Of a stretch of 64,000 bases of DNA, positions 1 to 64,000 are shown one piece after another; position 1 is the stretch's first letter, and each line of letters starts with the position of its first letter. A program made the position numbers and the translations under genes. The stretch is taken from contig JAJDYI010000069.1 of the NCBI GenBank assembly GCA_022825235.1, forward strand, positions 1 through 64,000. Reading direction: 5' to 3'. The notes under the pieces are model-generated. The model did no database searches. It had not been told where the DNA came from and saw only the letters and a list, made by a program, of their open reading frames with translations. Origin of the DNA: Alphaproteobacteria bacterium. Lineage in GTDB: Bacteria; Pseudomonadota; Alphaproteobacteria; TMED109.

Positions 1-141
1 TCGCACCGCCACCGCCGCCCAAGCGACGCGGCCGGCCACCCAAACCACGGAGGAGCGACGACTGAACTGGCTCGTCACCAACCCCCACAACTGGGGAAAA
101 TTACTTCGGCGCTTCTGGGGAAATTTACTTCGGTATTGACA
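1..141 (+). mobile_element. End of an insertion sequence, possibly IS21-like (partial)
   Basis: Two near-identical units, CTGGGGAAAATTACTTCGG (91-109) and CTGGGGAAATTTACTTCGG (115-133), lie just before the point where the adjacent recombinase frame loses its homology. On the minus strand the edge reads TGTCAATACCGAAG. Tandem terminal repeats beginning TGT are typical of IS21-family ends, so I infer an IS end at about 141. A plus-strand frame ending with TGA at 63-65 encodes a proline-rich tail containing RRGRPPKPRR and could be the last residues of the element's helper ATPase (IstB) or another IS protein. The rest lies outside the window. The family assignment is tentative. Confidence 0.42.
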
Positions 142-1320
142 GTTGGTCTCCTCGGCCCACGCACGCATGGCCTCGGCCGCCGCTTCCGGCGCCATCAGCT
201 TCTCCTTCAGCCCCGCCAGCACGCGTTTCTCGAGGACCGTGCGACGGATGCCGCGGCTGTTGGCGCAGCTCCCGTTCATGACGTGGTTTGAGCAGCCGTA
301 GCGGTCCTGGCCGCGCATGGAATAGGGGCCGCCGCAGACGCCGCATTCGAGCAGGCCCGAGAGCAGGTGGCGGGGCCGGTGGGCGCCGTTCAGTCGGTTG
401 GCGTGCGTCGACCGCACGGCCTCGATGACAGTGGCGTAGCGCTCCGTGATCGCCCCCTGCCGGTCCTTCACCGACTGCCAGAGCGCATCGTCCACGATGC
501 GGAGTTCCGGCACCTCCTTGACGATCCATTGCTCCGGCGGGTTGAGCCGCGACACGCGCTTGCCCGTCTCCGGGTTCTTGATGTAGCGGAGCCGGTTCCA
601 GATCAGGCGGCCGATGTAAAGTTCGTTGTTGACGAGCCCGGTGCCGCGTTTCACGTGGCCCCGGATGGTGGAGTCGTTCCAGAGCTTGCCGGACGGGCCG
701 GGGATGCCCTCGTCGTTGAGGCGCCGCGCGAGCGCGCGCGGGCTGACCCCGGCCGCGAAGTCCCGGAACACCCGGCGCACGACGGCGGCTTCGGCCTCGT
801 TGACCGTGCGCCCGCCCCGGACGGGCTCGCCGGCGCCGTCCGTGGCCTTCACCACGTCGTAGCCGTAGCAGAGCCCGCCCCCCGAGCGGCCCTGCTCGAC
901 GCGGCCCCGGAGCCCCCGGCGGGTCTTCGCCGCGAGGTCCTTCAGGAAGAGCGCGTTCATCGTGCCCTTGAGCCCGACGTGGAGCTCGTTGATCTCCCCC
1001 TCGGCCAGCGTGACGATCATCACGCCCGCGAACTGCAAATGCTTGTAGAGCGCCGCCACGTCCGCCTGGTCCCGGCTCACGCGGTCGAGCGCCTCCGCCA
1101 CCACGACGTCGAACGCGCCCCGCCGCGCGTCCTCGAGCAATGCCTGGATGCCCGGGCGGAGGATCATGCTGGCGCCCGAGGTCGCGGCGTCCCGGTAGCC
1201 GCCCGCGACCGTCCAGCCCGACCGCTCCGCGTGCTCGCGGCAGACCCGGAACTGGTCGTCGATCGAGGCAGCGCGCTGCTGATCGGAGGAGTAGCGTGCG
1301 TACAGGGCGGCACGGGTCAT
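142..1320 (-). pseudogene. Large serine recombinase, 3' end truncated by insertion
   Basis: About 393 residues of a resolvase/invertase-type site-specific recombinase are readable from ATG 1320. The N-terminal catalytic domain starts with the YARYSSDQQ motif, whose first serine (residue 11) is the probable nucleophile. A Recombinase DNA-binding domain follows (about residues 160-280), then a zinc-ribbon segment with CGVCGG and later Cys residues (about 325-350). The homologous reading stops near position 142, at the putative IS end. The frame then stays open to the window edge without resembling a recombinase coiled-coil tail. Members of this family integrate and excise mobile elements, so this is probably the element's own recombinase, now inactivated or shortened. 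It starts one base after the stop of the 77-aa gene upstream, implying coupled expression. Confidence 0.8.
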
Positions 1321-1321
1321 G

Positions 1322-1555
1322 TCAGGTCTCCTTCAGGTTCCGGGTCTCCTGTACCGGCTCGTTGTCGTTGGCGCAATCCGGGCGCTCGAATTGCTCGCGG
1401 GCGATCTGGCGCCCGAGCAGCCGGGCGATGGTCAGGACGGCGGCCTCCACGCGGGCCTCCGCCGATCCGTTGTCGTTGGCGGCGATGCCAGCCGCCGGTC
1501 TTCCTGGCTTGCTTCCGTTGCGCATCCTGCTCCTTCCCGCGAAATGGTCCGTCAC
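1322..1555 (-). CDS. Small conserved protein encoded upstream of the recombinase
   Basis: 77 residues with a basic N-terminus, two ANDN/CANDN motifs and a central helix rich in Ala, Ile, Leu and Arg (AAVLTIARLLGRQIARE). I recall similar short proteins directly upstream of serine recombinase genes on alphaproteobacterial elements, but no function is known to me. Its stop codon sits one base before the recombinase ATG, so the two are very likely co-translated. It could be a recombination directionality factor or an expression-coupling leader; neither can be shown from sequence. There is no signal peptide or membrane segment. Confidence 0.6.
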   Translation of the reverse strand: MTDHFAGRSRMRNGSKPGRPAAGIAANDNGSAEARVEAAVLTIARLLGRQIAREQFERPDCANDNEPVQETRNLKET

Positions 1556-1702
1556 GGGATACGGTGTGCGCTAGGAAATCCGGTATGTCAAGTCCGTTCA
1601 TTTGCATTATCAGATGGTTAGTCATACTTGGGGGGTCTTGGTCGATCTCTGTCGACGCAATGAGGCGTCATGGCTGCGAATGGCAACTTTCGGGAAAATT
1701 CC

Positions 1703-1882
1703 CTACACCCGTCCGTTGACCATGATTCTCAGGGGGTGGTCCGCCGGCAGGCGGTCCGCCGCGAGCAGCCGGAGGCCCTCTTCCCGGACCTGCACCGGCA
1801 GCAGTTCGTCGAACGCGTCGCGATGGCCGAGCGGGACGGCAAGTGCCCGCGCCGCATGGTCATCGGCACGAACACCACCTCA
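1703..1882 (-). pseudogene. Possible decayed coding fragment between recombinase and tcmP
   Basis: The minus strand of this otherwise gene-free stretch (1556-1925) contains a protein-like C-terminal frame, about 50 codons ending with TAG at 1703-1705, that includes AFDELLPVQVREEG and RLPADHPLRIMVNGRV. A neighbouring frame just upstream reads VVTVLEDHEVVFVPMTM, and the two would join after one frameshift. I do not recognise the family. No convincing start codon or ribosome site is visible. It is best treated as a broken remnant; the codon choice is like the surrounding genes. Confidence 0.25.
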
Positions 1883-1925
1883 TGATCCTCCAGCACGGTG
1901 ACAACGGCACTCCGATCAAACTGGC

Positions 1926-3194
1926 TTACGACAGGCGGGAAAATCCCGGAAGCAGCAAAGTGGACGGAAGTGCGATTCGGTCAGACGTTTTCAAGCGCTT
2001 TAGTGACCGGGAACGCTCCTTCCCATCCTGATCCAGAACTGCAAATTCTCTTTCCCTGAAGAGCCGCAAAACGACCTCATCCAGATCAGAGAAACGTGCT
2101 GCTGTTCGATTGGCAAACATGTGTCGAAAGGTCTCTATCGTTACTGGCTCTTCCGACACCAGACTGAACAGCTCTCTTGGGAGTTCGTTCAGCAATTCCT
2201 CGTGCATCCGTTGCGCGTCCAGATCCTGAAACCTGAACAGCGGCAGGGTTCCGCCCTCGAGCAATGCATCCCATCCCAACATTCCAAAGCTCCCAATTCC
2301 GCAATGCTCGAACGTATTCTGAACGTCCCAGTGGCGCTGGATCATCACGTCCCTGGCGGTCGGGTGTCTTGAAAGATGCAGAAACCACAATGCCCGGCGG
2401 GATTGTTCAGGACGAATGAAAAACGGAGTGTCGTAGGTTGCTCCGGTCAGAATTCGGGTGTGATCGCGTAGCGTTCTTTGCACAAGCGCCTTCCCGCCAT
2501 ACCCGTCCCGATCTTCGATCAAACTGCGGATTCGTTCGTCACTAAGTCCCACCGGTTTTGCCGCCGTGACCATCTGTGGTCTTTCTGAAAGAAAGTTGAT
2601 TAACGAGTCTGCAGCAAACGTGAGGATGACTTCGGCGGCTGGCAGCTCACTGAAAATTCGTGCGATAAGAGTGAGCTCCACTTGGGCGAAGCCAGTCTGG
2701 TCAAGCAGAAAAATTGCTCGGCCGGAACGAGGCTGCCTTTGATGAATCGACTTCAAGATGCTGTCAAGCTCATTCTCGAAAGGACCCGTCCTGACAACGA
2801 TCTTGTTACCGTCGCTGGCAGGTTCGCGTTGCGCCAGAACCTTCTGCAGATGATCGGTGTGCGCCTTTTCCTTATCCACGAAATAGAACTGACAATCGAC
2901 AGCCAGCGGCTTGATGCGGTTGTGATTGAGGCGGGTTTTTGCCGTTTCAGCTTCCTCCAGCATGACCAACGGTGAACCGGGCAATTCGTCACTTCCATCC
3001 GAGAACAACCCACCGCCTGCAAAGCCGTCAACCAGATCCAGTTTGAATTCGTCCCGATGTGGGCTGACGTTCAATCTGTCGAAGTAGGCCCGCAGATACC
3101 GACGCAGAACGCGAAGTTTTGCCTTGCTGTGGGCTTCAATTTGCGGCGGCTTTTCGTCAGGGTGCCATTTGAAGTTCTTGCCTTTGGAGTTCAT
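1926..3194 (-). CDS. tcmP: Three-Cys-motif partner protein TcmP
   Basis: 422 residues matching the TcmP family, named for its constant genetic association with a three-Cys-motif protein. The N-terminal part has a Rossmann methyltransferase-like glycine motif, DLVDGFAGGG (residues 53-62), followed by CQFYFVDKE and a later FLLDQTGF segment resembling methyltransferase motif IV. The C-terminal half is helical and charged. The start at 3194 lies inside the end of the upstream DUF5131 gene (38-bp overlap), so the two are translationally coupled. The biochemical role is unknown. The location beside restriction genes on a mobile region suggests defence or nucleic-acid modification, which is inference. 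G+C appears lower than in the neighbours to the right, consistent with transfer. Confidence 0.85.
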   Translation of the reverse strand: MNSKGKNFKWHPDEKPPQIEAHSKAKLRVLRRYLRAYFDRLNVSPHRDEFKLDLVDGFAGGGLFSDGSDELPGSPLVMLEEAETAKTRLNHNRIKPLAVDCQFYFVDKEKAHTDHLQKVLAQREPASDGNKIVVRTGPFENELDSILKSIHQRQPRSGRAIFLLDQTGFAQVELTLIARIFSELPAAEVILTFAADSLINFLSERPQMVTAAKPVGLSDERIRSLIEDRDGYGGKALVQRTLRDHTRILTGATYDTPFFIRPEQSRRALWFLHLSRHPTARDVMIQRHWDVQNTFEHCGIGSFGMLGWDALLEGGTLPLFRFQDLDAQRMHEELLNELPRELFSLVSEEPVTIETFRHMFANRTAARFSDLDEVVLRLFREREFAVLDQDGKERSRSLKRLKTSDRIALPSTLLLPGFSRLS

Positions 3195-3936
3195 GTTTTC
3201 TGTCCTTTGCTTGGGGGTAGCGGGGCATGGCGTTGTGCTCTACCCCGTCAAGCTCGCGTCCGCCGGCCTTCGGCGTGAGTCCCCCCCACTGCTTGAAGAA
3301 AAACGGTACGTCGTCACGCGCGCATTGATCGCGGATATCAAGAACCCACTCCACACACAGCGAACGAGCATTGGGGCCGCTTTCACCGCCGACGATCACC
3401 CACGAAATTCCGTCGAGATCAATCTCACCGACAGGACCCAGGAGCGGCTCGATCGAAAGAAACCGGATCGCGGCGGGTGCCGCTTGCAAATGTTTAATCC
3501 GCGCCTTCCCGGTACTGTCCTCAACCGATACGCCACACCAAATGTGTTCAGGGGCTCGGCCATTGGCATATCTGCGCCGCAAATAGCCCCGCATCAGGGA
3601 GCTGCGTTTCGTCAAGACCTGGTAAATGTGCCGGTCCTCGGCTTCCATCTGTTCAAAAACTTTGTCGATGAACTGGCGTGGAACACGCTTGTGAAACAGG
3701 TCACTCATCGAATTGACAAAGATCTTCCGCGGCTTACGCCAGCGTGCTGGCTGATCCAGGCGCTCCGGCCAGATCCTTAAGTCAAAGCCCTGCTCATAGG
3801 GGTGCCCCTTGATGCCACGCCACCGTTCCGCAAAACGCGCTGCATAGCAGTTCTCGCAGCCGCGCGTGATCTTGCTGCAACCCGTCACCGGGTTCCAGGT
3901 CGCATCAGTCCACTCGATTCCGGATCTGTCCGCCAT
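3157..3936 (-). CDS. Phage Gp37/Gp68-like (DUF5131) three-Cys-motif protein
   Basis: 259 residues. The N-terminus has the family hallmark WNPVTGC-SKITRG-CENC, that is Cys20, Cys27 and Cys30 spaced C-x6-C-x2-C, which probably ligates a metal or iron-sulfur cluster in a radical-SAM-like barrel. Further conserved blocks in order are FVNSMSDLFH, VLTKRS, WCGVSVED, FLSIEPLLGP, WVIVGGESGP and PFFFKQWGG. This family is common in phages and mobile islands; its reaction is not established to my knowledge. The length fits full-length members. A good sigma-70-like promoter lies about 55 bases upstream, and the downstream partner tcmP overlaps it by 38 bp. Confidence 0.88.
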   Translation of the reverse strand: MADRSGIEWTDATWNPVTGCSKITRGCENCYAARFAERWRGIKGHPYEQGFDLRIWPERLDQPARWRKPRKIFVNSMSDLFHKRVPRQFIDKVFEQMEAEDRHIYQVLTKRSSLMRGYLRRRYANGRAPEHIWCGVSVEDSTGKARIKHLQAAPAAIRFLSIEPLLGPVGEIDLDGISWVIVGGESGPNARSLCVEWVLDIRDQCARDDVPFFFKQWGGLTPKAGGRELDGVEHNAMPRYPQAKDRKHELQRQELQMAP

Positions 3937-3991
3937 GTTGCTGCTCTTGTAGAGCCTTCCGTTTAGTTTACAGATGTTGCTGAAATGTTCA

Positions 3992-4019
3992 ATTATAGTG
4001 CTGTCTGCCGTTTCTGCAA
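3992..4019 (-). promoter_or_regulatory. Sigma-70-like promoter for the DUF5131-tcmP pair
   Basis: On the minus strand TTGCAG (4019-4014) is followed after 16 bases by a perfect TATAAT (3997-3992). The -10 box lies about 55 bases upstream of the ATG at 3936. The surrounding 100 bases are AT-rich compared with the rest of the window. Confidence 0.6.
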
Positions 4020-4102
4020 CGCCGCTCCCTCGCTAAGGTTTCGAAGTTTCTCGGGATTTTTTGTCGCATACACCGCCAGAGTTGCATCGATTAACGGCGC
4101 GT

Positions 4103-5107
4103 TTATCCGCGATCTGTGGAGCTATTTCCGGGACTCCAAGCGCTGGCGTCTAGCCCCCTGACCCGACTTCCGAAAACACGATGCAGGTCGTTGAGGCGCC
4201 CCGCAAGCCATTCATGCTGTCGCGACCAGTCCTTCTCATCTTCAGGGTCGACGTCGTCTAGATACACCGCTATCCGGCTGTCTTGGCCGTCTGGAAGCTC
4301 TTCCCACTGCAAGGAGTACTCAAGTTCATGCTCAATCCCTTCCCTTTGTTCACGCAGAAGGTGAAAAAATGCCTTGGCGTTGGGTCCGCTGAGGTATAGC
4401 TCTGATCGAATCTTCCTGTCCGCTCGAATCATTACTGCACTGAGTTGAATGTTACTCCTCCCAATTGAATATCCCATCCAGGATTGCGGTTGCGGCTTAC
4501 GGATTCCGGAAATCGGTCCGTCAATCGTTCTCAGCACCGCGTGGAGTGCCTCCCAGTAGGCGCGTTGCATGATGCGCGTGTCGGAAAGCTCTGCTTCGTC
4601 GATCGTACGCGCAGCTTGCGCGACCCACTGCGACCAGTCGTTCGGCTTCGATACGATATTGAACTTGGGTGCCGCCAATGAGTTTCCGATCCGCCATAAT
4701 TCGATTTCCAGGCCGAAAAAGTTGAAGCCTTCTTCCGTGATCCTATTCAGCCAGTCGAGAGTTGCTCGGTGTTCTTCCGTGAAACTCGAAGCTATCCAAA
4801 CAATCGTTACAGCTTCCAGTCCGGAGGCATAAGTCAGCAATTGCCCAAGGTGGTTGTGGTCCGTCCGTCTGAGTTGGTTCTCGACCAACACCCATGCATT
4901 CGAGCCGGTGTCCCTGCACAGAATATCCGCACGAAATGGACCGACCGCCCGTTCCGATGCCTCAAGCTCCAAGTCTATGCCGAGCGTTGCGGCGAGGATG
5001 GCAAGATTTTCTTCTTGGGCTAGCCAAGGAGTAAAATCAGTGGCTTCGTGCTTCCAGATTTCGGTCAAGTCGACGGAACTAAGTCGGCCAAGCGCGTCAT
5101 TGTTCAT
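4103..5107 (-). CDS. DUF4268 protein with PD-(D/E)xK-like nuclease domain
   Basis: 334 residues. The N-terminal half looks like a PD-(D/E)xK-superfamily fold: GPFRADILC with Asp61, then WVLVENQLRRTDHNHLGQL with Glu76-x-Gln78, the Gln-containing variant seen in some members. The C-terminal half (about 180-320) fits DUF4268. The ATG overlaps the stop of the upstream restriction-methylation gene as ATGA, so the two form one translational unit. DUF4268 proteins are often encoded beside restriction-modification genes; an accessory nuclease or specificity role is plausible but unproven. Nothing is truncated. Confidence 0.8.
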   Translation of the reverse strand: MNNDALGRLSSVDLTEIWKHEATDFTPWLAQEENLAILAATLGIDLELEASERAVGPFRADILCRDTGSNAWVLVENQLRRTDHNHLGQLLTYASGLEAVTIVWIASSFTEEHRATLDWLNRITEEGFNFFGLEIELWRIGNSLAAPKFNIVSKPNDWSQWVAQAARTIDEAELSDTRIMQRAYWEALHAVLRTIDGPISGIRKPQPQSWMGYSIGRSNIQLSAVMIRADRKIRSELYLSGPNAKAFFHLLREQREGIEHELEYSLQWEELPDGQDSRIAVYLDDVDPEDEKDWSRQHEWLAGRLNDLHRVFGSRVRGLDASAWSPGNSSTDRG

Positions 5108-7962
5108 ATCCGAACGTCCCTATCGTTCAGCGACCGATGGCGCGTTAGCAGATTCCGCAGCGCCTCGTCGCTGGAAATCCCCGCATCCCATCCATACGCT
5201 GCCGCGACCGCTGCGTCGAGGTCCGCATGCACGTCGGCAAGCCATTGCGGGCGGGCGTTGTAGAGGTTGGTCAGCGTCTGCGCCTTGAGTTCCTTCGCCG
5301 CCGCGTCGTCGCGGGCGACCGGACGCTTTGGATAGCCCGGCACCGGTTCGTCCACCCACTCCACCCATTCGGGCGGATTCAGCCATCGGTTGCGGAGCTC
5401 GACCAGCCGTCGGGCGGCCTCCGCGATGGCAACGGCGCGCGGGTCGGAGGCGTAGTCGGCGGCAGGGATGTCCGGCGAGAGGCCGTCCGGGAAGGGGAAG
5501 GTCTCGAAGGTCGTGGTCGGCGTGTAACGAGGATCGTTGCCCTTGCCGAGCCATGTCCCCAGTCGCAATGACCACGCCTCGTGGAATCGGCTGTGCAAGA
5601 TGCCGAAGGTCACGTCGTCGTCGCGGGCAATCGCGACTGTCGCACTATCGGGGCAAACCCTCGCGTCGAGCAAGACGAACACCCGATGCTTGGCGACCCG
5701 TGGGGTTGCTATGTAGCGCGGCAGTCCGTGAAGCGCCCGCCACATGCCCGGACGGGTCTCTCCGTGCCGCCACCAATATCTGCGGTGTCTTTCTCGTCGC
5801 ATTCCGAGGCGCACCGGCTTCACATGCTCAACGACATGCGCGAATGGGGCTTCGTAAAGCGCCGCATCAGCTTCGCTCATGGAGTCTCCGAAATCGACGA
5901 TCCACTTGCCGGCAGACCGGCGGGTCAGGTCCATCCCGTTCACCCACGGCTTGAGGACGTCAGTGTTGGGCCGGCCATTGGGATTAGCAGGCAGACAAAG
6001 CCACTCCCGCGCAACTTCTCCTGGAACTTCAAATGGTCCCGACTTTTGGTCACCGATAAAAGCCGTATTTCGGTTCCGAATCAGTTTCTCAGCCTTGGTG
6101 AGGTCGGCACCATTGGCACTCAAGTCCGCAGAAATTCGATCTGTTTTCACTCCATTAAGATGAACTGGCAGTGAGGAAGATTTCGCAGCGAAGCTAATCA
6201 GCGATACCCGCACGGCGGCACCTTCCACTACCCACGGTTCATCTGACCAGGCATCGAAAATGGCGGCGTGAGCGTCTATCCAATCGAGCACTGCACGATT
6301 CGTGCCGCCGCGGATCGAGTTCGTGGCCACCAGCCCCGCCCGCCCGATCCTGCCGCCCGCTACCAGTTTCCCGGCCTTATGGAACCAATAGCAGACCAAG
6401 TCGGAAAACTGTGGCAGCGCGCCTTCGTAGACCCTACGCAACCGACCTGTGTAATCTTCCCCCAATCCGTCGAGCAGTAACTTGGCTCCTAGGAACGGCG
6501 GGTTGCCGATCACGACGTCGGCCTCCGGCCAGTCCGGTTCGGTCCCGTCGGGCGTGAGGATCGCATCCCGGCACTCGATGGTCTCGAGCGGGTCAAGGAT
6601 CGGGTCGGTCGATACGCCGAACCCATTGCGCCGCATCCACTGGATCTCGCCGATCCAGACCGACACGCGGGCAAGCTCCGCCGCGTAGGCGTTGATCTCG
6701 ATGCCCTTCACGTTCGCCGGGCCAATCTCCGGGAACACGCGGTCCAAGCCGAGTTCCTCCGCTTCGAGTTGGACCCGGTGCTCGATGTCCTTCAGCGCGT
6801 GCAGCGCGAGGTAGAGGAAGTTCCCCGAGCCGCAGGCGGGATCAAGCACGGTGAAGCTCCGCAGCCGTTCGAGGAAGGTTCGGAGCGCCCGGTCCGCCTG
6901 TCGCCAAAGCCGTGTCCGCGCTGCACGCGACCCCGCTGCGTCCGCACGTTCGACCAGGCCCGCGATCCCGGCCTTTGCCGTTTCCCATTCCGCAAGAAGC
7001 GGGCGCACGATCACCGGTTCGACAATTCGCATGATCTTGTCACGGTCGGTGTAGTGAGCGCCGAGCTGCGAGCGCTTGTCCGGGTCGAGCCCACGCTCGA
7101 ACAGCGTGCCGAGAATTGACGGGTCGATCTCTGACCAGTCGAGCGCCGCAGCCCTGATCGCGGTCTCCACCCCTTCCCGATCAAGCGGCAACGCGGTGTC
7201 GGTGTCGAAAAGCCCACCGTTGAACCAGGCGACAGGTTCGATACCAAGCCGACCGCCCGTCGCCATGGCCCCGAAAAGACTACGTGCCAGTGATACGAAT
7301 TCGTCCGGATTGCGCCTCGCCTCATGGAGCAGGCGAGCGAACATGTTGCCGGGCAGCAGGCCCACGTCCTCTGCAAACATGCAGAAGACCAGCCGGTTCA
7401 CGAAGTGTGCCACCGCCTGCGGGTCGTGCCCCCGGTCGCGGAGGCCCTGCGCAAGCTCGGCGAAGGTCGCGGCCGCGCGTTCCGTGACAGCCTGCCGCGT
7501 CTCGCCGGGCCGCAGCCGCTCCGGCTCCGACATCGCCCACTTGAGCTTGTCGCGGGTCGCGCCGTCGGCGAGATCGTCGAGCGTGAACTCGTGCGTCACG
7601 CTCACGCTGTTCGTCCAGTTGGTGCGAATGCGGAACCGCGCCATGTCCGAGACGATCAGCAGCGGCGGGTTCTCCAGGGCGAGCGCGTACTGCCGCAATT
7701 GATTGAACGCAGCGTCGAGGTCCGAACGCTTGCCCTTGTACTCCCAGGCGAAGAAGCCGCGCTTCCACACGTCAGCCCAGCCGCCAGCGCCGGTGTCCTT
7801 CCGCGCGCCCCGCTCGAAGCAGTACCATTCGCCCGCCGGGTCGGCGTCCGTCGGCGTCGGCTCGCCGAGTAGGCGGCACAGGTCGTTGAAGTGCGACTGC
7901 GCCGCCGCGCTCTCCTTCAACTCCGACGCCCGCCACTTGGCGATGAACTCGCCCGGCGTCAT
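5104..7962 (-). CDS. MmeI-like type IIG/IIL restriction-methylation enzyme
   Basis: 952 residues in a single polypeptide. The N-terminal nuclease has Asp64 and Glu74-x-Lys76 (in WEYKGK), the same spacing as the D-ExK triad known in MmeI. A helical spacer follows, then the gamma-class N6-adenine methyltransferase with motif I DPACGSGNF and motif IV IGNPPF (NPPF). The C-terminal third should be the target-recognition domain. Such enzymes cut DNA about two turns from an asymmetric site and protect it by methylating one strand. All visible key residues are present, so it is probably active. It is first in a two-gene unit with the overlapping DUF4268 gene. Confidence 0.9.
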   Translation of the reverse strand: MTPGEFIAKWRASELKESAAAQSHFNDLCRLLGEPTPTDADPAGEWYCFERGARKDTGAGGWADVWKRGFFAWEYKGKRSDLDAAFNQLRQYALALENPPLLIVSDMARFRIRTNWTNSVSVTHEFTLDDLADGATRDKLKWAMSEPERLRPGETRQAVTERAAATFAELAQGLRDRGHDPQAVAHFVNRLVFCMFAEDVGLLPGNMFARLLHEARRNPDEFVSLARSLFGAMATGGRLGIEPVAWFNGGLFDTDTALPLDREGVETAIRAAALDWSEIDPSILGTLFERGLDPDKRSQLGAHYTDRDKIMRIVEPVIVRPLLAEWETAKAGIAGLVERADAAGSRAARTRLWRQADRALRTFLERLRSFTVLDPACGSGNFLYLALHALKDIEHRVQLEAEELGLDRVFPEIGPANVKGIEINAYAAELARVSVWIGEIQWMRRNGFGVSTDPILDPLETIECRDAILTPDGTEPDWPEADVVIGNPPFLGAKLLLDGLGEDYTGRLRRVYEGALPQFSDLVCYWFHKAGKLVAGGRIGRAGLVATNSIRGGTNRAVLDWIDAHAAIFDAWSDEPWVVEGAAVRVSLISFAAKSSSLPVHLNGVKTDRISADLSANGADLTKAEKLIRNRNTAFIGDQKSGPFEVPGEVAREWLCLPANPNGRPNTDVLKPWVNGMDLTRRSAGKWIVDFGDSMSEADAALYEAPFAHVVEHVKPVRLGMRRERHRRYWWRHGETRPGMWRALHGLPRYIATPRVAKHRVFVLLDARVCPDSATVAIARDDDVTFGILHSRFHEAWSLRLGTWLGKGNDPRYTPTTTFETFPFPDGLSPDIPAADYASDPRAVAIAEAARRLVELRNRWLNPPEWVEWVDEPVPGYPKRPVARDDAAAKELKAQTLTNLYNARPQWLADVHADLDAAVAAAYGWDAGISSDEALRNLLTRHRSLNDRDVRI

Positions 7963-8543
7963 CGTGCCGACCGCGAAGACAGAGACCTGGATCGGCTGGA
8001 TCGGCAGCGCCGATAGTTCGCGCGCTGGGTTGACACCGCGGCTTCCCTCATCGAAGCATGGCTCTCTGTTCCGATCTCGTTCCGGTCACGATGCAGCGGC
8101 TTTGTAGAAGTCGCAAGCCCGGCCGCGCACGACGACTGACCATTGCGAGCGCCTCGATGATTGCACCGATAACCGCGGGCGGATCGCTGCGCAATGTGTG
8201 ACGCGACCAACCCCAGATACTGCAACGGTCCGGCAACGTACCGAGCGCCTTGAGCGCCGCCGCTTCGGCCGGCCCCTGAATGCGGAGAGGGAACATGTGC
8301 AGACCGGATCGTTCCCCAGCGGCGATCATTGGTTGCGGCACGCCCGTCCGAAGCGATTGCGTCACCGCGGTGCGCAAGATGTAAAGAGCCTCCCCGCGCG
8401 TTTGCTTCGCCCCTGCCGTCTTGTTGCCGGTACCGACTGGAAGGCGACGCGGAACGCGCTCGCGGATCGTTGGCCGCTCCTCCCGCTCAAGCGCCACGAG
8501 GTGTCAAACCCGTTGCGTTGGTGAACGGCAATTCGAAAGCGAC
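7963..8543. other. Gene-poor stretch upstream of the restriction enzyme
   Basis: About 580 bases without a supportable gene. Open frames exist on both strands, but none has recognisable motifs, a ribosome site or biased composition. The promoter of the MmeI-like gene should lie at its left end, although I see no strong -35/-10 pair. Confidence 0.4.
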
Positions 8544-8597
8544 GTGCGGGGCAGAAGGTCGTTCCCACTTCTTGCGGAAGTGGTTGGTCACACACCT
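8544..8597 (+). repeat. Dispersed palindromic repeat, copy 1
   Basis: The unit contains a perfect stem-loop CCACTTC-TTGCG-GAAGTGG (8565-8583) preceded by GCAGAAGGTCGTTC. A second copy occurs at 13163-13216 with about 85% identity by eye, including the same stem. The recognisable GNAT coding sequence begins right at the end of this copy, so it may mark a recombination or insertion junction. Confidence 0.65.
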
Positions 8598-8945
8598 AGC
8601 GAGATCATCGGCAATTACACGCTGAGCGCGGCGGGTTTCGAGGAGGATCAGCTGCCGGCCGAGATGGCGCAACGGTTGCCGCATTATCCCGTGCCGGCGG
8701 CGGTGATCGGGCGTCTGGCGATCGACCTCGTGCACCAGGGCCGCGGGCTCGGCGAATTTCTGCTGCTGGACGCGATCCAGCGGGTCGTCCGGGCAAGCGA
8801 CGCGATCGGCGTCTACGCGGTCGTCGTCGATGCGAAGAACGACCGCGCGGTCGCCTTCTACGAACGCTCCGGCTTCAGGTCCTTTCCGTCCACGCCTCAG
8901 CGCCTGTTCCTGCCGCTTCGAACTTTCGAGAAGCTCGGGCTGTAA
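8586..8945 (+). pseudogene. N-terminally truncated GNAT acetyltransferase (toxin-like)
   Basis: The frame resembles GNAT toxins of the TacT/AtaT type only from about position 8590: TPSEIIGNYTLSAAG, then the acetyl-CoA loop GRLAIDLVHQGRGLGEFLL with the Q/RxxGxG/A signature, and AVVVDAKNDRAVAFYERSGF near the end. Complete relatives carry roughly 40-50 more N-terminal residues including the first beta strand. Here that part is replaced by the palindromic repeat. No antitoxin gene (DUF1778 type) is visible upstream. It is therefore most likely a dead remnant, though a shortened protein from an internal start cannot be ruled out. Confidence 0.7.
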
Positions 8946-9089
8946 TTCGAAGGACCGCAGTTGATGCTCAGTGCTGAGCCGGCGCATGCGCGGTCCGACA
9001 ACACGCCGGTAGACAGGCATCATCGTGGGGATAGCAGGCGACGTGTTGTGATGCCTTTTGAGCGTGATTGGCATCTTCGCTAAAGTGCA

Positions 9090-9259
9090 GTTGTGACAAC
9101 ACACAGGCCCGTTCGATAGGGCCGCCTGCTGGAAAAACAGCCTGATGCTCGGCAAGGGGTAGCTCCCCGCGCCTTGAGCCAATAGGCGGGAACTTCACTC
9201 CTGTGTGTTCTGCTAACGGCCCGGCGTCCGCCGGAGCCGTGGGTGTTGGCGTTTGCCGA
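9090..9259 (-). repeat. MITE-like 170-bp repeat, copy 1 (inverted)
   Basis: A core of about 128 bp (9090-9217) has imperfect terminal inverted repeats, GTTGTGACAACACACAGG at one end and GTTAGCAGAACACACAGG at the other. It matches 12588-12716 in opposite orientation at about 80% identity. Homology extends about 40 bp further, to 9259, immediately before the lipoprotein start. No protein is encoded. It behaves like a non-autonomous transposable element. Confidence 0.7.
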
Positions 9260-9281
9260 CGTGGACTCCGGGAGGATGTCG

Positions 9282-11226
9282 ATGGTTTCACTGTTTCGCG
9301 TGGCTTTGTTCACGGGCTTGCTGATTGCCGCCACAACATTGCACGGCTGCGGCGGAAGCGGGAGTAGTCCAAGTTCATCAGGTGGTGACATGGAAACCGA
9401 CGATGGTGCGATGACTGGTGATCCTGGCAGCGGGGAGATGCCGGCCCCAGATGTAATCAGCAGCCTCGAACTTTTCGATGTGACTCCCGAAGGAATTGAC
9501 GAAATGCTGCCTGCGGGCAAGTACGCACTTGGTTGAGGACATCGCCGCGGCGCAGATGCGCGCGGGGGGAATTCCACTGGAAGACCCGCGAGCCCGGTAC
9601 ACACACGGAGGCAACCGCATTGTCTCATCCGGGAACACATTGATTGCCGGCCCTAGAATCGGAAATTGGAATCGCCGGTTGCCGGAATTTACCTGCATGG
9701 GGGCAGTGTGTGACTCGAATCCGCCAGAGACACCCTTCCAATTCAATTTGGGTGGCCTGACAACTGAACCGAAGATTTTCTCAAAGGTGCTGGCGAAGAA
9801 CGGGATAAGCCTGCTGCAGTACTCGCTGCGCCACGAATACGATATTCCGGAAGTCTACGGGCATGGCGCGGCGGATGGCCTCACGCTGATGTCCGACGTG
9901 GCCGTCGCAGAGACGTTCTACGAAACAGGGGAAAGCTTCCAGAAGGCAACTGACACGAGCAACGGGACGTACGCGGTTTACTCCCATACCGCCGGCGGGT
10001 TCGTTGCCGGCACGAACCCGGCGGGCAACGCGACCTACCGGGGCATCATGGTCGGAAGCGTGGTTGAGAAAGATGACACCATGGACCTGAATGTGCCGAA
10101 CTGGGTGGTCGGCGACGCTGACTTCAGTTTCGATCTCACGGCACTGGAGCTGGATGCGACCTTCAGCAATATCGTGGCGCTGGAGAGCGGGGACACCTTT
10201 GCCGATCTGGAGTGGACCGGGATCTCGGTGAACAACGGGACCTTCAAGCAGGTTGTCGTCGCCAGCGAGGATTACATCGAGGGAGCGTTCTTCGGAGCCA
10301 ACCAGGAAGGTGCCGCCGGCGTCTTCGAGCAGGCTTCGATCCACGGCTCGTTTTCGGCCATGGACCCGACGGCTGCCGTGGAGCAGCGGTTGACCGACGT
10401 TGACAGCTACACCGTCGAGAATCTCAGCCAAGCGCGTACCGCGGCCGGCGGCACGGAGCCGGACTTCACGGTCGAGGAGTACGCCACGGCAGCGACCGCA
10501 ATATTCGAGGATGCAGATACGTTTCTTGCCAGCAATCGCATTGCGAGCTGGACCAGGGACCTCCCGCACTACACGTGTCAAGGGCGGGTGTGCACCTACA
10601 ACGATGGAGAAGAGGTGTTCGAGGAAAGTTTGGATGTCCACGGCCCTGTTGATCCGGGGGGCCATGAAGCACTGATGACAAAGAACGAAATCGATGCCGT
10701 CCAGTTTGCGATTGCCTACGAGTATGGAGAAGGCGTGAACAGTGGCTCCAACCTTCGATACGGCCTTGGACTGTGGGGTGAGGAGAACATTGCCTGGACG
10801 TTCTTTGACCATGGATACAATGCCTATGGACGTTACGCGTATTACGAGAGTCGGGTCGCGGGAGATGCAGCGGTGTCGAACCCCTCGGGCGATGCGACCT
10901 ACACGGGCGTGATGGCAGGGAGCGTCGTGGAGAAGGACAGCGCGATCCCGCTCAATACGCCTGACTGGGTGATGGGTGACGCGGAACTGACGTTTAGCCT
11001 TGCGAACAGTACCCTCGGCGCCTCGTTCACCAACATCGTGTCACTGGCAAGCGGCACGGCCCATGACGACCTGGGTTGGGAAAACGTATCGGTGGTGGGC
11101 GGTGCATTCGACCATGGCGGAACCGGGGACTACCTGAACGGAGCGTTCTTTGGCGCTGGTCACGAAGAAGTCGCTGGAGCGTTCGAGCAGAATTCGATTG
11201 CGGGCGTGTTCTCGGCCCGGCAGTAA
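9282..11226 (+). pseudogene. Two-domain TbpB-like surface lipoprotein, one frameshift
   Basis: The start ATG 9282 has a GGGAGG site seven bases upstream. The N-terminus is a lipoprotein signal peptide ending LHGC. The frame breaks at the GG of 9531-9532: deleting one G joins KYAL to VEDIAAAQMRAGG, and the rest runs open to 11226. The mature part has two tandem homologous domains of about 280 residues (from about 9533 and 10376). Each ends with a glycine-rich barrel motif, GAFFGANQEGAAGVFEQ or GAFFGAGHEEVAGAFEQ, as in transferrin-binding-protein-B-like proteins. Each also has a CxGxVC pair and SVVEKD. It is probably outer-membrane anchored. The single-base break could be true decay, a phase-variation event or a sequencing error. 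Confidence 0.75.
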
Positions 11227-11272
11227 TCTGCGCAGCCCTGCCGCTGGGCGGTAGAGCTTGGGCGGCAACGGT

Positions 11273-11302
11273 GACGGGAGCGGCGGCCGGGCTGCTCCCG
11301 TC
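11273..11302 (+). terminator. Stem-loop terminator after the TbpB-like gene
   Basis: GACGGGAGC (11273-11281) pairs perfectly with GCTCCCGTC (11294-11302) around a 12-base loop, 47 bases after the stop codon. No long T tract follows, only TCTTCC, so it may be a weak or Rho-assisted terminator. Confidence 0.5.
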
Positions 11303-11614
11303 TCTTCCGAAGCGTGTACTTGCGTAACCCTACCGCGAACTCATTACGCCAGCACAGCGGGCTAGGTCCGCGACAGCGAACTGAAGTGATGCCTGTGCGC
11401 TACGCAGGGCGCTGTTGCCAGCAACTTCGCAAGAGACACGAACCAGCTGATTGAATGTACGGAGATGCGCTGCAGAAGCCAGCCAGCTGCTTTGGACGGT
11501 AGATCTCTATGAGAACGGAGACGTTCCGGACGATCTTTGATGCCGGACTTGGAACTCTGTGCCTAGCAGCAGTGGATCTGACAAGGGATTAGCTGGATGG
11601 CACTTGCAGTGTTC
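11303..11614. other. Intergenic stretch between convergent lipoprotein genes
   Basis: Roughly 310 bases with no recognisable gene, repeat or promoter, bounded by two stem-loops. Confidence 0.4.
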
Positions 11615-11650
11615 CCGCTGGGAGGCCGGAAATGTCCGGCCTCCCAGCGG
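11615..11650 (-). terminator. Perfect 16-bp stem-loop between convergent genes
   Basis: CCGCTGGGAGGCCGGA (11615-11630) and TCCGGCCTCCCAGCGG (11635-11650) form a perfect 16-bp stem closed by the four-base loop AATG. It lies 66 bases beyond the stop of the minus-strand lipoprotein gene and probably terminates it; it would also block read-through from the left. Confidence 0.65.
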
Positions 11651-11716
11651 AGTGCCCGCCAATGAATGCCAGTGTCCGATTAAGTCTCGGCTACTTCTGG
11701 CTGGCTGGCAGCAGGG

Positions 11717-12433
11717 TCATTTGGCTTCGAAACTGACAAGTTCCCATGCTCGATCCACGCCACCGTAACCATCCTGAGAAGTACGGCCCCACATCCCTTT
11801 CACGGTTATGCCGGGGTCCGGCGCGTACCAGTTGGTTTCGTGCCAAGTCCCGGCCGACGTCTTCGTTGTCGCGACCTTGTAGGCCATGAAGGTGCCGGCC
11901 GGGACGGTTACCTCCTCGTACGCGAGCACCTCGTAGTCCGCCCAACCAGGCCCCGACCAATCGGGCCGAAGCGTGTGGTCAACCCATCGGAACTTCCATC
12001 TCCACTTGTTGCCAACCTGCAGGGGCCAAGCGTATCGGCCACCGTGCGGCTGATTCTCCGCGAGCGTCGAATCTCCCGTTAGACAGGCCATCCAGTTGGC
12101 AGTTGTTGCATCCCACAAGGTCTGTGTTTCTCCGTCGCAAGGTGCTCCCGGATCAGACAGAGGGGAAGAATGCTCGATGCGGTCGACCGTCCGGCCATCG
12201 ACTTCGACCTTTTCGACAATGGTCGAGGTTACGCGCGTGACCTCGCCGTTCAGTGTGAAGTCTCCGACAAGCGTGGTTCCCACGCCCAATGCCGGGTGAG
12301 CCTCCGCCGACGGCGCGTCAGCGTTCACGGGCATGCTTTCAAGACTCACCGCTGCCGGCTGCTGATTGCACCCGGTAGCGGTGACGCCAGCGAAAATCGC
12401 AACAATGAAGCCAATGAGGAATGATCTTTGCAT
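11717..12433 (-). CDS. Hypothetical lipoprotein
   Basis: 238 residues. A hydrophobic N-terminal segment ends with TATGC at Cys22, a lipoprotein signal-peptidase site, so the protein should be membrane-anchored in the periplasm or outer membrane. The mature protein is rich in Trp, Thr and Gly. It has a central GNKWRWKFRWVDHT stretch and a VPAGTFMAYKVATT segment, the latter typical of secreted beta-rich domains. Two cysteines (about 98 and 116) could form a disulfide. I do not recognise a named family. It faces the TbpB-like gene convergently, with a shared strong stem-loop between them. Confidence 0.7.
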   Translation of the reverse strand: MQRSFLIGFIVAIFAGVTATGCNQQPAAVSLESMPVNADAPSAEAHPALGVGTTLVGDFTLNGEVTRVTSTIVEKVEVDGRTVDRIEHSSPLSDPGAPCDGETQTLWDATTANWMACLTGDSTLAENQPHGGRYAWPLQVGNKWRWKFRWVDHTLRPDWSGPGWADYEVLAYEEVTVPAGTFMAYKVATTKTSAGTWHETNWYAPDPGITVKGMWGRTSQDGYGGVDRAWELVSFEAK

Positions 12434-12546
12434 CGACTCGGTCCCCTTAAGTTGAAGTCTGGAGTTTCTTGGAATCTCCTAGGGGCGCGTCCTTGCTGAG
12501 GCGATGCTCGACTCTGCAACCATGAAAGCACTCCCGGAGGTGCAGT

Positions 12547-12716
12547 TGGCATGCGCCAACTCCCGCGGCTCCGGCGAGCGCCGGGCCGTTGTGGCAACAC
12601 ACAGGAGTGAAGTTCCCGCCTATTTGCCAGAGACGCGGGGAGCTACCCCTTGTCGGACATCAGGCTGTTCTATTCAGCGGGCAGCCCGACTCAACGGGCC
12701 TGCGTGTTGTCACAAC
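12547..12716 (+). repeat. MITE-like 170-bp repeat, copy 2
   Basis: The core 12588-12716 begins GTTGTGGCAACACACAGG and ends with the inverse of GTTGTGACAACACGCAGG, giving terminal inverted repeats of about 18 bp with two mismatches. It is the inverted counterpart of 9090-9259, and the pair brackets both lipoprotein genes. Homology extends into the flanking CGGCTCCGGCG segment. Confidence 0.7.
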
Positions 12717-13162
12717 CTTGCCTCTAGCTACGCCCGCCGCGCCGCTCAAACGGCTCATGCAACGCTGTGTCCTGTGCCAAGACCAACGCACGGGAGACAG
12801 GAACTCCAGTCAGGACAGATCGTCCGCACCCATACCGGCTGTGCAGCGGCAACGACTCCACTTCGCGAGCGTTACGGGTCAGCGCACTGGACGTCCTGCC
12901 GACGACGTGGGAAATCATGCAGGGTGTTCCAGGCCGCACGACGACATCCGGCACGCCCGCGCTGACCGGCAGCTACCGACTTGGACAGCGGTGCCGAGTG
13001 TTCAATCTGGCGCTGCAAATGCACCTTACGCCTGTGAGTCCATTACGTCTGACGACCGGAAGGCGATGTAAACGGGCGTGAGTACTTCGGCCCGGACGCT
13101 TCGCTCAATCGCCGCGAGGGCTCCGACCCTGTTCGGGTTCGCTGCCGCAAACCATCAACGGA
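12717..13162. other. Intergenic stretch between repeats
   Basis: About 450 bases with no recognisable gene. Short open frames on both strands have no family resemblance and no ribosome sites. Confidence 0.4.
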
Positions 13163-13216
13163 GTGCGGTGCACAAGGTCGCTCCCACTTCCTACGGAAGT
13201 GGTCTGTTCATACCTG
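13163..13216 (+). repeat. Dispersed palindromic repeat, copy 2
   Basis: It contains CCACTTC-CTACG-GAAGTGG (13184-13202) and matches 8544-8597 in the same orientation, including the upstream GCGGTGCACAAGGTCG context. Confidence 0.65.
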
Positions 13217-13386
13217 AACGCAGGTGCCTGCCGGCGCGCGCACGCGCGCTTTTGCGTGCCCTGACGGGCACTTTTGGCGCCATACGGCGCCATGAGGCTT
13301 CCGGAAAAGCCTGTATGCTCAAGAGCATACACGGGAGCCTGCGTGTCAAGCTCCAATGACTAGGCGGGCTGCCCGGCCTTTTTGAT
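13206..13386 (+). ncRNA. Candidate structured RNA: hairpin array ending in a terminator
   Basis: Successive short perfect stems follow one another with almost no linker. They are GTTCA/TGAAC (13206-13219), CAGG/CCTG (13221-13230), GTGCCC/GGGCAC (13256-13271), TGGCGCC/GGCGCCA (13275-13292), AGGCTT/AAGCCT (13295-13312), TGTATGCTC/GAGCATACA (13312-13331) and GGAGC/GCTCC (13334-13354). The array ends in a GC-rich stem around GGCGGGCTGCCCGGCC followed by TTTTT (13363-13384), a classical intrinsic terminator on the plus strand. No reading frame explains it. No promoter was firmly identified, so transcription is inferred. Confidence 0.4.
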
Positions 13387-13552
13387 ATGTCGGGAATCGG
13401 TCGCGGATCGGCCCTGTATGCGGCCGTACTACGGGCGAAGTACGCGATGTATGCTCTCGCGCATACGTCCCCGGAGCGGGCAATCGGGGCTTTTCCAAGA
13501 TCATTGAGGGGCCGTCTGGCCTCGGCTGCGCGCCCAGGCGCCGGGCAGGCGG

Positions 13553-13625
13553 CGCGTGTCCCGGTTCTGCCGCCATTCGGCGTCAGGCGTGCACCGCCCG
13601 GGGCGGGGTTTTGGCCCCGGCTGCG
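13553..13625 (+). repeat. Dispersed repeat upstream of higBA, copy 1
   Basis: The segment containing CGGTTCTGCCG, CAGGCG and GGGGCGGGGTTT matches 14731-14803 with roughly 75-80% identity by eye, in the same orientation. Both copies sit shortly before toxin-antitoxin modules. Confidence 0.55.
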
Positions 13626-13674
13626 TCCATCCGGCGCTTGCAGCATGCACGGTCATGCCGTACACATACGCGCA

Positions 13675-13965
13675 ATGATCATCCGATCCTTTCGCCACCG
13701 GGGCCTGCGCCAGCTCTTCGAGCACGACTCGCCCCGGCTGCTGAAGGCGGACCTCGTGGAGCGCGTGCGCGGCATCCTGGCCGCGCTCGCCATCGCGGAG
13801 ACGATGGACGGCTTCATGCGCGAGGCGGCGCCCGGCTGGCGGGTCCACCGGCTGTCCGGCGGGCGGCGCCGCGAGTGGAGCGTGTCGGTGTCCGGCAACT
13901 GGCGGATCACCTTCGAAGAGCGGAACGGCGGCATCGAGCGCGTGAACCTGGAGGACTACCACTGA
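13675..13965 (+). CDS. higB: HigB/RelE-family toxin
   Basis: 96 residues from ATG 13675. They match the HigB-1-like branch of the RelE toxin superfamily, a ribosome-dependent mRNA endonuclease. Typical features are the N-terminal MIIRSFRHRGLRQLFEHD, a central helix ending MREAAPGWRVHRLSG, then RREWSVSVSGNWRITFEER and a C-terminal NLEDYH with the conserved aromatic and His. The length is normal. The stop codon overlaps the antitoxin ATG as ATGA. Toxin-before-antitoxin order is characteristic of higBA. Confidence 0.9.
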   Translation: MIIRSFRHRGLRQLFEHDSPRLLKADLVERVRGILAALAIAETMDGFMREAAPGWRVHRLSGGRRREWSVSVSGNWRITFEERNGGIERVNLEDYH

Positions 13966-14270
13966 TGACCAGCGGCGGCATCAAGATGGGGATGGCTCCC
14001 CCGCATCCCGGCATCTTCATCCGGATCGAGGCCCTCGAGGAGCTGGGGTTGAGCGTGTCGGCGGCGGCACGGATTCTCGGCGTGCGCCGGTCGACGCTCT
14101 CCGACCTGGTGAACGGCAACGCGTCGCTGTCGCCCGAGATGGCATTGCGGGTCGAGAAGGCTTTCGGCCTCAGCATGGACCTGCTGTTGCGGATGCAGGC
14201 CTTGCGCGACGCGACGCGGATGCGGGCGCGCGCCGACGAGATCGACGTCCGGCGCTACCAGCCGGCATGA
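13965..14270 (+). CDS. higA: HigA-family antitoxin
   Basis: 101 residues, an Xre-type helix-turn-helix DNA-binding protein of the HigA family. The HTH spans about residues 30-60, with LGLSVSAAARILGVRRST followed by LSDLVNGNASLSPEMALR. The early HPGIFIRIEAL segment is the usual HigA opening. It should neutralise HigB and repress the shared promoter. Its start overlaps the toxin stop; a strong stem-loop follows 24 bases after its stop. Confidence 0.9.
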   Translation: MTSGGIKMGMAPPHPGIFIRIEALEELGLSVSAAARILGVRRSTLSDLVNGNASLSPEMALRVEKAFGLSMDLLLRMQALRDATRMRARADEIDVRRYQPA

Positions 14271-14293
14271 TTGCGACGTCACCGAGACAAGCG

Positions 14294-14324
14294 CCCCGGA
14301 GAACTTCTTGCAAGTTCGCCGGGG
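14294..14324 (+). terminator. Stem-loop terminator after higBA
   Basis: CCCCGG-A-GAACTT (14294-14306) pairs with AAGTTC-G-CCGGGG (14312-14324), a 13-position stem with one A-G mismatch and a five-base loop. There is no T tract. Confidence 0.55.
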
Positions 14325-14407
14325 GGCACCCTCCCCAAAACCTCGATTAATCCGAGCCGATCAGCCCCAGATCACCAGTGAAAGCCTGCGCACGCTCAGA
14401 CATTCTG

Positions 14408-14659
14408 CTACCCGCACCCCTCCACACGGGCGCCGCAGTTCCAGCATTCCCACCATCGCAGGTCATGGCGCGGTGTGCGGTTCGGCTCGGTGCATGTCGG
14501 GCAATGTCTCGTACACCATCCGGCCGGGGCGATCTGTTTCGGATAGTTGCAGTTCGCGCATCGGACGATCTCGACACGGTAGCCGTTGGCCCCGGCCAGG
14601 GTGCCGCTGCGGCGGTACTCCCGACCGCCGCACTGGGCACAGGCGGATGCAGGGGGCAT
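14408..14659 (-). CDS. Small zinc-ribbon protein
   Basis: 83 residues from ATG 14659 (an upstream ATG at 14695 has no ribosome site). There are four CxxC-type knuckles: CAQCGG, CANC, CPTC and CWNCG, with an extra Cys in WCTRHC. Two rubredoxin-like zinc ribbons are therefore likely. The family is not recognised and no catalytic residues are evident. It lies between two toxin-antitoxin units on the opposite strand. The regular Cys spacing makes a chance frame unlikely. Confidence 0.5.
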   Translation of the reverse strand: MPPASACAQCGGREYRRSGTLAGANGYRVEIVRCANCNYPKQIAPAGWCTRHCPTCTEPNRTPRHDLRWWECWNCGARVEGCG

Positions 14660-14730
14660 GCTTACGCATTCCGGTGTCGAGCGATCCGGGAGCATACCGA
14701 TCGGATCGGCCGATTACCGGGCCGGCTGCC

Positions 14731-14803
14731 CGTGTCACGGTTCTGCCGACACCCGGCGACAGGCGCACGTCTCGCGGGGCGGGGTTTCGGAGCCTTGCGC
14801 CGC
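14731..14803 (+). repeat. Dispersed repeat upstream of relE-xre, copy 2
   Basis: This copy pairs with 13553-13625: CGTGTCACGGTTCTGCCG, the CGGCGACAGGCG segment and CGGGGCGGGGTTTCGG are shared. It lies about 115 bases before the operator-like palindrome of the next toxin-antitoxin unit. Confidence 0.55.
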
Positions 14804-14912
14804 CGCGGCCCCGCTTTGGCGCTCGACCTGCCCGTTGCGGGCGACGTCATGGCCGCGAGCCATCGCGTCAGGAGTGTTTGTCACCCGATCGAACGGCGGC
14901 GCTTGGTCGCAT

Positions 14913-14934
14913 AGCACATATGTTATATGGTGCT
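14913..14934 (+). promoter_or_regulatory. Operator-like palindrome before relE-xre
   Basis: AGCACATAT-GTT-ATATGGTGCT is a dyad with perfect CATAT/ATATG inner arms and one extra G in the right arm. It is AT-rich in a GC-rich setting and sits just before the toxin frame, so it is a probable binding site for the encoded Xre antitoxin and may include the -10 region. Confidence 0.5.
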
Positions 14935-14972
14935 GCCGCACGGTCTGGCGCGTCAAGACCCTGAATGCGGTC

Positions 14973-15266
14973 GTGGACCGGGAGCTCGATGCGCTTTCCG
15001 CCGACCTGCGGGCGCGGTTCGTACGCATCGCCGGGTTGATCGCCGCGGTCGGCATCGGGCGTGTCGGCATGCCGCATGTCAGGCACCTGACCGGCCCGTT
15101 GTGGGAGATGCGCCTCGGTGCCCGGGACGGCGTCGCACGGGCGCTCGACGCCACCGCAACGGGCCAAGAGGCCGTGGCGGTGCGGGCCTTCGCCAAGAAG
15201 ACCCGGCGGACGCCCCGCCGGGAGATCGAGTTGGTGCTGCGGCGCGCCCGGGAGGTAACGCCATGA
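14973..15266 (+). CDS. RelE/ParE-type (phage Gp49-like) toxin
   Basis: The readable protein resembles the phage-derived Gp49-like/HigB branch: LDALSADLRARFVRI, then HVRHLTGPLWEMRLGARDGVARAL and the basic KKTRRTPRREIELVLRRA helix. The family N-terminus appears to continue upstream as VWRVKTLNAV, but that segment has no ATG or GTG, only CTG 14961. I place the start at GTG 14973 with low certainty. Either a non-canonical start is used or the start codon has been lost. The stop overlaps the antitoxin ATG (ATGA). Confidence 0.75.
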   Translation: MDRELDALSADLRARFVRIAGLIAAVGIGRVGMPHVRHLTGPLWEMRLGARDGVARALDATATGQEAVAVRAFAKKTRRTPRREIELVLRRAREVTP

Positions 15267-15541
15267 GCACGGTTGAGGAACTGCACAAGCGATGGAGCCG
15301 GGACGCGGACTATCGCGAGGCCTACGAGCGACTGGGACCGGAGTTCGCGGTGGCGCGCGCGGTCGTCGAAGCGCGCAGGTCCGCCGGGTTCACCCAGGCG
15401 GAGCTGGCCGAGCGGATGAAGACCACGCAATCGGCCGTGGCGCGGCTGGAGAGCGGCCGGGTGCCGCCAACCACGCGCCCGCTGGAGAAGGTCGCGAGGG
15501 CGACGGGGACCCGGCTGTGGATCCGGTTCGAGTCTGCGTAG
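15263..15541 (+). CDS. Xre-family antitoxin
   Basis: 92 residues from ATG 15263, with a GGAGGT site seven bases upstream. A helix-turn-helix occupies about residues 43-66 (FTQAELAERMKTTQSAVARL) and is followed by ESGRVPPTTRPLEKVARATG, typical of antitoxins paired with RelE/HigB toxins. Four-base overlap with the toxin gene supports one operon. It probably autoregulates through the palindrome at 14913-14934. Confidence 0.88.
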   Translation: MSTVEELHKRWSRDADYREAYERLGPEFAVARAVVEARRSAGFTQAELAERMKTTQSAVARLESGRVPPTTRPLEKVARATGTRLWIRFESA

Positions 15542-15596
15542 ACTGGTTGTCCGATGCGCACAGGTTGGAACCGTTGTGCGCTCGCTGCCTTCGGGC

Positions 15597-15824
15597 TCAG
15601 CGTCCGCGGCGGACGAATTCAGCAGGGGTAAGACCGGTATCCCGGGCGATGCGGCGGAGCAGAACGGGCGAGATGTCGCGGGAGCCGTGGACCGGCACGG
15701 TGGTGCTGCGGCCGTCGGGGTGGACGAAACGCTTGTGGGAGCCCCGCTGGCGCGCCTCGCGAAAGCCGAGCGCGGACAGGATGGCGATGACCTCGCGCGG
15801 ACGGAGAACCGGCAGGGCGGGCAC
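15597..15824 (-). CDS. hicA: HicA-type mRNA interferase toxin
   Basis: 75 residues with a small dsRBD-like fold. REVIAILSALGFREARQRGSHKRF contains the catalytic His in GSHKRF, and VPVHGSRDISPVLLRRIARDTGL completes the family signature. HicA cleaves mRNA independently of codons. It starts six bases after the HicB gene, on the same strand. The order hicB then hicA is the reverse of the classical one but occurs widely. Confidence 0.92.
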   Translation of the reverse strand: MPALPVLRPREVIAILSALGFREARQRGSHKRFVHPDGRSTTVPVHGSRDISPVLLRRIARDTGLTPAEFVRRGR

Positions 15825-15830
15825 GGCCGC

Positions 15831-16037
15831 TCAGACGCGGACGGTCTGGGTGCCGATGAACTCCCCCTCGATCGCGGGCTCGCCGTCCTCCAGGATCAGG
15901 GCAACGACCTCGGTGAGATTGGCGTTGAGCTCGTCCAGCGTCGCGCCCTGGCTATGGGCGCCGGCGAGGCCGGGCACGTAGCCGACATAGAGACCGGTAT
16001 CGGGGCAGCGCTCGACGATGGCGGTGTAGGCGCGCAT
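15831..16037 (-). CDS. hicB: HicB-family antitoxin
   Basis: 68 residues from ATG 16037; an upstream in-frame ATG at 16046 would overlap the GAGG ribosome site. This is the short HicB form: YTAIVERCPDTGLYVGYVPGLAGAHSQGATLDELNANLTEVVALIL, an RNase-H-like pseudo-nuclease fold without a C-terminal DNA-binding domain. It should bind and inhibit HicA. Because it lacks an HTH, promoter control must use another mechanism or partner. Confidence 0.9.
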   Translation of the reverse strand: MRAYTAIVERCPDTGLYVGYVPGLAGAHSQGATLDELNANLTEVVALILEDGEPAIEGEFIGTQTVRV

Positions 16038-16145
16038 GGCGGACATCCTCTTCGTGCGGGGGAAGTCTAGGACGGGAGCGCACCGGCGGAAAGACGAGGG
16101 GCAGACGGAAGTCTGGTCGGGGAAACCGCTGGCCACAGCCCGGTG

Positions 16146-16364
16146 TCAGGGAAGAAGCAGCTTGAGGAGTCCGAACGTGACGCCTGAATTGATGGCGACA
16201 ATTGCGAGCGCGACCTTGTAGAGATCCGCCTTGGTCGCGAGATGGTCGCGGCCGGGGATATTGGCTTTTCCGAGAGCGGCCGCGACTGCTTCAGCCTTCT
16301 GGCGGTCAAAACCGGCCGCTTCGAGGTCGTGGGTGGTGGACAGCGTGTCGAAGGATGCAGTCAT
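16146..16364 (-). CDS. Small DUF1640/CCDC90-like membrane protein
   Basis: 72 residues: a short N-terminal helix with FDRQKAEAVAAALGKANI, an HLATKADLYKV linker and a C-terminal membrane segment (AIVAINSGVTFGLLKLLL). The pattern matches bacterial DUF1640 (CCDC90-like) small coiled-coil/one-membrane-span proteins, frequent in alphaproteobacterial accessory DNA. This one is shorter than usual in the coiled-coil part. The function is unknown. Confidence 0.65.
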   Translation of the reverse strand: MTASFDTLSTTHDLEAAGFDRQKAEAVAAALGKANIPGRDHLATKADLYKVALAIVAINSGVTFGLLKLLLP

Positions 16365-16534
16365 GAGAAGAGTCTACCAGTACATGCTGAACGACCGATG
16401 TTGAGCCGGGCACGCCGCCAATTCGGGTACTCCTGTTGCCAGCCCGTCGGCGAGGTCGGCGATGCTCCGGTCGTCCCGGCAGTGCAAAGCCACTGCGAAG
16501 CGCTGCACGGTGTGCTCGAAAGCGGGCCGCGTCG

Positions 16535-16579
16535 TTACATTCTGAGGTCCGGTTCCACCGACTTGGGCGGCGGCTCGAT
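16535..16579 (-). pseudogene. Duplicated 3' end of the relaxase gene
   Basis: The minus strand reads IEPPPKSVEPDLRM followed by TAA, matching the last residues (MEPAPKPVELDLGM, stop) of the MobF relaxase gene that ends at 17638. Nucleotide similarity extends a little beyond the stop (16512-16585 against about 17615-17688). The rest of this gene copy is missing; a stop in frame lies directly upstream. The remaining bases of 16365-16699 hold no recognisable gene. Confidence 0.5.
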
Positions 16580-16699
16580 CGACTATGAGCAAGATCGAAC
16601 CGTCTGCGGTATCCGACGCTCCTCCCATTGAATTTCGTCGCATCCGATGGTTTTGTCCCGGCGCGTGCCGATGCGGGTACCGGAGACCGGAAGGGTGAT

Positions 16700-17485
16700 A
16701 TGCGCAAGTTCAAACCAGGTGTTGCCGAGAAGCTCAAGCACTATGTCTACCGTCTCGTGGACCCGAGAGACGGCAGCACGTTCTATGTGGGGAAAGGAAC
16801 GGGAGATCGAGTGTTCGACCATGTCAACGGAATGCCGGATCACGAAGAGGAAACCGCGAAACACGAACGGATTGTTGCCATCAGGCTGGCAGGTTTGCAG
16901 CCGATCCACCTTATTCACAGGCACGGCATGGAAGACGATGCGACGGCGCACGCCGTTGAAGCAGCTGTCATGGATTCGTATTCGGGCCTGACGAATGTCG
17001 CCGCAGGGCACGGTACGAGGGATTTCGGTCTTGCCAACGCCGAGCATCTGGATCAGCGGTACGCTGAAGAAGAGGTTCCTGTCGCGACTTCTCCGCCAAA
17101 GGAGGCGACCGCTGCGGAGTACCACGGCTCGGCGAATGAGGTCCCTCTGGATGCTCCCGTCGTCACCATCAAGATCAAGCGAGCGACGCTCGTGGAACGT
17201 AAGTCCGATTTGTATGAAACGGTGCGGCGTCGGTGGGTGATGGGTGCAGGCCGCCGGGCGATGCTGAACAGGACCCCACATTACGTGCTCGCGATCCTGG
17301 AGCAGAAATGCGTCGAAGTGTACGCGGTCGGGCGCGACGGGTGGAAGCCGGATCCGACATTGGTCAACGGCAAGCGGAGGTACTATTTCACGGGCAAGCC
17401 GGCCGACGAAGAGGTGCGGGCCAAGTATGTCGGGAAGCGGTTCTCGGATCCTTCACAGTTTCCTGTTCGCACCCACGGATTTTGA
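16700..17485 (+). CDS. GIY-YIG nuclease family protein (LEM-3-like)
   Basis: 261 residues from ATG 16700, chosen for its GGAAGGG site. The GIY-YIG module is at the N-terminus (HYVYRLVDP, then TFYVGKGTGDRV, with the catalytic Arg and a downstream Glu region ETAKHERI). It fits the LEM-3-like branch. The C-terminal half (about 150-255) has a predicted beta-rich domain with YVLAILEQKCVEVYAVG and a GKRRYYFTGK segment; I do not recognise it. It lies between two copies of the relaxase 3' end. A role in DNA cleavage or defence is possible but unproven. Confidence 0.75.
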   Translation: MRKFKPGVAEKLKHYVYRLVDPRDGSTFYVGKGTGDRVFDHVNGMPDHEEETAKHERIVAIRLAGLQPIHLIHRHGMEDDATAHAVEAAVMDSYSGLTNVAAGHGTRDFGLANAEHLDQRYAEEEVPVATSPPKEATAAEYHGSANEVPLDAPVVTIKIKRATLVERKSDLYETVRRRWVMGAGRRAMLNRTPHYVLAILEQKCVEVYAVGRDGWKPDPTLVNGKRRYYFTGKPADEEVRAKYVGKRFSDPSQFPVRTHGF

Positions 17486-17637
17486 AGTAAAGCCCGTACT
17501 CCCGACACCTCAACGGATGCATTATGGGTCTGTGATTCGCTGTTGAACTGGTGACGGGTTCGGTAAGTCCTGACCGGTAAGCGGGCAGTTTTGCCGGCGA
17601 TGAAGGCCGGGCGCGTACTCGCAACCGGGCCGCGTCC

Positions 17638-20600
17638 CTACATGCCGAGGTCGAGTTCGACCGGCTTCGGCGCCGGTTCCATTGCTTTTTCGTTCGCGGA
17701 GTCACGCTCCGACCCGCGCGCATGTCCACGGCCGCGGTCGATGGCGCTGCCGTTGCCACCGGATTCCCGGCCGCTCCGGTGGCGCCCGGGGCCCGGTTCC
17801 GGCAGATTTCCGTTGCGGTCGCGGCCGGTTTTGTAGCGGGGACCGGGCCCGCGGCCGTACTCCGCTGGCGCCTCGCGGCCGGCGCCGCGCCCCTGGTCCG
17901 CCGCCTCCGGCGCGTGCAGCGCATGGCCGCGCTCGCGTTCGTTCGCTCCCTTGACCCCGAACACCGTGTCATGGGCGGCCTGCAGCGCCACCCCGTCGAG
18001 CGCCGCGACGCGCTCGCCGGTGGCCCTCTGGAGCTGGTCGGCGAGCTTCCAGGCGTCGTCGGTGATGAGTTCGGCGCGGTCCCGCGCCCGGCTGATCGCC
18101 ACGTAGAACGCCTGCTGCGTGGTGAGCCGGGAGTTGTCCGCGGGCATGGCGGCGATGATCCGGTCCACCGTCCGGCCCTGGAACGCGTGCACGGTCGCTG
18201 CCCAGGCGCGGTCGAGATGGCGGAGCTGGGGGTCGCCGTCGGCGAGTTTCGCCGCCGATCCGTCCTCCAGGCGGAAGCGGACGCCGTCGCGTTCGATCCG
18301 CTCCACCGTCGCCATGGCGCCGTTGACGAGGCCGGAGCCGGGGGCGTTCCGCGTCCAGCGCACCCGGTCGCCGGCGCGCAGCTCCATCGCCTGGCTCCGG
18401 AAGACCTCGACGCCGCCCTTCGCGGCGGCCAGACGCTCGGGCGCCCACTTGACGATACGGCCCTCGCCGTCCGCGAGATCGACGCGGCCCCAGCGGTGAT
18501 CGACGCCCGCGACGCGGCGCTCGTCGCCGGCCACGATGCCGAGGGTCTTGTACGGACGGTTGAAGATCACCGTGTCGCCCCGGGCGTAGTTCGAGGCGAC
18601 GGTCATCTCGGCGCGGGTCAGGCTTCGCGAAACCAGCTTCTCGCCCTGCCGGGCGGGCCCGCCGATGGCACCCTCGGCCACCAGGTCCGATCGAATCGTC
18701 TCGTTGATCGTGTCGCGGAGGACGCGCGTCGGGGCGATCACGCCGGCCGCGGCGCGCTGTTCGGGCGAGAGCCGGAGCCAGCGGGCGGCCGCGGCTTGTC
18801 CGAGCTCCTTCTTCTCCACCTGCGCGATGTGCCCGTCGAGCTTGGCGAAGGCGGCCCTGACCTCGCCCGTCAGGCTCGCCTTGACCGCCGCCTTCAGCTC
18901 GGCGTCGCGCTGGCGGACGATGTCGTCCATGACCGCGGTCTGCATCCCGGCGGCCTTGAGCTGCGCGAACGGCTTGCCGGCCTCCACGGCGCCGAGCTGC
19001 TTCTCGTCGCCCACCAGGACGACGCGGGCAAGGCGGAGCGTGGTCGCGGCGCGGAGCAGCCTCCGCATCTGTTCGCTCGATGCCAGCGAGCTTTCGTCGA
19101 CCACGAGGACGGTCTTCGCAAACTGGCTTCGCAGGTTGCGGAGGCCCTTCGCCGTGCCCCGGCTCTCGATGACCCCGGCATGGCGGGCGAGGAACCGCTG
19201 GAGGGTCTCGGACCCGATCCCGGACTCCCGCTCCAGCGTCTGCGAGGCCGACGCCGAGGGCGCCAGGCCGATAACCCGGTGGTTGCGGCTCTCCGCGAGC
19301 GCCCGGAGGCGCTTGAGCATCGTCGTCTTGCCCGTACCGGGATATCCCTGTACGCCCACCACCCGATCTCGCGCGGCGAGGATCGCCTTGACGGCGGCCT
19401 TCTGCCCCTCGTTGAGCCTTCCCCGGTGCAGCTTGGTCTCCGCCACCCAGCCCCGCATGATGGCCTTCTCCGCGCCCTGGCCGGCGCGCATCAGGTCGAG
19501 GGTCTCAGCTTCCCGGGCGAGCGCCGCGTCCGTCGTCCAGTGCCGGCCGTGGTCGAGGCCTTGCGCGGCGTGAAGCCCGCCCTGGCGTTCGAGCGAAGCG
19601 ATTGCCCGCTCCGCAGCCTCCACCGTGACGGCGCCGGGTTCGCGGCCGAGCGTCGCGGCGAGGAGATCGCTGTGCCCGAACACCGCCTGGCGCTCCGAGA
19701 GGTGCTCGACCGCCCAGCCCGCGGTGGCGACCGCCGCGTTGCCCGGGTGCGTAAACAAATCCGGCGGGGAGCGGTCGCGCTCAGCCTGCCGGGCGTTCGC
19801 GTGGATCGCGTCGGGCGAGAACCCGAGCATCGACGCCTGGAGCTTCCAGGTCTCGCGCAGTCTCCCCTTGTCCACGTCGCGCTTGTGCGCCCGCGTCATG
19901 AGGGTGGCGCGCGCGGCGAGGTGGGGGTTCTCCACCGTCGTGCCGAGGCCGCGCTCGGCCATCGCCGCCTCGATCTCCGCGCGCCGTGTGGAAAAGGCCT
20001 CGATCACGTCGCGGGGGACGCCTTCGATCTCGAAGCGGCCGTCCGCGTGCGTCTTCTCGATGCCGTACCCGAGTTCCTTCAGGCCCTCGGCCAGCTCCGC
20101 CCGGTAGATCGCGCCGATCGCCATCTTCTCGCGGTAGAGGCCGTCGTTGACCATCGTCCGCCACTTGCCCTCGTCACCCTGGACCATGTTGGCGATCACG
20201 CAGTGCGTGTGGAGTTGCGGGTCGAGGTTCCGCGAGGTGTCGTGCCGGAAGGTCGCCGCCACCATCTTCTGCCCGCCCACGCGGATCATCGCGCCGGTCG
20301 CCTTGTCCTGCACCCGGGTCCGGACGGCGTGCTCCTCGATCCACGCGAGCGTGTTCCCGACTGCCTTGTCGTGCGCATCGATAATGCGCACGTCGCCGCC
20401 CACCATCGCCATGAGGGAGACCGACTTCGGGGCGGAGAGCGTGACGTCACGGCCGGGGCGGTGGAGGATCTCCCCGTCCTTGCCGCGCTTCCCGAGTTGC
20501 GGCCCGTCCGGGATCCTGCCCTCGAGGATCAGCCGGAAGGTGTCGGGATCGACCAGCCCCGCGAGCCCGAGCGCCTCGGCGCCCTTGCCGGCCCAGCAGC

Positions 20601-20703
20601 TGGCTTCCTTGTGCGCGGGGTCGTCCTTCGCGTAGTAGCCATCGCGTTCGTAGTAGGACGCGCCCTGCGACGGCGAGGCGATGGCCCCGATGGAGGCTAC
20701 CAT
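17638..20703 (-). CDS. MobF-family conjugative relaxase/helicase (TraA/TrwC-like)
   Basis: About 1021 residues from ATG 20703. The TrwC-type relaxase domain (1-300) has N-terminal tyrosines in SYYERDGYYA and the metal-binding HUH segment HDTSRNLDPQLHTHCVIAN. The helicase part has Walker A GYPGTGKTT, Walker B VLVVDESSL and late motifs around VHAFQGRTVDR and QQAFYVAISRARD. The tail is a low-complexity Gly/Arg-rich region ending LDLGM. Such proteins nick at oriT and unwind the transferred strand. No mating-pore or coupling-protein genes are visible, so the element may be mobilisable only. An oriT should be close but was not recognised. Confidence 0.92.
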   Translation of the reverse strand: MVASIGAIASPSQGASYYERDGYYAKDDPAHKEASCWAGKGAEALGLAGLVDPDTFRLILEGRIPDGPQLGKRGKDGEILHRPGRDVTLSAPKSVSLMAMVGGDVRIIDAHDKAVGNTLAWIEEHAVRTRVQDKATGAMIRVGGQKMVAATFRHDTSRNLDPQLHTHCVIANMVQGDEGKWRTMVNDGLYREKMAIGAIYRAELAEGLKELGYGIEKTHADGRFEIEGVPRDVIEAFSTRRAEIEAAMAERGLGTTVENPHLAARATLMTRAHKRDVDKGRLRETWKLQASMLGFSPDAIHANARQAERDRSPPDLFTHPGNAAVATAGWAVEHLSERQAVFGHSDLLAATLGREPGAVTVEAAERAIASLERQGGLHAAQGLDHGRHWTTDAALAREAETLDLMRAGQGAEKAIMRGWVAETKLHRGRLNEGQKAAVKAILAARDRVVGVQGYPGTGKTTMLKRLRALAESRNHRVIGLAPSASASQTLERESGIGSETLQRFLARHAGVIESRGTAKGLRNLRSQFAKTVLVVDESSLASSEQMRRLLRAATTLRLARVVLVGDEKQLGAVEAGKPFAQLKAAGMQTAVMDDIVRQRDAELKAAVKASLTGEVRAAFAKLDGHIAQVEKKELGQAAAARWLRLSPEQRAAAGVIAPTRVLRDTINETIRSDLVAEGAIGGPARQGEKLVSRSLTRAEMTVASNYARGDTVIFNRPYKTLGIVAGDERRVAGVDHRWGRVDLADGEGRIVKWAPERLAAAKGGVEVFRSQAMELRAGDRVRWTRNAPGSGLVNGAMATVERIERDGVRFRLEDGSAAKLADGDPQLRHLDRAWAATVHAFQGRTVDRIIAAMPADNSRLTTQQAFYVAISRARDRAELITDDAWKLADQLQRATGERVAALDGVALQAAHDTVFGVKGANERERGHALHAPEAADQGRGAGREAPAEYGRGPGPRYKTGRDRNGNLPEPGPGRHRSGRESGGNGSAIDRGRGHARGSERDSANEKAMEPAPKPVELDLGM

Positions 20704-20762
20704 CGCCGCGGCCCCGCGGCGGTGCGTTGAAGGCGCGGGTGTCCCGGCGTACATTCGGCGGC

Positions 20763-20966
20763 ATGCGTGATCAGAAGCCAGCCCCGCCGCCGATGCCGGA
20801 CGTGCCCGATCGCCCGGACGACTGGCGCGAGCAGATCAGGGCGGATCTGGCAGCCCAGCTCGAGGCGGGCGGTACGCTCTACGGCTTCCGCCCGGACGGC
20901 ACCGGTATCGCGCGCACCCGCGACGGAACCCGGATCCTCAAGCGACCCGGCCGCCAGCCCGCCTGA
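20763..20966 (+). CDS. Small protein upstream of the zeta-like toxin
   Basis: 67 residues from ATG 20763. A proline-rich start (PAPPPMPDVPDRPDD) precedes a short amphipathic helix, REQIRADLAAQLEAGG, and a basic tail. It ends 24 bases before the zeta-type toxin gene, in the position of an antitoxin. It does not resemble the classical epsilon antitoxin. It is transcribed divergently from the relaxase, with only 59 bases between starts. An antitoxin role is inferred from gene order alone. Confidence 0.6.
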   Translation: MRDQKPAPPPMPDVPDRPDDWREQIRADLAAQLEAGGTLYGFRPDGTGIARTRDGTRILKRPGRQPA

Positions 20967-20990
20967 CCCGCCCTGCCAGCGCTGTTCGCC

Positions 20991-21560
20991 ATGCCGACGC
21001 TGCACGTCGTCGCCGGCCCGAACGGGTGCGGCAAGTCCACCTTGACGCGCACCACGTGGTTCCGTGGGATCGAGGTGATCGATCCCGACGCGCTCACGCG
21101 CGACCTGATGGCTGGCTATCCCGCCTGGGCCGCCCGGGAGGCGCTGCGGCGCCGGCAGGCGGCGCTCGCCGCCGGGAGGACACTTGCGGTGGAGACGACG
21201 CTCGCCGGTTCCGGCGTGCTCCGGTTCATGGAGGTGGCGCGGCAGGACAGCCACCGGATCGTGCTGCACTACGTTTCCGTGAACTCGGCTGAGCAGGCGC
21301 TGCTCCGGATCCGCAACCGGGTGGCGCTCGGCGGCCACGACGTCCCGGAGGCGGATGTGCGGCGGCGGTTCGCCCGCTCGCACGCCAACCTGCCGCTGGC
21401 GATCCTGCGGGCGGACGAGGTGCTGCTCTACGACAACACCGACCCCGCCGTGCCGCACCGCGAGGTCGGTATGTTCAGGGCAGGGGACTGGTGGAGCGCG
21501 GAGCGTCTGCCGATCTGGGCGGCCGCCGCGATCGCACGCGTGACGGCGCAGGACCCCTGA
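20991..21560 (+). CDS. Zeta-toxin-family P-loop kinase
   Basis: 189 residues. Walker A is GPNGCGKST at about residues 9-17, followed by IDPDALTRDLM, AVETTLAGSG, HYVSVNSAEQALLRIRNR and RRRFARSHANLPLAI with a Q/R-rich lid, then DNTDP. This order matches zeta/PezT-like proteins that phosphorylate UDP-N-acetylglucosamine, or related AAA-type kinases in alphaproteobacteria. It is shorter than PezT and comparable to chromosomal zeta-like proteins. With the preceding small gene it forms a likely toxin-antitoxin pair next to the relaxase. Confidence 0.85.
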   Translation: MPTLHVVAGPNGCGKSTLTRTTWFRGIEVIDPDALTRDLMAGYPAWAAREALRRRQAALAAGRTLAVETTLAGSGVLRFMEVARQDSHRIVLHYVSVNSAEQALLRIRNRVALGGHDVPEADVRRRFARSHANLPLAILRADEVLLYDNTDPAVPHREVGMFRAGDWWSAERLPIWAAAAIARVTAQDP

Positions 21561-21752
21561 AGCGGAGGGCGGGCGTCGGATGCACCCTGGCGAATGCAAC
21601 GGGGTCACCGCGCCAGACCTTCCGGGCCCAGAGAAGGTCGCAACGGGTCAGATCGAGGTTGCGAGGCTGGCCATCCGCGCCTACATTTCCATTCAAGAAG
21701 ACCCATCGGACTACCGCCCAGATAGGGAGACACGGGGTCCGATTCTCTTGAG

Positions 21753-21785
21753 CACAGGGGCGTCTCGTACGCCCCTGTGTTTTTG
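21753..21785 (+). terminator. Rho-independent terminator before the NYN gene
   Basis: CACAGGGGCGT (21753-21763) pairs with ACGCCCCTGTG (21769-21779) and is followed by TTTTT (21780-21784). The stem ends only 13 bases before the NYN-gene ATG, so it may terminate the zeta unit or attenuate the next gene. Confidence 0.75.
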
Positions 21786-21796
21786 TACGGCTCCCC

Positions 21797-22447
21797 ATGC
21801 CCGTTGATGATCCGATCACAGTGCGGCGCCACCGCGTCAGGGTGTTCGTCGACTTCTGGAACTACACGCTTGCCATGCGGGACGTGGACGAGGCGTTCCG
21901 CACGGACTGGTCGCAGCTTGGGCCAGTGCTCGCCCGCGCCGCGGCCGCAGTCGTCGATGCGGCCGCGAACGGCGAATACCAGGGGCTCAACTTCTACGGG
22001 TCGCACGATCCGGCGCGGGCAGCGGACCGGAAACTGCATCGTTGGGCGACCACCGTGGTGGATACGTTTCCCGGGGTGAGCGTGTCCATCGTGCCGCGCC
22101 AGAAGAAGCGCTCGCCGCCGGTATGTCCGGCCTGCCACACGGCGGTGCGCACGTGCCCGGCCTGCGGCAGTGACATGCGCGGCACCGAGGAGAAGGGTGT
22201 CGACGTGCGCATGGCCACCGACATGATCAGCCTCGCTTGGGCCGACAACTACGATGTAGCGGTGCTGGTGTCCTCCGACCGGGATTTCGTGCCGGTGGCG
22301 GAGTTCCTGGAGACCCGCGGGATCAAGGTGATCCACGGCGCGTTCCCGCCCAAGGGGGCGCAGTTGACGGCACGGTGCTGGGGCAGCATCGACGTGCCCC
22401 GGCTGCGCGAGGAGTTCCGCTTCACCCGGCCCCGGCCGAACGCCTGA
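21797..22447 (+). CDS. NYN-domain nuclease-like protein with zinc ribbon
   Basis: 216 residues. The PIN-like NYN fold is marked by RVFVDFWNYTLAMR (first acidic residue), the VDVRMATDMISLAW block and VAVLVSSDRDFVPVAEFLETRGIKV, which supply the acidic active-site cluster. A zinc ribbon with CPACHTAVRTCPACG is inserted before the second block (about 113-128). NYN proteins are predicted or shown RNases. Its place at the end of the mobile region suggests defence or RNA turnover; the target is unknown. Confidence 0.85.
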   Translation: MPVDDPITVRRHRVRVFVDFWNYTLAMRDVDEAFRTDWSQLGPVLARAAAAVVDAAANGEYQGLNFYGSHDPARAADRKLHRWATTVVDTFPGVSVSIVPRQKKRSPPVCPACHTAVRTCPACGSDMRGTEEKGVDVRMATDMISLAWADNYDVAVLVSSDRDFVPVAEFLETRGIKVIHGAFPPKGAQLTARCWGSIDVPRLREEFRFTRPRPNA

Positions 22448-22571
22448 AGGCTGGCGGCAAACGCGTCGCTGCGCCGACGCAAAAGCACTCGGAAAACCGG
22501 CTGGTTGCACCGGCTCAGATCGAGATCGTCAGAAGATGTCGGTCTCGGTAGTTGCGAGCCCCCGCAACCAA

Positions 22572-22615
22572 GAAAGACGCCGCTAAGGCAATGCCTTAGC
22601 GGCGTCTTTCTTTTG
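22572..22615 (+). terminator. Strong Rho-independent terminator
   Basis: GAAAGACGCCGCTAAGGCA (22572-22590) and TGCCTTAGCGGCGTCTTTC (22592-22610) form an essentially perfect 19-bp stem followed by TTTT. It lies 124 bases after the NYN stop. It is symmetric enough to work from either side. The remaining bases 22448-22700 hold no recognisable gene. Confidence 0.8.
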
Positions 22616-22699
22616 CAGGCGATCCCCTTCGAAATAGGTTTCGGAATGTACTCGGAACGGGGTTTGGGAGCGCTCCAAGCACCGCCAGACATCCGTCCG

Positions 22700-22793
22700 T
22701 TCGAGACCTTCAGCCCCTTCTCAGCCAGATAGACCAGGACGCGTTCCGCGTTCGGCGCCGGCGAGAGGTCGTAGAGATTTGTGGTCGTTACGT
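22700..22793 (-). pseudogene. 5' remnant of a glutathione S-transferase gene
   Basis: The minus strand downstream of the aldolase gene reads TNLYDLSPAPNAERVLVYLA then EKGLKV. This is the start of the GST thioredoxin-like domain, with the typical SxxPN...R signature. Homology stops after about 30 residues. No ATG remains at the expected start, which reads GTAACG. It is a remnant at the junction with the mobile region; the rest of the gene is not in the window. Confidence 0.6.
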
Positions 22794-22835
22794 CTGGCTC
22801 CAGCCGGGCGCCTGGACGACCTTCTTCGGGATATG

Positions 22836-23648
22836 TCAGTCGAACATGTCCGGCTGGGTCCGCACCAGGTGGTCGTAGTCCGTTTGGAAGCAGAGCCACG
22901 CGGTGTAGTCGCTGCCGACGTGCTCCCGGCTGTAGCGCGCCTTGTCGGCCGGGATCTCGATCGGCTCGCAGCCCGAGGCCTCGACCATGAGCTGCTGCTG
23001 GCAGCAGCGCTCCAGCGCCATGAACATGAAGGCGGCGGCGTCGATGCTGTGCCGGCTCACGGTGAACAGGCCGTGGTTCTGGTGAATCGCCGCCCTCACG
23101 CCCTTGAAGGCTGGCGCGATGCTGGCGCCAGCGCCCCGCTCGACCGCGACTTGGCCCGATTCCTCGCGGATCACCGCATGATCCTCGAAGAACTGACAGG
23201 CATCCTGGGTGATCGGTGCGAGCGGCCGGCCCTGCGAGGCATAGGCAGAGCCGTAAAGCGTGTGGGCATGGCACATCGCGAGGATGTCAGGATGCTCGGC
23301 ATGGACGGCCGCGTGCAGCACGAAGCCCGCCTGATTCACTGCGTAGTCGCCCTCCACAACCTGACCGTCATGATCCACAAGGATCAGGTTGGAGAGTCTG
23401 ACCTCCGCGAAATGCACTGCCATCGGGTTGGTCCAGTAGAGCTCCGGCTGCTCCGGATCGCGGATCGTCAGATGCCCGGCGAAGCCGTAGTCCAGCCCCC
23501 ACCTGGCGAAGGCCCGGCAGGCACCCACCAGATGGCGCTTGCGGTGCTCGCGCAGCTCTTCCGGGTCGTTCGTGTTCAGCTCCACGGGGAATTTCAGGCC
23601 TGTCTGCTTGGGTTGGTAAACGGAAATGCGGTCTCCGAGATCGAGCAT
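22836..23648 (-). CDS. Class II aldolase/adducin family protein
   Basis: 270 residues. Zinc-binding histidines are visible in MCHAHTLYGSAYA (about 140-145) and in AIHQNHGLFTV (about 208), as in class II aldolases such as fuculose-phosphate aldolase. Other family blocks are GLDYGFAGHLTIRDP and LYWTNPMAVHF. The substrate is not predictable; many homologues act in sugar or C1-linked catabolism as decarboxylases or epimerases. The gene was probably followed by a GST gene, now truncated. Confidence 0.88.
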   Translation of the reverse strand: MLDLGDRISVYQPKQTGLKFPVELNTNDPEELREHRKRHLVGACRAFARWGLDYGFAGHLTIRDPEQPELYWTNPMAVHFAEVRLSNLILVDHDGQVVEGDYAVNQAGFVLHAAVHAEHPDILAMCHAHTLYGSAYASQGRPLAPITQDACQFFEDHAVIREESGQVAVERGAGASIAPAFKGVRAAIHQNHGLFTVSRHSIDAAAFMFMALERCCQQQLMVEASGCEPIEIPADKARYSREHVGSDYTAWLCFQTDYDHLVRTQPDMFD

Positions 23649-23823
23649 GAATCACCCCGTTGGCTACGTTGCGAACCAGAATGTGTGCGACTGAAGAACC
23701 ATAGACGAGCCGGTTTTCCGCTCCAAGCCGCCCGCCCCGGCCTACCGGATTCACGCATCTCCGGTGGCCTGTATCCGGTGCGCTCGCGGGCTCGGCTACG
23801 CCGCGCCCCGGGCCCCATTCGTC

Positions 23824-23843
23824 TCCCCTGCGAAAGCGGGGGA
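23824..23843. repeat. REP-like hairpin (CCCC-TGC-GAAA-GC-GGGG)
   Basis: TCCCCTGC-GAAA-GCGGGGGA is a compact stem with a GAAA tetraloop and one wobble pair, resembling the CCCGCGAAAGCGGG class of alphaproteobacterial intergenic repeats. It lies in the otherwise gene-free stretch 23649-24010, which must also contain the promoters of the two divergent genes. Confidence 0.45.
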
Positions 23844-24010
23844 CCAACCCCAGATTCAATGCTGAGTGATCGCTCAACCAGCGTCGCCCGGTGAAGATCA
23901 GGTTGGCGCTGACGGCATAGCGGCGCCCCATTGGCAGGTCGTTGTCGGCCGAAGCGCCGCGGGCCGCCGTCGAGCAAGCATCGCTACCATGAACTCGAAA
24001 GGACATCGCA

Positions 24011-24703
24011 ATGAGATGCCTGTCGGTCTTGGGATGCTCGCTGCTGCTTGTGGCCGGTTGCGGCGGCGGTCGCGCCGTCGAGGAGATGGCGCCCGCGGGT
24101 CCACCCGCGCTTGTCAGCGAAACCACGCTCCGCACCACTGGCGAAGCTCGACCTGCCCCGGTCGACATGATCGGAGATGCCGTCACCGTGGTCTTCCACA
24201 ACTGGGGGGTGTGGGGAGGAGTACTCAGAGACGACGTGGTCACTTGTACGGCGATCGGATGTCCGCCTGCGGGTGACGCAATCTTCTGGGCGTTCCTGAC
24301 CAACGAACTGGGCGGGTCGGTCACCACGACCGTGATGGGTACGCCGTCAGGAACGTCGCCAGTGGGCGGAAGCGCGGTGTGGAGCGGCGATGTCCACGCC
24401 TACGAGACGGAAACCGCTACGACCTTCGAGGCCGCGTCCGTCAGCACGTATGTTCCGGTGGAAGGTGACGCGCGACTTGAGGTCGATTTCGCGGCCGTTG
24501 CCATCGATGTCGAACTCACCAATTTCGATAACCACCGAGCCGAATTGTCCTGGTCATCACTCGCTATGGACGAAGGCGCGTTCGGGAACGCAACAGCGGG
24601 TCTCGAAGGCTCGTTCTATGGCACGGACCATGAAGGGGCCGCCGGCACCTTTCAGCGCGACGGCCTCATGGGCGTATTCGGCGCCCTTCGCTCTTCCGAA
24701 TAG
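24011..24703 (+). CDS. TbpB-like surface lipoprotein, single domain
   Basis: 230 residues. The signal peptide ends LVAGC at Cys17, a clear lipobox. The mature protein ends with a barrel motif LEGSFYGTDHEGAAGTFQR followed by a GVFGALR end, matching the C-terminal motif of transferrin-binding-protein-B-like domains and of the frameshifted two-domain lipoprotein at 9282. A CxxxxC pair (TCTAIGC) occurs in the N-terminal half. It is probably outer-membrane anchored and possibly surface-exposed through a Slam-type exporter; no such exporter is seen here. The start is supported by an AAAGGA site. Confidence 0.78.
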   Translation: MRCLSVLGCSLLLVAGCGGGRAVEEMAPAGPPALVSETTLRTTGEARPAPVDMIGDAVTVVFHNWGVWGGVLRDDVVTCTAIGCPPAGDAIFWAFLTNELGGSVTTTVMGTPSGTSPVGGSAVWSGDVHAYETETATTFEAASVSTYVPVEGDARLEVDFAAVAIDVELTNFDNHRAELSWSSLAMDEGAFGNATAGLEGSFYGTDHEGAAGTFQRDGLMGVFGALRSSE

Positions 24704-25044
24704 TGGGTGGGGCGAATCTCGCGGCCGCCCTCGCGCGGTTACGCTGGACCCTTTTCGGCTTCAGCCCGGCCGCAGCCGATCAATGGCGCCAGCGGGAAAT
24801 CACGAAGCGTCGCGGTCTCTGCCCGCGGATACCCTGCAACCTCCTGGATCGTTAACGAGGCCCCATCCCAACTGTCCCCAGATGCCGTGTTCCTCTGTCA
24901 CCTCAGCGACCAAATTCCATATCCGATCTTCCGCTGATGTCCTGATCCTGAATGGGGGCTGGCCGGCAGAGGTAGCGCATGATGACGTGGGGTTATTCGG
25001 CTGGTCCGCGATGTCGCTCGGCGGACCCGTTCCATAACGGAGGC
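24704..25044. other. Intergenic stretch between convergent genes
   Basis: About 340 bases containing no recognised gene, strong stem-loop or repeat. Short frames on either strand lack family resemblance. Confidence 0.4.
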
Positions 25045-27366
25045 TCATGTAGACGGCTCTGGAAGGTGTCGGCCTTCCTGTCGAGTTACGTCAACCAAGG
25101 TCGTGTGCGCCGAGCATCCCTGGCCGATACGCGATGTCCCGATGTCCCGCGTCAGCACGTTTGGGTTTCCCTGGCGGTCGGTATCGTGCTCGTCGGGATC
25201 AAACCAGGCTCCCGTGGAAATCGCGACGACCCGTTCGCGAATGTGGTCGGAAACCCTGGCCCGGGCGCAACATCGTCCCCGAGCGTTAAAGACGACCACT
25301 GGGTCGCCGTCGCTGATCGCGCGGGCCCTCGCGTCTTCGGGATTCATGATGACGGGCATGGGGCGTGCATTCTCCATGTCCGCAAGTGCGCACTCCATTT
25401 GACTGTGCAACTTGTCACCGGGCTGCGGCGATACCAGATGGAGCGGGTACTCCACTGCGGACGGTCCGCCAAGCCATTCGTCGGGCGCACGCCAGACCGG
25501 GTGGCCCGGACACTCGTCATATCCGAATCCCGCAATCGTCTCCGAGAAGATCTCGAGCCGGCCGGAAGGGGTATTGAGTTGGTGTGCGAACGGGTCTTCG
25601 CGGAATGCGGCAAAGGGAACAGGCGCGTTTTCCGCGCCTTCGATGGGAAGCTTGACCCAGTTCCGTCTCCGCAATTCGTCAAGGCCCGGAGTTTCGACCC
25701 CCAGTCGCGCGGCATCCTGGCGGAAACGGTCGTAGAGGTGGCGCTGCCAATCGGCGGCGGACCGGCCTTCCGAGAACGCCTCTCCCAGGCCCAATCGACG
25801 GGCAAGCTCAGTGAAGATTTCGTAGTCGTCGCGGGCCTCACCCACGGGTTCGACCAGCCGGCCCATGTGAAACAGATACGCGTCGTTCGGGGAACGTCCG
25901 ATATCTTCGCGCTCGAAGGGAGTCGTGGCCGGAAACACGATGTCCGCCCGCTTGGCGGTGGCGGTCCACCAGGGTTCGTGCACGATGATCGTTTCTGGCT
26001 TTTCCCAGGCCCGACACAGCCGCCGCAGATCCTGATGGTGATGGAAGGGGTTGCCGCCGCACCAGTAGACCAGCCGGATGTCCGGGTAGGCCCGGCGCTG
26101 TCCGTTGAAGTCGTAAGGGGCACCCGGATGGAGCAGCATGTCCGCGATGCGTGCCACCGGGATGGCATCGGCGACAGGATTGTCCCCTTGGGGCAGTCGC
26201 AGCCCGCCCAGGCGCTTGAGGGGGACGCCGACTCCGCCGATCGCGCCGTAGCCGTAGCCGACGCCGCCTCCGGGCAGGCCGATCTGGCCCAGCATCGCTG
26301 CCAGCACCGCCGCCATCCAGTAGGGCTGTTCCCCGTTCTGTCCCCTCTGCAGCGCCCAGGCGACGGTGATCAGCGTGCGGGTGCGCGCCATTCTGCGCGC
26401 GAGAGTGCGAATTTCCTTTGCGTCGATCCCACAAATCCTCGTCGCCCACTCCGGGGACTTGGGCTCGCCGTCCGTTTCGCCGAGAAGGTATAGGCGAAAC
26501 CGGTCGTAGCCGGTCGTGCACCGCTCGAGAAACGCACGGTCGACGAGACCATCCGTTTCCAGAACATGGGCGAGGCCCAACATCAGGGCCGTATCAGTGC
26601 CCGGTATGGTGGGCAGCCACTCCGAACTCTCGACGGTGTCCGTGCGCTGCGGGCCGACATTGACGAGATGCATGCCCTTCGCCCGATAGCGCTCCAGCCA
26701 GCCGAGCGCCTGATGCTCCGTCACCCCGCCCATGCTCACCTGCGAGTTCTTCGGGTTGATCCCGCCGAACATGACGAGGGTCTCGGTGTGCGCTTCGATC
26801 ATCGGCCACGAGTTCTGGTGGCCCCAGAGCAGCTTGAGAAACGGCATGCCGAACACATGCGGAATGATCGCCTGCGCGGCGGCGGTGCTGTAGCTCGCTA
26901 CCGAGGCGACGTAGCCGCCGATCGAGTTCAGGAATCGGTGAACCTGGCCTAGTGCATGGTGAAATCGGCCGGCGCTTGCCCACCCGTAGGAGCCGCCGAA
27001 GATCGCGTCGTTCCCGTATTCTCGCCGAACACGTTCGAGTTCGGCGGCGGCGATGTCCAGCGCCTCGTCCCACGGAAGTTCAACGAACGGGTCCTGTCCG
27101 CGCCGCTCACGCGCCCGATCCCCGCGCCCGTCGAGCCAACCCTTGCGGATCGATGGACGCAGGACCCGGGTGCGGTGGTGGATGGCGGCGGGAAGAATGT
27201 CGGAGATGGCAGGGGGATTCGGATCTTCTGAGAAGGGCGCTGCCGCGACGATTCGGCCGTCCTCGGTCGTGACCTCCATGGCTCCCCAGTGACTGGTGGT
27301 GACCCTTGTTCTTCGGCCCGCCGCCGGGGCTGCTTCAGCGCGTTGCGGCATGTCTTGCTCCGCCAT
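25045..27366 (-). CDS. Molybdopterin oxidoreductase of the DMSO/TMAO/biotin sulfoxide reductase family
   Basis: 773 residues, close to BisC/TorZ length. It lacks the N-terminal Cys cluster for an iron-sulfur centre and has no twin-arginine signal, so a cytoplasmic BisC-like enzyme is likely. The cofactor region includes FGGSYGWASAGRFHHALGQ and SYSTAAAQAIIPHVFG, whose Ser corresponds to the Mo-ligating serine of DMSO reductases. The C-terminal molydopterin-binding domain contains LVSPQPGDKLHSQME and DPVVVFNARG. The substrate may be biotin or methionine sulfoxide or TMAO; proximity to TMA genes is suggestive only. Confidence 0.88.
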   Translation of the reverse strand: MAEQDMPQRAEAAPAAGRRTRVTTSHWGAMEVTTEDGRIVAAAPFSEDPNPPAISDILPAAIHHRTRVLRPSIRKGWLDGRGDRARERRGQDPFVELPWDEALDIAAAELERVRREYGNDAIFGGSYGWASAGRFHHALGQVHRFLNSIGGYVASVASYSTAAAQAIIPHVFGMPFLKLLWGHQNSWPMIEAHTETLVMFGGINPKNSQVSMGGVTEHQALGWLERYRAKGMHLVNVGPQRTDTVESSEWLPTIPGTDTALMLGLAHVLETDGLVDRAFLERCTTGYDRFRLYLLGETDGEPKSPEWATRICGIDAKEIRTLARRMARTRTLITVAWALQRGQNGEQPYWMAAVLAAMLGQIGLPGGGVGYGYGAIGGVGVPLKRLGGLRLPQGDNPVADAIPVARIADMLLHPGAPYDFNGQRRAYPDIRLVYWCGGNPFHHHQDLRRLCRAWEKPETIIVHEPWWTATAKRADIVFPATTPFEREDIGRSPNDAYLFHMGRLVEPVGEARDDYEIFTELARRLGLGEAFSEGRSAADWQRHLYDRFRQDAARLGVETPGLDELRRRNWVKLPIEGAENAPVPFAAFREDPFAHQLNTPSGRLEIFSETIAGFGYDECPGHPVWRAPDEWLGGPSAVEYPLHLVSPQPGDKLHSQMECALADMENARPMPVIMNPEDARARAISDGDPVVVFNARGRCCARARVSDHIRERVVAISTGAWFDPDEHDTDRQGNPNVLTRDIGTSRIGQGCSAHTTLVDVTRQEGRHLPEPST

Positions 27367-27591
27367 GGTTGCTGGGTGTCAACTGCTCGTCTCGTCGGTC
27401 TCCGGCAGTCCCGGCCGCGACATTGCGTTGGCGCACTTGCTCTTCAACAGCGTGCAGTTGATCGCGGCAATCCGGTGCTTCGTGCGGAGGAGCGGGTTCC
27501 TGTGCACGTGCCGTGCGTCGAGCCCGGTCAGTTGGTCCCGGCAGAATGTTAGGTGAACGTGAGCGCCGCCGCCAAATCGGCGGGGCCCTCC

Positions 27592-28473
27592 TTAGCGGGA
27601 GTGTTCGATTTCTCCCGGCCGGCGCGCCTGTGCGGCCCAACGGGCGCTGGCTGCGAACCCGCCGAAGGGAAACAGATGGATCCGTTCGATATTGCTTTCA
27701 GGATGCGTCTGCTTGAAGTCATCCAGGGCGGCTACAAGGTCGTCCGGCGCATACGGCCGCATGAGTCGTGTCAGGTCGCGGGCGCGTTTCTTCAGCACTG
27801 ACAGGGACGGGCCGACACCGCAGCGGAGCGCAAAGCGGATGAGCGTCGGGAGCTTGGTGGGGCCGGCGACGCCCACGTGAATTGGCAGGGTTGCTCCCAG
27901 GTCCTGCAGACGGTTCGCCCAAGCGACGATCGGCACCGGGTCGAAAGCAAACTGGGTGACCAGGGCCATGGCACAGTCGGTCCCGTCCTTCGCGAACCTG
28001 TCCTTCCAGAGGACGGCCTCGTCGGCAACCCGGGTGCCGCCAGTGGGGTCAATGTCGCGGTTGCCCTCGGGATGACCGGCAACGTGGAGCCTGGTGAAGC
28101 CGAGCCGGTCGAAGAGTCCGGTTTCCAGGAGCTCGATCGCGCTGCAATAGGCACCTGCCGGAACCGGGACATCCCCGGCGATCACGAGGGCCTCTTCGAC
28201 GCCGGCCTCCCGGTACCGCCCCAGCCAGGCCTCCAGCCTCGAGCGGGTGTCGATCAGGCGGGCAGGCACATGCGGCATCACCGGAAAGCCCTGCGCGCGC
28301 AGATGCCGGGCGACGGTAACCATGTCTTCAATCGGCGTTCCCGGCACATGGGCGATGTAAATCCGGGTGCTTGCCGGCAACGTCTCACGCGGGCCGGTCC
28401 CCAGGGCAGCGGCTCTTGGCAGCGCCTCGATCGAGAATTCTTCAACGATCGTCATGGGCTTTCCCTTGGTCAC
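27592..28473 (-). CDS. Methylenetetrahydrofolate reductase-like protein
   Basis: 293 residues with a TIM-barrel pattern like MetF: TRIYIAHVPGTPIEDMV, GFPVMPHVPAR, EALVIAGDVP, LHVAGHPEGNRDI, ALVTQFAFDPVPIVAW and GVAGPTKLPTLIRFALRCGV. The usual N-terminal FEFFPPK motif is replaced by EEFSIEALPR, so it is a divergent member. It should reduce methylene-THF to methyl-THF using FAD, linking C1 units to methionine or C1 oxidation. It lies 225 bases before the molybdoenzyme on the same strand, and that gap contains no recognisable gene. A link to C1 units released by Tdm 20 kb away is speculative. Confidence 0.8.
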   Translation of the reverse strand: MTKGKPMTIVEEFSIEALPRAAALGTGPRETLPASTRIYIAHVPGTPIEDMVTVARHLRAQGFPVMPHVPARLIDTRSRLEAWLGRYREAGVEEALVIAGDVPVPAGAYCSAIELLETGLFDRLGFTRLHVAGHPEGNRDIDPTGGTRVADEAVLWKDRFAKDGTDCAMALVTQFAFDPVPIVAWANRLQDLGATLPIHVGVAGPTKLPTLIRFALRCGVGPSLSVLKKRARDLTRLMRPYAPDDLVAALDDFKQTHPESNIERIHLFPFGGFAASARWAAQARRPGEIEHSR

Positions 28474-28799
28474 ACAGCCGTGCGTGCGAACGCTTCGGTA
28501 GCCGCAGCCGCGTTCGCATGGCCTCTCCGATACCGTCGCCCGGTTGCCATCGAGGAAGACATCGCGGCGCAGGAAGAGAAAGGGAACACGGAAGCGGGCG
28601 CAACCGTTCGCGATCCGTCCTGGGGCGGCCGCGATTCGCCGGGGGCCACGAATTCCGGTGCGGCCCGCACGATAGCGGGTTTCGCGTGCATCTGAATCAA
28701 CAGAACGTCCCGGACCCTTTCGCCCGGCGGATTCGGCCTCGCAGACCTCGGGGAGGTGACAGCGGCTATCATCGCCCGCCGCCGTCAGAGTCCCGCCGC
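28474..28799. other. Divergent promoter region of the MTHFR-like gene and ilvA
   Basis: About 325 bases between divergent starts. I see no clear -35/-10 boxes, operator or leader-peptide attenuator of the ilv type. Confidence 0.4.
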
Positions 28800-30317
28800 A
28801 TGCCTCGCGACTACGTCACCAGGATCCTGAAGGCACGCGTCTACGATGTGGCCCGCGAGACGCCTCTGGAATTGGCGTCCTGGCTGTCCTCGCGACTCGG
28901 CAGCGACGTGTGGCTCAAGCGCGAAGACCTCCAGCCGGTCTTCTCCTTCAAGGTCCGAGGCGCCTACAACAAGCTCGCATCCCTCACTGCGGCGGAACGC
29001 GCGCGGGGGGTCATTGCGGCGTCAGCCGGCAACCACGCCCAGGGAGTCGCGTTGGCGGCGCACCGGCTCGGGGTCAGCGCGCTCATCGTCATGCCGGAGA
29101 CAGCACCCCGCATCAAGGTTGAGGCGGTGCAGCGGTTCGAGGCAGAAGTGCTGCTCGCCGGCGATTCGTTCGACGGCGCCAGGGAGCGGGCGGCTGTCCT
29201 CGCGGCCGAACGCGGGATGATCGTCATCCCCCCGTTCGACGACGAGGACGTGATCGCCGGACAGGGCACGGTGGGAATGGAGATCGTGCGTCAGCAGGGC
29301 CGGCCGTTCGACGCGATCTTCATCGAGGTTGGCGGCGGCGGGCTCATCGCCGGCATCTCCGCCTACGTCAAGGCGTTGTGGCCGCAGACGCGGATCGTCG
29401 GGGTCGAGCCGCACGACACCCCGACGCTGCACGCGTCGCTTGCGGCGGGCGAGCGCGTGATCCTGGAGCGCGTCGGCATTTTCGCCGACGGCGTGGCGGT
29501 GAGGCAGATCGGGGAGGAGCCGTTCCGGATCGCGCGCGAATGCGTTGACGAGGTCGTGCTCGTCTCCACCGACGAGATCTGCGCCGCGATCAAGGACATC
29601 TTCGAGGACACCCGATCGATCGCCGAACCGGCGGGCGCGCTCGCGGTGGCGGGCCTGAAGCGCTACGTCGAGCGCGAAGGCGTCACCGGCCAGCGCTTCG
29701 CGGCGATCGTGAGCGGCGCCAACGTGAGCTTCGGCCGTCTGCGCCACATCGCCGAGCGCGCCGAACTCGGCGGCCACCGCGAGTGTCTGCTCGCGGTGAC
29801 GATTCCGGAGCGCCCCGGCAGCCTGCTCAGGTTCTGCGAACTCATCGGCGATCGTTCGATCACCGAATTCAACTACCGCTATGCCACCGAGGCGGGCGCG
29901 TACATCTTTGTGGGCGTCGAGATCGGCGATCCGCGTGCCGACAAGCAGGGGCTCGTCGATGCGCTTGAGCGGGCCGGCTACCCGCTCCTCGATCTGACCG
30001 ACGACGAGATGGCCAAGCTCCACGTCCGCTACATGGTGGGCGGGCATGCGCCCGGGGAGCTCGACGAAGTCGTCTATCGGTTCGAATTCCCGGAGCGTCC
30101 GGGAGCGCTGATGCACTTTCTCACCCGGATGGGCAGCAACCCCTGGAACATCAGCATGTTCCACTACCGCAACCACGGCTCGGCTTATGGTCGCGTGCTC
30201 ATCGGCCTGCAGGTGCCCCGGCACGAACGCGGCGACTTCCAGTCGTTCCTGGACGAGGTGGGATACGAGTACCGGGAAGAAACCGGGAATCCAGCGTACC
30301 GGATGTTCCTGCGGTAG
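28800..30317 (+). CDS. ilvA: Threonine ammonia-lyase, biosynthetic
   Basis: 505 residues from ATG 28800, the length of biosynthetic IlvA. The PLP lysine is in FSFKVRGAYNK (about residue 51), followed by ASAGNHAQGVALAA, the glycine-rich EVGGGGLIAGI phosphate loop and EPAGALAVAGLKRY. Two C-terminal ACT-like regulatory domains follow (from about residues 325 and 420: LLAVTIPERPGSLLRF and YRFEFPERPGALMHF), as needed for isoleucine inhibition and valine activation. The enzyme deaminates threonine to 2-oxobutanoate, the first step of isoleucine synthesis. Confidence 0.95.
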   Translation: MPRDYVTRILKARVYDVARETPLELASWLSSRLGSDVWLKREDLQPVFSFKVRGAYNKLASLTAAERARGVIAASAGNHAQGVALAAHRLGVSALIVMPETAPRIKVEAVQRFEAEVLLAGDSFDGARERAAVLAAERGMIVIPPFDDEDVIAGQGTVGMEIVRQQGRPFDAIFIEVGGGGLIAGISAYVKALWPQTRIVGVEPHDTPTLHASLAAGERVILERVGIFADGVAVRQIGEEPFRIARECVDEVVLVSTDEICAAIKDIFEDTRSIAEPAGALAVAGLKRYVEREGVTGQRFAAIVSGANVSFGRLRHIAERAELGGHRECLLAVTIPERPGSLLRFCELIGDRSITEFNYRYATEAGAYIFVGVEIGDPRADKQGLVDALERAGYPLLDLTDDEMAKLHVRYMVGGHAPGELDEVVYRFEFPERPGALMHFLTRMGSNPWNISMFHYRNHGSAYGRVLIGLQVPRHERGDFQSFLDEVGYEYREETGNPAYRMFLR

Positions 30318-30521
30318 CGGAGCGGGTGCGGTCCCGTCACCGGATCGTTTCAGATCCCCGGCGGAACCCCGGCGCGGGCGCCCTGCCGGCGGTGGGGTGC
30401 GTGACGAAGCGCTCAGCCCCCACGCGGGCCAGCGGCAATCGCCAACCAGGTGCTCCGCCTCGCGCTGCCCGTCTCCAACAAGCGCGTCCCGCCGCCGACC
30501 CGGAAGCCAGCGTCAGCGCCG

Positions 30522-30854
30522 TCAGCGAGCCTCGTCGCGCCGCCACGGGGAGGATTCGAGTTCATAGTCCCGGACGACTTCAGCCACCCGAATGCGGTAG
30601 CGTTCGAACAGCGCGGTGCGGCCTCGTTCCTGGGCGTCCTGGTGAGGCGCCGTCTCGCGCCACTGCCGGATGGCCGCCTCGTCCCTCCAGGTCGACAGGG
30701 AAAGGATCTTCCCGGGCTGCACCAGGCTCTCGAACCGTTCGATGGCGACAAAACCGTCCACGGTTTCCAGCTCTTGGCGGAGCTGGGCGGCGATGTCCAG
30801 GTATTCGCCCCTGCCGTCGGCAGTCGGCTCCACTTCGAAGATGACGACATGCAT
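30522..30854 (-). CDS. Antibiotic biosynthesis monooxygenase-type protein
   Basis: 110 residues from ATG 30854, with an AAAGG site (an earlier frame start is unsupported). The ABM ferredoxin-like fold is shown by MHVVIFEVEPTADGRGEYLDIAAQLRQEL, DGFVAIERFESLVQPGKILSLSTW and DEAAIRQWRE. Members range from quinol monooxygenases to haem-degrading enzymes and often act as homodimers. The substrate cannot be told. It stands alone between ilvA and the Bat operon. Confidence 0.8.
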   Translation of the reverse strand: MHVVIFEVEPTADGRGEYLDIAAQLRQELETVDGFVAIERFESLVQPGKILSLSTWRDEAAIRQWRETAPHQDAQERGRTALFERYRIRVAEVVRDYELESSPWRRDEAR

Positions 30855-31032
30855 GGCGAGACCTTTCCTGAAATCGAAGTGCGACCGCGCGGCCATCACG
30901 CCCAGATTCGTTGCGCTCCTGGTTGGGAGTTCAGCCCGCCTGGCGGACTGATCGCCGCGCTGACCGGCCTAGACGGGGGGAATCGTACAGCTGGCGCTGC
31001 ACCTTGCCCAATCGGGGTGCTGCGAACGCCGT

Positions 31033-32349
31033 TCAGCGCAGGAACAGGAACCGCGCCATGCCGGGCAGGAGCGCCGACAGGAAACGCCGCATAACCAGCC
31101 GTCGTGACGCGAGGATCAGGGTCGCGGCGAGGCGGCTTGGTTGCACGCTGCCCCCCGACGGTCCGAAGATCGAGCGGTGCAAGCGGCCCACCTGATCGGT
31201 CGCACGGGCGCCGAGCAGCTGTGCCTCCTCGCGGCCCATGGTGGTGTGCGGCCCGAAGGTGTCCCGGCCCCAGGCCAGGAAGGACCCGTAGAACTCGAGC
31301 GGGTCGGCCTCCCGCCTGGAAGCCCTCCAGAAACGCAGATCCGCCCGGCCCGGGAGTGCGCGCCAGAGCAGGAGGCCGATGGCCAGGGTCAGTGCCGCCA
31401 TCGGCACCGACAGCACCCCGATCAGCCCCAGCCGATTGGCCCGGTGCCCCGCCAACGCTTCTTCACGCAACGCCTGGCGCAGCGCCATCGCGTCCCGCTT
31501 GAGCGGCTCGATGCGCTGTGGCGGGACGGCGACGTCAGCCGGCTGCCCCAGCTCCGGGTCCCAGTACGGAAACCGGATCCCGCTGATGTGGGTGACGTCT
31601 TCCGTTTCGACGTAGATGTCCCATGACTGCTCGAGGTGGGCGATGAAGCCGAGGTCGGTCTTCTCGGTTCTGGTCGATACCTCGGTACTCAGCACCCGGT
31701 GCCCGTCGTCCGGGTCCAGAACGAGCTCAGGCAGGTCGTCGCCGGTCACACCGGCGACGCTCAGCGTGACCGTGCGGCGCACCGTGTCGCCGTTGCGGAT
31801 TTCGCTGATGGCGTGCGACCACGCTTCCCCCATCGTCGCGTCGCGCGAGACGATCCAGGCGGCGCCGGCAAATGCCGGGTCCGCGGGATGAACGACGATC
31901 ACCTCCTCGGGGCGGATTTCCGTGAATTCGAAACTCTGGCGATCGGCGGGCTCGGAAATGCCGGTGACGGTGATCGGGGGAATGACGATGGTGCCGCTCC
32001 GTTCGGGGACGATCGCGAGCCGCGTCTCGTGGCTGTACTTGCTGCTCCCCAGCGTGCTGTAGCCGTCGGCATCGAGAACTTCGACCTGCCGCGTGTGGGG
32101 ACGCGCGAGAACGGCTGAGCGGACACCCTCGATTGCCGGCAGGTCGAGGCGGACACGCTTGAAGGGGTCGGACGAAATGAACTGGATGTGGAGGACGATT
32201 TCGCCGCCGACGTAGGCACCCTGCGTGGTCACGAACGATGGTTCCAGGGTGACCTGGAACCATCGGCGCTCCGCCTCGCCCGCCTGCTGCGCGAGAGCTG
32301 CTGTGCCGCCGGCGCATAGAACGAGGCAGGCGAGCAGAACGCGGATCAT
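31033..32349 (-). CDS. batD: BatD-like membrane protein
   Basis: 438 residues. The N-terminal signal peptide ends around ALA-QQ; a long periplasmic beta-rich region follows (QVTLEPSFVTTQGAYVGGEIVLHI, then PERSGTIVIPPITVTG), then a membrane span near residue 320 (IGVLSVPMAALTLAIGLLLW) and a cytoplasmic helical tail. This is the BatD/oxygen-tolerance layout. It is last in the seven-gene MoxR/Bat operon, and its ATG overlaps the stop of the TPR gene as ATGA. The function is in envelope or stress-related protein assembly, not well defined. Confidence 0.85.
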   Translation of the reverse strand: MIRVLLACLVLCAGGTAALAQQAGEAERRWFQVTLEPSFVTTQGAYVGGEIVLHIQFISSDPFKRVRLDLPAIEGVRSAVLARPHTRQVEVLDADGYSTLGSSKYSHETRLAIVPERSGTIVIPPITVTGISEPADRQSFEFTEIRPEEVIVVHPADPAFAGAAWIVSRDATMGEAWSHAISEIRNGDTVRRTVTLSVAGVTGDDLPELVLDPDDGHRVLSTEVSTRTEKTDLGFIAHLEQSWDIYVETEDVTHISGIRFPYWDPELGQPADVAVPPQRIEPLKRDAMALRQALREEALAGHRANRLGLIGVLSVPMAALTLAIGLLLWRALPGRADLRFWRASRREADPLEFYGSFLAWGRDTFGPHTTMGREEAQLLGARATDQVGRLHRSIFGPSGGSVQPSRLAATLILASRRLVMRRFLSALLPGMARFLFLR

Positions 32350-33152
32350 TCGACCGGTCTCGCGATCCTGGTCTCGTAGACCGACAGCAGGCGTGCGCGG
32401 ACCACCTTTTCCGGATCGTCGTGAATTCTCCGGAGCAGTACCGTGGCGGGCCGAGCGCTCGTTCTCGGCTTTAGGTCCACGGTGCCCACGACCCGGTGGT
32501 CGTTGCGTCCGCGATCTTCACTCGTCCGGCCGATGGCGGTGGCGCTGCCCACTTCGCCGATCGTGTCGACCGGCTTCGGGCGTTCCGCGGGCTCGCTGTC
32601 ACTGACCTCGTCGGTGTCGTTGGTATTCCCGGCGGTATCGCTTTGCGGGGAATCGGCCGCCTGCGCCCAGTTCGAGATGCCTTCCTGCGGTTCCGTGACC
32701 ATGTGCTCCTCGACCTCGGTCGGCACGTGCTCGGGCGGATCTTCCTGCTCCGCAGTCTCCGGTGCCGGCTGCGTCAACTGCTGCACCAGCGCCAGGTTGT
32801 GGCGCGCATCCGCGTGGTCGGGGTCGAACCGCAACACCCGCTGATAGGTCGAGATGGCATTGGGCCAGTCGCGCAAATGGGCGTAACTGTTGCCCAGGTT
32901 GTACAGGCTCAGCACCGTCTCCTCGGCCGAGAATTCGCGAAGCGCCTGCGCGTAACGTCCGGCCCGGTAGGCCGCGACACCGCGCCATGCTGCTTCACGG
33001 AAGAACAGCAGCGCCAGGTCCGGGCGCTGGTCGCCCAGGTACTCGGCAGCGATCTCGAAATCGGTCGGGACCCGCTCGATGCGCGGCCACAGCCAGGATA
33101 CGGCCACGGCCGCGGCCACGATGGCGCCCCAGCCGAGCCCGCGCCCCATCAT
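32346..33152 (-). CDS. TPR protein of the Bat operon (BatE/BatC-like)
   Basis: 268 residues from ATG 33152, whose ATGA overlaps the BatB stop. One N-terminal membrane segment (GWGAIVAAAVAVSWLW) anchors a periplasmic domain with two or three tetratricopeptide units (about 45-125: YRAGRYAQALREF, LYNLGNSYAHLRDWPNAISTYQRVLRFDPDHADA). An acidic, Pro/Glu-rich low-complexity linker and a basic C-terminal segment follow. It matches the TPR component of Bat operons, thought to organise the membrane complex. Confidence 0.82.
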   Translation of the reverse strand: MMGRGLGWGAIVAAAVAVSWLWPRIERVPTDFEIAAEYLGDQRPDLALLFFREAAWRGVAAYRAGRYAQALREFSAEETVLSLYNLGNSYAHLRDWPNAISTYQRVLRFDPDHADARHNLALVQQLTQPAPETAEQEDPPEHVPTEVEEHMVTEPQEGISNWAQAADSPQSDTAGNTNDTDEVSDSEPAERPKPVDTIGEVGSATAIGRTSEDRGRNDHRVVGTVDLKPRTSARPATVLLRRIHDDPEKVVRARLLSVYETRIARPVE

Positions 33153-34006
33153 GAGGACCGGATCCGGCGGAAGAAGAGCAGCCACAACAACGCCGCGGCG
33201 GCGATCAGCCAGGGCGCCACCGCGAACTCCGACGCGTCGTCGCTGTCCCGGACCGCATCGGCGACCAGACCGTCGAGGTCATCGATGATGTCGCCGATCG
33301 TGGTCTCGTCAGCCAGCCGCGCCCCGATCCGGTCCGCATACGCCTCCCAGGCAGCGTCGGGGCCGCCGTTCACGACCACCGCCCGCAGCCAGTCGCCGGC
33401 TTCGGTCGCGTCGGCGGCCGGCACCGCCCCGCCGGTCACCAGAACGAGCTGGCCGGCCACCATTCCGGCCCGCGCCAGCAGCGATTCCGCGTGCGTGATC
33501 GCCATGCCTGGCGCCCGTCCGGAGACCGGCATGACCGCGGGCTCGAGTACCTGCAGGTACCGATCGAGATGCGTCCGGTCGATCGTGAAGGGCACGATGT
33601 CGAACGCTTCTCCTGTGGCCACGACCACGGCGGTCGGGGTCGTCGGGGCGGCATCCAGGATCCGGTAGGCGATCACCCGCTGAATTTCTGCGTCAACGCC
33701 TGCACCGAGGTCCAGGGCGATCACTCTCCCGGCCAGGTTCCCCGACGGGGCCGGGTCGCCCGAATCCAGGATGGGTCGGGCCAGGGCCAGGACCAGGAGC
33801 GTCCAGATCGCCAGCCAGAGCACGACCGGCAACCGGGTCTGCGACACGACCCGGCGCGCCATGAAAGATTGCATCGCGGTATCGATGACCCGATGCCAGT
33901 GGCCGGGGAGGCCCATGCCCGCCTGGCCACGCCAGAGCATCAACCACGCCACCAGTCCGAAGGCCGGTAGCAGCAGGAGGAACGCGAACGGCTCTGCGAA
34001 GCTCAT
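33149..34006 (-). CDS. BatB-like membrane protein with degenerate VWA domain
   Basis: 285 residues from ATG 34006 (ATGA overlap with BatA). Two N-terminal membrane spans (EPFAFLLLLPAFGLVAWLML; LPVVLWLAIWTLLVLALARP) and one C-terminal span (VAPWLIAAAALLWLLFF) flank a Rossmann-like domain. The place of the VWA metal site reads VIALDLGAGVD instead of DxSxS, so the metal-ion-dependent adhesion site looks lost. It is the usual BatB position after BatA. A structural partner role rather than metal-dependent ligand binding is likely. Confidence 0.8.
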   Translation of the reverse strand: MSFAEPFAFLLLLPAFGLVAWLMLWRGQAGMGLPGHWHRVIDTAMQSFMARRVVSQTRLPVVLWLAIWTLLVLALARPILDSGDPAPSGNLAGRVIALDLGAGVDAEIQRVIAYRILDAAPTTPTAVVVATGEAFDIVPFTIDRTHLDRYLQVLEPAVMPVSGRAPGMAITHAESLLARAGMVAGQLVLVTGGAVPAADATEAGDWLRAVVVNGGPDAAWEAYADRIGARLADETTIGDIIDDLDGLVADAVRDSDDASEFAVAPWLIAAAALLWLLFFRRIRSS

Positions 34007-34938
34007 GCCTTGCGGATCTCCTGCACGACCAGGCCGGCGAGCGCGCACAGCGCCAGGGCGACGGCGTAGAGCGACCAGTCGCGGAGGATATGGTTTTCTT
34101 CCTCCGGCCGCTCCGTGGGTTCCATGTCGCTGATCGTGCGCGACGTGGCCGCCAGGTCGGCCGTCGTCTTCGCCCAGAAGAACTGGCCGTCGGCGATCCG
34201 CGCAATGTTCCGGAGAACCTCCGCGCCGTCGGCCTCGATGTTGGAGGCGAAGCCGATGGTGTGAACCCGGATGCCGCGCTGCGCCGCGAGGTCGGCCGCG
34301 TCAAACCCGGTCAGCTCGCCCGAATTGTCTTCGCCGTCGGAGAGCAGCACCAGCACGCGGCTCGCGCTTGGTCCCGGCTCGATCGTCTTGATGGCGAGGC
34401 CGATGGCCCGGCCGAGGTCGGTCCGGTGGCCCGGCAGGCCGATTTCCAGTTCGTCCAGGACCGCCGCGACCGCGTCGACGTCGTAGCCCAGCGGAGCGAC
34501 CAGGTACGCCTCGTGGCCGTAGGCGATCAGTCCGACGCGATCGCCACGGCGCGCCTTGATGAAGTCCTTGAGCAGTTCCCGGACGGCCACGTAGCGCGGG
34601 ACGCTGGCGCCGCCCAGGACCATGTCCTGCTGCTCCATGCTGGCCGACAGGTCGACGGCGATGATCAGGTCGCGGCCGGTCGGCGTCAGGAGGATCGAAT
34701 CCCGGCTGTACGGTCCGGCGAGCGCCACCAGGAGCAGGATCCAGCCGAGAGCCTTGATCCAGACGTCTTCTGGCCGCCGCCGCCGTCGTCGCCCCTGATC
34801 GGACAGGCCCGCCATCAGCCCCCGGATTGGGGCGGGGACAGGCAGCGCCGCATTGGCGGCAATCGCGGGCAGGGCGCGCCACGCCAGGAACGGCAGCGGC
34901 AGCAGCACGAGGGCCCACGGACGCAGCAGCTCCATCAT
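34003..34938 (-). CDS. batA: BatA-like VWA-domain membrane protein
   Basis: 311 residues from ATG 34938. Two N-terminal membrane spans precede a von Willebrand A domain with an intact metal site: DLSASM, the threonine in GHRTDLGRA and the acidic LSDGEDNSG. A C-terminal span closes it (SLYAVALALCALAGLVVQ). The BatA/BatB/MoxR set is linked to aerotolerance, envelope integrity or metal insertion by a MoxR ATPase. Both ends of the gene overlap neighbours by four bases. Confidence 0.9.
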   Translation of the reverse strand: MMELLRPWALVLLPLPFLAWRALPAIAANAALPVPAPIRGLMAGLSDQGRRRRRRPEDVWIKALGWILLLVALAGPYSRDSILLTPTGRDLIIAVDLSASMEQQDMVLGGASVPRYVAVRELLKDFIKARRGDRVGLIAYGHEAYLVAPLGYDVDAVAAVLDELEIGLPGHRTDLGRAIGLAIKTIEPGPSASRVLVLLSDGEDNSGELTGFDAADLAAQRGIRVHTIGFASNIEADGAEVLRNIARIADGQFFWAKTTADLAATSRTISDMEPTERPEEENHILRDWSLYAVALALCALAGLVVQEIRKA

Positions 34939-35306
34939 CGCCCGAGTTCCGTGCCCAGGAAAGCGATGAGTTCGGCCCGTTCGGTGTCGGAAACGGTATC
35001 GGGATGCCGGTAAGCGAAGGGGGGCAGGGTGAGCGGTCGGCGCGCCCGCTTCGACAGTCCGGCGGCGAAGGTGAGCAGCATGGACCACTGCGCCGCGCGA
35101 TCCTCCACCTGGACGATGCCAGCCAGTTCGGCCCGGGCGCTTTGCCGCCACCGACGCGCGCGCCAGACGTGCACCGCGAGGATCACGCCCGCGATGCCCG
35201 CCAGCACCAGGAACGGCCACATGGCCATGGCGGCCGGCGCGGCCGTGCCGAGGTCCGCAGGCAGGTGAATGTCGCGCAGCTGGGTGAGCACCGTGTCCTC
35301 GTTCAC
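34935..35306 (-). CDS. DUF4381 membrane protein
   Basis: 123 residues with a GTG start overlapping the DUF58 stop as GTGA. The N-terminus has the family LRDIHLPADLG, a single membrane span follows (MWPFLVLAGIAGVILAVHVW), then a basic helix and a C-terminal RPLTLPPFAYRHPDTVSDTERAE-type cytoplasmic segment. DUF4381 proteins occur only in such MoxR/VWA operons and presumably belong to the membrane complex. It is shorter than many members. Confidence 0.85.
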   Translation of the reverse strand: MNEDTVLTQLRDIHLPADLGTAAPAAMAMWPFLVLAGIAGVILAVHVWRARRWRQSARAELAGIVQVEDRAAQWSMLLTFAAGLSKRARRPLTLPPFAYRHPDTVSDTERAELIAFLGTELGR

Positions 35307-36223
35307 CGCCCGGCCCCCGGCGACAGGAAACCGCCGCTGGCGGCTTCGGTGATCCGCCAGCCGTCCCTGAGAAGGGTGCGGCGCAGGTCGCGGCGGAGTT
35401 CCCGCACCACGTCCTGATGCCGGTCCGCCATCGATTTAGAGACCGTGGCCAGGCGGCGCAAGGGGTCGCCGGCTGCCTGGTAGGGGTACCGTCCGGAAGC
35501 CAGCGGGCGGCGAAACATCGGATCCTCGACGATGATTGCGCGGAAATGCCGGAATGCGTTCAGTTCGCGCACCTTTTCGGTCAGTGCGGGATTCGCGTCG
35601 CCGAAGTCGCTGAAGACGCAGATCTCGTCGCCGAACTTGAGCAACCGGCTGGCGGAGTCGACCGCCATGGCCAGTTCGTCCCCGTCGTGCCCTTCGGTCC
35701 GCGCCAGCGCCGCGCCGTAGCCGTCCTCCAGGTGCTTCAGGAGAAACAGGACATGGCTCCGCCCGCGCCGCGGGCGCACCAGCACCTGGTCGGGCACGAT
35801 GACCAGCCCGACGGGTTCCTGCAGTGCGACCGCTTCCCAGGCCATGTGGGCTGCAAGGAGGGCGGCGGTCTTGGCCATCGGCCGCGTTTCGGTACCGAAC
35901 AGCAGATGCCCTCGGAAGTCGACGATCAGCATGCGGGCGAGATGCGATTCCGCCACGAAACGCTTCATCTGGGCCCGGCCCGTGCGCGCCGTGGCGCGCC
36001 AGTCCATCCAGCGGATGTCGTCTCCCGGCACGTACGGACCGACACTGTCCAGGTCCATGCCCTGGGCGCGGCGGCGGCCGGGACGCATGCCGGTGGGATA
36101 GCGTTCGCCGGGCAGCAGGCGGCCACGCACGTGCCGGGGCTGCGTCGCCATGAGTTCGCGGAGCGTCAGCGTGTTCGGGTTCGTCGGTTCCGGTTTGGAC
36201 GTTCTGGCGCGGCTAGACCACAC
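35303..36223 (-). CDS. DUF58 protein (VWA-like, MoxR-associated)
   Basis: 306 residues, GTG start overlapping the moxR end by 11 bases. The signature DSVGPYVPGDDIRWMDWRATART is present around residues 60-80 and is followed by LMIVDFRGHLLFG-like sequence (ARMLIVDFRGH), the first strand of a VWA-like fold. It is soluble, without membrane spans. DUF58 proteins bridge the MoxR ATPase and the VWA membrane proteins. Confidence 0.88.
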   Translation of the reverse strand: MWSSRARTSKPEPTNPNTLTLRELMATQPRHVRGRLLPGERYPTGMRPGRRRAQGMDLDSVGPYVPGDDIRWMDWRATARTGRAQMKRFVAESHLARMLIVDFRGHLLFGTETRPMAKTAALLAAHMAWEAVALQEPVGLVIVPDQVLVRPRRGRSHVLFLLKHLEDGYGAALARTEGHDGDELAMAVDSASRLLKFGDEICVFSDFGDANPALTEKVRELNAFRHFRAIIVEDPMFRRPLASGRYPYQAAGDPLRRLATVSKSMADRHQDVVRELRRDLRRTLLRDGWRITEAASGGFLSPGAGR

Positions 36224-37187
36224 TGACCTGCTCCAGCAGATTCTGGATGATCTGGTCCGGCGTCACGCCGTCCGCTTCGGCCCGATAGGTCAGGCCCATC
36301 CGGTGCCGCAGGACGTCGGGCACCAGCGCGTAGACGTCCTCGGGCAGCACGTGATCGCGTTCCATGAGCCAGGCGCGTGCCTGCGCGGTGCGCGCCAGCG
36401 ACACCGATCCGCGCGGGCTCACCGGGTGGGACAGGTGCTCGTCGACCCCGTCGAGGCTTTCCGGGTCGCCGCGAGTGCCGGACATCAGGCGCACGATGTA
36501 GTCGCGGATGGGTTCGGAAAGGTGCACGTCCAGCACCAGCCGCCGCGCTTCAGCCAGGTCGGCCTTCGGGATCGAAGCCGGCGCCTCGCCCGGCGTCAGG
36601 GCATCGACCGCCTCCTGGAGGACCAGGTCGAGAATCTCCCTCTCGGTGGCGAGATCCGGATAGTCGACCGTCACGTGCAGCAGGAAGCGGTCAAGCTGCG
36701 CCTGGGGCAGCTCCCAGGTCCCCTCGTGCTCGATCGGATTCTGGGTCGCGATGACGAAGAACGGGGACTCGAGCTTGAAGCTCCGGGTACCGCTGGTGAC
36801 CTGCCGTTCCTCCATCGCCTCGAGCAGCGCCGACTGCACCTTGGCCGGCGCCCGGTTGATCTCGTCGGCCAGAATGAAGTTCCCGAAGATCGGCCCCGTC
36901 TGGAAGTCGAAGCGCTGTTCGCGCGCGTCGTAAATCGACGATCCGGTCAGGTCGGAGGGCAGTAGGTCCGGGGTGAACTGGATGCGGTTGAACACACCTT
37001 CCATGCCCAGTGCCAGCAGCCGCGCGACACGGGTCTTGGCGAGCCCCGGCGCACCTTCCAGCAGGATGTGACCGTCGGCGAGAAGCCCGATCATCAAGCT
37101 GAGCACGGTTTGGTTCTGGCCGACCATGCCGGCTTCGAGCCGACGTCTCAGCTCAACGAAAGGCGGACGAACTGACACGTGATCCAA
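36213..37187 (-). CDS. moxR: MoxR-family AAA+ ATPase
   Basis: 324 residues. Walker A GAPGLAKT (about 45-52), Walker B FILADEINRAP, sensor ATQNPIEHEGTWELP and a C-terminal AAA lid with SPRGSVSLARTAQARAWL. MoxR ATPases act as chaperones for assembly or metal loading of partner proteins. It is the first gene of the operon moxR-DUF58-DUF4381-batA-batB-TPR-batD, all on the minus strand and joined by overlaps of 4-11 bases, so expression must be tightly coupled. Confidence 0.95.
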   Translation of the reverse strand: MDHVSVRPPFVELRRRLEAGMVGQNQTVLSLMIGLLADGHILLEGAPGLAKTRVARLLALGMEGVFNRIQFTPDLLPSDLTGSSIYDAREQRFDFQTGPIFGNFILADEINRAPAKVQSALLEAMEERQVTSGTRSFKLESPFFVIATQNPIEHEGTWELPQAQLDRFLLHVTVDYPDLATEREILDLVLQEAVDALTPGEAPASIPKADLAEARRLVLDVHLSEPIRDYIVRLMSGTRGDPESLDGVDEHLSHPVSPRGSVSLARTAQARAWLMERDHVLPEDVYALVPDVLRHRMGLTYRAEADGVTPDQIIQNLLEQVSVV

Positions 37188-37308
37188 ACTCCTGTTTCCG
37201 TGGTTCCGGGACCGCGGGGCACACTGGCACGCGTTGCCGGGCGCCCGCAGTCACCTTGGCAGCCGATGAACGAGGTCGCGCGAGAAATGTCGTCGCGAGC
37301 AAGACCCC

Positions 37309-37338
37309 GGCCGGACCGCACACCTGCCTGGTCCGGCC
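37309..37338. promoter_or_regulatory. Perfect dyad upstream of moxR
   Basis: GGCCGGACC (37309-37317) and GGTCCGGCC (37330-37338) form a perfect 9-bp inverted repeat around a 12-base loop, 122 bases before the moxR start. It could be an operator or a stem-loop. The rest of the 700-base stretch 37188-37885 holds no recognised gene. Confidence 0.35.
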
Positions 37339-37885
37339 GTGCGGCTGCCAGCATGACCGCCCATGATCGATCGGTCCACCCGGAGGGGAGATATGGCGCC
37401 CAATCGGTCCTCCCCTGGGATTCCGGTGGTCGAACCATCCAGCAAGCGGCGGGCGCGGCGCGGTCCCGGGAAGGCTCGACGAAACGGCCGGCGGCGTGAT
37501 CCCGGCCGATGACGGGTGACGGGGCCGGAAGGTACACGAGGGTCCAGGATGCTCAGGCTGCTTCGTGGGCGGGGACACGTCACTGGGGATGCCGCCGTGA
37601 CGGCCTCTGCTCGGGGATCATCGCTTTCCAGACATGGACTTCGATGGCATCGCGGTTGCTGGAGCCGACGGGCGGTTGGTTGTCAAACCGTGTCTTCGGG
37701 TGTAGCCCAAAGCCAGCATGTTGTCCCCGATACTCGGCCTTGGACCGCCTGGGACGACGCGGGCCGCCGCTGACGCAACGACGCCTGGCCAGGCGCCGGC
37801 ACGCCTGTCAGCGAGGCCCCGGTCTGGGCGTGTCCCGGCGACCGAACCGATCGCGGAGACAACTCCTTCGGAGTTCCGCCGAAGG

Positions 37886-38686
37886 TTATTCCGCCGCGAG
37901 TTGTAGGCCGCCTGGCAGACGTCCGTCCGGCGTCCGCGCCGTTTGCCGCATGTCCGTCTTGACGTAGCGGGTGTCGTAGCCGTTGAACAGGTGCCCCAAC
38001 AGGCCGCGATCAAGATCAGAGGTCCCGAACAACCAGTCCATGATCGGGAACGTCAGGTTCATGTTGCGTTCCATCATCAGCGACTGGTTGTGGTGTGCCG
38101 TGTGGTGCCGTCGGATGGTGTTCACGAACGGCATGTGGCGGACGAACCAGTTCTCGTCCACGTGACAGCAGAAGTGCATGAACTCGTAGATGAGATACAT
38201 GGCGGTGGTCGTCGTGATCACGAGCCAGCCGACGTTGGGCGTGAACAACCAGCCCGCGACGAGCGCAATGGGTACCGACATGCAGATGAACGTCACCAGC
38301 GCAAACGGCGGAAAGAACGTGACACGCCAGTCGTGCTGTCCGGCGAACCGCATCTCGTCGTCGGTGAAAAACTGATGGTGCATCATGGTGTGGCGCATGT
38401 AGATGGCCCGCAATGCCCGGTTCTTCTGCGGCCTGTGCATGATGTGGGTGTGGAGGAACCACTCGAAGAAATTGGAGCCGAGAAAGGCCACCGGGACGAT
38501 GAGCAGCTCGTACCAGCGGACGTCCGTCATGCTCTGGAAATAGATCGTCATGGCGGCCAGACCGATCGCATAGATCACGACCACGTGGAGCCACCCGTTG
38601 TACCAGCCGACAATGCGCCGGCGGTACGTGTCGCGGTACCGGCGCTGGCGGTCCGACATGCGGGTCTGTTGCAGTTCTCGAGACAT
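37886..38686 (-). CDS. Fatty acid hydroxylase/sterol desaturase family membrane protein
   Basis: 266 residues with four or so membrane segments. The di-iron histidine boxes are present: FLHTHIMH, then RHTMMHH, a central EFMHFCCH, and RRHHTAHHNQ near residue 200. Such enzymes hydroxylate or desaturate fatty acids, sterols or carotenoids at the membrane. The substrate is unknown. The start has a GGGGAG site. The position next to the Bat operon is probably coincidental. Confidence 0.88.
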   Translation of the reverse strand: MSRELQQTRMSDRQRRYRDTYRRRIVGWYNGWLHVVVIYAIGLAAMTIYFQSMTDVRWYELLIVPVAFLGSNFFEWFLHTHIMHRPQKNRALRAIYMRHTMMHHQFFTDDEMRFAGQHDWRVTFFPPFALVTFICMSVPIALVAGWLFTPNVGWLVITTTTAMYLIYEFMHFCCHVDENWFVRHMPFVNTIRRHHTAHHNQSLMMERNMNLTFPIMDWLFGTSDLDRGLLGHLFNGYDTRYVKTDMRQTARTPDGRLPGGLQLAAE

Positions 38687-38705
38687 GGTTTCTCCCCGTG
38701 GCCGG

Positions 38706-39014
38706 TCAGTTTGCGGCGTGAACGTTGGCCAGTGCGAGATCGATGTCGGCCGATGTCATCTTCCACTCGTTGCTGAAGTACGCGACCACCCTCGACATGA
38801 ATGCCCGGCACTCGGCTTTGGCCTGGGCATCGTCTTCGAAGTAATCCGCGAGGATCGCGAGAGCTAGCTGTTTCGGCCCGTCGCCCTCGTAGCCCCATTC
38901 GAACCCGCGGCTCGTGAACGTGTGGAGGTCCAGACGGGGGTCCAGGGGCTCGCCATCCACGGTGACCTCGGCGCCGTCAATATTCCTCTCGCCCTTGTAG
39001 ATGCGATTGTCCAC
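38706..39014 (-). CDS. DUF6166-like protein
   Basis: About 102 residues: RIYKGERNIDGAEVTVDGEP, LDLHTFTSRGFEWGYEGDG and LALAILADYFEDDAQA match DUF6166, a short soluble domain often found on mobile or accessory DNA. The start is uncertain. I use GTG 39014, just before the conserved region; the frame stays open to 39260 but would then overlap a plus-strand gene pair. It follows the hydroxylase start by 20 bases on the same strand. Confidence 0.6.
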   Translation of the reverse strand: MDNRIYKGERNIDGAEVTVDGEPLDPRLDLHTFTSRGFEWGYEGDGPKQLALAILADYFEDDAQAKAECRAFMSRVVAYFSNEWKMTSADIDLALANVHAAN

Positions 39015-39090
39015 TGCCTCCACCGAGCGCTTGCAATTCCTTGCGGCCTGATAATATATCAGCCATGTATCAGGGTGCAATCGGGCTGAG

Positions 39091-39348
39091 ATGACGATGA
39101 CGGGGCCGTTGGTGCACCTGGATAACCACGTGCTGACAGGGTTTCTGGCGGGTGCGTTCATGGCCGCTGGATCCATTGGATCCATGGTCGTGGTCAGTGG
39201 CCGCTTGCAAAGAGTGCTTGGTCCCGCGGCCGCGCGCGGTCCGGTGGTTCCGAAGCCCACGATTCGGATCGCGGGTCATGTCGGCGCCGTGCACGGCGGC
39301 TTCGGACATGCGGTCCTGCCTTACACCGGCCTGAACGGAGAAAACTGA
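39091..39348 (+). CDS. Possible small membrane-associated protein
   Basis: 85 residues with one hydrophobic segment (LTGFLAGAFMAAGSIGSMVVV). No family is recognised. The only support is that its TGA overlaps the ATG of the next small membrane-protein gene, suggesting translational coupling. It overlaps the antisense extended frame of the DUF6166 gene, so it may be spurious. Confidence 0.3.
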   Translation: MTMTGPLVHLDNHVLTGFLAGAFMAAGSIGSMVVVSGRLQRVLGPAAARGPVVPKPTIRIAGHVGAVHGGFGHAVLPYTGLNGEN

Positions 39349-39533
39349 TGCCACCGAAGATCCGCGCGATCCTGACTGCCACGGTGATCATCATCGGCAT
39401 CGTGCTGTGGTACGTGCGCGAACGCATCTCGCTGGATGTGTCTGCCGGGCTGCTCTTCGGGTTGACGGCAGCCATGTGTGTCGCCGTCTGGATGTTTCCC
39501 GAGGTCAAGAAGCAGGACAGCGCGAAACGGTAG
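39348..39533 (+). CDS. Small two-span membrane protein
   Basis: 61 residues with two hydrophobic helices (AILTATVIIIGIVLWYV and AGLLFGLTAAMCVAVWMF) separated by a short charged loop, and a basic end. A GGAG site lies seven bases before the ATG. No family is recognised. Confidence 0.55.
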   Translation: MPPKIRAILTATVIIIGIVLWYVRERISLDVSAGLLFGLTAAMCVAVWMFPEVKKQDSAKR

Positions 39534-39628
39534 CCGCCCGGCCGGAAGGGCAGTGCCGTCGTCGCCGCAGCCGGGTGCTGCGGACGGGCACGTGACTGGA
39601 CCCGAATCGCGGGCGAATGGCCCGCCGA

Positions 39629-40309
39629 TTACAGGCTGGCGCGCGTGAACTCGGACATGTAGTCGATCAGCCGGTCCGATGCGCGGGCGGCTTCGTCGGC
39701 CTGTCCCTCGGCTATAGCCCTGGCGACCGCGGCGTGCAGCGTTGCGCAGCGCTTCAAGTCAAGCGCCTCGCGGTAGTGCTGATACCAGAACCGACGGGCA
39801 AGCCCCTGCATCAATTGCATCGTCTTGGCAGCGTACTCGTTGCGGCAGACAGCGACGGTCAGCCCGTTGAAGGTGAGGTCCAGCCGCATGAACTTCACGT
39901 CGTCGCCGGCCTGGGCGGCCGCGTCGAGGTCGCTGGCCAGCCGGGCAAAGGATGCCCGTTCCTCGGGCGTCGCCCGCCGGGCGGCATCGCGCATGATCAT
40001 GCGCTCGACTTCGCGACGCAGTTCGAGCAGTTGCAGCTGGCGCGCGTGATTGATCTCCGTCACCATCACGCCGCGGCGCGGCAGGATGGTGACCAGCCCT
40101 TCGAATGCGAGCCGCTGCAGTGCCTCGCGGATGGGCGTGCGACCGATCCCCAGTTCGGTCATCAGCGAGGTCTCCGTGAGCATCTGGCCTGGCGCCAGCC
40201 GGAGCGTCACGATCATCTCTTCGATCTGCAGGTAGGCCTGGTCGGTAAGGGAGGACCGGTTTTCTCCCCTAAGCCCCCGGTAGGCACCCAGCTTCTGCCG
40301 CCCGTCCAT
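39629..40309 (-). CDS. GntR-family regulator with FCD domain
   Basis: 226 residues from ATG 40309, which has a GAGG site. Winged helix at residues about 20-85 (QAYLQIEEMIVTLRLAPGQML, ELGIGRTPIREALQRLAFEGL); the C-terminal FCD domain includes LELRREVERMIMRDAA and the LDLTFNGLTVA metal/ligand segment. It is one gene away from the Liv transporter and could control it. It carries no ATTGGT repeats in front of its own start. Confidence 0.88.
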   Translation of the reverse strand: MDGRQKLGAYRGLRGENRSSLTDQAYLQIEEMIVTLRLAPGQMLTETSLMTELGIGRTPIREALQRLAFEGLVTILPRRGVMVTEINHARQLQLLELRREVERMIMRDAARRATPEERASFARLASDLDAAAQAGDDVKFMRLDLTFNGLTVAVCRNEYAAKTMQLMQGLARRFWYQHYREALDLKRCATLHAAVARAIAEGQADEAARASDRLIDYMSEFTRASL

Positions 40310-40676
40310 CGGCTTGCCCTCGTCAGGTCTTGCGGGAATGCGGATTGCGTTGACGGTGCGAACGTAGCCCATCGGGAGCGTAGGCGGGTCCCAACGCCCC
40401 GGGCAAGATTGCCTCCGGCCCCGGCATCCCGCATCCGTGACCGCCGCGCACCTGTGGCGCGAGCGGGGTTGCTGGAGCCCTATGACCGTGGCCATCCGCA
40501 TTGGCAGGGCCGGGCACGCCGGCGGCACCCTGCTAGGCCCGTCGGGGGAGTGCCAGCGAGATCGCTTCCGCGCAGATCAGGCCGGTGCGGCGGGCGCCGT
40601 CATGAACTCCGAACGTGGGATGTGATCGGGTCCCGGGCCAGTGGCTTCTCGTCCTCCCGGCGAGGGGCCGAGAGCA
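40310..40676. other. Intergenic stretch between gntR and livF
   Basis: About 365 bases on the upstream side of gntR and downstream side of livF. No gene, strong stem-loop or repeat was recognised. Confidence 0.4.
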
Positions 40677-41384
40677 CTACCCGCCGAGATAGGCGCGGCG
40701 TACATGGGCATTCTCGTGGAGATCGGTCGCCGCCCCTTCGAGCGCTACCTTGCCGGTTTCCAGCACATAGGCATATTGCGCGAGCAGCAGCGCCACCTCC
40801 GCATTCTGCTCGACCAGCACGACCGGAATGCCCCGGCCCGAGATCTCGGTGACGATCCGCGTGATTTCCTGAACCATCACCGGCGACAGGCCCATGGACG
40901 GCTCGTCCAGCAACAGCACCCGGGGGGCGCTCATCAATGCCCGCCCGATCGCCAGCATCTGCTGCTCTCCGCCGGACATGGACCGCGCCCATTGCCGGCG
41001 GCGCTCGGCGAGGCGGGGAAAATGATCGAAGACCTCCGTCAGCGATGCCTCGACCGCCGCCTTGTCCGTGCGCAGGAACGCACCGGTGCGCAGGTTCTCC
41101 TCGACAGTCAGATCCGGGAACACGCGCCGGCCTTCCGGCACGTGCGCGATGCCGCGGCGGACGATCTCTTCCGGCGCCAGCCCGTCGATCTTCGCGTCGT
41201 CGAAGTGGATTTCGCCGCGGGTGAGCGGTTCGAGCCCGGAAATGGCCCGAAGGGTCGTCGTCTTGCCCGCGCCGTTCGCGCCGATGATGGTGACGATACC
41301 TCCGGCCGGTACCGCCATCGAGACGCCCTTGAGGGCTGCGGTCTTCTGGTAGCGAACCTCGATATCGCGGAGTTCAAGCAGCAT
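40677..41384 (-). CDS. livF: Branched-chain-amino-acid-type ABC transporter ATPase (LivF)
   Basis: 235 residues: Walker A GANGAGKTT, signature MSGGEQQMLAIGRAL, Walker B VLLLDEPSMGL and the LivF-type end VLVEQNAEVALLLAQYAYVLETG. It is the second ATPase of a five-gene HAAT importer and overlaps livG by 11 bases. Because the operon is divergent from tmm, the substrate may be a methylated amine or related compound rather than a branched-chain amino acid. Confidence 0.92.
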   Translation of the reverse strand: MLLELRDIEVRYQKTAALKGVSMAVPAGGIVTIIGANGAGKTTTLRAISGLEPLTRGEIHFDDAKIDGLAPEEIVRRGIAHVPEGRRVFPDLTVEENLRTGAFLRTDKAAVEASLTEVFDHFPRLAERRRQWARSMSGGEQQMLAIGRALMSAPRVLLLDEPSMGLSPVMVQEITRIVTEISGRGIPVVLVEQNAEVALLLAQYAYVLETGKVALEGAATDLHENAHVRRAYLGG

Positions 41385-42171
41385 CGCCCGCTCCGTCGGC
41401 CGTGGCCGAGCCCAGATAGGCTTCGATGACGGCGGGATCGTTCCGCACCACCTCCGGCGGGCCCTCGACCAGCAGTGCGCCGAAATTCATCACCGTGATG
41501 ACGTCGCAGAGATTCATGACCGCCCGCATGTCGTGCTCGACGAGCATGACGGTGACGCCACGGTCACGGATACCCTGCACCAGCGTCATCATGCGACCGG
41601 TTTCCTCCGGATTCATGCCAGTGAAGGGCTCGTCGAGCAGCAGTACTTCAGGTTCCGCCGCCAGTGCGACCGCGAGGCCGAGCATGCGCTGGTGTCCGTG
41701 CGGCAGGTTCGACACGGGCTCGTCAGCCAAGTCCTCGAGACCGAAGAAGGCCAGCGTTTCCTGCGCCTGCGCGTCCGCCTTTTCCTCGGAACGCCGGTCG
41801 GCACCAAGCAGGCGCCGGAAGAAACCGGCGCGGGCACCGAGATGACGTCCGACCCGGACATTGTCCAGAACCGAGAATTCCTGGAACAGGGTCGAGCCCT
41901 GGAACGTGCGCACTAGGCCCATTGCCGCCAGCGCGCTGGTCTTCCGGCCCGAGATGTCGAGGCCGCGGAAGAACACCTGGCCCGCCGTCGGTGCGTAGAA
42001 GCCGCTGATGACGTTGAAGGTCGTTGTCTTGCCGGCGCCGTTCGGGCCGATCAGGCCATGGATCGCGCCGGCGCGGACCGAGAAGCTGAAGTCGTTCACC
42101 GCGACCAGACCACCGAACCGGCGGGTCAGCCCGCGCGCCTCGAGAATCGGCCGTTCGTTCTGCGGATTCAC
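41374..42171 (-). CDS. livG: Branched-chain-amino-acid-type ABC transporter ATPase (LivG)
   Basis: 265 residues from GTG 42171, which overlaps the livM stop as GTGA. Walker A GPNGAGKTT, LivG-specific insertion RTFQGSTLFQEFSVLDNV, signature NLPHGHQRMLGLAVAL in place of the canonical LSGGQ, Walker B VLLLDEPFTGM and VMLVEHDMRAVM. The C-loop reads LPHGHQR, a natural variant of the LSYGQQR found in LivG proteins. Confidence 0.92.
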   Translation of the reverse strand: MNPQNERPILEARGLTRRFGGLVAVNDFSFSVRAGAIHGLIGPNGAGKTTTFNVISGFYAPTAGQVFFRGLDISGRKTSALAAMGLVRTFQGSTLFQEFSVLDNVRVGRHLGARAGFFRRLLGADRRSEEKADAQAQETLAFFGLEDLADEPVSNLPHGHQRMLGLAVALAAEPEVLLLDEPFTGMNPEETGRMMTLVQGIRDRGVTVMLVEHDMRAVMNLCDVITVMNFGALLVEGPPEVVRNDPAVIEAYLGSATADGAGDAA

Positions 42172-43214
42172 GCGGCTTCCCTGCGGCCCGCGGCCGAACC
42201 GCTGCGCCAGCGCTGCCACCGGGTGCGCAGCCGCGGCCCGAGGCTTTCGAGACCGTTCGGCAGGTAGAGGACCGAAAGGATCAGGATCGCGCCGTAGATC
42301 AGGGGTCGGGCGGTGTCGAGGCCCAGCGCGCGCAAGACGATCTCGTTGATCACGGTCAGCACGACGACGCCCAAGATCGGACCGTAGAAGGTCGCCGTGC
42401 CGCCCACGATCGCCCAGACCAGGACGTAGACCATCTGGTCGACGCTGAAACGGGTGGGATTCACGGCGCCAACGTAATGGGCGTACAGCCCGCCGGCGAT
42501 TCCAGCAAAGAAGGACGCTATGACGAACGCGAGCGTTCGGTAGCGGAACGTGTCGACGCCAACCGATTCGGCGAGGCGATCCTGCCAGTGGATCGCGTGG
42601 AATGTCAGCCCGATGCGCGAGCGTTCGATGCGGTAGAGGACGAACAGCGATGCGGAGACGACGATCAGCGCCAGGAAGTAGTAGTTGACCGGCTCGTAGA
42701 AATCGATCGACAGGAAACCGGTGTCGATGTCGGGAAAGGGGTCGATGCGCTTCAGTCCCTTCGGCCCGCCGAAGGGATCAGTGAAGCGTTTCCAGATCAG
42801 GCGGATGATCTCGCCGGCCGCGAATGAGCCGATCAGGAAATAGAATCCCTTCATCCGGAACAGGGGGAAGCTCAGTATGGCGGCGGTCGCGGCCGCCATG
42901 CTGGCGCCGAGCAGCATCGACAGCGGCACCGGCACGCCGAGCCGCTTCGTCAGCAGCGCACTGGCATAGGCTCCGACCCCCATGATGACAACGTGGCCGA
43001 GCGACCATTCGCCGGTCAGGGTCAGCAGTCGGTAGCTGGAGACCAGCAGGACGTTGATGACGAGCAGGACCGCGATTTCCTGCTGCGAATAGCTCAGGAG
43101 ATACGGCAGCACCGCCAGTGCCGCGAAGAGGAAGACCACTCGCAGCTGCCAGGCGATCCGCCGGATGCGCCTTCCGGTTCCGGGTCCCGGTGTCGCGCCC
43201 GTCGGTTCAGGCAC
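42168..43214 (-). CDS. livM: ABC transporter permease (LivM-like)
   Basis: 348 residues with about eight to ten membrane spans and the LivM-type core (GEWSLGHVVIMGVGAYASALL near residue 70; GTATFYGPILGVVVLTVINEI near 275). It overlaps livH by eight bases and livG by four, so the permease pair and ATPase are co-translated. Confidence 0.9.
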   Translation of the reverse strand: MPEPTGATPGPGTGRRIRRIAWQLRVVFLFAALAVLPYLLSYSQQEIAVLLVINVLLVSSYRLLTLTGEWSLGHVVIMGVGAYASALLTKRLGVPVPLSMLLGASMAAATAAILSFPLFRMKGFYFLIGSFAAGEIIRLIWKRFTDPFGGPKGLKRIDPFPDIDTGFLSIDFYEPVNYYFLALIVVSASLFVLYRIERSRIGLTFHAIHWQDRLAESVGVDTFRYRTLAFVIASFFAGIAGGLYAHYVGAVNPTRFSVDQMVYVLVWAIVGGTATFYGPILGVVVLTVINEIVLRALGLDTARPLIYGAILILSVLYLPNGLESLGPRLRTRWQRWRSGSAAGRREAA

Positions 43215-44070
43215 GTTCCTTCGCCCCGAACAGGCCGGTCGGCCGCACCACCAGCACGGCGAGCATCAGGGCCAGCCCGACGATGTTGGCGATCACGCCG
43301 TCGAAGAAGGTCGTGACGAAGGTATGGACGAAGGCGTACAGGACCGCGGCAATGACCGCGCCTTCGAGGCTGCCGACACCGCCGACGATGATGATGATGA
43401 AGGCGGTGACGATGATCGAGTGGCCGATGTAAGGAGTCGGGCTGACCAGAGGCGCCGTCAGGGCGCCGGCGACGCCGGCCAGGGCGGCGCCGATGAACAT
43501 GGCGATGCGCGCCGTCTGGTTCATCGAGATGCCCTGCAGGGAGGCCGCCTCGGCATCCTGGGCGCAGGCGCGCAGCGCCCGGCCGAATTTTGAGCGCCGG
43601 AGAAACGTCCAGAGGGCGGCCAGCAGCAGGACGGCGGCCACGATCACGAACAATCGCTGGTACGTCAGGACTGCGCCGAGGATCTCCAGCTTGCCCTGGG
43701 TGGAGGGCGGCACGTGGCCCATGCGGCGGCCGAACCCGAACACGGCCAGGGTCTGCAGGATGAGCAGGAAGCCGATCGACGCGATTAGACCGGCCAGGGG
43801 ATTGTCGCGCAATGGTCGGAACATGGTGCGTTCCATGACAAGGCCGACCATTCCGACGAAGACCAGGCCGGCCGCGACCGCGAGCAGAAAGGGGAAGCTC
43901 TCTTGGGCGTACAGGAACACGACGCAGTAGGCGCCGACCATGTACAGCTCACCGTGGGCGAAGTTGATGACGCCCATCACGCCGAAGATCATGACCAGCC
44001 CGACCGCGATCAGCGCCATGTAGCTGGCGGCATACGACGCATTGACGGCGGTCTGCCACAGCAGGTCCAT
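43207..44070 (-). CDS. livH: ABC transporter permease (LivH-like)
   Basis: 287 residues, about eight membrane spans, with the LivH hallmarks GVINFAHGELYMVGAY near the N-terminus and IIIIVGGVGSLEGAVIAAVL near the C-terminus. It follows livK after 106 bases that contain a strong stem-loop. Confidence 0.92.
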   Translation of the reverse strand: MDLLWQTAVNASYAASYMALIAVGLVMIFGVMGVINFAHGELYMVGAYCVVFLYAQESFPFLLAVAAGLVFVGMVGLVMERTMFRPLRDNPLAGLIASIGFLLILQTLAVFGFGRRMGHVPPSTQGKLEILGAVLTYQRLFVIVAAVLLLAALWTFLRRSKFGRALRACAQDAEAASLQGISMNQTARIAMFIGAALAGVAGALTAPLVSPTPYIGHSIIVTAFIIIIVGGVGSLEGAVIAAVLYAFVHTFVTTFFDGVIANIVGLALMLAVLVVRPTGLFGAKERA

Positions 44071-44100
44071 TAGCGGGCCTCGCCGGTCCGGCGGAAAAAT

Positions 44101-44135
44101 GCTGCCGGGGCCGGGCGATGCCCTGCCCCGGCAGC
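44101..44135 (-). terminator. Intra-operon stem-loop between livK and livH
   Basis: GCTGCCGGGGC (44101-44111) pairs perfectly with GCCCCGGCAGC (44125-44135). There is no T tract. In binding-protein operons such hairpins stabilise the upstream mRNA and lower permease expression by partial termination. Confidence 0.65.
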
Positions 44136-44176
44136 CTGTACTAGCACGGCAGCAGGGCCATGCGGAACGTGGTGGG

Positions 44177-45487
44177 TTATCCTTGCTGGTCCCACATCTG
44201 GCCCAGGTCCGTCATGTGCTTGATCATCAGGTCCTTGTGCTGGTCCCACCAGGCGGGAATGGACTTGAAGGCCTTGATCCGGGCCTTGCCGCCCTCGATT
44301 GCCACGACCGGCCAGTTGCCGACCAGGGCGTTGTCGATTCCGAACAGTTCCGTGCCCCACCAGTCGGCGGTGCCGAAGGCATGCTTGCCGGTCCCGTCGG
44401 CCTTCATCGCCTCCAGGACGGCGGCCGGTTCGGCGCTCCCGGCCCTGGTGGCTGCGTCGGCCCAGAGATCCATGATCGAGGCGTACTCCCAGGAGACGGC
44501 GCCCCATGCCGAGGCGCCGTACCGGTTGGCGTACTCAGCGTAGAACTCGTTCGGGTTGACGAAGTTGATCTCCTCGCTGTTCAGCGCCGGGTCGTCGAAG
44601 TCCGGGAACTGGAAGATGAACCCTTCCATGAACTCCTCCGACGTCTTCTCGATGATGTTCTGATAGAAGTCGGCCGTGCAGGAGATGATCTGCCCTTGGT
44701 AGCCCTGCTGGAACGCCTGTTCGCACAACGGATGGACGTAGTCGGCGTAGCAGGTGTCCAGGCAGAGGATGTCCGGGTTCCCGGCCATGAGCCTGGTCAT
44801 GACGGGCGCGAAGTCCGTCGTCGCGGGGTCGAAGAACAGGGGCGCGTCGACCATCTCGATCCCGGCCGCCTCGAAGGCCGCCAGGTAGGTGGCCACCGAG
44901 GGCTTGCCGAGCGCGTCGTCCTGCGCGCACATGGCGGCGGTCTTCAGCTCCGGCTTGTTCTCCGCCAGCCATTCGACGCCGGTCACGTTGTAGATCGGGT
45001 GCACCTCGCAGGGTGCGACCAGCGTCGTGCTATCCGGCGACAGGTCGCTCGGCAGCAGAGTCGAGAAGAGCATGCCTTCGCGTTCGGCGACCGGCTGCGC
45101 GCCGGCCCAGGTGTCGCCGCCCAGCATCATGATGAACTTGACGCCGTCTTCCTTGATCAGCTTGGTGGCGCCGGTGCGCGCCTTCGCGACGTCGTACTCG
45201 TTGTCGTAGCCAACGAACTCGATGTTGTACGACTGGCCGCCGATGCTGACCCCGCCCTTGGCGTTGACCCAGTCCGCCCAGATCAGGCACCCGTCCAGGC
45301 CGGGCTTGCCCCAGGCCGCCACCGGGCCCGTGAGGGGAGCCAGGAAACCGATCTTGATGGTGTGGCTGTCAGCGAAGGAGACGCGCGGCAGGCCGGTGCC
45401 CGTTGCCGCCAGCGCCGCCCCCGCTGCCGCGGAGGTGCCGAGGAATTTCCGCCTACTGATCTTGCGGTGAAGTGACTTGCGCGACAT
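44177..45487 (-). CDS. livK: ABC transporter substrate-binding protein (LivK/amide-urea type)
   Basis: 436 residues from ATG 45487, with a GGGAGG site. The N-terminus is a twin-arginine-type signal (SRRKFLGTSAAAGAALAATG). The mature protein opens with TIKIGFLAPLTGPVAAWGKP, the type I periplasmic-binding fold of HAAT transporters. The binding pocket region MMLGGDTWAGAQPVAE differs from leucine-binding proteins, so another ligand is likely. It is divergent from tmm, with repeat operators between them, which points to methylated amines or their N-oxides as ligand (inference). Confidence 0.88.
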   Translation of the reverse strand: MSRKSLHRKISRRKFLGTSAAAGAALAATGTGLPRVSFADSHTIKIGFLAPLTGPVAAWGKPGLDGCLIWADWVNAKGGVSIGGQSYNIEFVGYDNEYDVAKARTGATKLIKEDGVKFIMMLGGDTWAGAQPVAEREGMLFSTLLPSDLSPDSTTLVAPCEVHPIYNVTGVEWLAENKPELKTAAMCAQDDALGKPSVATYLAAFEAAGIEMVDAPLFFDPATTDFAPVMTRLMAGNPDILCLDTCYADYVHPLCEQAFQQGYQGQIISCTADFYQNIIEKTSEEFMEGFIFQFPDFDDPALNSEEINFVNPNEFYAEYANRYGASAWGAVSWEYASIMDLWADAATRAGSAEPAAVLEAMKADGTGKHAFGTADWWGTELFGIDNALVGNWPVVAIEGGKARIKAFKSIPAWWDQHKDLMIKHMTDLGQMWDQQG

Positions 45488-45621
45488 GCGTGCCTCCCAG
45501 AATTGATACGCCTGCGCCTGCGCTGGCGCCCGTTGCCCCGGCGGTGTTGCCGAAGCGCCGCCCGGCAGCCCACCGCAGGGTCTGCGCGACCGCAACCGGG
45601 GGCCAATCCGTCAGCGTCATG

Positions 45622-45637
45622 ACCAATTCTGACCAAT
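45622..45637 (-). promoter_or_regulatory. Tandem ATTGGT operator B (livK side)
   Basis: On the minus strand two ATTGGT hexamers (45637-45632 and 45627-45622) lie in direct repeat with exactly 10-bp spacing, written GACCAATTCTGACCAATTC on the plus strand. It is about 135 bases upstream of livK. The same pattern recurs before tmm, gntR, gmaS and amt. Confidence 0.6.
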
Positions 45638-45815
45638 TCGCACGGCGAGTCAGCCAAGTGTGCACGATTGCGGTCAATCCCCCACAGCATGACAGTTTGG
45701 GGGCTGGATGCAAGCGAAATACGCACTATTGTCGCCGTTCGACGCGATTGCATCCGGTCCTGCCGAAACGGATGACGGTCAGAAATCACCGCCACATGGG
45801 CGTATGGGCCCCCAT

Positions 45816-45841
45816 AGTGGTGTAGATTGGTGTAGATTGGT
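45816..45841 (+). promoter_or_regulatory. Tandem ATTGGT operator A (tmm side)
   Basis: AGTGGTGTAG-ATTGGTGTAG-ATTGGT: three direct repeats starting at 45816, 45826 and 45836, period 10. The last ends 81 bases before the tmm ATG. The rest of the livK-tmm intergenic region (45488-45922) contains operator B but no further gene. Confidence 0.62.
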
Positions 45842-45922
45842 TTCGGCTGCCGAGGCCAAACTTCCAACCGCGCAGGCGGTCCGCGGCAGACCGGACCGCC
45901 GGCCAGGACAGTGAGGAAGACG

Positions 45923-47266
45923 ATGGGCAAACGAGTTGCGGTGATCGGCGCGGGGCCGTCCGGCCTCGCCCAGTTGCGGGCGTTCCAGTCGGCGAAGGCC
46001 GGCGGGGCAGACGTTCCGGAGGTCGTCTGTTACGAGAAGCAGGCCGACTGGGGCGGTTTGTGGAACTACACGTGGCGCACGGGACTCGACGAGTACGGCG
46101 AGCCGGTCCACTGTTCGATGTACCGGTACTTGTGGTCGAACGGCCCCAAGGAAGGACTCGAGTTTGCCGACTATTCGTTCGAGGAGCATTTCGGGCGGCA
46201 GATTGCCTCCTATCCGCCGCGCGAGGTGCTCTTCGACTACATCGAGGGCCGGGTGAAGAAAGCGGCCGTGCGTGACTCGATCCGCTTCCGCTCGACCGTC
46301 CGGCGGGTCGACTACGACGATGCGACGGGCCAGTTCACGGTCGCGGTGCACGACCTGCCGAGCGACAGCGAGTCCAGCGAGCGGTTCGACCACGTCGTGG
46401 TCGCGACGGGCCATTTCTCCACCCCGAACGTGCCGCACTTCGACGGTCTCGATCGGTTCAACGGCCGCGTGATGCACGCCCACGACTTTCGCGACGCCGT
46501 CGAGTTCAAGGACAAGGACATCCTGATCATCGGCACCAGCTATTCGGCCGAGGACATCGGGTCCCAGTGCTGGAAATACGGCTGCAAGTCGGTCACCGTC
46601 AGCCACCGGACCGCGGCCATGGGCTACGACTGGCCCGACAACTGGAAGGAGGTGCCGTTGCTGCAGAAGGTGGAGGGCAACACCTGCACCTTCAAGGACG
46701 GCTCAACGGCCGTCGTCGATGCAATCATCCTGTGTACCGGCTACCTGCACTACTTCCCCTTCATGGCACCGGAGCTCCGACTGCGTACCGCCAACCGGCT
46801 TGCGGCGGCCGATCTCTACAAGGGCGTGGCGTGGATCAACAATCCGAAGCTGTTCTATCTCGGCATGCAGGACCAGTGGTACACCTTCAACATGTTCGAC
46901 GCACAGGCTTGGTACGTCCGCGACATCATCATGGGCCGCGTCCAGGTGCCGGACCGGGCCGCCATGGCCGCCGACGTCGCTGAACGGGAGGCCCGGGAGG
47001 ACGCTCTCGAGGACGACTACGGCGCGATCCGCTACCAGGGCGACTACGTTCGGGAGCTGATTGCCGAGACGGACTATCCCAGCTTCGACGTGGACGGCGC
47101 GAACGAGGCCTTCTTCCAGTGGAAGAAACACAAGAAGCAGAACATCATGACGTTCCGGGACAACGGGTACAAGTCGGTGATGACCGGCACCATGGCGCCG
47201 ACCCACCACACTCCCTGGGTCGATGCCATGGATGATTCGATGGAGAGCTATCTCCGGAACGAATAA
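45923..47266 (+). CDS. tmm: Trimethylamine monooxygenase
   Basis: 447 residues from ATG 45923, with a GAGG site. It is nearly collinear with known Tmm. FAD motif GAGPSG (residues 8-13), substrate/NADPH-proximal blocks [20 protein letters not shown] and [15 protein letters not shown] motif region [16 protein letters not shown] motif [12 protein letters not shown], and the C-terminal [20 protein letters not shown]. The enzyme oxidises TMA to TMAO with NADPH and oxygen, and often also dimethyl sulfide. It is cytoplasmic. It is the first gene of tmm-TPR-tdm-nitrilase, controlled by tandem repeats just upstream. Confidence 0.95.
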
Positions 47267-47286
47267 CGCGGCCCCGGGCCCCCGCC

Positions 47287-48021
47287 ATGGGCGATCTGTC
47301 GACGGAGTGGGAGTGGGACGCTCTCTCGGCCGCCGCGCTGGACGCCTATCGCGGAGCGCGCCGCGCCGAAGCGGTCCACTTGTGGCGGCGGGCGGGGGCC
47401 CTGGCGCAGGATTTTCCCGAGGGCGACCCGCGCCGGGCGGCCAGCGCGAACAATGCTGCGCTCGCTCTCCTGGTCGAGCAGGATCACGACGGCGCCGTTG
47501 CGGCGCTGTCGTCGGCGCTGTCGGCGTGGGAGGTGTCGCTCGAGTGGACCCACGGCATGGCCGTTACAGCCGTGGCCCGCAGTTCGCTGTTTCACCAGCG
47601 TCTCGAACAGCGCCATGTCGAGACCTACGGCGATGTCCGGCGCGCCCGGCACCGCGTTTTCCTGACGGGTGCCGTCGCCCTGACCCGCTTCAATCTTGCG
47701 ATCGCCCAGCTCTTCGTGGACGACGACGAAACGGCGGACGAACTGCTCGCCGCCGCGCTCGCCGAACGCGAGCAGGCGTTCGGGCCGAACGATCCGGAAG
47801 TCATGGCCATTGCGCGGGTGCTGTCGGGCCGGGCCGACGCCGCGGCGGACGACTCCCGGATGGCGCTGTACGACGCCAAGATCCAGACCGCCGCCGGCCG
47901 GCTGGCGCCGGACGCCCTCGATGCGTGGCGCCGGGACCAGCCGCTGGACATGAACGACACCCGTCGACTGCTGGCAGCGGGCTATCTCACCGCAATGGCG
48001 CACCAGCGGGATTTCCTGTAG
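47287..48021 (+). CDS. TPR-like protein of unknown function between tmm and tdm
   Basis: 244 residues, almost entirely helical. Tetratricopeptide-like units are visible as ALDAYRGARRAEAVHLWRRAGALAQDF, ASANNAALALLVEQDHDGAV and TRFNLAIAQLFVDDDETADELLAAALAEREQAFG. There is no signal peptide or membrane span. It starts 20 bases after tmm, so it is in the same operon. I do not know a role for such a protein in TMA catabolism; a scaffold between Tmm and Tdm or a chaperone for the metal-dependent Tdm is imaginable. Confidence 0.7.
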   Translation: MGDLSTEWEWDALSAAALDAYRGARRAEAVHLWRRAGALAQDFPEGDPRRAASANNAALALLVEQDHDGAVAALSSALSAWEVSLEWTHGMAVTAVARSSLFHQRLEQRHVETYGDVRRARHRVFLTGAVALTRFNLAIAQLFVDDDETADELLAAALAEREQAFGPNDPEVMAIARVLSGRADAAADDSRMALYDAKIQTAAGRLAPDALDAWRRDQPLDMNDTRRLLAAGYLTAMAHQRDFL

Positions 48022-48136
48022 CGGGGTCGGGATGCCGCCAGCTCCACGATCACTGCCGTTCCGGGCTGTTGGCGCAGATTGCCGTCCGGTCGAGCAGTTC
48101 ATAGGCTAGGGAACGGAAGAAGGTGCAAGGTTTGCC

Positions 48137-50509
48137 ATGAGGATCGAGACGCCGCGCCCGCGACTGAGGCAGCAGCCGTCGACGGCCGGCGGCGTGCTGA
48201 TCCCCGGCGTGCCCGCGCTGGGTGCCGGGGTCGAGCGCTACGTCGCCGAAGGCGCCGGCGCGACCGTTTTCTCGCTGGAGCCGGGCGATACCGTCACGGT
48301 GCGCGACCGCGAGGGTCGGCAGGTGGCGGAAATCGCCGGCTTCGCACCGGCCGGGTCGGCCGACACCGAGGCGCTGGGGGTCGCGCCGAACGGGACCGCG
48401 GGTGGCCTCAAGGCCATCCTGGAAGGCGATGACGGACCGGCCCGTTCGCTCGCCGGCTGCCTGCAGCGGCGCGGGCTCGATCTCGCGGGCGCGCGATCGA
48501 TCAGCGTTCTGGGAGGCGACTCACGGCCCGGTGACGAGGAAACGTTCACCGCTGAGCGGCCGCTGGTCTGCTTCATCGCAGCCCCCGGACCTGCGATGCG
48601 GGTCGACCGGCAGGATCCGCCGACCCCGATCGAGATCTTCGTCACCCGCGCCAACCCGGCGGCACCCTCTGAGCACGCGGTGCCGGAGCCCCTGGCCGAT
48701 CCGCGCCTCGACCGGCGCATTGGTGCCCGCACGGCCGAAGCCTACGAGGTCAAGGCCGGTGAATTCATCCAGATCATCGACGTGCAAGGCCGGCAGTGTT
48801 CGGATTTCCAGGCCTTTACCGTCGCCGGTCTCGACCAGGGGCGGGAACTTTGCCTGGACGCGACGGCCACCCGCACGCTGATGGGGAGCGCCTATCCGGC
48901 GCCCGGCCTGCTGTCAAAATGCTTCGATCAGGGCCTGCAGCCGATGGTCGAGGTGGTCCGCGACACCTGCGGCCGGCACGACAGCTTCCTCTACGCCTGC
49001 ACGGCGAAGTACTACGACGACATGGGCTATCCCGGCCACGTCAACTGCACGGACAACTTCAATGCGGTGCTAGCACCGTTCGCGGTCGCGCCGCGCCGCG
49101 GCTGGATGGCGCTGAATTTCTTCTTCAACACCGGGTTCGACGACGCCAACCAGGCGTTCCACGACAATCCGTGGTCGCGCCCGGGCGACTACGTGCTCCT
49201 GCAGGCATTGACCGATCTGGTCTGCGTGTCGTCCGCCTGCCCGGACGATATCGACGCGGCCAACGGCTGGGACCCCACTGACATCCACGTGCGGGTCTAC
49301 CCGCGCGGGAACATGTTCTCGAAAGCGGTGGCCTATCGCATGACCCCCGACGCCGACCCCAAGCTGACCAAGGAAACCGGTTTCCACAGCCGGTTTGCCG
49401 CGCACACGCGGAACTTCACCGAATACAACGGCTACTGGCTGGCCAACAGTTTCACCAACCGTGGCGCACTGGACGAATACTGGGCCTGCCGCGAGCGGGC
49501 GGCGATCATGGACCTCTCGGCCCTCCGCAAGTTCGAGGTCCTGGGACCGGACGCCGAGCGCCTGATGCAGTGGGTGCTGACCCGAAACATGCGCCGGCTG
49601 GCCACCGGTCAGGTGGTCTATTCCGCCATGTGCTACGAGACCGGCGGCATGATCGATGACGGCACCGCCTTCCGGCTGGCAGACGACAATTTCCGCTGGA
49701 TCGGCGGTTGCGACTACGGCGGCGAATGGATGCGCGAGCAGGCGGCCACGCTCGGGCTCAATGTCTGGGTCCGATCGTCGACCGACCAGCTCCACAACGT
49801 CGCGGTCCAGGGCCCCAGGAGCAGGGACATCCTCAAGGAGGTTGTGTGGACGCCGCCCGCCCAGCCGGCCATTGCCGAGCTCGGCTGGTTCCGGTTCACG
49901 ATTGCCCGGATCGGCGATCACGCCGGGATCCCGATCATTGTCTCGCGCACCGGCTACACGGGTGAGCTGGGCTTCGAAGTCTGGTGCCACCCGCGCGACG
50001 CCACCAGCGTGTGGGACGCCATCTGGACAGCCGGCGAACCGCACGGTCTCTCGCCTTTCGGCCTGGAGGCGCTTGACATGGTGCGAATCGAGGCCGGCCT
50101 GGTCTTCGCCAACCATGAGTTCGACGACCAGACCGATCCCTTCGAGGCTGGTATCGGTTTCACGGTGCCGCTGAAGACGAAGGAGGACGATTTCGTCGGC
50201 CGGGAAGCCCTGGTCCGGCGCAAGGAAACGCCGCAGCGCAAGCTGGTCGGCCTGGAGCTGGACGGGCAGGAGCCGGCGGCCCACGGCGACTGCGTCCACG
50301 TCGGGCGGTCCCAGGTCGGCACCATCACCAGCGCCATGCGCTCGCCCGTATTGCGGAAGAACATCGCACTGTGCCGGATGGACGTGACCGCTTCGGGCGA
50401 GGGGACCGCCGTCCAAGTCGGCAAGCTGGACGGCCACCAGAAGCGCATTCCGGCCCGGGTGGTGCCGTTCCCCTTCTACGACCCGACGAAGTCCCGGGTC
50501 CGGGCCTAG
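48137..50509 (+). CDS. tdm: Trimethylamine N-oxide demethylase
   Basis: 790 residues, the size of known Tdm. The N-terminal half is the DUF1989 metal-binding domain (EAYEVKAGEFIQIIDVQGRQ, then CSDFQAF, ARTLMG-like and NCTDNFNAVLAPF) with the conserved cysteines expected to hold zinc. The C-terminal half (from about residue 420) is a GcvT/aminomethyltransferase fold with folate-site sequence SRTGYTGELGFEVWC and GLEALDMVRIEAGL. Tdm converts TMAO to dimethylamine and formaldehyde; the GcvT half can pass the carbon to tetrahydrofolate. It is the natural partner of Tmm. Confidence 0.93.
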   Translation: MRIETPRPRLRQQPSTAGGVLIPGVPALGAGVERYVAEGAGATVFSLEPGDTVTVRDREGRQVAEIAGFAPAGSADTEALGVAPNGTAGGLKAILEGDDGPARSLAGCLQRRGLDLAGARSISVLGGDSRPGDEETFTAERPLVCFIAAPGPAMRVDRQDPPTPIEIFVTRANPAAPSEHAVPEPLADPRLDRRIGARTAEAYEVKAGEFIQIIDVQGRQCSDFQAFTVAGLDQGRELCLDATATRTLMGSAYPAPGLLSKCFDQGLQPMVEVVRDTCGRHDSFLYACTAKYYDDMGYPGHVNCTDNFNAVLAPFAVAPRRGWMALNFFFNTGFDDANQAFHDNPWSRPGDYVLLQALTDLVCVSSACPDDIDAANGWDPTDIHVRVYPRGNMFSKAVAYRMTPDADPKLTKETGFHSRFAAHTRNFTEYNGYWLANSFTNRGALDEYWACRERAAIMDLSALRKFEVLGPDAERLMQWVLTRNMRRLATGQVVYSAMCYETGGMIDDGTAFRLADDNFRWIGGCDYGGEWMREQAATLGLNVWVRSSTDQLHNVAVQGPRSRDILKEVVWTPPAQPAIAELGWFRFTIARIGDHAGIPIIVSRTGYTGELGFEVWCHPRDATSVWDAIWTAGEPHGLSPFGLEALDMVRIEAGLVFANHEFDDQTDPFEAGIGFTVPLKTKEDDFVGREALVRRKETPQRKLVGLELDGQEPAAHGDCVHVGRSQVGTITSAMRSPVLRKNIALCRMDVTASGEGTAVQVGKLDGHQKRIPARVVPFPFYDPTKSRVRA

Positions 50510-50534
50510 TCGGCCCGCCTGGCAGGAGCATGCG

Positions 50535-51362
50535 ATGTCGAAACGGTTTGCCGCCGCCTGCATCCAGAACAACGCCACTCCGGATGTCGACTTCAACATC
50601 GAGACGACGCTGCGGCTCGCGGAGCAGGCGGCGACGTCCGGGGCCGACCTGATCTGCACGCCGGAGTACTTCTCCGGCCTCCGGACGGAGAACGGACTCT
50701 TTCATCCCGCGGCCTTCATCGAGCCGGAGCATCCGGTCCTGCCGGCCTTCGCGAAGGCGGCGCGCGAGTGGAACGTCTGGTTCCTGCTCGGCTCGCTCGG
50801 GGTGCTGAACCCGGACGGGCGCATTTCGAACCGCTCTTACGTGATCGACAGCGGCGGCGAAATCGTTGCGCGCTACAACAAGGTGCACATGTTCGATGTC
50901 GTGCTCGACTCGGGCCCACTCACCGAATCGGCCACGATCGCGCCGGGCGACCGGTCGGTCGTGGCACCGACGCCGTGGGGCGGGCTCGGCCTGTCGATTT
51001 GCTACGACCTGCGCTTCGCGCCGCTGTACCGGCAGCTGGCCCACAACGGCGCGTCGATGCTGGCCGCGCCGGCCGCCTTCACCAAGGTGACCGGCGAGGC
51101 GCACTGGCACGTGCTGAACCGCGCCCGGGCCATCGAGCACGCCTGCTACATGATCTCGCCCTGCCAGTACGGAGAGGTCGAGGGCGGCGGCGCCTGCTTC
51201 GGCCATTCGCTGATCGTCGATCCCTGGGGCATGGTGCTGGCCGACGGGGGCGACGGCGAGGGCATCATCCTGGCCGACATCGACCTTGCTGCCGTGGCCG
51301 CGGCGCGCGGAAAGATCCCCGTGCTCGATCACGACCGGCCGATCACTCCCGAGACGCCGTAG
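50535..51362 (+). CDS. Carbon-nitrogen hydrolase (nitrilase superfamily)
   Basis: 275 residues. The catalytic triad is visible: Glu44 in CTPEYF, Lys116 in YNKVHMFD and Cys156 in SICYDLRF. The layout matches branch 10 (Nit/omega-amidase-like) enzymes. It begins 25 bases after tdm and should be co-transcribed. A substrate such as an N-methylated amide or omega-amide linked to gamma-glutamylmethylamide metabolism is attractive but inferred. Confidence 0.9.
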   Translation: MSKRFAAACIQNNATPDVDFNIETTLRLAEQAATSGADLICTPEYFSGLRTENGLFHPAAFIEPEHPVLPAFAKAAREWNVWFLLGSLGVLNPDGRISNRSYVIDSGGEIVARYNKVHMFDVVLDSGPLTESATIAPGDRSVVAPTPWGGLGLSICYDLRFAPLYRQLAHNGASMLAAPAAFTKVTGEAHWHVLNRARAIEHACYMISPCQYGEVEGGGACFGHSLIVDPWGMVLADGGDGEGIILADIDLAAVAAARGKIPVLDHDRPITPETP

Positions 51363-51390
51363 CCCAGCGTCCCGGCAGGGGGAGCGGCCG

Positions 51391-52131
51391 CTAGAGCGCC
51401 GCTGCGCCCATCAGGTCCTGGCGCGCCTTTTCCAGGTGGTCGTTGATGTGCTTGACCGCCGAAACGAGGTCGCGGCGCTTGATCGCCTCGAACAGCTCCC
51501 GGTGCTGGCGGTTGTATTCGTCGATCTCGTCAGGCACCAGGATCTTGTTTTTCATGGCGTCCCACTGATCGTGCCCGCGGACCGCGTTGATCTGCTGGTA
51601 CAGGTGCAGCATCAAGGGGTTCTTGGAGCTGCGGGCGAGCCATTCGTGGAACATGCTGTCGTGCCGCGAAAACGCCTCCTTGTCGTTCCGGCACTGCTCG
51701 AGGTCATTGAGAATCGATCCCAGCATCTTGATTTCGTTCGCGGTCGCATTGAGCACCGCAAGACGGGTCATGTACGGCTCGACAGCCATGCGCGCCTCGA
51801 TCAACTCCAGCGGGCTCACCTGGCTGACGATGTCGAGTGCGGCGCTGATCGCCATGTCCTCGCACTTGACGAACGTGCCGCTGCCGACGCGCCGCTCGAT
51901 CAGCCCGTCGGTCTCGAGATTGAGCAGGACCTTGCGGATGGTGCTCCGAGCGGTGTCAAACCGCTCGGCGAGTTCCCGCTCGGCGGGCAATTGGTCGCCG
52001 TTCACGTAGAAGCCGCTGCGGATGGCCTCGCGTAGCTGGGCCGTGATGTACCCGACGTGGCGGCCATCCTCGACGAGGCTCGGGCCGGCGGCAAGCCGGG
52101 TTTCCTGTCCAGGCGCGCGTCCGTCAGCCAC
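51391..52131 (-). CDS. GntR/FCD-family regulator of the methylamine cluster
   Basis: 246 residues from GTG 52131, chosen for its AGAGG site. The frame is open to TTG 52218, but that extension would cover operator C. Winged helix: VGYITAQLREAIRSGFYVNGDQL and ELAERFDTARSTIRKVLLNLE. The FCD effector domain contains ELIEARMAVEPYMTRLAV, SRHDSMFHEWLARSS and HRELFEAIKRRD. FCD-type GntR proteins often recognise TTGGT half-sites, as in PdhR. This protein is therefore the best candidate to bind the five ATTGGT repeat arrays of the cluster. Confidence 0.88.
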   Translation of the reverse strand: MADGRAPGQETRLAAGPSLVEDGRHVGYITAQLREAIRSGFYVNGDQLPAERELAERFDTARSTIRKVLLNLETDGLIERRVGSGTFVKCEDMAISAALDIVSQVSPLELIEARMAVEPYMTRLAVLNATANEIKMLGSILNDLEQCRNDKEAFSRHDSMFHEWLARSSKNPLMLHLYQQINAVRGHDQWDAMKNKILVPDEIDEYNRQHRELFEAIKRRDLVSAVKHINDHLEKARQDLMGAAAL

Positions 52132-52175
52132 GACCGCATCCTCTCGAGATTCCCGCCAACTGCATTCCCGCGCCA

Positions 52176-52211
52176 ATTGGTCGATATTGGCGAAATTGGT
52201 TTGCAAATGGT
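52176..52211 (+). promoter_or_regulatory. Tandem ATTGGT operator C (gntR promoter)
   Basis: ATTGGT, ATTGGC, ATTGGT and AATGGT start at 52176, 52186, 52195 and 52206, spacing 10, 9 and 11. The array lies 45-80 bases upstream of the chosen gntR start, consistent with autoregulation. Confidence 0.6.
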
Positions 52212-52349
52212 CACGCAACTGTGCAAAGTAGCGCCCGTTCAGTCAAGCTGGGCCGTCCAGCCGCGCCCGTCGAAAGCCAGATTTAGCGCGGATTTCTGAT
52301 TTTTCGCGACTAATCGTTTCAACCGGGATGATCTGGCCGGATCCAGCTG

Positions 52350-52365
52350 AATGGTTCGTATTGGT
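52350..52365 (+). promoter_or_regulatory. Tandem ATTGGT operator D (gmaS promoter)
   Basis: AATGGT (52350) and ATTGGT (52360) in direct repeat with 10-bp spacing, 62 bases before the gmaS ATG. The remainder of 52132-52427 contains operator C and no gene. Confidence 0.55.
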
Positions 52366-52427
52366 CACGGCGACCGCGTTCGGAACGCGGCCGGTGTGGG
52401 GACGGAGCGCCAGAAGGGGACGGCGAC

Positions 52428-53897
52428 ATGACGGATATCGAAGTCTTTGTGCAGCAGGAAGGCCGGGACGAGCTGGTCAGGCAGGTGCGCAGCAAGATCG
52501 ATGAGCTGGGGATCGAGTACCTCTATCTCCAGTTCGTGTCGGTCACCGGTCGGATTTGCGGCAAGGGCATCCCGTCGGATCACTGGGAGGCGATCGCCGA
52601 GCGAGGTTTCCAGCTCGTCTATGGCGCCACGGTCAACCTGTTCCTGAATAGGCACGGCGAGTATCTCGGGTACGGGCCGCACGAGAAGGAACTCGTCGGC
52701 ATCCCCGAGCCCGAGACCTTCTGCCAGCTGCCCTGGGACAAGCGGGTCGGACGCGTGTGGTGCACGCTGTTCCGCAACCGCGAGGAACGCGAGAATCCGG
52801 GCTCCTTCCTGACCGCCGACTGCCGCGGCAACCTGCGCCGCATTCACACGCAGTTTCAGGCGGATCATGACGGGCTGCATCTGCGCCACGGCACCGAGCC
52901 GGAGATGATGTGGCTGAAGAAGGGCGAGGACGGCAAGCCCGACGGCGGCTACTCCAACCCGTACTGCTACCACATCGACCAGTTCGAAAGCCTGCGCCCC
53001 GTGTACCTGCGGGTCATCGAGTATTCCCGGGCCATGGGCCTCGACATGATCCAGGGAGACCACGAGGACGCACCGGGCCAGCTCGAGCTGAACTTCACCT
53101 TCGACGATGCGCTGCGGACGGCCGACCGGCTGACCACGTACCGCCAGATTTGCGCGCAGGTTGCCCGCGAGTTCAACCTCATCGCCTGCTTCCTCTCGAA
53201 GCCTTTCATGGGGGTGTCGGCCTCCGGTTGCCACCACAACATCTCGCTGTGGCGCGGCGGCCAGGACCAGCTGAACCCGCTGAAGAACGATCCGCTGCCG
53301 GGCATGGAGGAGAACTTCATGTACCGCAAGGGCGGTGAAAACACGTTCATGCCGGATACCGACGATCCACAGCTCCCAGGCAAGGTCGGCCTGCAGGTGG
53401 TCGGCGGGATCGTCGAGCATCTGGCCGCACTGACCGCCATCGGCGCCTCGACGGTGAACTCCTACCGCCGGCTCTGGGATACCGGATTCTGGGCGCCGGT
53501 CTTCGCCGACTGGGGCTACCAGAACCGCACCACCGGCTTGCGCGTGTCGGCACCGGGCCGTTTCGAATACCGGTCGGTGGATTCGATGGTGAACCCGTAC
53601 CTGATGGCCGGAGCCATTCTCAAGGCAGCCGATGACGGCATCCGGAACGACATCGATCCCGGTTCGCCGGAAGATCGCAACATCTACGAGGCGATGGAAG
53701 CCGGCAAGCAGGTCAGGCGGCTGCCCATGACGCTCGGCGCCGCGCTCGATGCGCTGGCCGGCGACGACGTCATCAAGTCCTCCATGCCCGGCGAGATGTA
53801 CCGCCTGTACGACGAGTACAAGCGGGACGAGTGGGAGCGGTTCCTGCATACGACCACCGAGTGGGACATTGACACCTATCTGGACTGCCTGCCGTAG
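52428..53897 (+). CDS. gmaS: Glutamine-synthetase-family enzyme, probable gamma-glutamylmethylamide synthetase
   Basis: 489 residues of the GlnT/GmaS branch. The metal-binding and ATP-site blocks are EPEMMWL, GDHEDAPGQLELNF, the SASGCHHNISLW segment and a C-terminal NRTTGLRVSAPGRFEYRSVDS. GmaS ligates methylamine to glutamate at the expense of ATP. The assignment over a true ammonia-using glutamine synthetase rests on the immediately following mgsABC genes; homologous glnT-glx clusters exist in rhizobia. It is slightly longer than typical GmaS. It has its own ATTGGT repeat promoter. Confidence 0.78.
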   Translation: MTDIEVFVQQEGRDELVRQVRSKIDELGIEYLYLQFVSVTGRICGKGIPSDHWEAIAERGFQLVYGATVNLFLNRHGEYLGYGPHEKELVGIPEPETFCQLPWDKRVGRVWCTLFRNREERENPGSFLTADCRGNLRRIHTQFQADHDGLHLRHGTEPEMMWLKKGEDGKPDGGYSNPYCYHIDQFESLRPVYLRVIEYSRAMGLDMIQGDHEDAPGQLELNFTFDDALRTADRLTTYRQICAQVAREFNLIACFLSKPFMGVSASGCHHNISLWRGGQDQLNPLKNDPLPGMEENFMYRKGGENTFMPDTDDPQLPGKVGLQVVGGIVEHLAALTAIGASTVNSYRRLWDTGFWAPVFADWGYQNRTTGLRVSAPGRFEYRSVDSMVNPYLMAGAILKAADDGIRNDIDPGSPEDRNIYEAMEAGKQVRRLPMTLGAALDALAGDDVIKSSMPGEMYRLYDEYKRDEWERFLHTTTEWDIDTYLDCLP

Positions 53898-53964
53898 AGG
53901 ACAGCCCGGCGAGGGCGAAGGCGCCGACTCCGGGCTTCCGTCCCCTGAAAAGGAGTGATCAGCC

Positions 53965-54900
53965 ATGTGTGGCATTGCCGGACTGATATATCGCGACGGC
54001 GCCCGCAAGATCGGCGGAGAGATGACTGCCATGTTGCAGGCGCTCCGGCACCGTGGCCCGGATTCCACCGGTTTCGCCATGTACGGCGCGCCCGGGCCGA
54101 ATGAGTACGTCATGCGCTACAAGGTTGCGGAGAAGGAGGACCTGGACGGCGGAACCCGGATCCATCGGGCGATCAAGGAGCGCAAGGCAGCGGTCGGCGC
54201 GGTGCTCGAGGAACTCGGCGTCAACGTTCTCGAGCTCGACGAGCCGACGGAGTACGCCCTTCGTTCCCGGATTGCATTCGACGGCGACCTGAAGCGTCTT
54301 GCCGATCAGGTCGAGGAGGTCGAGGGCGGCGAAATCCTCTCCATCGGCAATGCCCTGGAACTGATCAAGGATCTCGGTGACGCGACGGCGGTGTCCGAGG
54401 TCTACGGTCTCGGGACGTTCGAGGGGACGCACGGCATCGGTCACACGCGGATGGCCACCGAATCCGATGTGGACATCCGCTCGGCCCACCCCTACTGGGC
54501 CTATCCCTACAACGACATCGCCGTCGTCCACAACGGCCAGATCACGAACTACTGGTTGATGCGTCGGCAGCTCGAGCGGGAAGGACAGCGCTTCGTCAGC
54601 CACTGCGATTCCGAGTTGCTGGCAGTCTACACGGCGGTGAATCTCGAAAAGGGAATGACGCTGGAGGAGTCGCTCCGCCGGTCCATCGACGAGATCGACG
54701 GCGTGTTCACCTACCTGATCACGACCGGGAACGAACTGGGCATGGCCAAGGACACCATGGCCGCGAAACCGATGGTCCTCTACGAGGCGGACGACATGGT
54801 CGCGCTGGCGTCCGAGGAAGTGGCCATCCGGGCCATCCTCCCGCACGAAATCGAGACATCCGATCCCTACGACGAGGAGGTTCGGGTATGGCAGGCATGA
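53965..54900 (+). CDS. mgsA: N-methylglutamate synthase subunit A (class II glutamine amidotransferase; GlxB-like)
   Basis: 311 residues. Met1 is followed by the nucleophile Cys2 in MCGIAGLIYRDG, then LRHRGPDSTGFAMY, GHTRMATESDVDIRSAHPYW and VVHNGQITNYW, the full class II glutamine amidotransferase core. In MgsABC this subunit hydrolyses gamma-glutamylmethylamide so that methylamine reaches the synthase site. A GGAG site precedes the ATG. Its end overlaps mgsB by 13 bases. Confidence 0.88.
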   Translation: MCGIAGLIYRDGARKIGGEMTAMLQALRHRGPDSTGFAMYGAPGPNEYVMRYKVAEKEDLDGGTRIHRAIKERKAAVGAVLEELGVNVLELDEPTEYALRSRIAFDGDLKRLADQVEEVEGGEILSIGNALELIKDLGDATAVSEVYGLGTFEGTHGIGHTRMATESDVDIRSAHPYWAYPYNDIAVVHNGQITNYWLMRRQLEREGQRFVSHCDSELLAVYTAVNLEKGMTLEESLRRSIDEIDGVFTYLITTGNELGMAKDTMAAKPMVLYEADDMVALASEEVAIRAILPHEIETSDPYDEEVRVWQA

Positions 54901-55730
54901 GCGAGTCCACCTCCACCCAGATGGGCATGCACACCGAACCTCTTACCGGGCGGGACATCAAGACCAAGTTCAGGCTCGAGAACGAGGGCGGCTTTGCCTA
55001 CCACTTCGCCCGGGATGTCGACTTCAACCGGCGCGCGGAGATCGATTGCGCCGAACTGGAGCCAACGGAGATCAACCGGCAGATCCGGGACCTGATGGAC
55101 TCCGGTCACGGCAGCATCGTGATCCGGAATCCCGGCGCCAAGCACTCGTTGGTCGTGGGCATCCTGAACCGGATGAACATCATCGTCGAGGGGAGTCTGG
55201 GCTATTTCGGCTGTGGACTGCTGGACGGCCCGACCGTCCGGATTTCCGGCCGCGTCGGCTGGTCGTTTGGCGAAAACATGATGGCCGGCGTCTGTGTCGT
55301 CGAAGAGAATGCGGGCTCCACGTTCGGCGCTGCGCTGCGCGGCGGCGACCTGGTGTGCAAGGGCTCGGTCGGCTCGCGGACCGGAATCGACCAGAAGGGC
55401 GGCACGATCCTCATCGGCGGCGACACCGGCGCGTTTTCGGGGTTCATGATGCAGCGCGGGCGCATCGTGGTCTGCGGCAATGCGGGCAAGAATCTCGGCG
55501 ACTCGATGTATGACGGCACGATCTACGTCGGTGGCGACATCCGGGACCTGGGCGTGGACGCCGTCCAAGCCGAGCTGACCGATCTCGACCGCGCGTGGCT
55601 GACCCGCAAGCTGAACATGTACGAGTTGCTGCCGACGCAGGGCGTGGGTCACTTCACCAAGATCGTCGCCGGCAAGCAGCTCTGGAGCTACGACAATCTC
55701 GAGCCCACGGAGAAGAAGCTGGTCCTGTAG
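54888..55730 (+). CDS. mgsB: N-methylglutamate synthase subunit B (GXGXG domain; GlxC-like)
   Basis: 280 residues. A repetitive right-handed beta-helix like the C-terminal GXGXG domain of glutamate synthase: NPGAKHSLVVGILNRMNI, GYFGCGLLDGPTVRISGRVG, GDTGAFSGFMMQRGRIVVCG and IYVGGDIRDLG. It is a structural subunit linking the amidotransferase and FMN subunits. It overlaps mgsA by 13 bases and lies 47 bases before mgsC. Confidence 0.9.
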   Translation: MAGMSESTSTQMGMHTEPLTGRDIKTKFRLENEGGFAYHFARDVDFNRRAEIDCAELEPTEINRQIRDLMDSGHGSIVIRNPGAKHSLVVGILNRMNIIVEGSLGYFGCGLLDGPTVRISGRVGWSFGENMMAGVCVVEENAGSTFGAALRGGDLVCKGSVGSRTGIDQKGGTILIGGDTGAFSGFMMQRGRIVVCGNAGKNLGDSMYDGTIYVGGDIRDLGVDAVQAELTDLDRAWLTRKLNMYELLPTQGVGHFTKIVAGKQLWSYDNLEPTEKKLVL

Positions 55731-55777
55731 GGCACGCTTCCCTTCTCTTGCGGCGACGTACGAAGAAAGAGGCCGAC

Positions 55778-57154
55778 ATGCCGGACGATCCGAACCCGGG
55801 TGGCGCCGCCGACGCCAAGCTGGAAGTCGAGGAAAAATACATCCTGGGCAGGAGCCAGATCTTCACGCCGGAGGTCGTCAATGACATCCACGTGAAATCG
55901 GAACTTGGCCGCTACCGCATGCGCGGATTTTCGCTGTTCAAGAAGATCCCGCATTGGGACGACCTGACCTTCCTGCCCGGCACGCTGACGCGCTTCGTCA
56001 TCGAGGGCTATCGCGAGAAGTGCGAGACCAGGACGGTGATCGGGCCGCGCGCCAAGCGTCCGCTGGAACTGGACATCCCGATCTACATCACGGGCATGAG
56101 CTTCGGCGCACTGTCCTTCGAGGCCAAGACTGCGCTTGCCCGCGGCGCCACCATGGCCGGCACCGCGACCTGCTCCGGTGAAGGGGGCATGATCCCGGAC
56201 GAGCGGCGTTATTCGTCCAAGTGGTTCTACCAGTGCATCCAGTCGCGCTACGGCTTTAATCCGCACCACCTCCTGCTGGCGGACGGCTGCGAGTTCTTCA
56301 TCGGCCAGGGATGCAAGGTCGGCTTGGGCGGCCATCTGATGGGCCAGAAGGTGACGGACCAGGTTGCGGAGATGCGCTCGTTGCCGGCCGGTATCGACCA
56401 GCGCTCCCCGGCCCGCCATCCCGACTGGCTGGGACCCGATGACCTGGCGCTGAAGATCCTCGAGATCCGGGAGGCGACTGACTGGCATATCCCGATTCAG
56501 CTCAAGCTTGGCGCCGCGCGTGTCTATGACGATGTCCGCATGGCGGTGAAGTGCGATCCCGACTCGATCTATATCGACGGCATGGAAGGTGGCACCGGCG
56601 CCGGTCCGCATCTGGCGACGGAGGACACGGGCGTGCCGGGCATGGCGGCGATCCGGCAGGCCCGCCGGGCCATCGACGATCTGGGAAAGCGGGGCGACAT
56701 TTCGCTGATCTACGCGGGCGGCATCCGCAACGGCGGCGATGTTGCCAAGGCGATCGCCCTTGGCGCGGACGCGATCGCGATCGGCCATTCGGCGATGATG
56801 GCGCTGAACTGCAACAAGGACATCCCGGAAGCTGATTTTCCATCCGAGATGGGGGTTCCTGCGGGCGCGTGCTATCACTGCCACACGGGCCGCTGCCCGG
56901 TCGGTGTCGCGACGCAGGATCCCGAGTTGCGCAAGCGCCTCAACCCGGATGAAGCGGCCGAGCGCGTCTACAACTTCCTGCACACGCTGACCCTGGAAGC
57001 CCAGATGATGGCCCGCGCCTGTGGCAAGACGGATATCCACAGCCTAGAGCCCGAAGATCTGGCCGCGCTGACAATGGAGGCATCTGCCATTGCGCAGGTG
57101 CCACTCGCCGGCACCGACTTCACGGTTGGTGTCGACGACTACCACCACATCTAG
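55778..57154 (+). CDS. mgsC: N-methylglutamate synthase subunit C (FMN/Fe-S glutamate-synthase-like; GlxD-like)
   Basis: 458 residues from ATG 55778. FMN-binding TIM barrel of the glutamate synthase central domain: YITGMSFGALSFEAKTALAR, QLKLGAARVYDDV, IDGMEGGTGAGPHLATED and SLIYAGGIRNGGDVAKAIALGADA. The iron-sulfur cluster cysteines are in ACYHCHTGRCPVGVATQ. It makes N-methylglutamate from methylamine and 2-oxoglutarate. It completes the gmaS-mgsABC route of indirect methylamine oxidation. Confidence 0.92.
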   Translation: MPDDPNPGGAADAKLEVEEKYILGRSQIFTPEVVNDIHVKSELGRYRMRGFSLFKKIPHWDDLTFLPGTLTRFVIEGYREKCETRTVIGPRAKRPLELDIPIYITGMSFGALSFEAKTALARGATMAGTATCSGEGGMIPDERRYSSKWFYQCIQSRYGFNPHHLLLADGCEFFIGQGCKVGLGGHLMGQKVTDQVAEMRSLPAGIDQRSPARHPDWLGPDDLALKILEIREATDWHIPIQLKLGAARVYDDVRMAVKCDPDSIYIDGMEGGTGAGPHLATEDTGVPGMAAIRQARRAIDDLGKRGDISLIYAGGIRNGGDVAKAIALGADAIAIGHSAMMALNCNKDIPEADFPSEMGVPAGACYHCHTGRCPVGVATQDPELRKRLNPDEAAERVYNFLHTLTLEAQMMARACGKTDIHSLEPEDLAALTMEASAIAQVPLAGTDFTVGVDDYHHI

Positions 57155-57170
57155 AGGGAAGGGGAACAGC

Positions 57171-57581
57171 ATGCCCGGATCGGGATACAAGGGCGCCCAG
57201 ATCGACGATGTCGACCACTTCTTGAAGGGTGGCGGCATCGATACGGAACGCGAGCAGGACATCGGGCAGCACATCGGCTACCGCTACGATGTCAACCTCC
57301 TGCCCGACTACGACCGGCTGACACCGTTCCTGAAGGACTACCTCGAATTCATGGGCTGGGACGACCTCAACTGGCTGGAAGATGTCCATATGGGCTACGA
57401 CGACGGCCAGGCCGCGGTATTCGACCGGAACATCAATGGCTGGGTGGCGATTCCCGAGGAGATGGAGCTGCCGGACAATCAGCAGGATCGAGACATGATC
57501 GCGCGGGAAATGCTGATCAAGTTCCAGATGTCGCCCGATCACCCGTTGGTCGACCTCTACAAGGCCTATCGGAAGTTCTGA
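57171..57581 (+). CDS. Conserved small acidic protein after mgsC
   Basis: 136 residues from ATG 57171, 16 bases after mgsC with a GAGGGAAGGGG site. It is acidic and Asp/Tyr-rich (YRYDVNLLPDYDRLTPFLKDYLEFMGWDD, split by no repeats). It has no signal peptide, membrane span or Cys. I do not recognise a family. Its tight coupling to mgsABC suggests a function with the synthase or with N-methylglutamate handling. This is an open candidate for a new component. Confidence 0.75.
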   Translation: MPGSGYKGAQIDDVDHFLKGGGIDTEREQDIGQHIGYRYDVNLLPDYDRLTPFLKDYLEFMGWDDLNWLEDVHMGYDDGQAAVFDRNINGWVAIPEEMELPDNQQDRDMIAREMLIKFQMSPDHPLVDLYKAYRKF

Positions 57582-57704
57582 CCCCGTCCGCCGCAATCCC
57601 ATCTCTATCGCTGGTCGGCCGGGGATGAATTGGCCGGCAGCGGGGATCGGCGTCGAGCCCGCAACCAACTCATCTGCGCGGAATGAGGCGCGGCGAGGGC
57701 TGGA

Positions 57705-58265
57705 TCATTCCGCCTCGAGCAGCAGACCGGCAGCCGCTGGCCAGTCCGGCTTGAAGCCGAGAATCCGCACGTCGTCGGAGAGCTGTGTATTGAACAGCCG
57801 GTTGTGCCACAACGTGTTCAGATAGGCCGGCTCGACCGGGGCGAGCTCGCGCACGCTGCACGGCAGGCGATGGGCCTGGCTGAACTGCCGGAACTCCAGT
57901 AGGCAGGCCCGAAGCCCCACCAGCAGCGTGGCCAGCCGGGATCCCGGCAGGAAAAGGGCAGTCATTTCGTCCGAGAACCGGTTGGCGCGGTGGTAGTGCG
58001 TCGATTGCAGGAACGCCAGGCCCTTCTCGTAGACCTCGTTGGGGTCGTGGTTCTTCTGCACCTGAAACCGGAAGAAATCCGTGCTTTCGGCAGGGTCGGA
58101 GCGGACCAGCAGGACGATCACGCCATCGGAAAGGATGCGGCCGTCGGGGGACAGGATCTTTGGCCGCATGCCCTCGGACGGGCGGCCGTCATCCGCTCGC
58201 ATGGCGATCTGGCGGATGCGGCACTGCCAGAGAAGAAACTGTTGGCGCAGGGTCTCCGGCGTCAC
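57705..58265 (-). CDS. Conserved hypothetical protein
   Basis: 186 residues, soluble. N-terminal LRQQFLLWQCRIRQIAMR helix, then GMRPKILSPDGRILSDGVIVLLVR and FFRFQVQKNHDPNEVYEKGL; C-terminal CSVRELAPVEPAYLNTLWHNRLF. I have no functional family name. It lies 57 bases before the start side of the GlxA-type regulator's stop and reads in the same direction, so they may share a transcript. It is convergent with the small mgsC-linked gene. Confidence 0.7.
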   Translation of the reverse strand: MTPETLRQQFLLWQCRIRQIAMRADDGRPSEGMRPKILSPDGRILSDGVIVLLVRSDPAESTDFFRFQVQKNHDPNEVYEKGLAFLQSTHYHRANRFSDEMTALFLPGSRLATLLVGLRACLLEFRQFSQAHRLPCSVRELAPVEPAYLNTLWHNRLFNTQLSDDVRILGFKPDWPAAAGLLLEAE

Positions 58266-58322
58266 GTCGCTAGACCTGTCTCGTCTGCCGGCCGGGACGT
58301 TAGCAAGGCGGCCGCGGGCAGA

Positions 58323-59273
58323 CTAGGGTCTCCGCCGCCACTGCCCCGGCGTGGTGCCGTGGCGGCGTTTGAGGTATCGGCCGAGATGGGATGCCGACTG
58401 GAAGCCGCAGCCGACCGCGATTTCGGACACGCTCATGCTGGTCTGTCGAAGTAGGCTGGCGGCGCGGTCGACCCGCAGATCAAGATAGAACTGTCCCGGC
58501 GAGCGCCCCAGCCGGCTTCGGAACAGGCGGGCAAGCTGCCGGGCGGAAATCCCGAGCGCGCCGGCGATTCGGTCCACGGATAGCGGGTCTTCGAGATGCC
58601 GCTCCATGAGCAGGACGGCTTCTGCCACATGCCGGTTCTGGCCCGCCATGCGAATGGCGGCAGTGACGTGCTGCTCCTGCGCTGTTCCGCGGATCCGATC
58701 GTGGACGTAGTTTTCAGCCACGAGGGACGCGGTCCCGGTGCCGTGCGTCTCCATTACGAAAGTCAGCATCAGGTCCAGGCTGGTGGTGCCGCCGGCGCAG
58801 CTGAACCGGTTGCGGTCGATCTCGAAGATCGAGGTCCGGATATCGAGATAGGGGAACCGCTCCCGGTAGGCGTCCAGGCACTTCCAGTGAATTGTCGAGC
58901 GGTGGCCATCGAACAGTCCGGCGGCGGCGACCGGGAAGGCGCCGTCAGAGATCGATCCGATGTGCGCGCCGCGGCCCGCGGCGTGGATCAGCGAACCGGC
59001 AAGCGCTGTCGAATTGTAGTCGTGCGACCGCTCGCCGCCGACCACGGCCATCAGGTCCGGGGCCGGGTTTACGTTTGCCAATGGTGCCGCCGGCAGCCGG
59101 ATCAGGCTTGACGAGGGCACGCTGTTGCCCGCGGGCGCGTCCCCGACGTCGGCCGTCAGACGCCATACGTAGGCCGTCCGGCCGAGGACCTGGTTCGCGG
59201 CGCGCAGGGTGTCGACGGCGCAGGACAGCGCGAGCAGCGAGAACCCGGGTATTAGGACGAATTCGATACGCAC
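58323..59273 (-). CDS. GlxA-type AraC-family regulator (first)
   Basis: 316 residues from GTG 59273 with a GGAG site. The N-terminal DJ-1/PfpI-like domain (RIEFVLIPGFSLLALSCAVDTLRAAN ... CAGGTTSLDLML) is joined to a C-terminal double HTH (DPLSVDRIAGALGISARQL and MSVSEIAVGCGFQSASHLGRYLKRRHG). This is the GlxA/GbdR architecture, commonly sensing methylated amines such as dimethylglycine. It is divergent from a DAO-type oxidoreductase, with a direct-repeat operator between. Confidence 0.9.
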   Translation of the reverse strand: MRIEFVLIPGFSLLALSCAVDTLRAANQVLGRTAYVWRLTADVGDAPAGNSVPSSSLIRLPAAPLANVNPAPDLMAVVGGERSHDYNSTALAGSLIHAAGRGAHIGSISDGAFPVAAAGLFDGHRSTIHWKCLDAYRERFPYLDIRTSIFEIDRNRFSCAGGTTSLDLMLTFVMETHGTGTASLVAENYVHDRIRGTAQEQHVTAAIRMAGQNRHVAEAVLLMERHLEDPLSVDRIAGALGISARQLARLFRSRLGRSPGQFYLDLRVDRAASLLRQTSMSVSEIAVGCGFQSASHLGRYLKRRHGTTPGQWRRRP

Positions 59274-59320
59274 CGGGTTCTCCGTCGCCGACGGTCTGCA
59301 GGGCAAAAAGTCGAGCAAAC

Positions 59321-59362
59321 GTCAGGATAATGACTTTTTCTGTCGGATAATTTGTTTTTCTG
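59321..59362 (+). promoter_or_regulatory. Direct-repeat operator between the AraC and oxidoreductase genes
   Basis: GGATAATGACTTTTTCTG and GGATAATTTGTTTTTCTG are repeated with about 20-bp spacing (units from 59321 and 59342), two helical turns, as expected for a tandem AraC-family binding site. It lies 66-107 bases before the oxidoreductase ATG and 48 bases before the regulator start. Confidence 0.6.
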
Positions 59363-59427
59363 CCAATTCGAAGTGCGCAGAATGGGCCGGATTTCGCTTC
59401 TGCATTCTTGTCCGACGAGGCATCTCC

Positions 59428-60771
59428 ATGAGTTTTCCCACCGAGGTTCGCTATGCCGTCATCGGCGCGGGAGTCCACGGCCTTTCCACTGCTTGGCGGC
59501 TGGCCGAGCGCCTGGAGGCGGCCGGCCAGGGCGGCGGCGCAGACATCCTGGTGCTCGACAAGACCGCTATCGCCGCTGGCGCCAGTGGCATTGCCTGCGG
59601 TGTGGTGCGGAACAATTATTTCCAGCCCGCGATGCGGGAGCTGATGGCGCACAGCGTCGCCGTCTGGGAGTCCGATCCGAAGGCCTTCAGCTATCACCCG
59701 GTCGGCTACATGCAGGTCAGCCACGAGGCCATGCGCGAAGATGTCGCCAGCATCTACGAGCAGCAGAAGGAGATCGGCTACCCCTCCGAGTTCATCGAGG
59801 GCGAGAAGGACTGCCTGTCTTACATGCGCGATCTGCTGCACGACTGGCGGGCCGAGAGCATCACCTCGGTCCTGCATGAACGGAAAGGCGGCTACGCCAA
59901 CAACACTGCCGCCATCTACGGGCTGGCCGATCGGGCCGAGGCCCGCGGCGTCCGAGTCCTCACCGGGGTGACGGTGACCGGTTTCGAGCATGGCCACCAG
60001 TCGGGCGCGGTGACGGCGATCGTGACTGACCGGGGGACGATCCGGTGCGATCAGGTGATCGTCGCCGTTGGGCCGTGGGTCAAGACGATCTGGGACATGC
60101 TCGATCTGCCGCGCGAGGTGTCGATCAAGGGTCCCGACGGGACGAAGCATCACGGCATCCCGACGTGGCGCTACTGGTGCCTGGAGGAAGGCGTCATCGG
60201 CGTCGATCCGGGCCTGCAGAAGCTCAATGACGGTGGCATGCCGCCCGTGATCCACGTCGATACGGATGCGCCGCTGCGCTCGGATGTCGACGGTTCGGTC
60301 ATCACCGAAGAACCCTGGGGCATCTACTACAAGCCGGACTTCCATTTCGGCGGCGTCCAGGGCGGCGGCATGCCGTACGAAGTCGAGACCCCGGCCGACA
60401 ACGTGGCGATCGATCCCTACGGTCCGGAATCGCCGGAATTCGTCGTTGGCCCTGATTTCGCTCACATGTGGTGCTCGGCCCTGGCCTTTTGCCAGGAACG
60501 CTTCTCGGGCCAGATCGGCAAGTTCAAGAGAGAGCCGTCCGGCGGCCTAGGCTGCTTCACGCCGGACAGTTTCCCGGTGTTCGACACCTTCTGCGAGAAT
60601 GTCTACGTGATCGCGGACAGCAATCACGGCTTCAAGATGATTGGCGTGGGGCACCTGGTCGCGGACGAGATCATGGGCGAACGGCAGGCCCTGCTCGAAC
60701 CCTTCCGCTTCAGTCGCTATGCCCAGGGCAAGTTGCACCCGCTGAGCAACAGTCCATTCCCCTGGAGCTGA
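59428..60771 (+). CDS. FAD-dependent oxidoreductase of the DAO/sarcosine-oxidase class
   Basis: 447 residues from ATG 59428 (GAGG site). N-terminal FAD-binding YAVIGAGVHGLSTAWRLAE, then AAGASGIACGVVRNNYFQPAMRELMAHS and a C-terminal CFTPDSFPVFD-DSNHGFKMIG block, the layout of sarcosine oxidase and dimethylglycine dehydrogenase subunits. It likely oxidises an N-methylated amino compound, releasing formaldehyde or methylene-THF. No signal peptide. It stands alone and is convergent with the small membrane gene. Confidence 0.85.
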   Translation: MSFPTEVRYAVIGAGVHGLSTAWRLAERLEAAGQGGGADILVLDKTAIAAGASGIACGVVRNNYFQPAMRELMAHSVAVWESDPKAFSYHPVGYMQVSHEAMREDVASIYEQQKEIGYPSEFIEGEKDCLSYMRDLLHDWRAESITSVLHERKGGYANNTAAIYGLADRAEARGVRVLTGVTVTGFEHGHQSGAVTAIVTDRGTIRCDQVIVAVGPWVKTIWDMLDLPREVSIKGPDGTKHHGIPTWRYWCLEEGVIGVDPGLQKLNDGGMPPVIHVDTDAPLRSDVDGSVITEEPWGIYYKPDFHFGGVQGGGMPYEVETPADNVAIDPYGPESPEFVVGPDFAHMWCSALAFCQERFSGQIGKFKREPSGGLGCFTPDSFPVFDTFCENVYVIADSNHGFKMIGVGHLVADEIMGERQALLEPFRFSRYAQGKLHPLSNSPFPWS

Positions 60772-60813
60772 TCGTCCAGCCAAGCAGGATCGGGGCGAGC
60801 ACCCCCCTGTGCG

Positions 60814-60839
60814 CGGGGGCGCGGTTGCCCGCGCCCCCG
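60814..60839. terminator. Bidirectional stem-loop between convergent genes
   Basis: CGGGGGCGC (60814-60822) pairs with GCGCCCCCG (60831-60839), perfect 9 bp with an 8-base loop. It lies 43 bases after the oxidoreductase stop and 6 bases from the stop of the opposite gene. Confidence 0.6.
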
Positions 60840-60845
60840 GCGTAC

Positions 60846-61064
60846 TCATTCTCCTTCGAGGGCTTCGTTGATGCTGGCGTCGTCACCGTGCCGGCTGATG
60901 ATCCCGTCGTACTCGTCGTTCTCGGCCCGGATCTGTATGAGATGCCAGCCGAGCCACAGCACCACGCCGGCCAGTACGAACAACCCCTCCGTGCCCTGGA
61001 AGGGATAGATGGCGCCGATGTCCTTCAGATCGACGGCCCAGCTCTCGATTCCTGTCGTAGCCAT
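60846..61064 (-). CDS. Small membrane protein downstream of amt
   Basis: 72 residues with one membrane segment (GLFVLAGVVLWLGWHLIQI) flanked by acidic ends (IRAENDEYDGIISRHGDD, ALEGE). No family is named to me, but small proteins of this shape follow amt in related clusters. It is 82 bases after amt, behind a strong stem-loop. An accessory or regulatory subunit of the transporter is possible. Confidence 0.65.
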   Translation of the reverse strand: MATTGIESWAVDLKDIGAIYPFQGTEGLFVLAGVVLWLGWHLIQIRAENDEYDGIISRHGDDASINEALEGE

Positions 61065-61089
61065 GCTTCAATCTCCTATCTGGTCTCTG

Positions 61090-61117
61090 GCCCGCCAGCG
61101 TTGAACGGCTGGCGGGC
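61090..61117 (-). terminator. Stem-loop between amt and the small membrane gene
   Basis: GCCCGCCAGC (61090-61099) pairs perfectly with GCTGGCGGGC (61108-61117) around an 8-base loop. On the amt transcript no T run follows, so it probably gives partial termination or protects the amt mRNA end. Confidence 0.55.
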
Positions 61118-61146
61118 TTTCGAGACGAATGGGGGTAGCGAGCCTG

Positions 61147-62499
61147 TCAGACCGCCGCCTTCTCGGTTGCGCGGACGTCGGCCGCAGCCGCCTGTTCTTC
61201 GCGGTTCGACGCGAAGTCCAGTCCCAGCAGCTCTACCTGCCTTGGAATCCGCAGCAGGTTCATGGCCGCCAGGATCTTGGCCACGATCCAGCCCGGGACG
61301 AAACCGAGCACGAAGAACATGATGATCGCGCCGACGAATTGGCCGAGCGGATTGATGGCCGCAAAGCCTTCGTACGGTGAACTCGGGTGACCCCACAGCA
61401 CGAAGCCGCAGATCACCAGACCGATAAAGCCGGCGTAGCCGTGAACCGCCACCGCGCCGACCGCATCGTCGATCTTGAACTTCTGCTCCACCCAGTAGTG
61501 CAGCTTGTAGGCGCAGTAGGTGCCGAGGCCGCCAATGATCATCGCGTGGATCGGGTGGTACAGGTCGTTGCCGGCCGATGCCGTGATGATGCCGGCAAGG
61601 CCACCGGAGTAGGTCCAGAACGGATTGCCCTTGGAGGCGAGGTAGCCGACCAGCAATCCACCCGAGAGCGACATCAGGAAATTCACCGTGATCGCACCGA
61701 GCGTCGTCGGGGTCAGGTAAATCGTCGTCGCCGTCCAGGTATCGCCGGTGATCTGACCACCGATGCCGCCGGGGTCGATGATCGGGACGTTGCAGGCCAC
61801 GTAGAAGCCCCAGAAACCTGCATAGATCATGAACAGGCCGAGGCACACCAGCCAGGGGTTATGCGGGGTGATGTCCCGCGGGCTGCCATCTCGGGCGAAC
61901 TTGCCGAGCCGCGGCCCTAGCACGACGAGGACGCCCAGGGCGAACCCGCCGGCAATGGCGTGGATCACGCCCGAGGCGTAGGCGTCGTGATAGCCGAGCA
62001 ACTGGACCATCCAGCCGCCGTAGTGCCATCCCCAGGCAGCGTCAATAATCCAGGCGACCGATCCGATGACGACCGCGAGGATCCAGAACGCACCGGACTT
62101 GATGCGTTCGATGACCGAGCCGGAGACAATGGAGGCTGCCGTCCAGGAAAACAGCAGGAAGGCTGCCCAGAACACGCCGGTGATGCGGTCGCCCGTATTC
62201 GGCCCCATGGTCTCGGACCATGCCGTGTTGGCTTCCGCGGCCGCGGTATCGAGGCCTCCGGTGATGAACGGACCGTTGGGCATGGCCCAGTAGAGCCACC
62301 AGCCGAAAAAGAAGAACGTGATCGTCACCAACGGGATCAGCATCGTGTTCTTCATCAGCGTATGCAAGTGGTTACGACGTCTACTAGCGCCGACCTCGTA
62401 CATGCAAAAGCCGATATGGATGAAAAACATCAACGGTATGGTCGCCCAGTAATAGAACTCGGTGAACACCGTTGTCAGGGCATTAAGATTGCCTTCCAC
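61147..62499 (-). CDS. amt: Ammonium transporter family protein
   Basis: 450 residues from GTG 62499 with a strong GGGGGAG site; the frame is open further upstream but without a ribosome site. About eleven membrane spans. Amt hallmarks: the twin histidines of the pore in GVIHAIAGGFALG and in LYHPIHAMIIGG, and DAAWGWHYGGWM. It imports ammonium or methylammonium. An ATTGGT repeat array about 170 bases upstream ties it to the methylamine regulon; no glnK/PII gene is adjacent in the window. Confidence 0.93.
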   Translation of the reverse strand: MEGNLNALTTVFTEFYYWATIPLMFFIHIGFCMYEVGASRRRNHLHTLMKNTMLIPLVTITFFFFGWWLYWAMPNGPFITGGLDTAAAEANTAWSETMGPNTGDRITGVFWAAFLLFSWTAASIVSGSVIERIKSGAFWILAVVIGSVAWIIDAAWGWHYGGWMVQLLGYHDAYASGVIHAIAGGFALGVLVVLGPRLGKFARDGSPRDITPHNPWLVCLGLFMIYAGFWGFYVACNVPIIDPGGIGGQITGDTWTATTIYLTPTTLGAITVNFLMSLSGGLLVGYLASKGNPFWTYSGGLAGIITASAGNDLYHPIHAMIIGGLGTYCAYKLHYWVEQKFKIDDAVGAVAVHGYAGFIGLVICGFVLWGHPSSPYEGFAAINPLGQFVGAIIMFFVLGFVPGWIVAKILAAMNLLRIPRQVELLGLDFASNREEQAAAADVRATEKAAV

Positions 62500-62665
62500 G
62501 GTCTTGGCTCCCCCGGTTACTCGAACGGCTGTCTCATCGCGCCGAGCAGGATCGGTCGTACCGCAAGAACCGGTTCCAACCAACTGACCGCCGGCCGGTA
62601 ACTATCTATCCGTTCCAGCGCAGCATGACGCCTTCCCGCGGAGACTTCAACGATTTGGACCGTGA

Positions 62666-62691
62666 ATTGGTTAGAAATGGTCAGAATTGGA
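62666..62691 (-). promoter_or_regulatory. Tandem ATTGGT operator E (amt side)
   Basis: ATTGGT, AATGGT and ATTGGA start at 62666, 62676 and 62686, exact 10-bp period, written on the plus strand. It lies about 170 bases upstream of amt. Confidence 0.58.
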
Positions 62692-62711
62692 ATCATTCCA
62701 ACCCTGTCCGA

Positions 62712-63692
62712 TCAATGCCGGCGGAGCGATTCCAGTCGGTGGCGTGACGGCGCGTCGCCGTACCGCTTCCGGTAGGCGGTCGCAAAGTGAGCGGCGCCGG
62801 AGAAGCCGGTAGCAATCGCGATGTCGAGGATCGGCAGGCCTGTCTGGTGCAGTAGCTCGCGGGATTTTTCCAGGCGCAGATCCCGGTAGAAGGCCCCGGC
62901 GCTCCGGCCCAGTCCGGCTTGGAACTGCCGGTTGAGCTGCCGGACGCCCACGCCAACCACCCGCGCGAGGCCGGCGAGCGGCAGCGGGTCGGCGATATGG
63001 TTTTCCATGGCCTCGATCGCGGCCAGCACCGCGTGGCGGTTGGTGCGATATCGCTGCGCGAGACCGGCCCGCTGCGGACCCCCAGCGGGCCGCACTTCGG
63101 TATGCATGAACCAGTCGCTGACCTTCCTGGCGAAGTCGGCGCCGTGATGCTCGGCGATCAGGGCGTGCATCATGTCCAGTGGCGCCGTTCCGCCGGCGCA
63201 CGTCATGCGATCCCGGTCCACGACGTACAACGTGCGTTCGAGAAGGAGGCCGGGATGCCGCTCGGTGAGGGCGGCATGGTGTTCCCAGTGCAGCGTCATT
63301 CGCCGGTTGGCCATCACGCCGGCGTTCGCCAGCACCGCGGGCCCGCCCGACACACCGCCCAGTGTGCACCCCTGCCGCGCCTGCTGCCGCAGCCACTGGA
63401 ACACCTGGGTCTCGTGAAAGCTGACCGGGTCACCGCCGGCCACGACAAACGCCACGTCGAATGCACCGGCGGCTTCCCCGAGGCCGCTGACGGCGATCGA
63501 GGCGCCGGATGAACTGTTCAGCCGGTCCGGGACCGTCGCTTCGCCCGCGAAGTAGAACAGCTCGTAGATCCGGCGGCCGGCCAGCAGGTTGGCGGCGCGG
63601 AGGGGCTCGGTAACGGCTGCGAACGACATCAGCGCGAACCCCTCGATCAGGACGAAGGCGATCCGTCGGCGGGCGAACGGGCTCTCAGACAT
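62712..63692 (-). CDS. GlxA-type AraC-family regulator (second)
   Basis: 326 residues from ATG 63692. DJ-1/PfpI-like N-terminal domain (RIAFVLIEGFALMSFAAVTEPLRAAN, GVSGGPAVLANAGV, CAGGTAPLDMMHALI) and C-terminal double HTH (DPLPLAGLARVVGVGVRQL and PILDIAIATGFSGAAHFATAYRKRYG). It is divergent from the sarcosine-oxidase-beta-like gene by 86 bases and probably activates it in response to a methylated amino compound. Confidence 0.9.
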   Translation of the reverse strand: MSESPFARRRIAFVLIEGFALMSFAAVTEPLRAANLLAGRRIYELFYFAGEATVPDRLNSSSGASIAVSGLGEAAGAFDVAFVVAGGDPVSFHETQVFQWLRQQARQGCTLGGVSGGPAVLANAGVMANRRMTLHWEHHAALTERHPGLLLERTLYVVDRDRMTCAGGTAPLDMMHALIAEHHGADFARKVSDWFMHTEVRPAGGPQRAGLAQRYRTNRHAVLAAIEAMENHIADPLPLAGLARVVGVGVRQLNRQFQAGLGRSAGAFYRDLRLEKSRELLHQTGLPILDIAIATGFSGAAHFATAYRKRYGDAPSRHRLESLRRH

Positions 63693-63778
63693 GCCCCAAA
63701 TAGTAAAGAATCGGTCTCTTTCCGGAAAGCACGAACGCAATGACCGGCGCATCAATCAGCTGATCGACAGAGGACGGC

Positions 63779-64000
63779 ATGCGCTATTCCGCCCTGCAAA
63801 TCCTGAAGGAGGGCCTGACCGGCAATCGCGGCTGGAAGCCGGTCTGGCGCGAACCGGACCCGAAGCCGCACTACGACGTCGTTGTCGTGGGCGGGGGCGG
63901 GCACGGCATTGCCACGGCCTACTACCTGACGGCGGTGCATGGACTGACGGATGTCGCGGTCCTCGAAAAGAGCTGGCTCGGCAGCGGCAATGTGGGCCGC
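63779..64000 (+). CDS. Sarcosine oxidase beta-like / N-methylglutamate dehydrogenase subunit, 5' part
   Basis: The first 74 residues of an FAD oxidoreductase cut by the window end. [20 protein letters not shown] then [18 protein letters not shown] and [16 protein letters not shown] is the typical beginning of heterotetrameric sarcosine oxidase beta subunits and of the related N-methylglutamate dehydrogenase subunit. In this setting, a dehydrogenase regenerating glutamate from N-methylglutamate (mgdABCD) would complete the pathway; the next genes lie outside. GAGGA site present. Confidence 0.85.

Follow-up and report, generated by a model that had tools for sequence, protein, structure and literature searches.

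A mobile DUF5131-TcmP gene pair with repeatedly exchanged TcmP partners: two predicted SAM enzymes and a possible role in defence

In the stretch of 64,000 nucleotides of alphaproteobacterial DNA that is analysed here (the window), two overlapping genes encode a DUF5131 protein, predicted to be a radical-SAM TIM-barrel enzyme of the spore-photoproduct-lyase-like kind, and TcmP, predicted to be an RlmJ-like class I SAM methyltransferase with a C-terminal winged helix. Among the relatives of this pair, TcmP partners have been swapped repeatedly while DUF5131 is conserved. It is the repeated swapping of one partner that is new here; the pair as such is already known as a defence candidate in PADLOC-DB. 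The reading that we favour, tentatively and with slightly less than even confidence, is that the pair is a mobile module of two SAM enzymes that modifies nucleic acid, most likely in defence against phages or other elements, and that TcmP is its exchangeable target selector.

Results

The DUF5131 (Gp37/Gp68) gene, with 259 codons for amino acids, occupies positions 3157 to 3936, and the gene for TcmP, with 422, positions 1926 to 3194; both lie on the minus strand, with DUF5131 upstream and TcmP downstream, where the initial annotation had placed them. The first product matches PF07505 (E 5e-94; 314.9 bits against a cut-off of 28.9) and the PADLOC models PDC-M30B/M41B (E about 1e-99), and the second matches TIGR04474 (E 6e-56; 190.3 bits against a cut-off of 53). 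The 38 bp overlap that had been claimed for the two genes follows directly from the coordinates of the open reading frames (3157 to 3194, minus strand) and suggests that they are translationally coupled; among relatives, the usual spacing is a few bases. Neither protein matches a nuclease family in searches with Pfam, TIGR and PADLOC-type profiles, and the pair itself is not made up as a restriction-modification system is; the type IIG enzyme of the region is encoded by a gene separate from the module.

Ahead of the pair lies a candidate promoter, TTGCAG-16-TATAAT (3992 to 4019, minus strand), which had been described as a good sigma-70-like promoter. This description holds for the -10 element, whose perfect TATAAT occurs nowhere else in the 64 kb and is placed about 55 bp ahead of the DUF5131 ATG, but not for the -35 element TTGCAG, which matches at three of six positions, and because of this a generic promoter scan of the window did not find the minus-strand promoter. 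Sequences that, like this one, agree with the consensus at 9 of 12 positions are not commoner in the window than chance would have it (6 found, 5.2 expected from shuffled sequence), the nearest relatives show no conserved counterpart of the promoter upstream of their genes, and the window has fewer terminator-like sites than chance predicts. That the sequence acts as a promoter is plausible and unproven.

The AlphaFold2 model of DUF5131 (pLDDT 94) has a TIM-barrel fold with a three-cysteine loop near the start of the barrel, as in radical-SAM enzymes. The six top matches of the model in the PDB are all spore photoproduct lyase (SPL), with Z 13.4-13.5, an rmsd of about 2.9 and about 196 residues aligned, and these are followed, near Z 11, by SuiB, viperins (Z about 11.4) and RlmN; Foldseek with the same model gives E 1e-3. 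When the DUF5131 profile is compared with that of SPL-like, Rv2578c-type enzymes from the same bacterial class, E is 1e-4 and the cysteines are aligned: NPVTGCSKITRGCENCYA of DUF5131 is set against NPYRGC---EHGCIYCFA, with the same three cysteines and three residues extra. PDB sequence searches with the single proteins, DUF5131 and TcmP, gave nothing useful, and a PDB search with the DUF5131 profile gave no match.

The three cysteines, reported at the outset as a C-x6-C-x2-C motif, are indeed present as C20, C27 and C30, in a loop (3847 to 3879, minus strand) that is predicted from its invariance and its alignment with the SPL-like loop to bind a [4Fe-4S] cluster. None of them varies in any of the 118 paired relatives, and the same pattern is found in 37 of 37 solo DUF5131 relatives. 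The usual, but not universal, cysteine spacing of radical-SAM enzymes is CX3CX2C, from which the CX6CX2C of DUF5131 departs. Since the spacing is noncanonical, and the assignment to the superfamily rests on the fold and on the position of the loop, we state this assignment as a prediction. SPL and the SPL-like enzymes have the barrel fold and the position of the Fe-S loop in common with DUF5131, which differs from SPL in its cysteine spacing, in being shorter and in an identity of about 12%; the comparison covered fold and Fe-S loop, and the modelled likeness does not lead us to class DUF5131 as an SPL. A distant homologue is radical SAM mobile pair protein A (TIGR04471; E 7e-22); DUF5131 reaches 78 bits where the cut-off is 355, and the family is named for partnering a second radical-SAM protein, not TcmP. 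In mycobacterial prophages, some DUF5131 genes (records H48, H53, H55 and H57) carry the annotation 'RNA methyltransferase', for which no support was found here.

For TcmP, the best structural match of the AlphaFold2 model (pLDDT 86) is RlmJ, the 23S rRNA (A2030-N6) methyltransferase (Z 16.3, rmsd 3.0, 212 residues aligned), followed by Trm1 (Z 14.2). Comparison of the TcmP and RlmJ profiles gives E 5e-9 with a probability of 96%, and a PDB search with the TcmP profile finds RlmJ at 0.01. The two have the fold, motif I and the positions of the catalytic Lys and Asp in common. In the profile alignment, Lys26 of TcmP (3117 to 3119, minus strand) is the equivalent of the catalytic Lys18 of RlmJ (motif X), and motif IV, D165-Q-T-G168 (2691 to 2702, minus strand), is the equivalent of D164-P-P-Y. 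Both K18 and D164 are required by RlmJ (PMC3814359), and both K26 and D165 are kept in 121 of 121 paired TcmPs, despite a shared identity of only about 20%. In motif I, D56-G-F-A-G-G-G62, which is the putative SAM-binding loop (3009 to 3029, minus strand), G60 is likewise found in 121 of 121, and D56 in 118 of 121 with Glu in the rest. The residue that follows the Asp of motif IV is P in 95 and Q in 25 of the 121 TcmPs; the motif is D-P-x-G in most and D-Q-x-G in 25, the window's TcmP included, and not the DPP(Y/F) of RlmJ (PF04378). The predicted C-terminal winged helix (residues 323-391; 2022 to 2228, minus strand) is a weak match to GMT-wHTH, with an E of 0.0034 that is below the cut-off, and among 43 sampled TcmP relatives PF22560 matches this part in 22 at E<=0.001, with a best value of 8e-15. 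TcmP differs from RlmJ also in this extra domain and in being mobile, paired and fast-evolving. With the catalytic residues kept and motif IV different, TcmP is probably an active methyltransferase, yet not an RlmJ.

The occurrence of the two genes is strongly coupled and at the same time asymmetric. Among 385 genomes of the class, TcmP is over its cut-off in 29, and DUF5131 is present in 29 of these 29, while DUF5131 occurs in 54 genomes, in 25 of which there is no TcmP; the probability of such co-occurrence by chance is about 5e-29. In a set of 80 loci from named genomes, gathered by DUF5131, TcmP lies within the locus in 70 and adjacent in 68, and most of the remaining loci are near contig ends. 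The pair is spread widely in bacteria and is found also in some archaea and phages, and at two loci, one from Latescibacterota (L063) and one from Caldilineales (L092), the two proteins are fused in a single reading frame with DUF5131 first. On viral contigs, DUF5131 is solo at 34 of 66 resolvable loci. To exemplify, phage Sparky has a solo DUF5131 gene among the replication-region genes of its early region, and in phage Easley the pair is flanked by the integrase and immunity repressor genes, at a site typical of genes that are expressed from the prophage. Because many phages carry DUF5131 without TcmP, a strict joint mechanism of the two proteins is not universal. A similar situation is found in bacteria of one genus, where genome G026 has the pair and genome G158 has a close DUF5131 relative (L307) with no TcmP detectable beside it.

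The genome of the window has a second pair, divergent from the first in a comparison by locus (contig C68:51.8-53.6 kb; L194:9784-11687), in which TcmP comes first and has a reading frame that is broken towards the C-terminal end. This copy adjoins genes for transketolase and D-Tyr-tRNA deacylase, i.e., it has housekeeping surroundings, and from its position and its broken frame follows that not every copy sits in a defence neighbourhood.

How the partners are exchanged is seen when the TcmPs are divided into three motif classes (D-Q, GPW and other D-P). On the TcmP tree, 4 changes of class are needed; on the DUF5131 tree there are 29, a number that is approximate in that branch support is not demanded for each change, and that is to be compared with a mean of 39.7 and a minimum of 35 when the classes are shuffled on the same tree. 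When DUF5131 is at least 80% identical, which is the case for 29 pairs of loci, the TcmPs still differ in class in 11; in one such comparison (L052 and L058) the DUF5131 proteins share 92% and the TcmPs 16%. One DUF5131 may also be accompanied by two TcmPs, as at loci L036 and L046 and in Acidovorax, Burkholderia and Paraburkholderia. This is the pattern that is expected if specificity resides in TcmP and the shared chemistry in DUF5131.

The surroundings of the pair in the window indicate mobility. A serine recombinase gene with Resolvase, Recombinase and zinc-ribbon domains is found by profile search at about 125-1320 (minus strand), so that the pair lies at the border of what is probably a mobile element, and a TrwC-type relaxase-helicase of 1038 amino acids, found in the same way at 17638-20754 (minus strand), indicates a conjugative or mobilisable origin of the region. 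Together with the patchy presence of DUF5131 in the genus (2 of 7 genomes), these two genes mark a putative mobile region in the window. An MmeI-like type IIG restriction-methyltransferase is encoded upstream of the pair, at 5104 to 7962 (minus strand; PF20473, E 6e-29; PADLOC REase_MTase_IIG, E 1e-303). The pair had been described as next to a restriction enzyme, but between the two lies a gene for a DUF4268 protein (4103 to 5107, minus strand; PF14088, E 5e-26), which is the PADLOC single-gene candidate PDC-S11 (E 2e-122) and overlaps the type IIG gene by 4 bp. The possibility that the pair is functionally a part of the MmeI-like enzyme was set aside, as relatives have the pair without that enzyme. 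In Mycobacterium sp. E740 (L113:10001-18120) the pair is found beside a type IIG enzyme and a large helicase-like protein, in an arrangement like that of the window. As a whole, then, the initial annotation stands with respect to reading frames, overlap, cysteine motif and pairing, and went too far in the strength of the promoter and the adjacency of the restriction enzyme.

Elsewhere, defence genes recur near the pair. At annotated plasmid loci, CBASS is found near it in Agrobacterium and Sinorhizobium, the Acidovorax pair adjoins a cluster of methylase, helicase and GIY-YIG nuclease genes of restriction-modification type, the Paraburkholderia pair adjoins DUF262 genes and the Methylobacter pair Tn7-like transposition genes; on a Pseudomonas plasmid, dndB lies about 9 kb from the pair. 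A statistic for association with defence islands, as had been proposed with the initial annotation, gives modest enrichment: PADLOC matches at E<=1e-20 number 12 or more among 386 flanking proteins and no more than 2 among 264 controls (Fisher p 0.035), where the first count is a lower and the second an upper bound, and where neighbouring genes are non-independent. Of 16 control regions, 13 come from the same contigs as the test loci, and a third test set, from named genomes, is without controls of its own. This supports, and does not establish, a defence-gene association of the pair.

That the biochemical function of the pair is undescribed, as had been stated, agrees with our literature searches, in which no biochemical or functional study of DUF5131, PDC-M30/M41, TIGR04474 or GMT-wHTH was found, but the idea of defence exists already. 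PADLOC-DB lists the candidates PDC-M30 and PDC-M41 with the same two components as the window pair, B being DUF5131 and A being TcmP-like. In the window the A and B components are both matched, by overlapping genes; its TcmP, which has the divergent long D-Q-x-G form, matches the A models of PDC-M30 and PDC-M41 with E 3e-18 and 2e-12. The listing is one of guilt-by-embedding candidates, and most PDC candidates of this kind are unvalidated (PMC12988326). PDC-M30 occurs in 32 of 100 P. aeruginosa strains, and phage resistance is seen in 68.8% of these, a correlation and no more (PMC10855318). For Sinorhizobium meliloti, one expression table (PMC12445080) lists both the tcmP gene SMa2243 and the Hna defence gene SMa2245.

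Discussion

Consider how a module of this kind might work. DUF5131 would generate a 5'-deoxyadenosyl radical at the cluster held by C20, C27 and C30, and TcmP would select and methylate a base in DNA or RNA. The two would work on one and the same nucleic acid, either joined in a complex or one after the other, and the compound modification would inactivate or mark the target. TcmP would then be the part that is exchanged and sets the specificity, and DUF5131 would supply the chemistry that the pairs have in common. Computationally, there is a good case for two active enzymes and for their functional coupling, while complex formation, substrate, order of reactions and defence outcome are what we infer. 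Against the two-enzyme reading stand the cysteine spacing, which is not CX3CX2C, and a motif IV without the PP(Y/F) of adenine-N6 methyltransferases. A nucleic-acid-modifying defence module, judged plausible in the initial annotation, is supported by the folds, the invariant catalytic residues and the genomic context.

The strongest rival starts from the asymmetry between the genes, since it best explains why DUF5131 is found alone and TcmP, in the 385 genomes compared, never is. According to this toxin-antidote, or restriction and protection, scheme, TcmP sets a harmful mark which the SPL-like DUF5131 strips from the host, and the solo DUF5131 of phages, including that in the early region of Sparky, is counter-defence. 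The lyase whose fold is nearest to that of DUF5131 undoes a DNA lesion, a single DUF5131 coexists with two TcmPs, and G158 retains DUF5131 when TcmP is missing beside it, all of which is in line with this scheme. Yet DUF5131-TcmP fusions are odd for the maker and the remover of one and the same mark, nothing indicates that TcmP is toxic, a solo DUF5131 may have another job, and a TcmP that is a mere adaptor would yield the same asymmetry. It is because of the fusions and the adaptor alternative that we place this scheme lower and consider it unlikely. In a more specific form, which we regard as decidedly unlikely, the exchangeable TcmP classes would mark the invader, the conserved DUF5131 would erase the mark from the host, and lytic phages would have taken the eraser as counter-defence.

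The kinship of the folds may also be read in terms of RNA. The nearest folds to TcmP are those of RlmJ and, in second place, Trm1, both of them RNA methyltransferases, and the structural matches of DUF5131 include RlmN, a radical-SAM enzyme that acts on RNA, so that the pair could be imagined to mend or modify tRNA or rRNA damaged by phages and in this way protect translation from its place on mobile elements. With its patchiness in the genus, its fast swapping and its site in a prophage immunity region, the pair fits a conflict module better, and RNA repair is in our view quite unlikely. Viperins, which are among the next-best folds for DUF5131, suggest instead a free nucleotide, modified by the radical enzyme and tailored by TcmP, that poisons phage polymerases. 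The prokaryotic viperins are a precedent for radical-SAM enzymes in phage defence (PMC12926258). They make ddh-nucleotides, whereas DUF5131 is closer to SPL, with a fold score of 13.5, and has a methyltransferase partner, whose winged helix and RNA-methyltransferase-like fold suggest a polymer as substrate; a viperin-like role is highly improbable.

Returning to the module of two SAM enzymes that modifies nucleic acid, its link to two enzymes of known mechanism gives concrete residues and products for testing, and the swapping of partners together with the solo DUF5131 genes of phages makes the counter-defence hypothesis directly testable. If the favoured reading is true, radical-SAM chemistry on polymers would join phage defence, beside that of the viperins.
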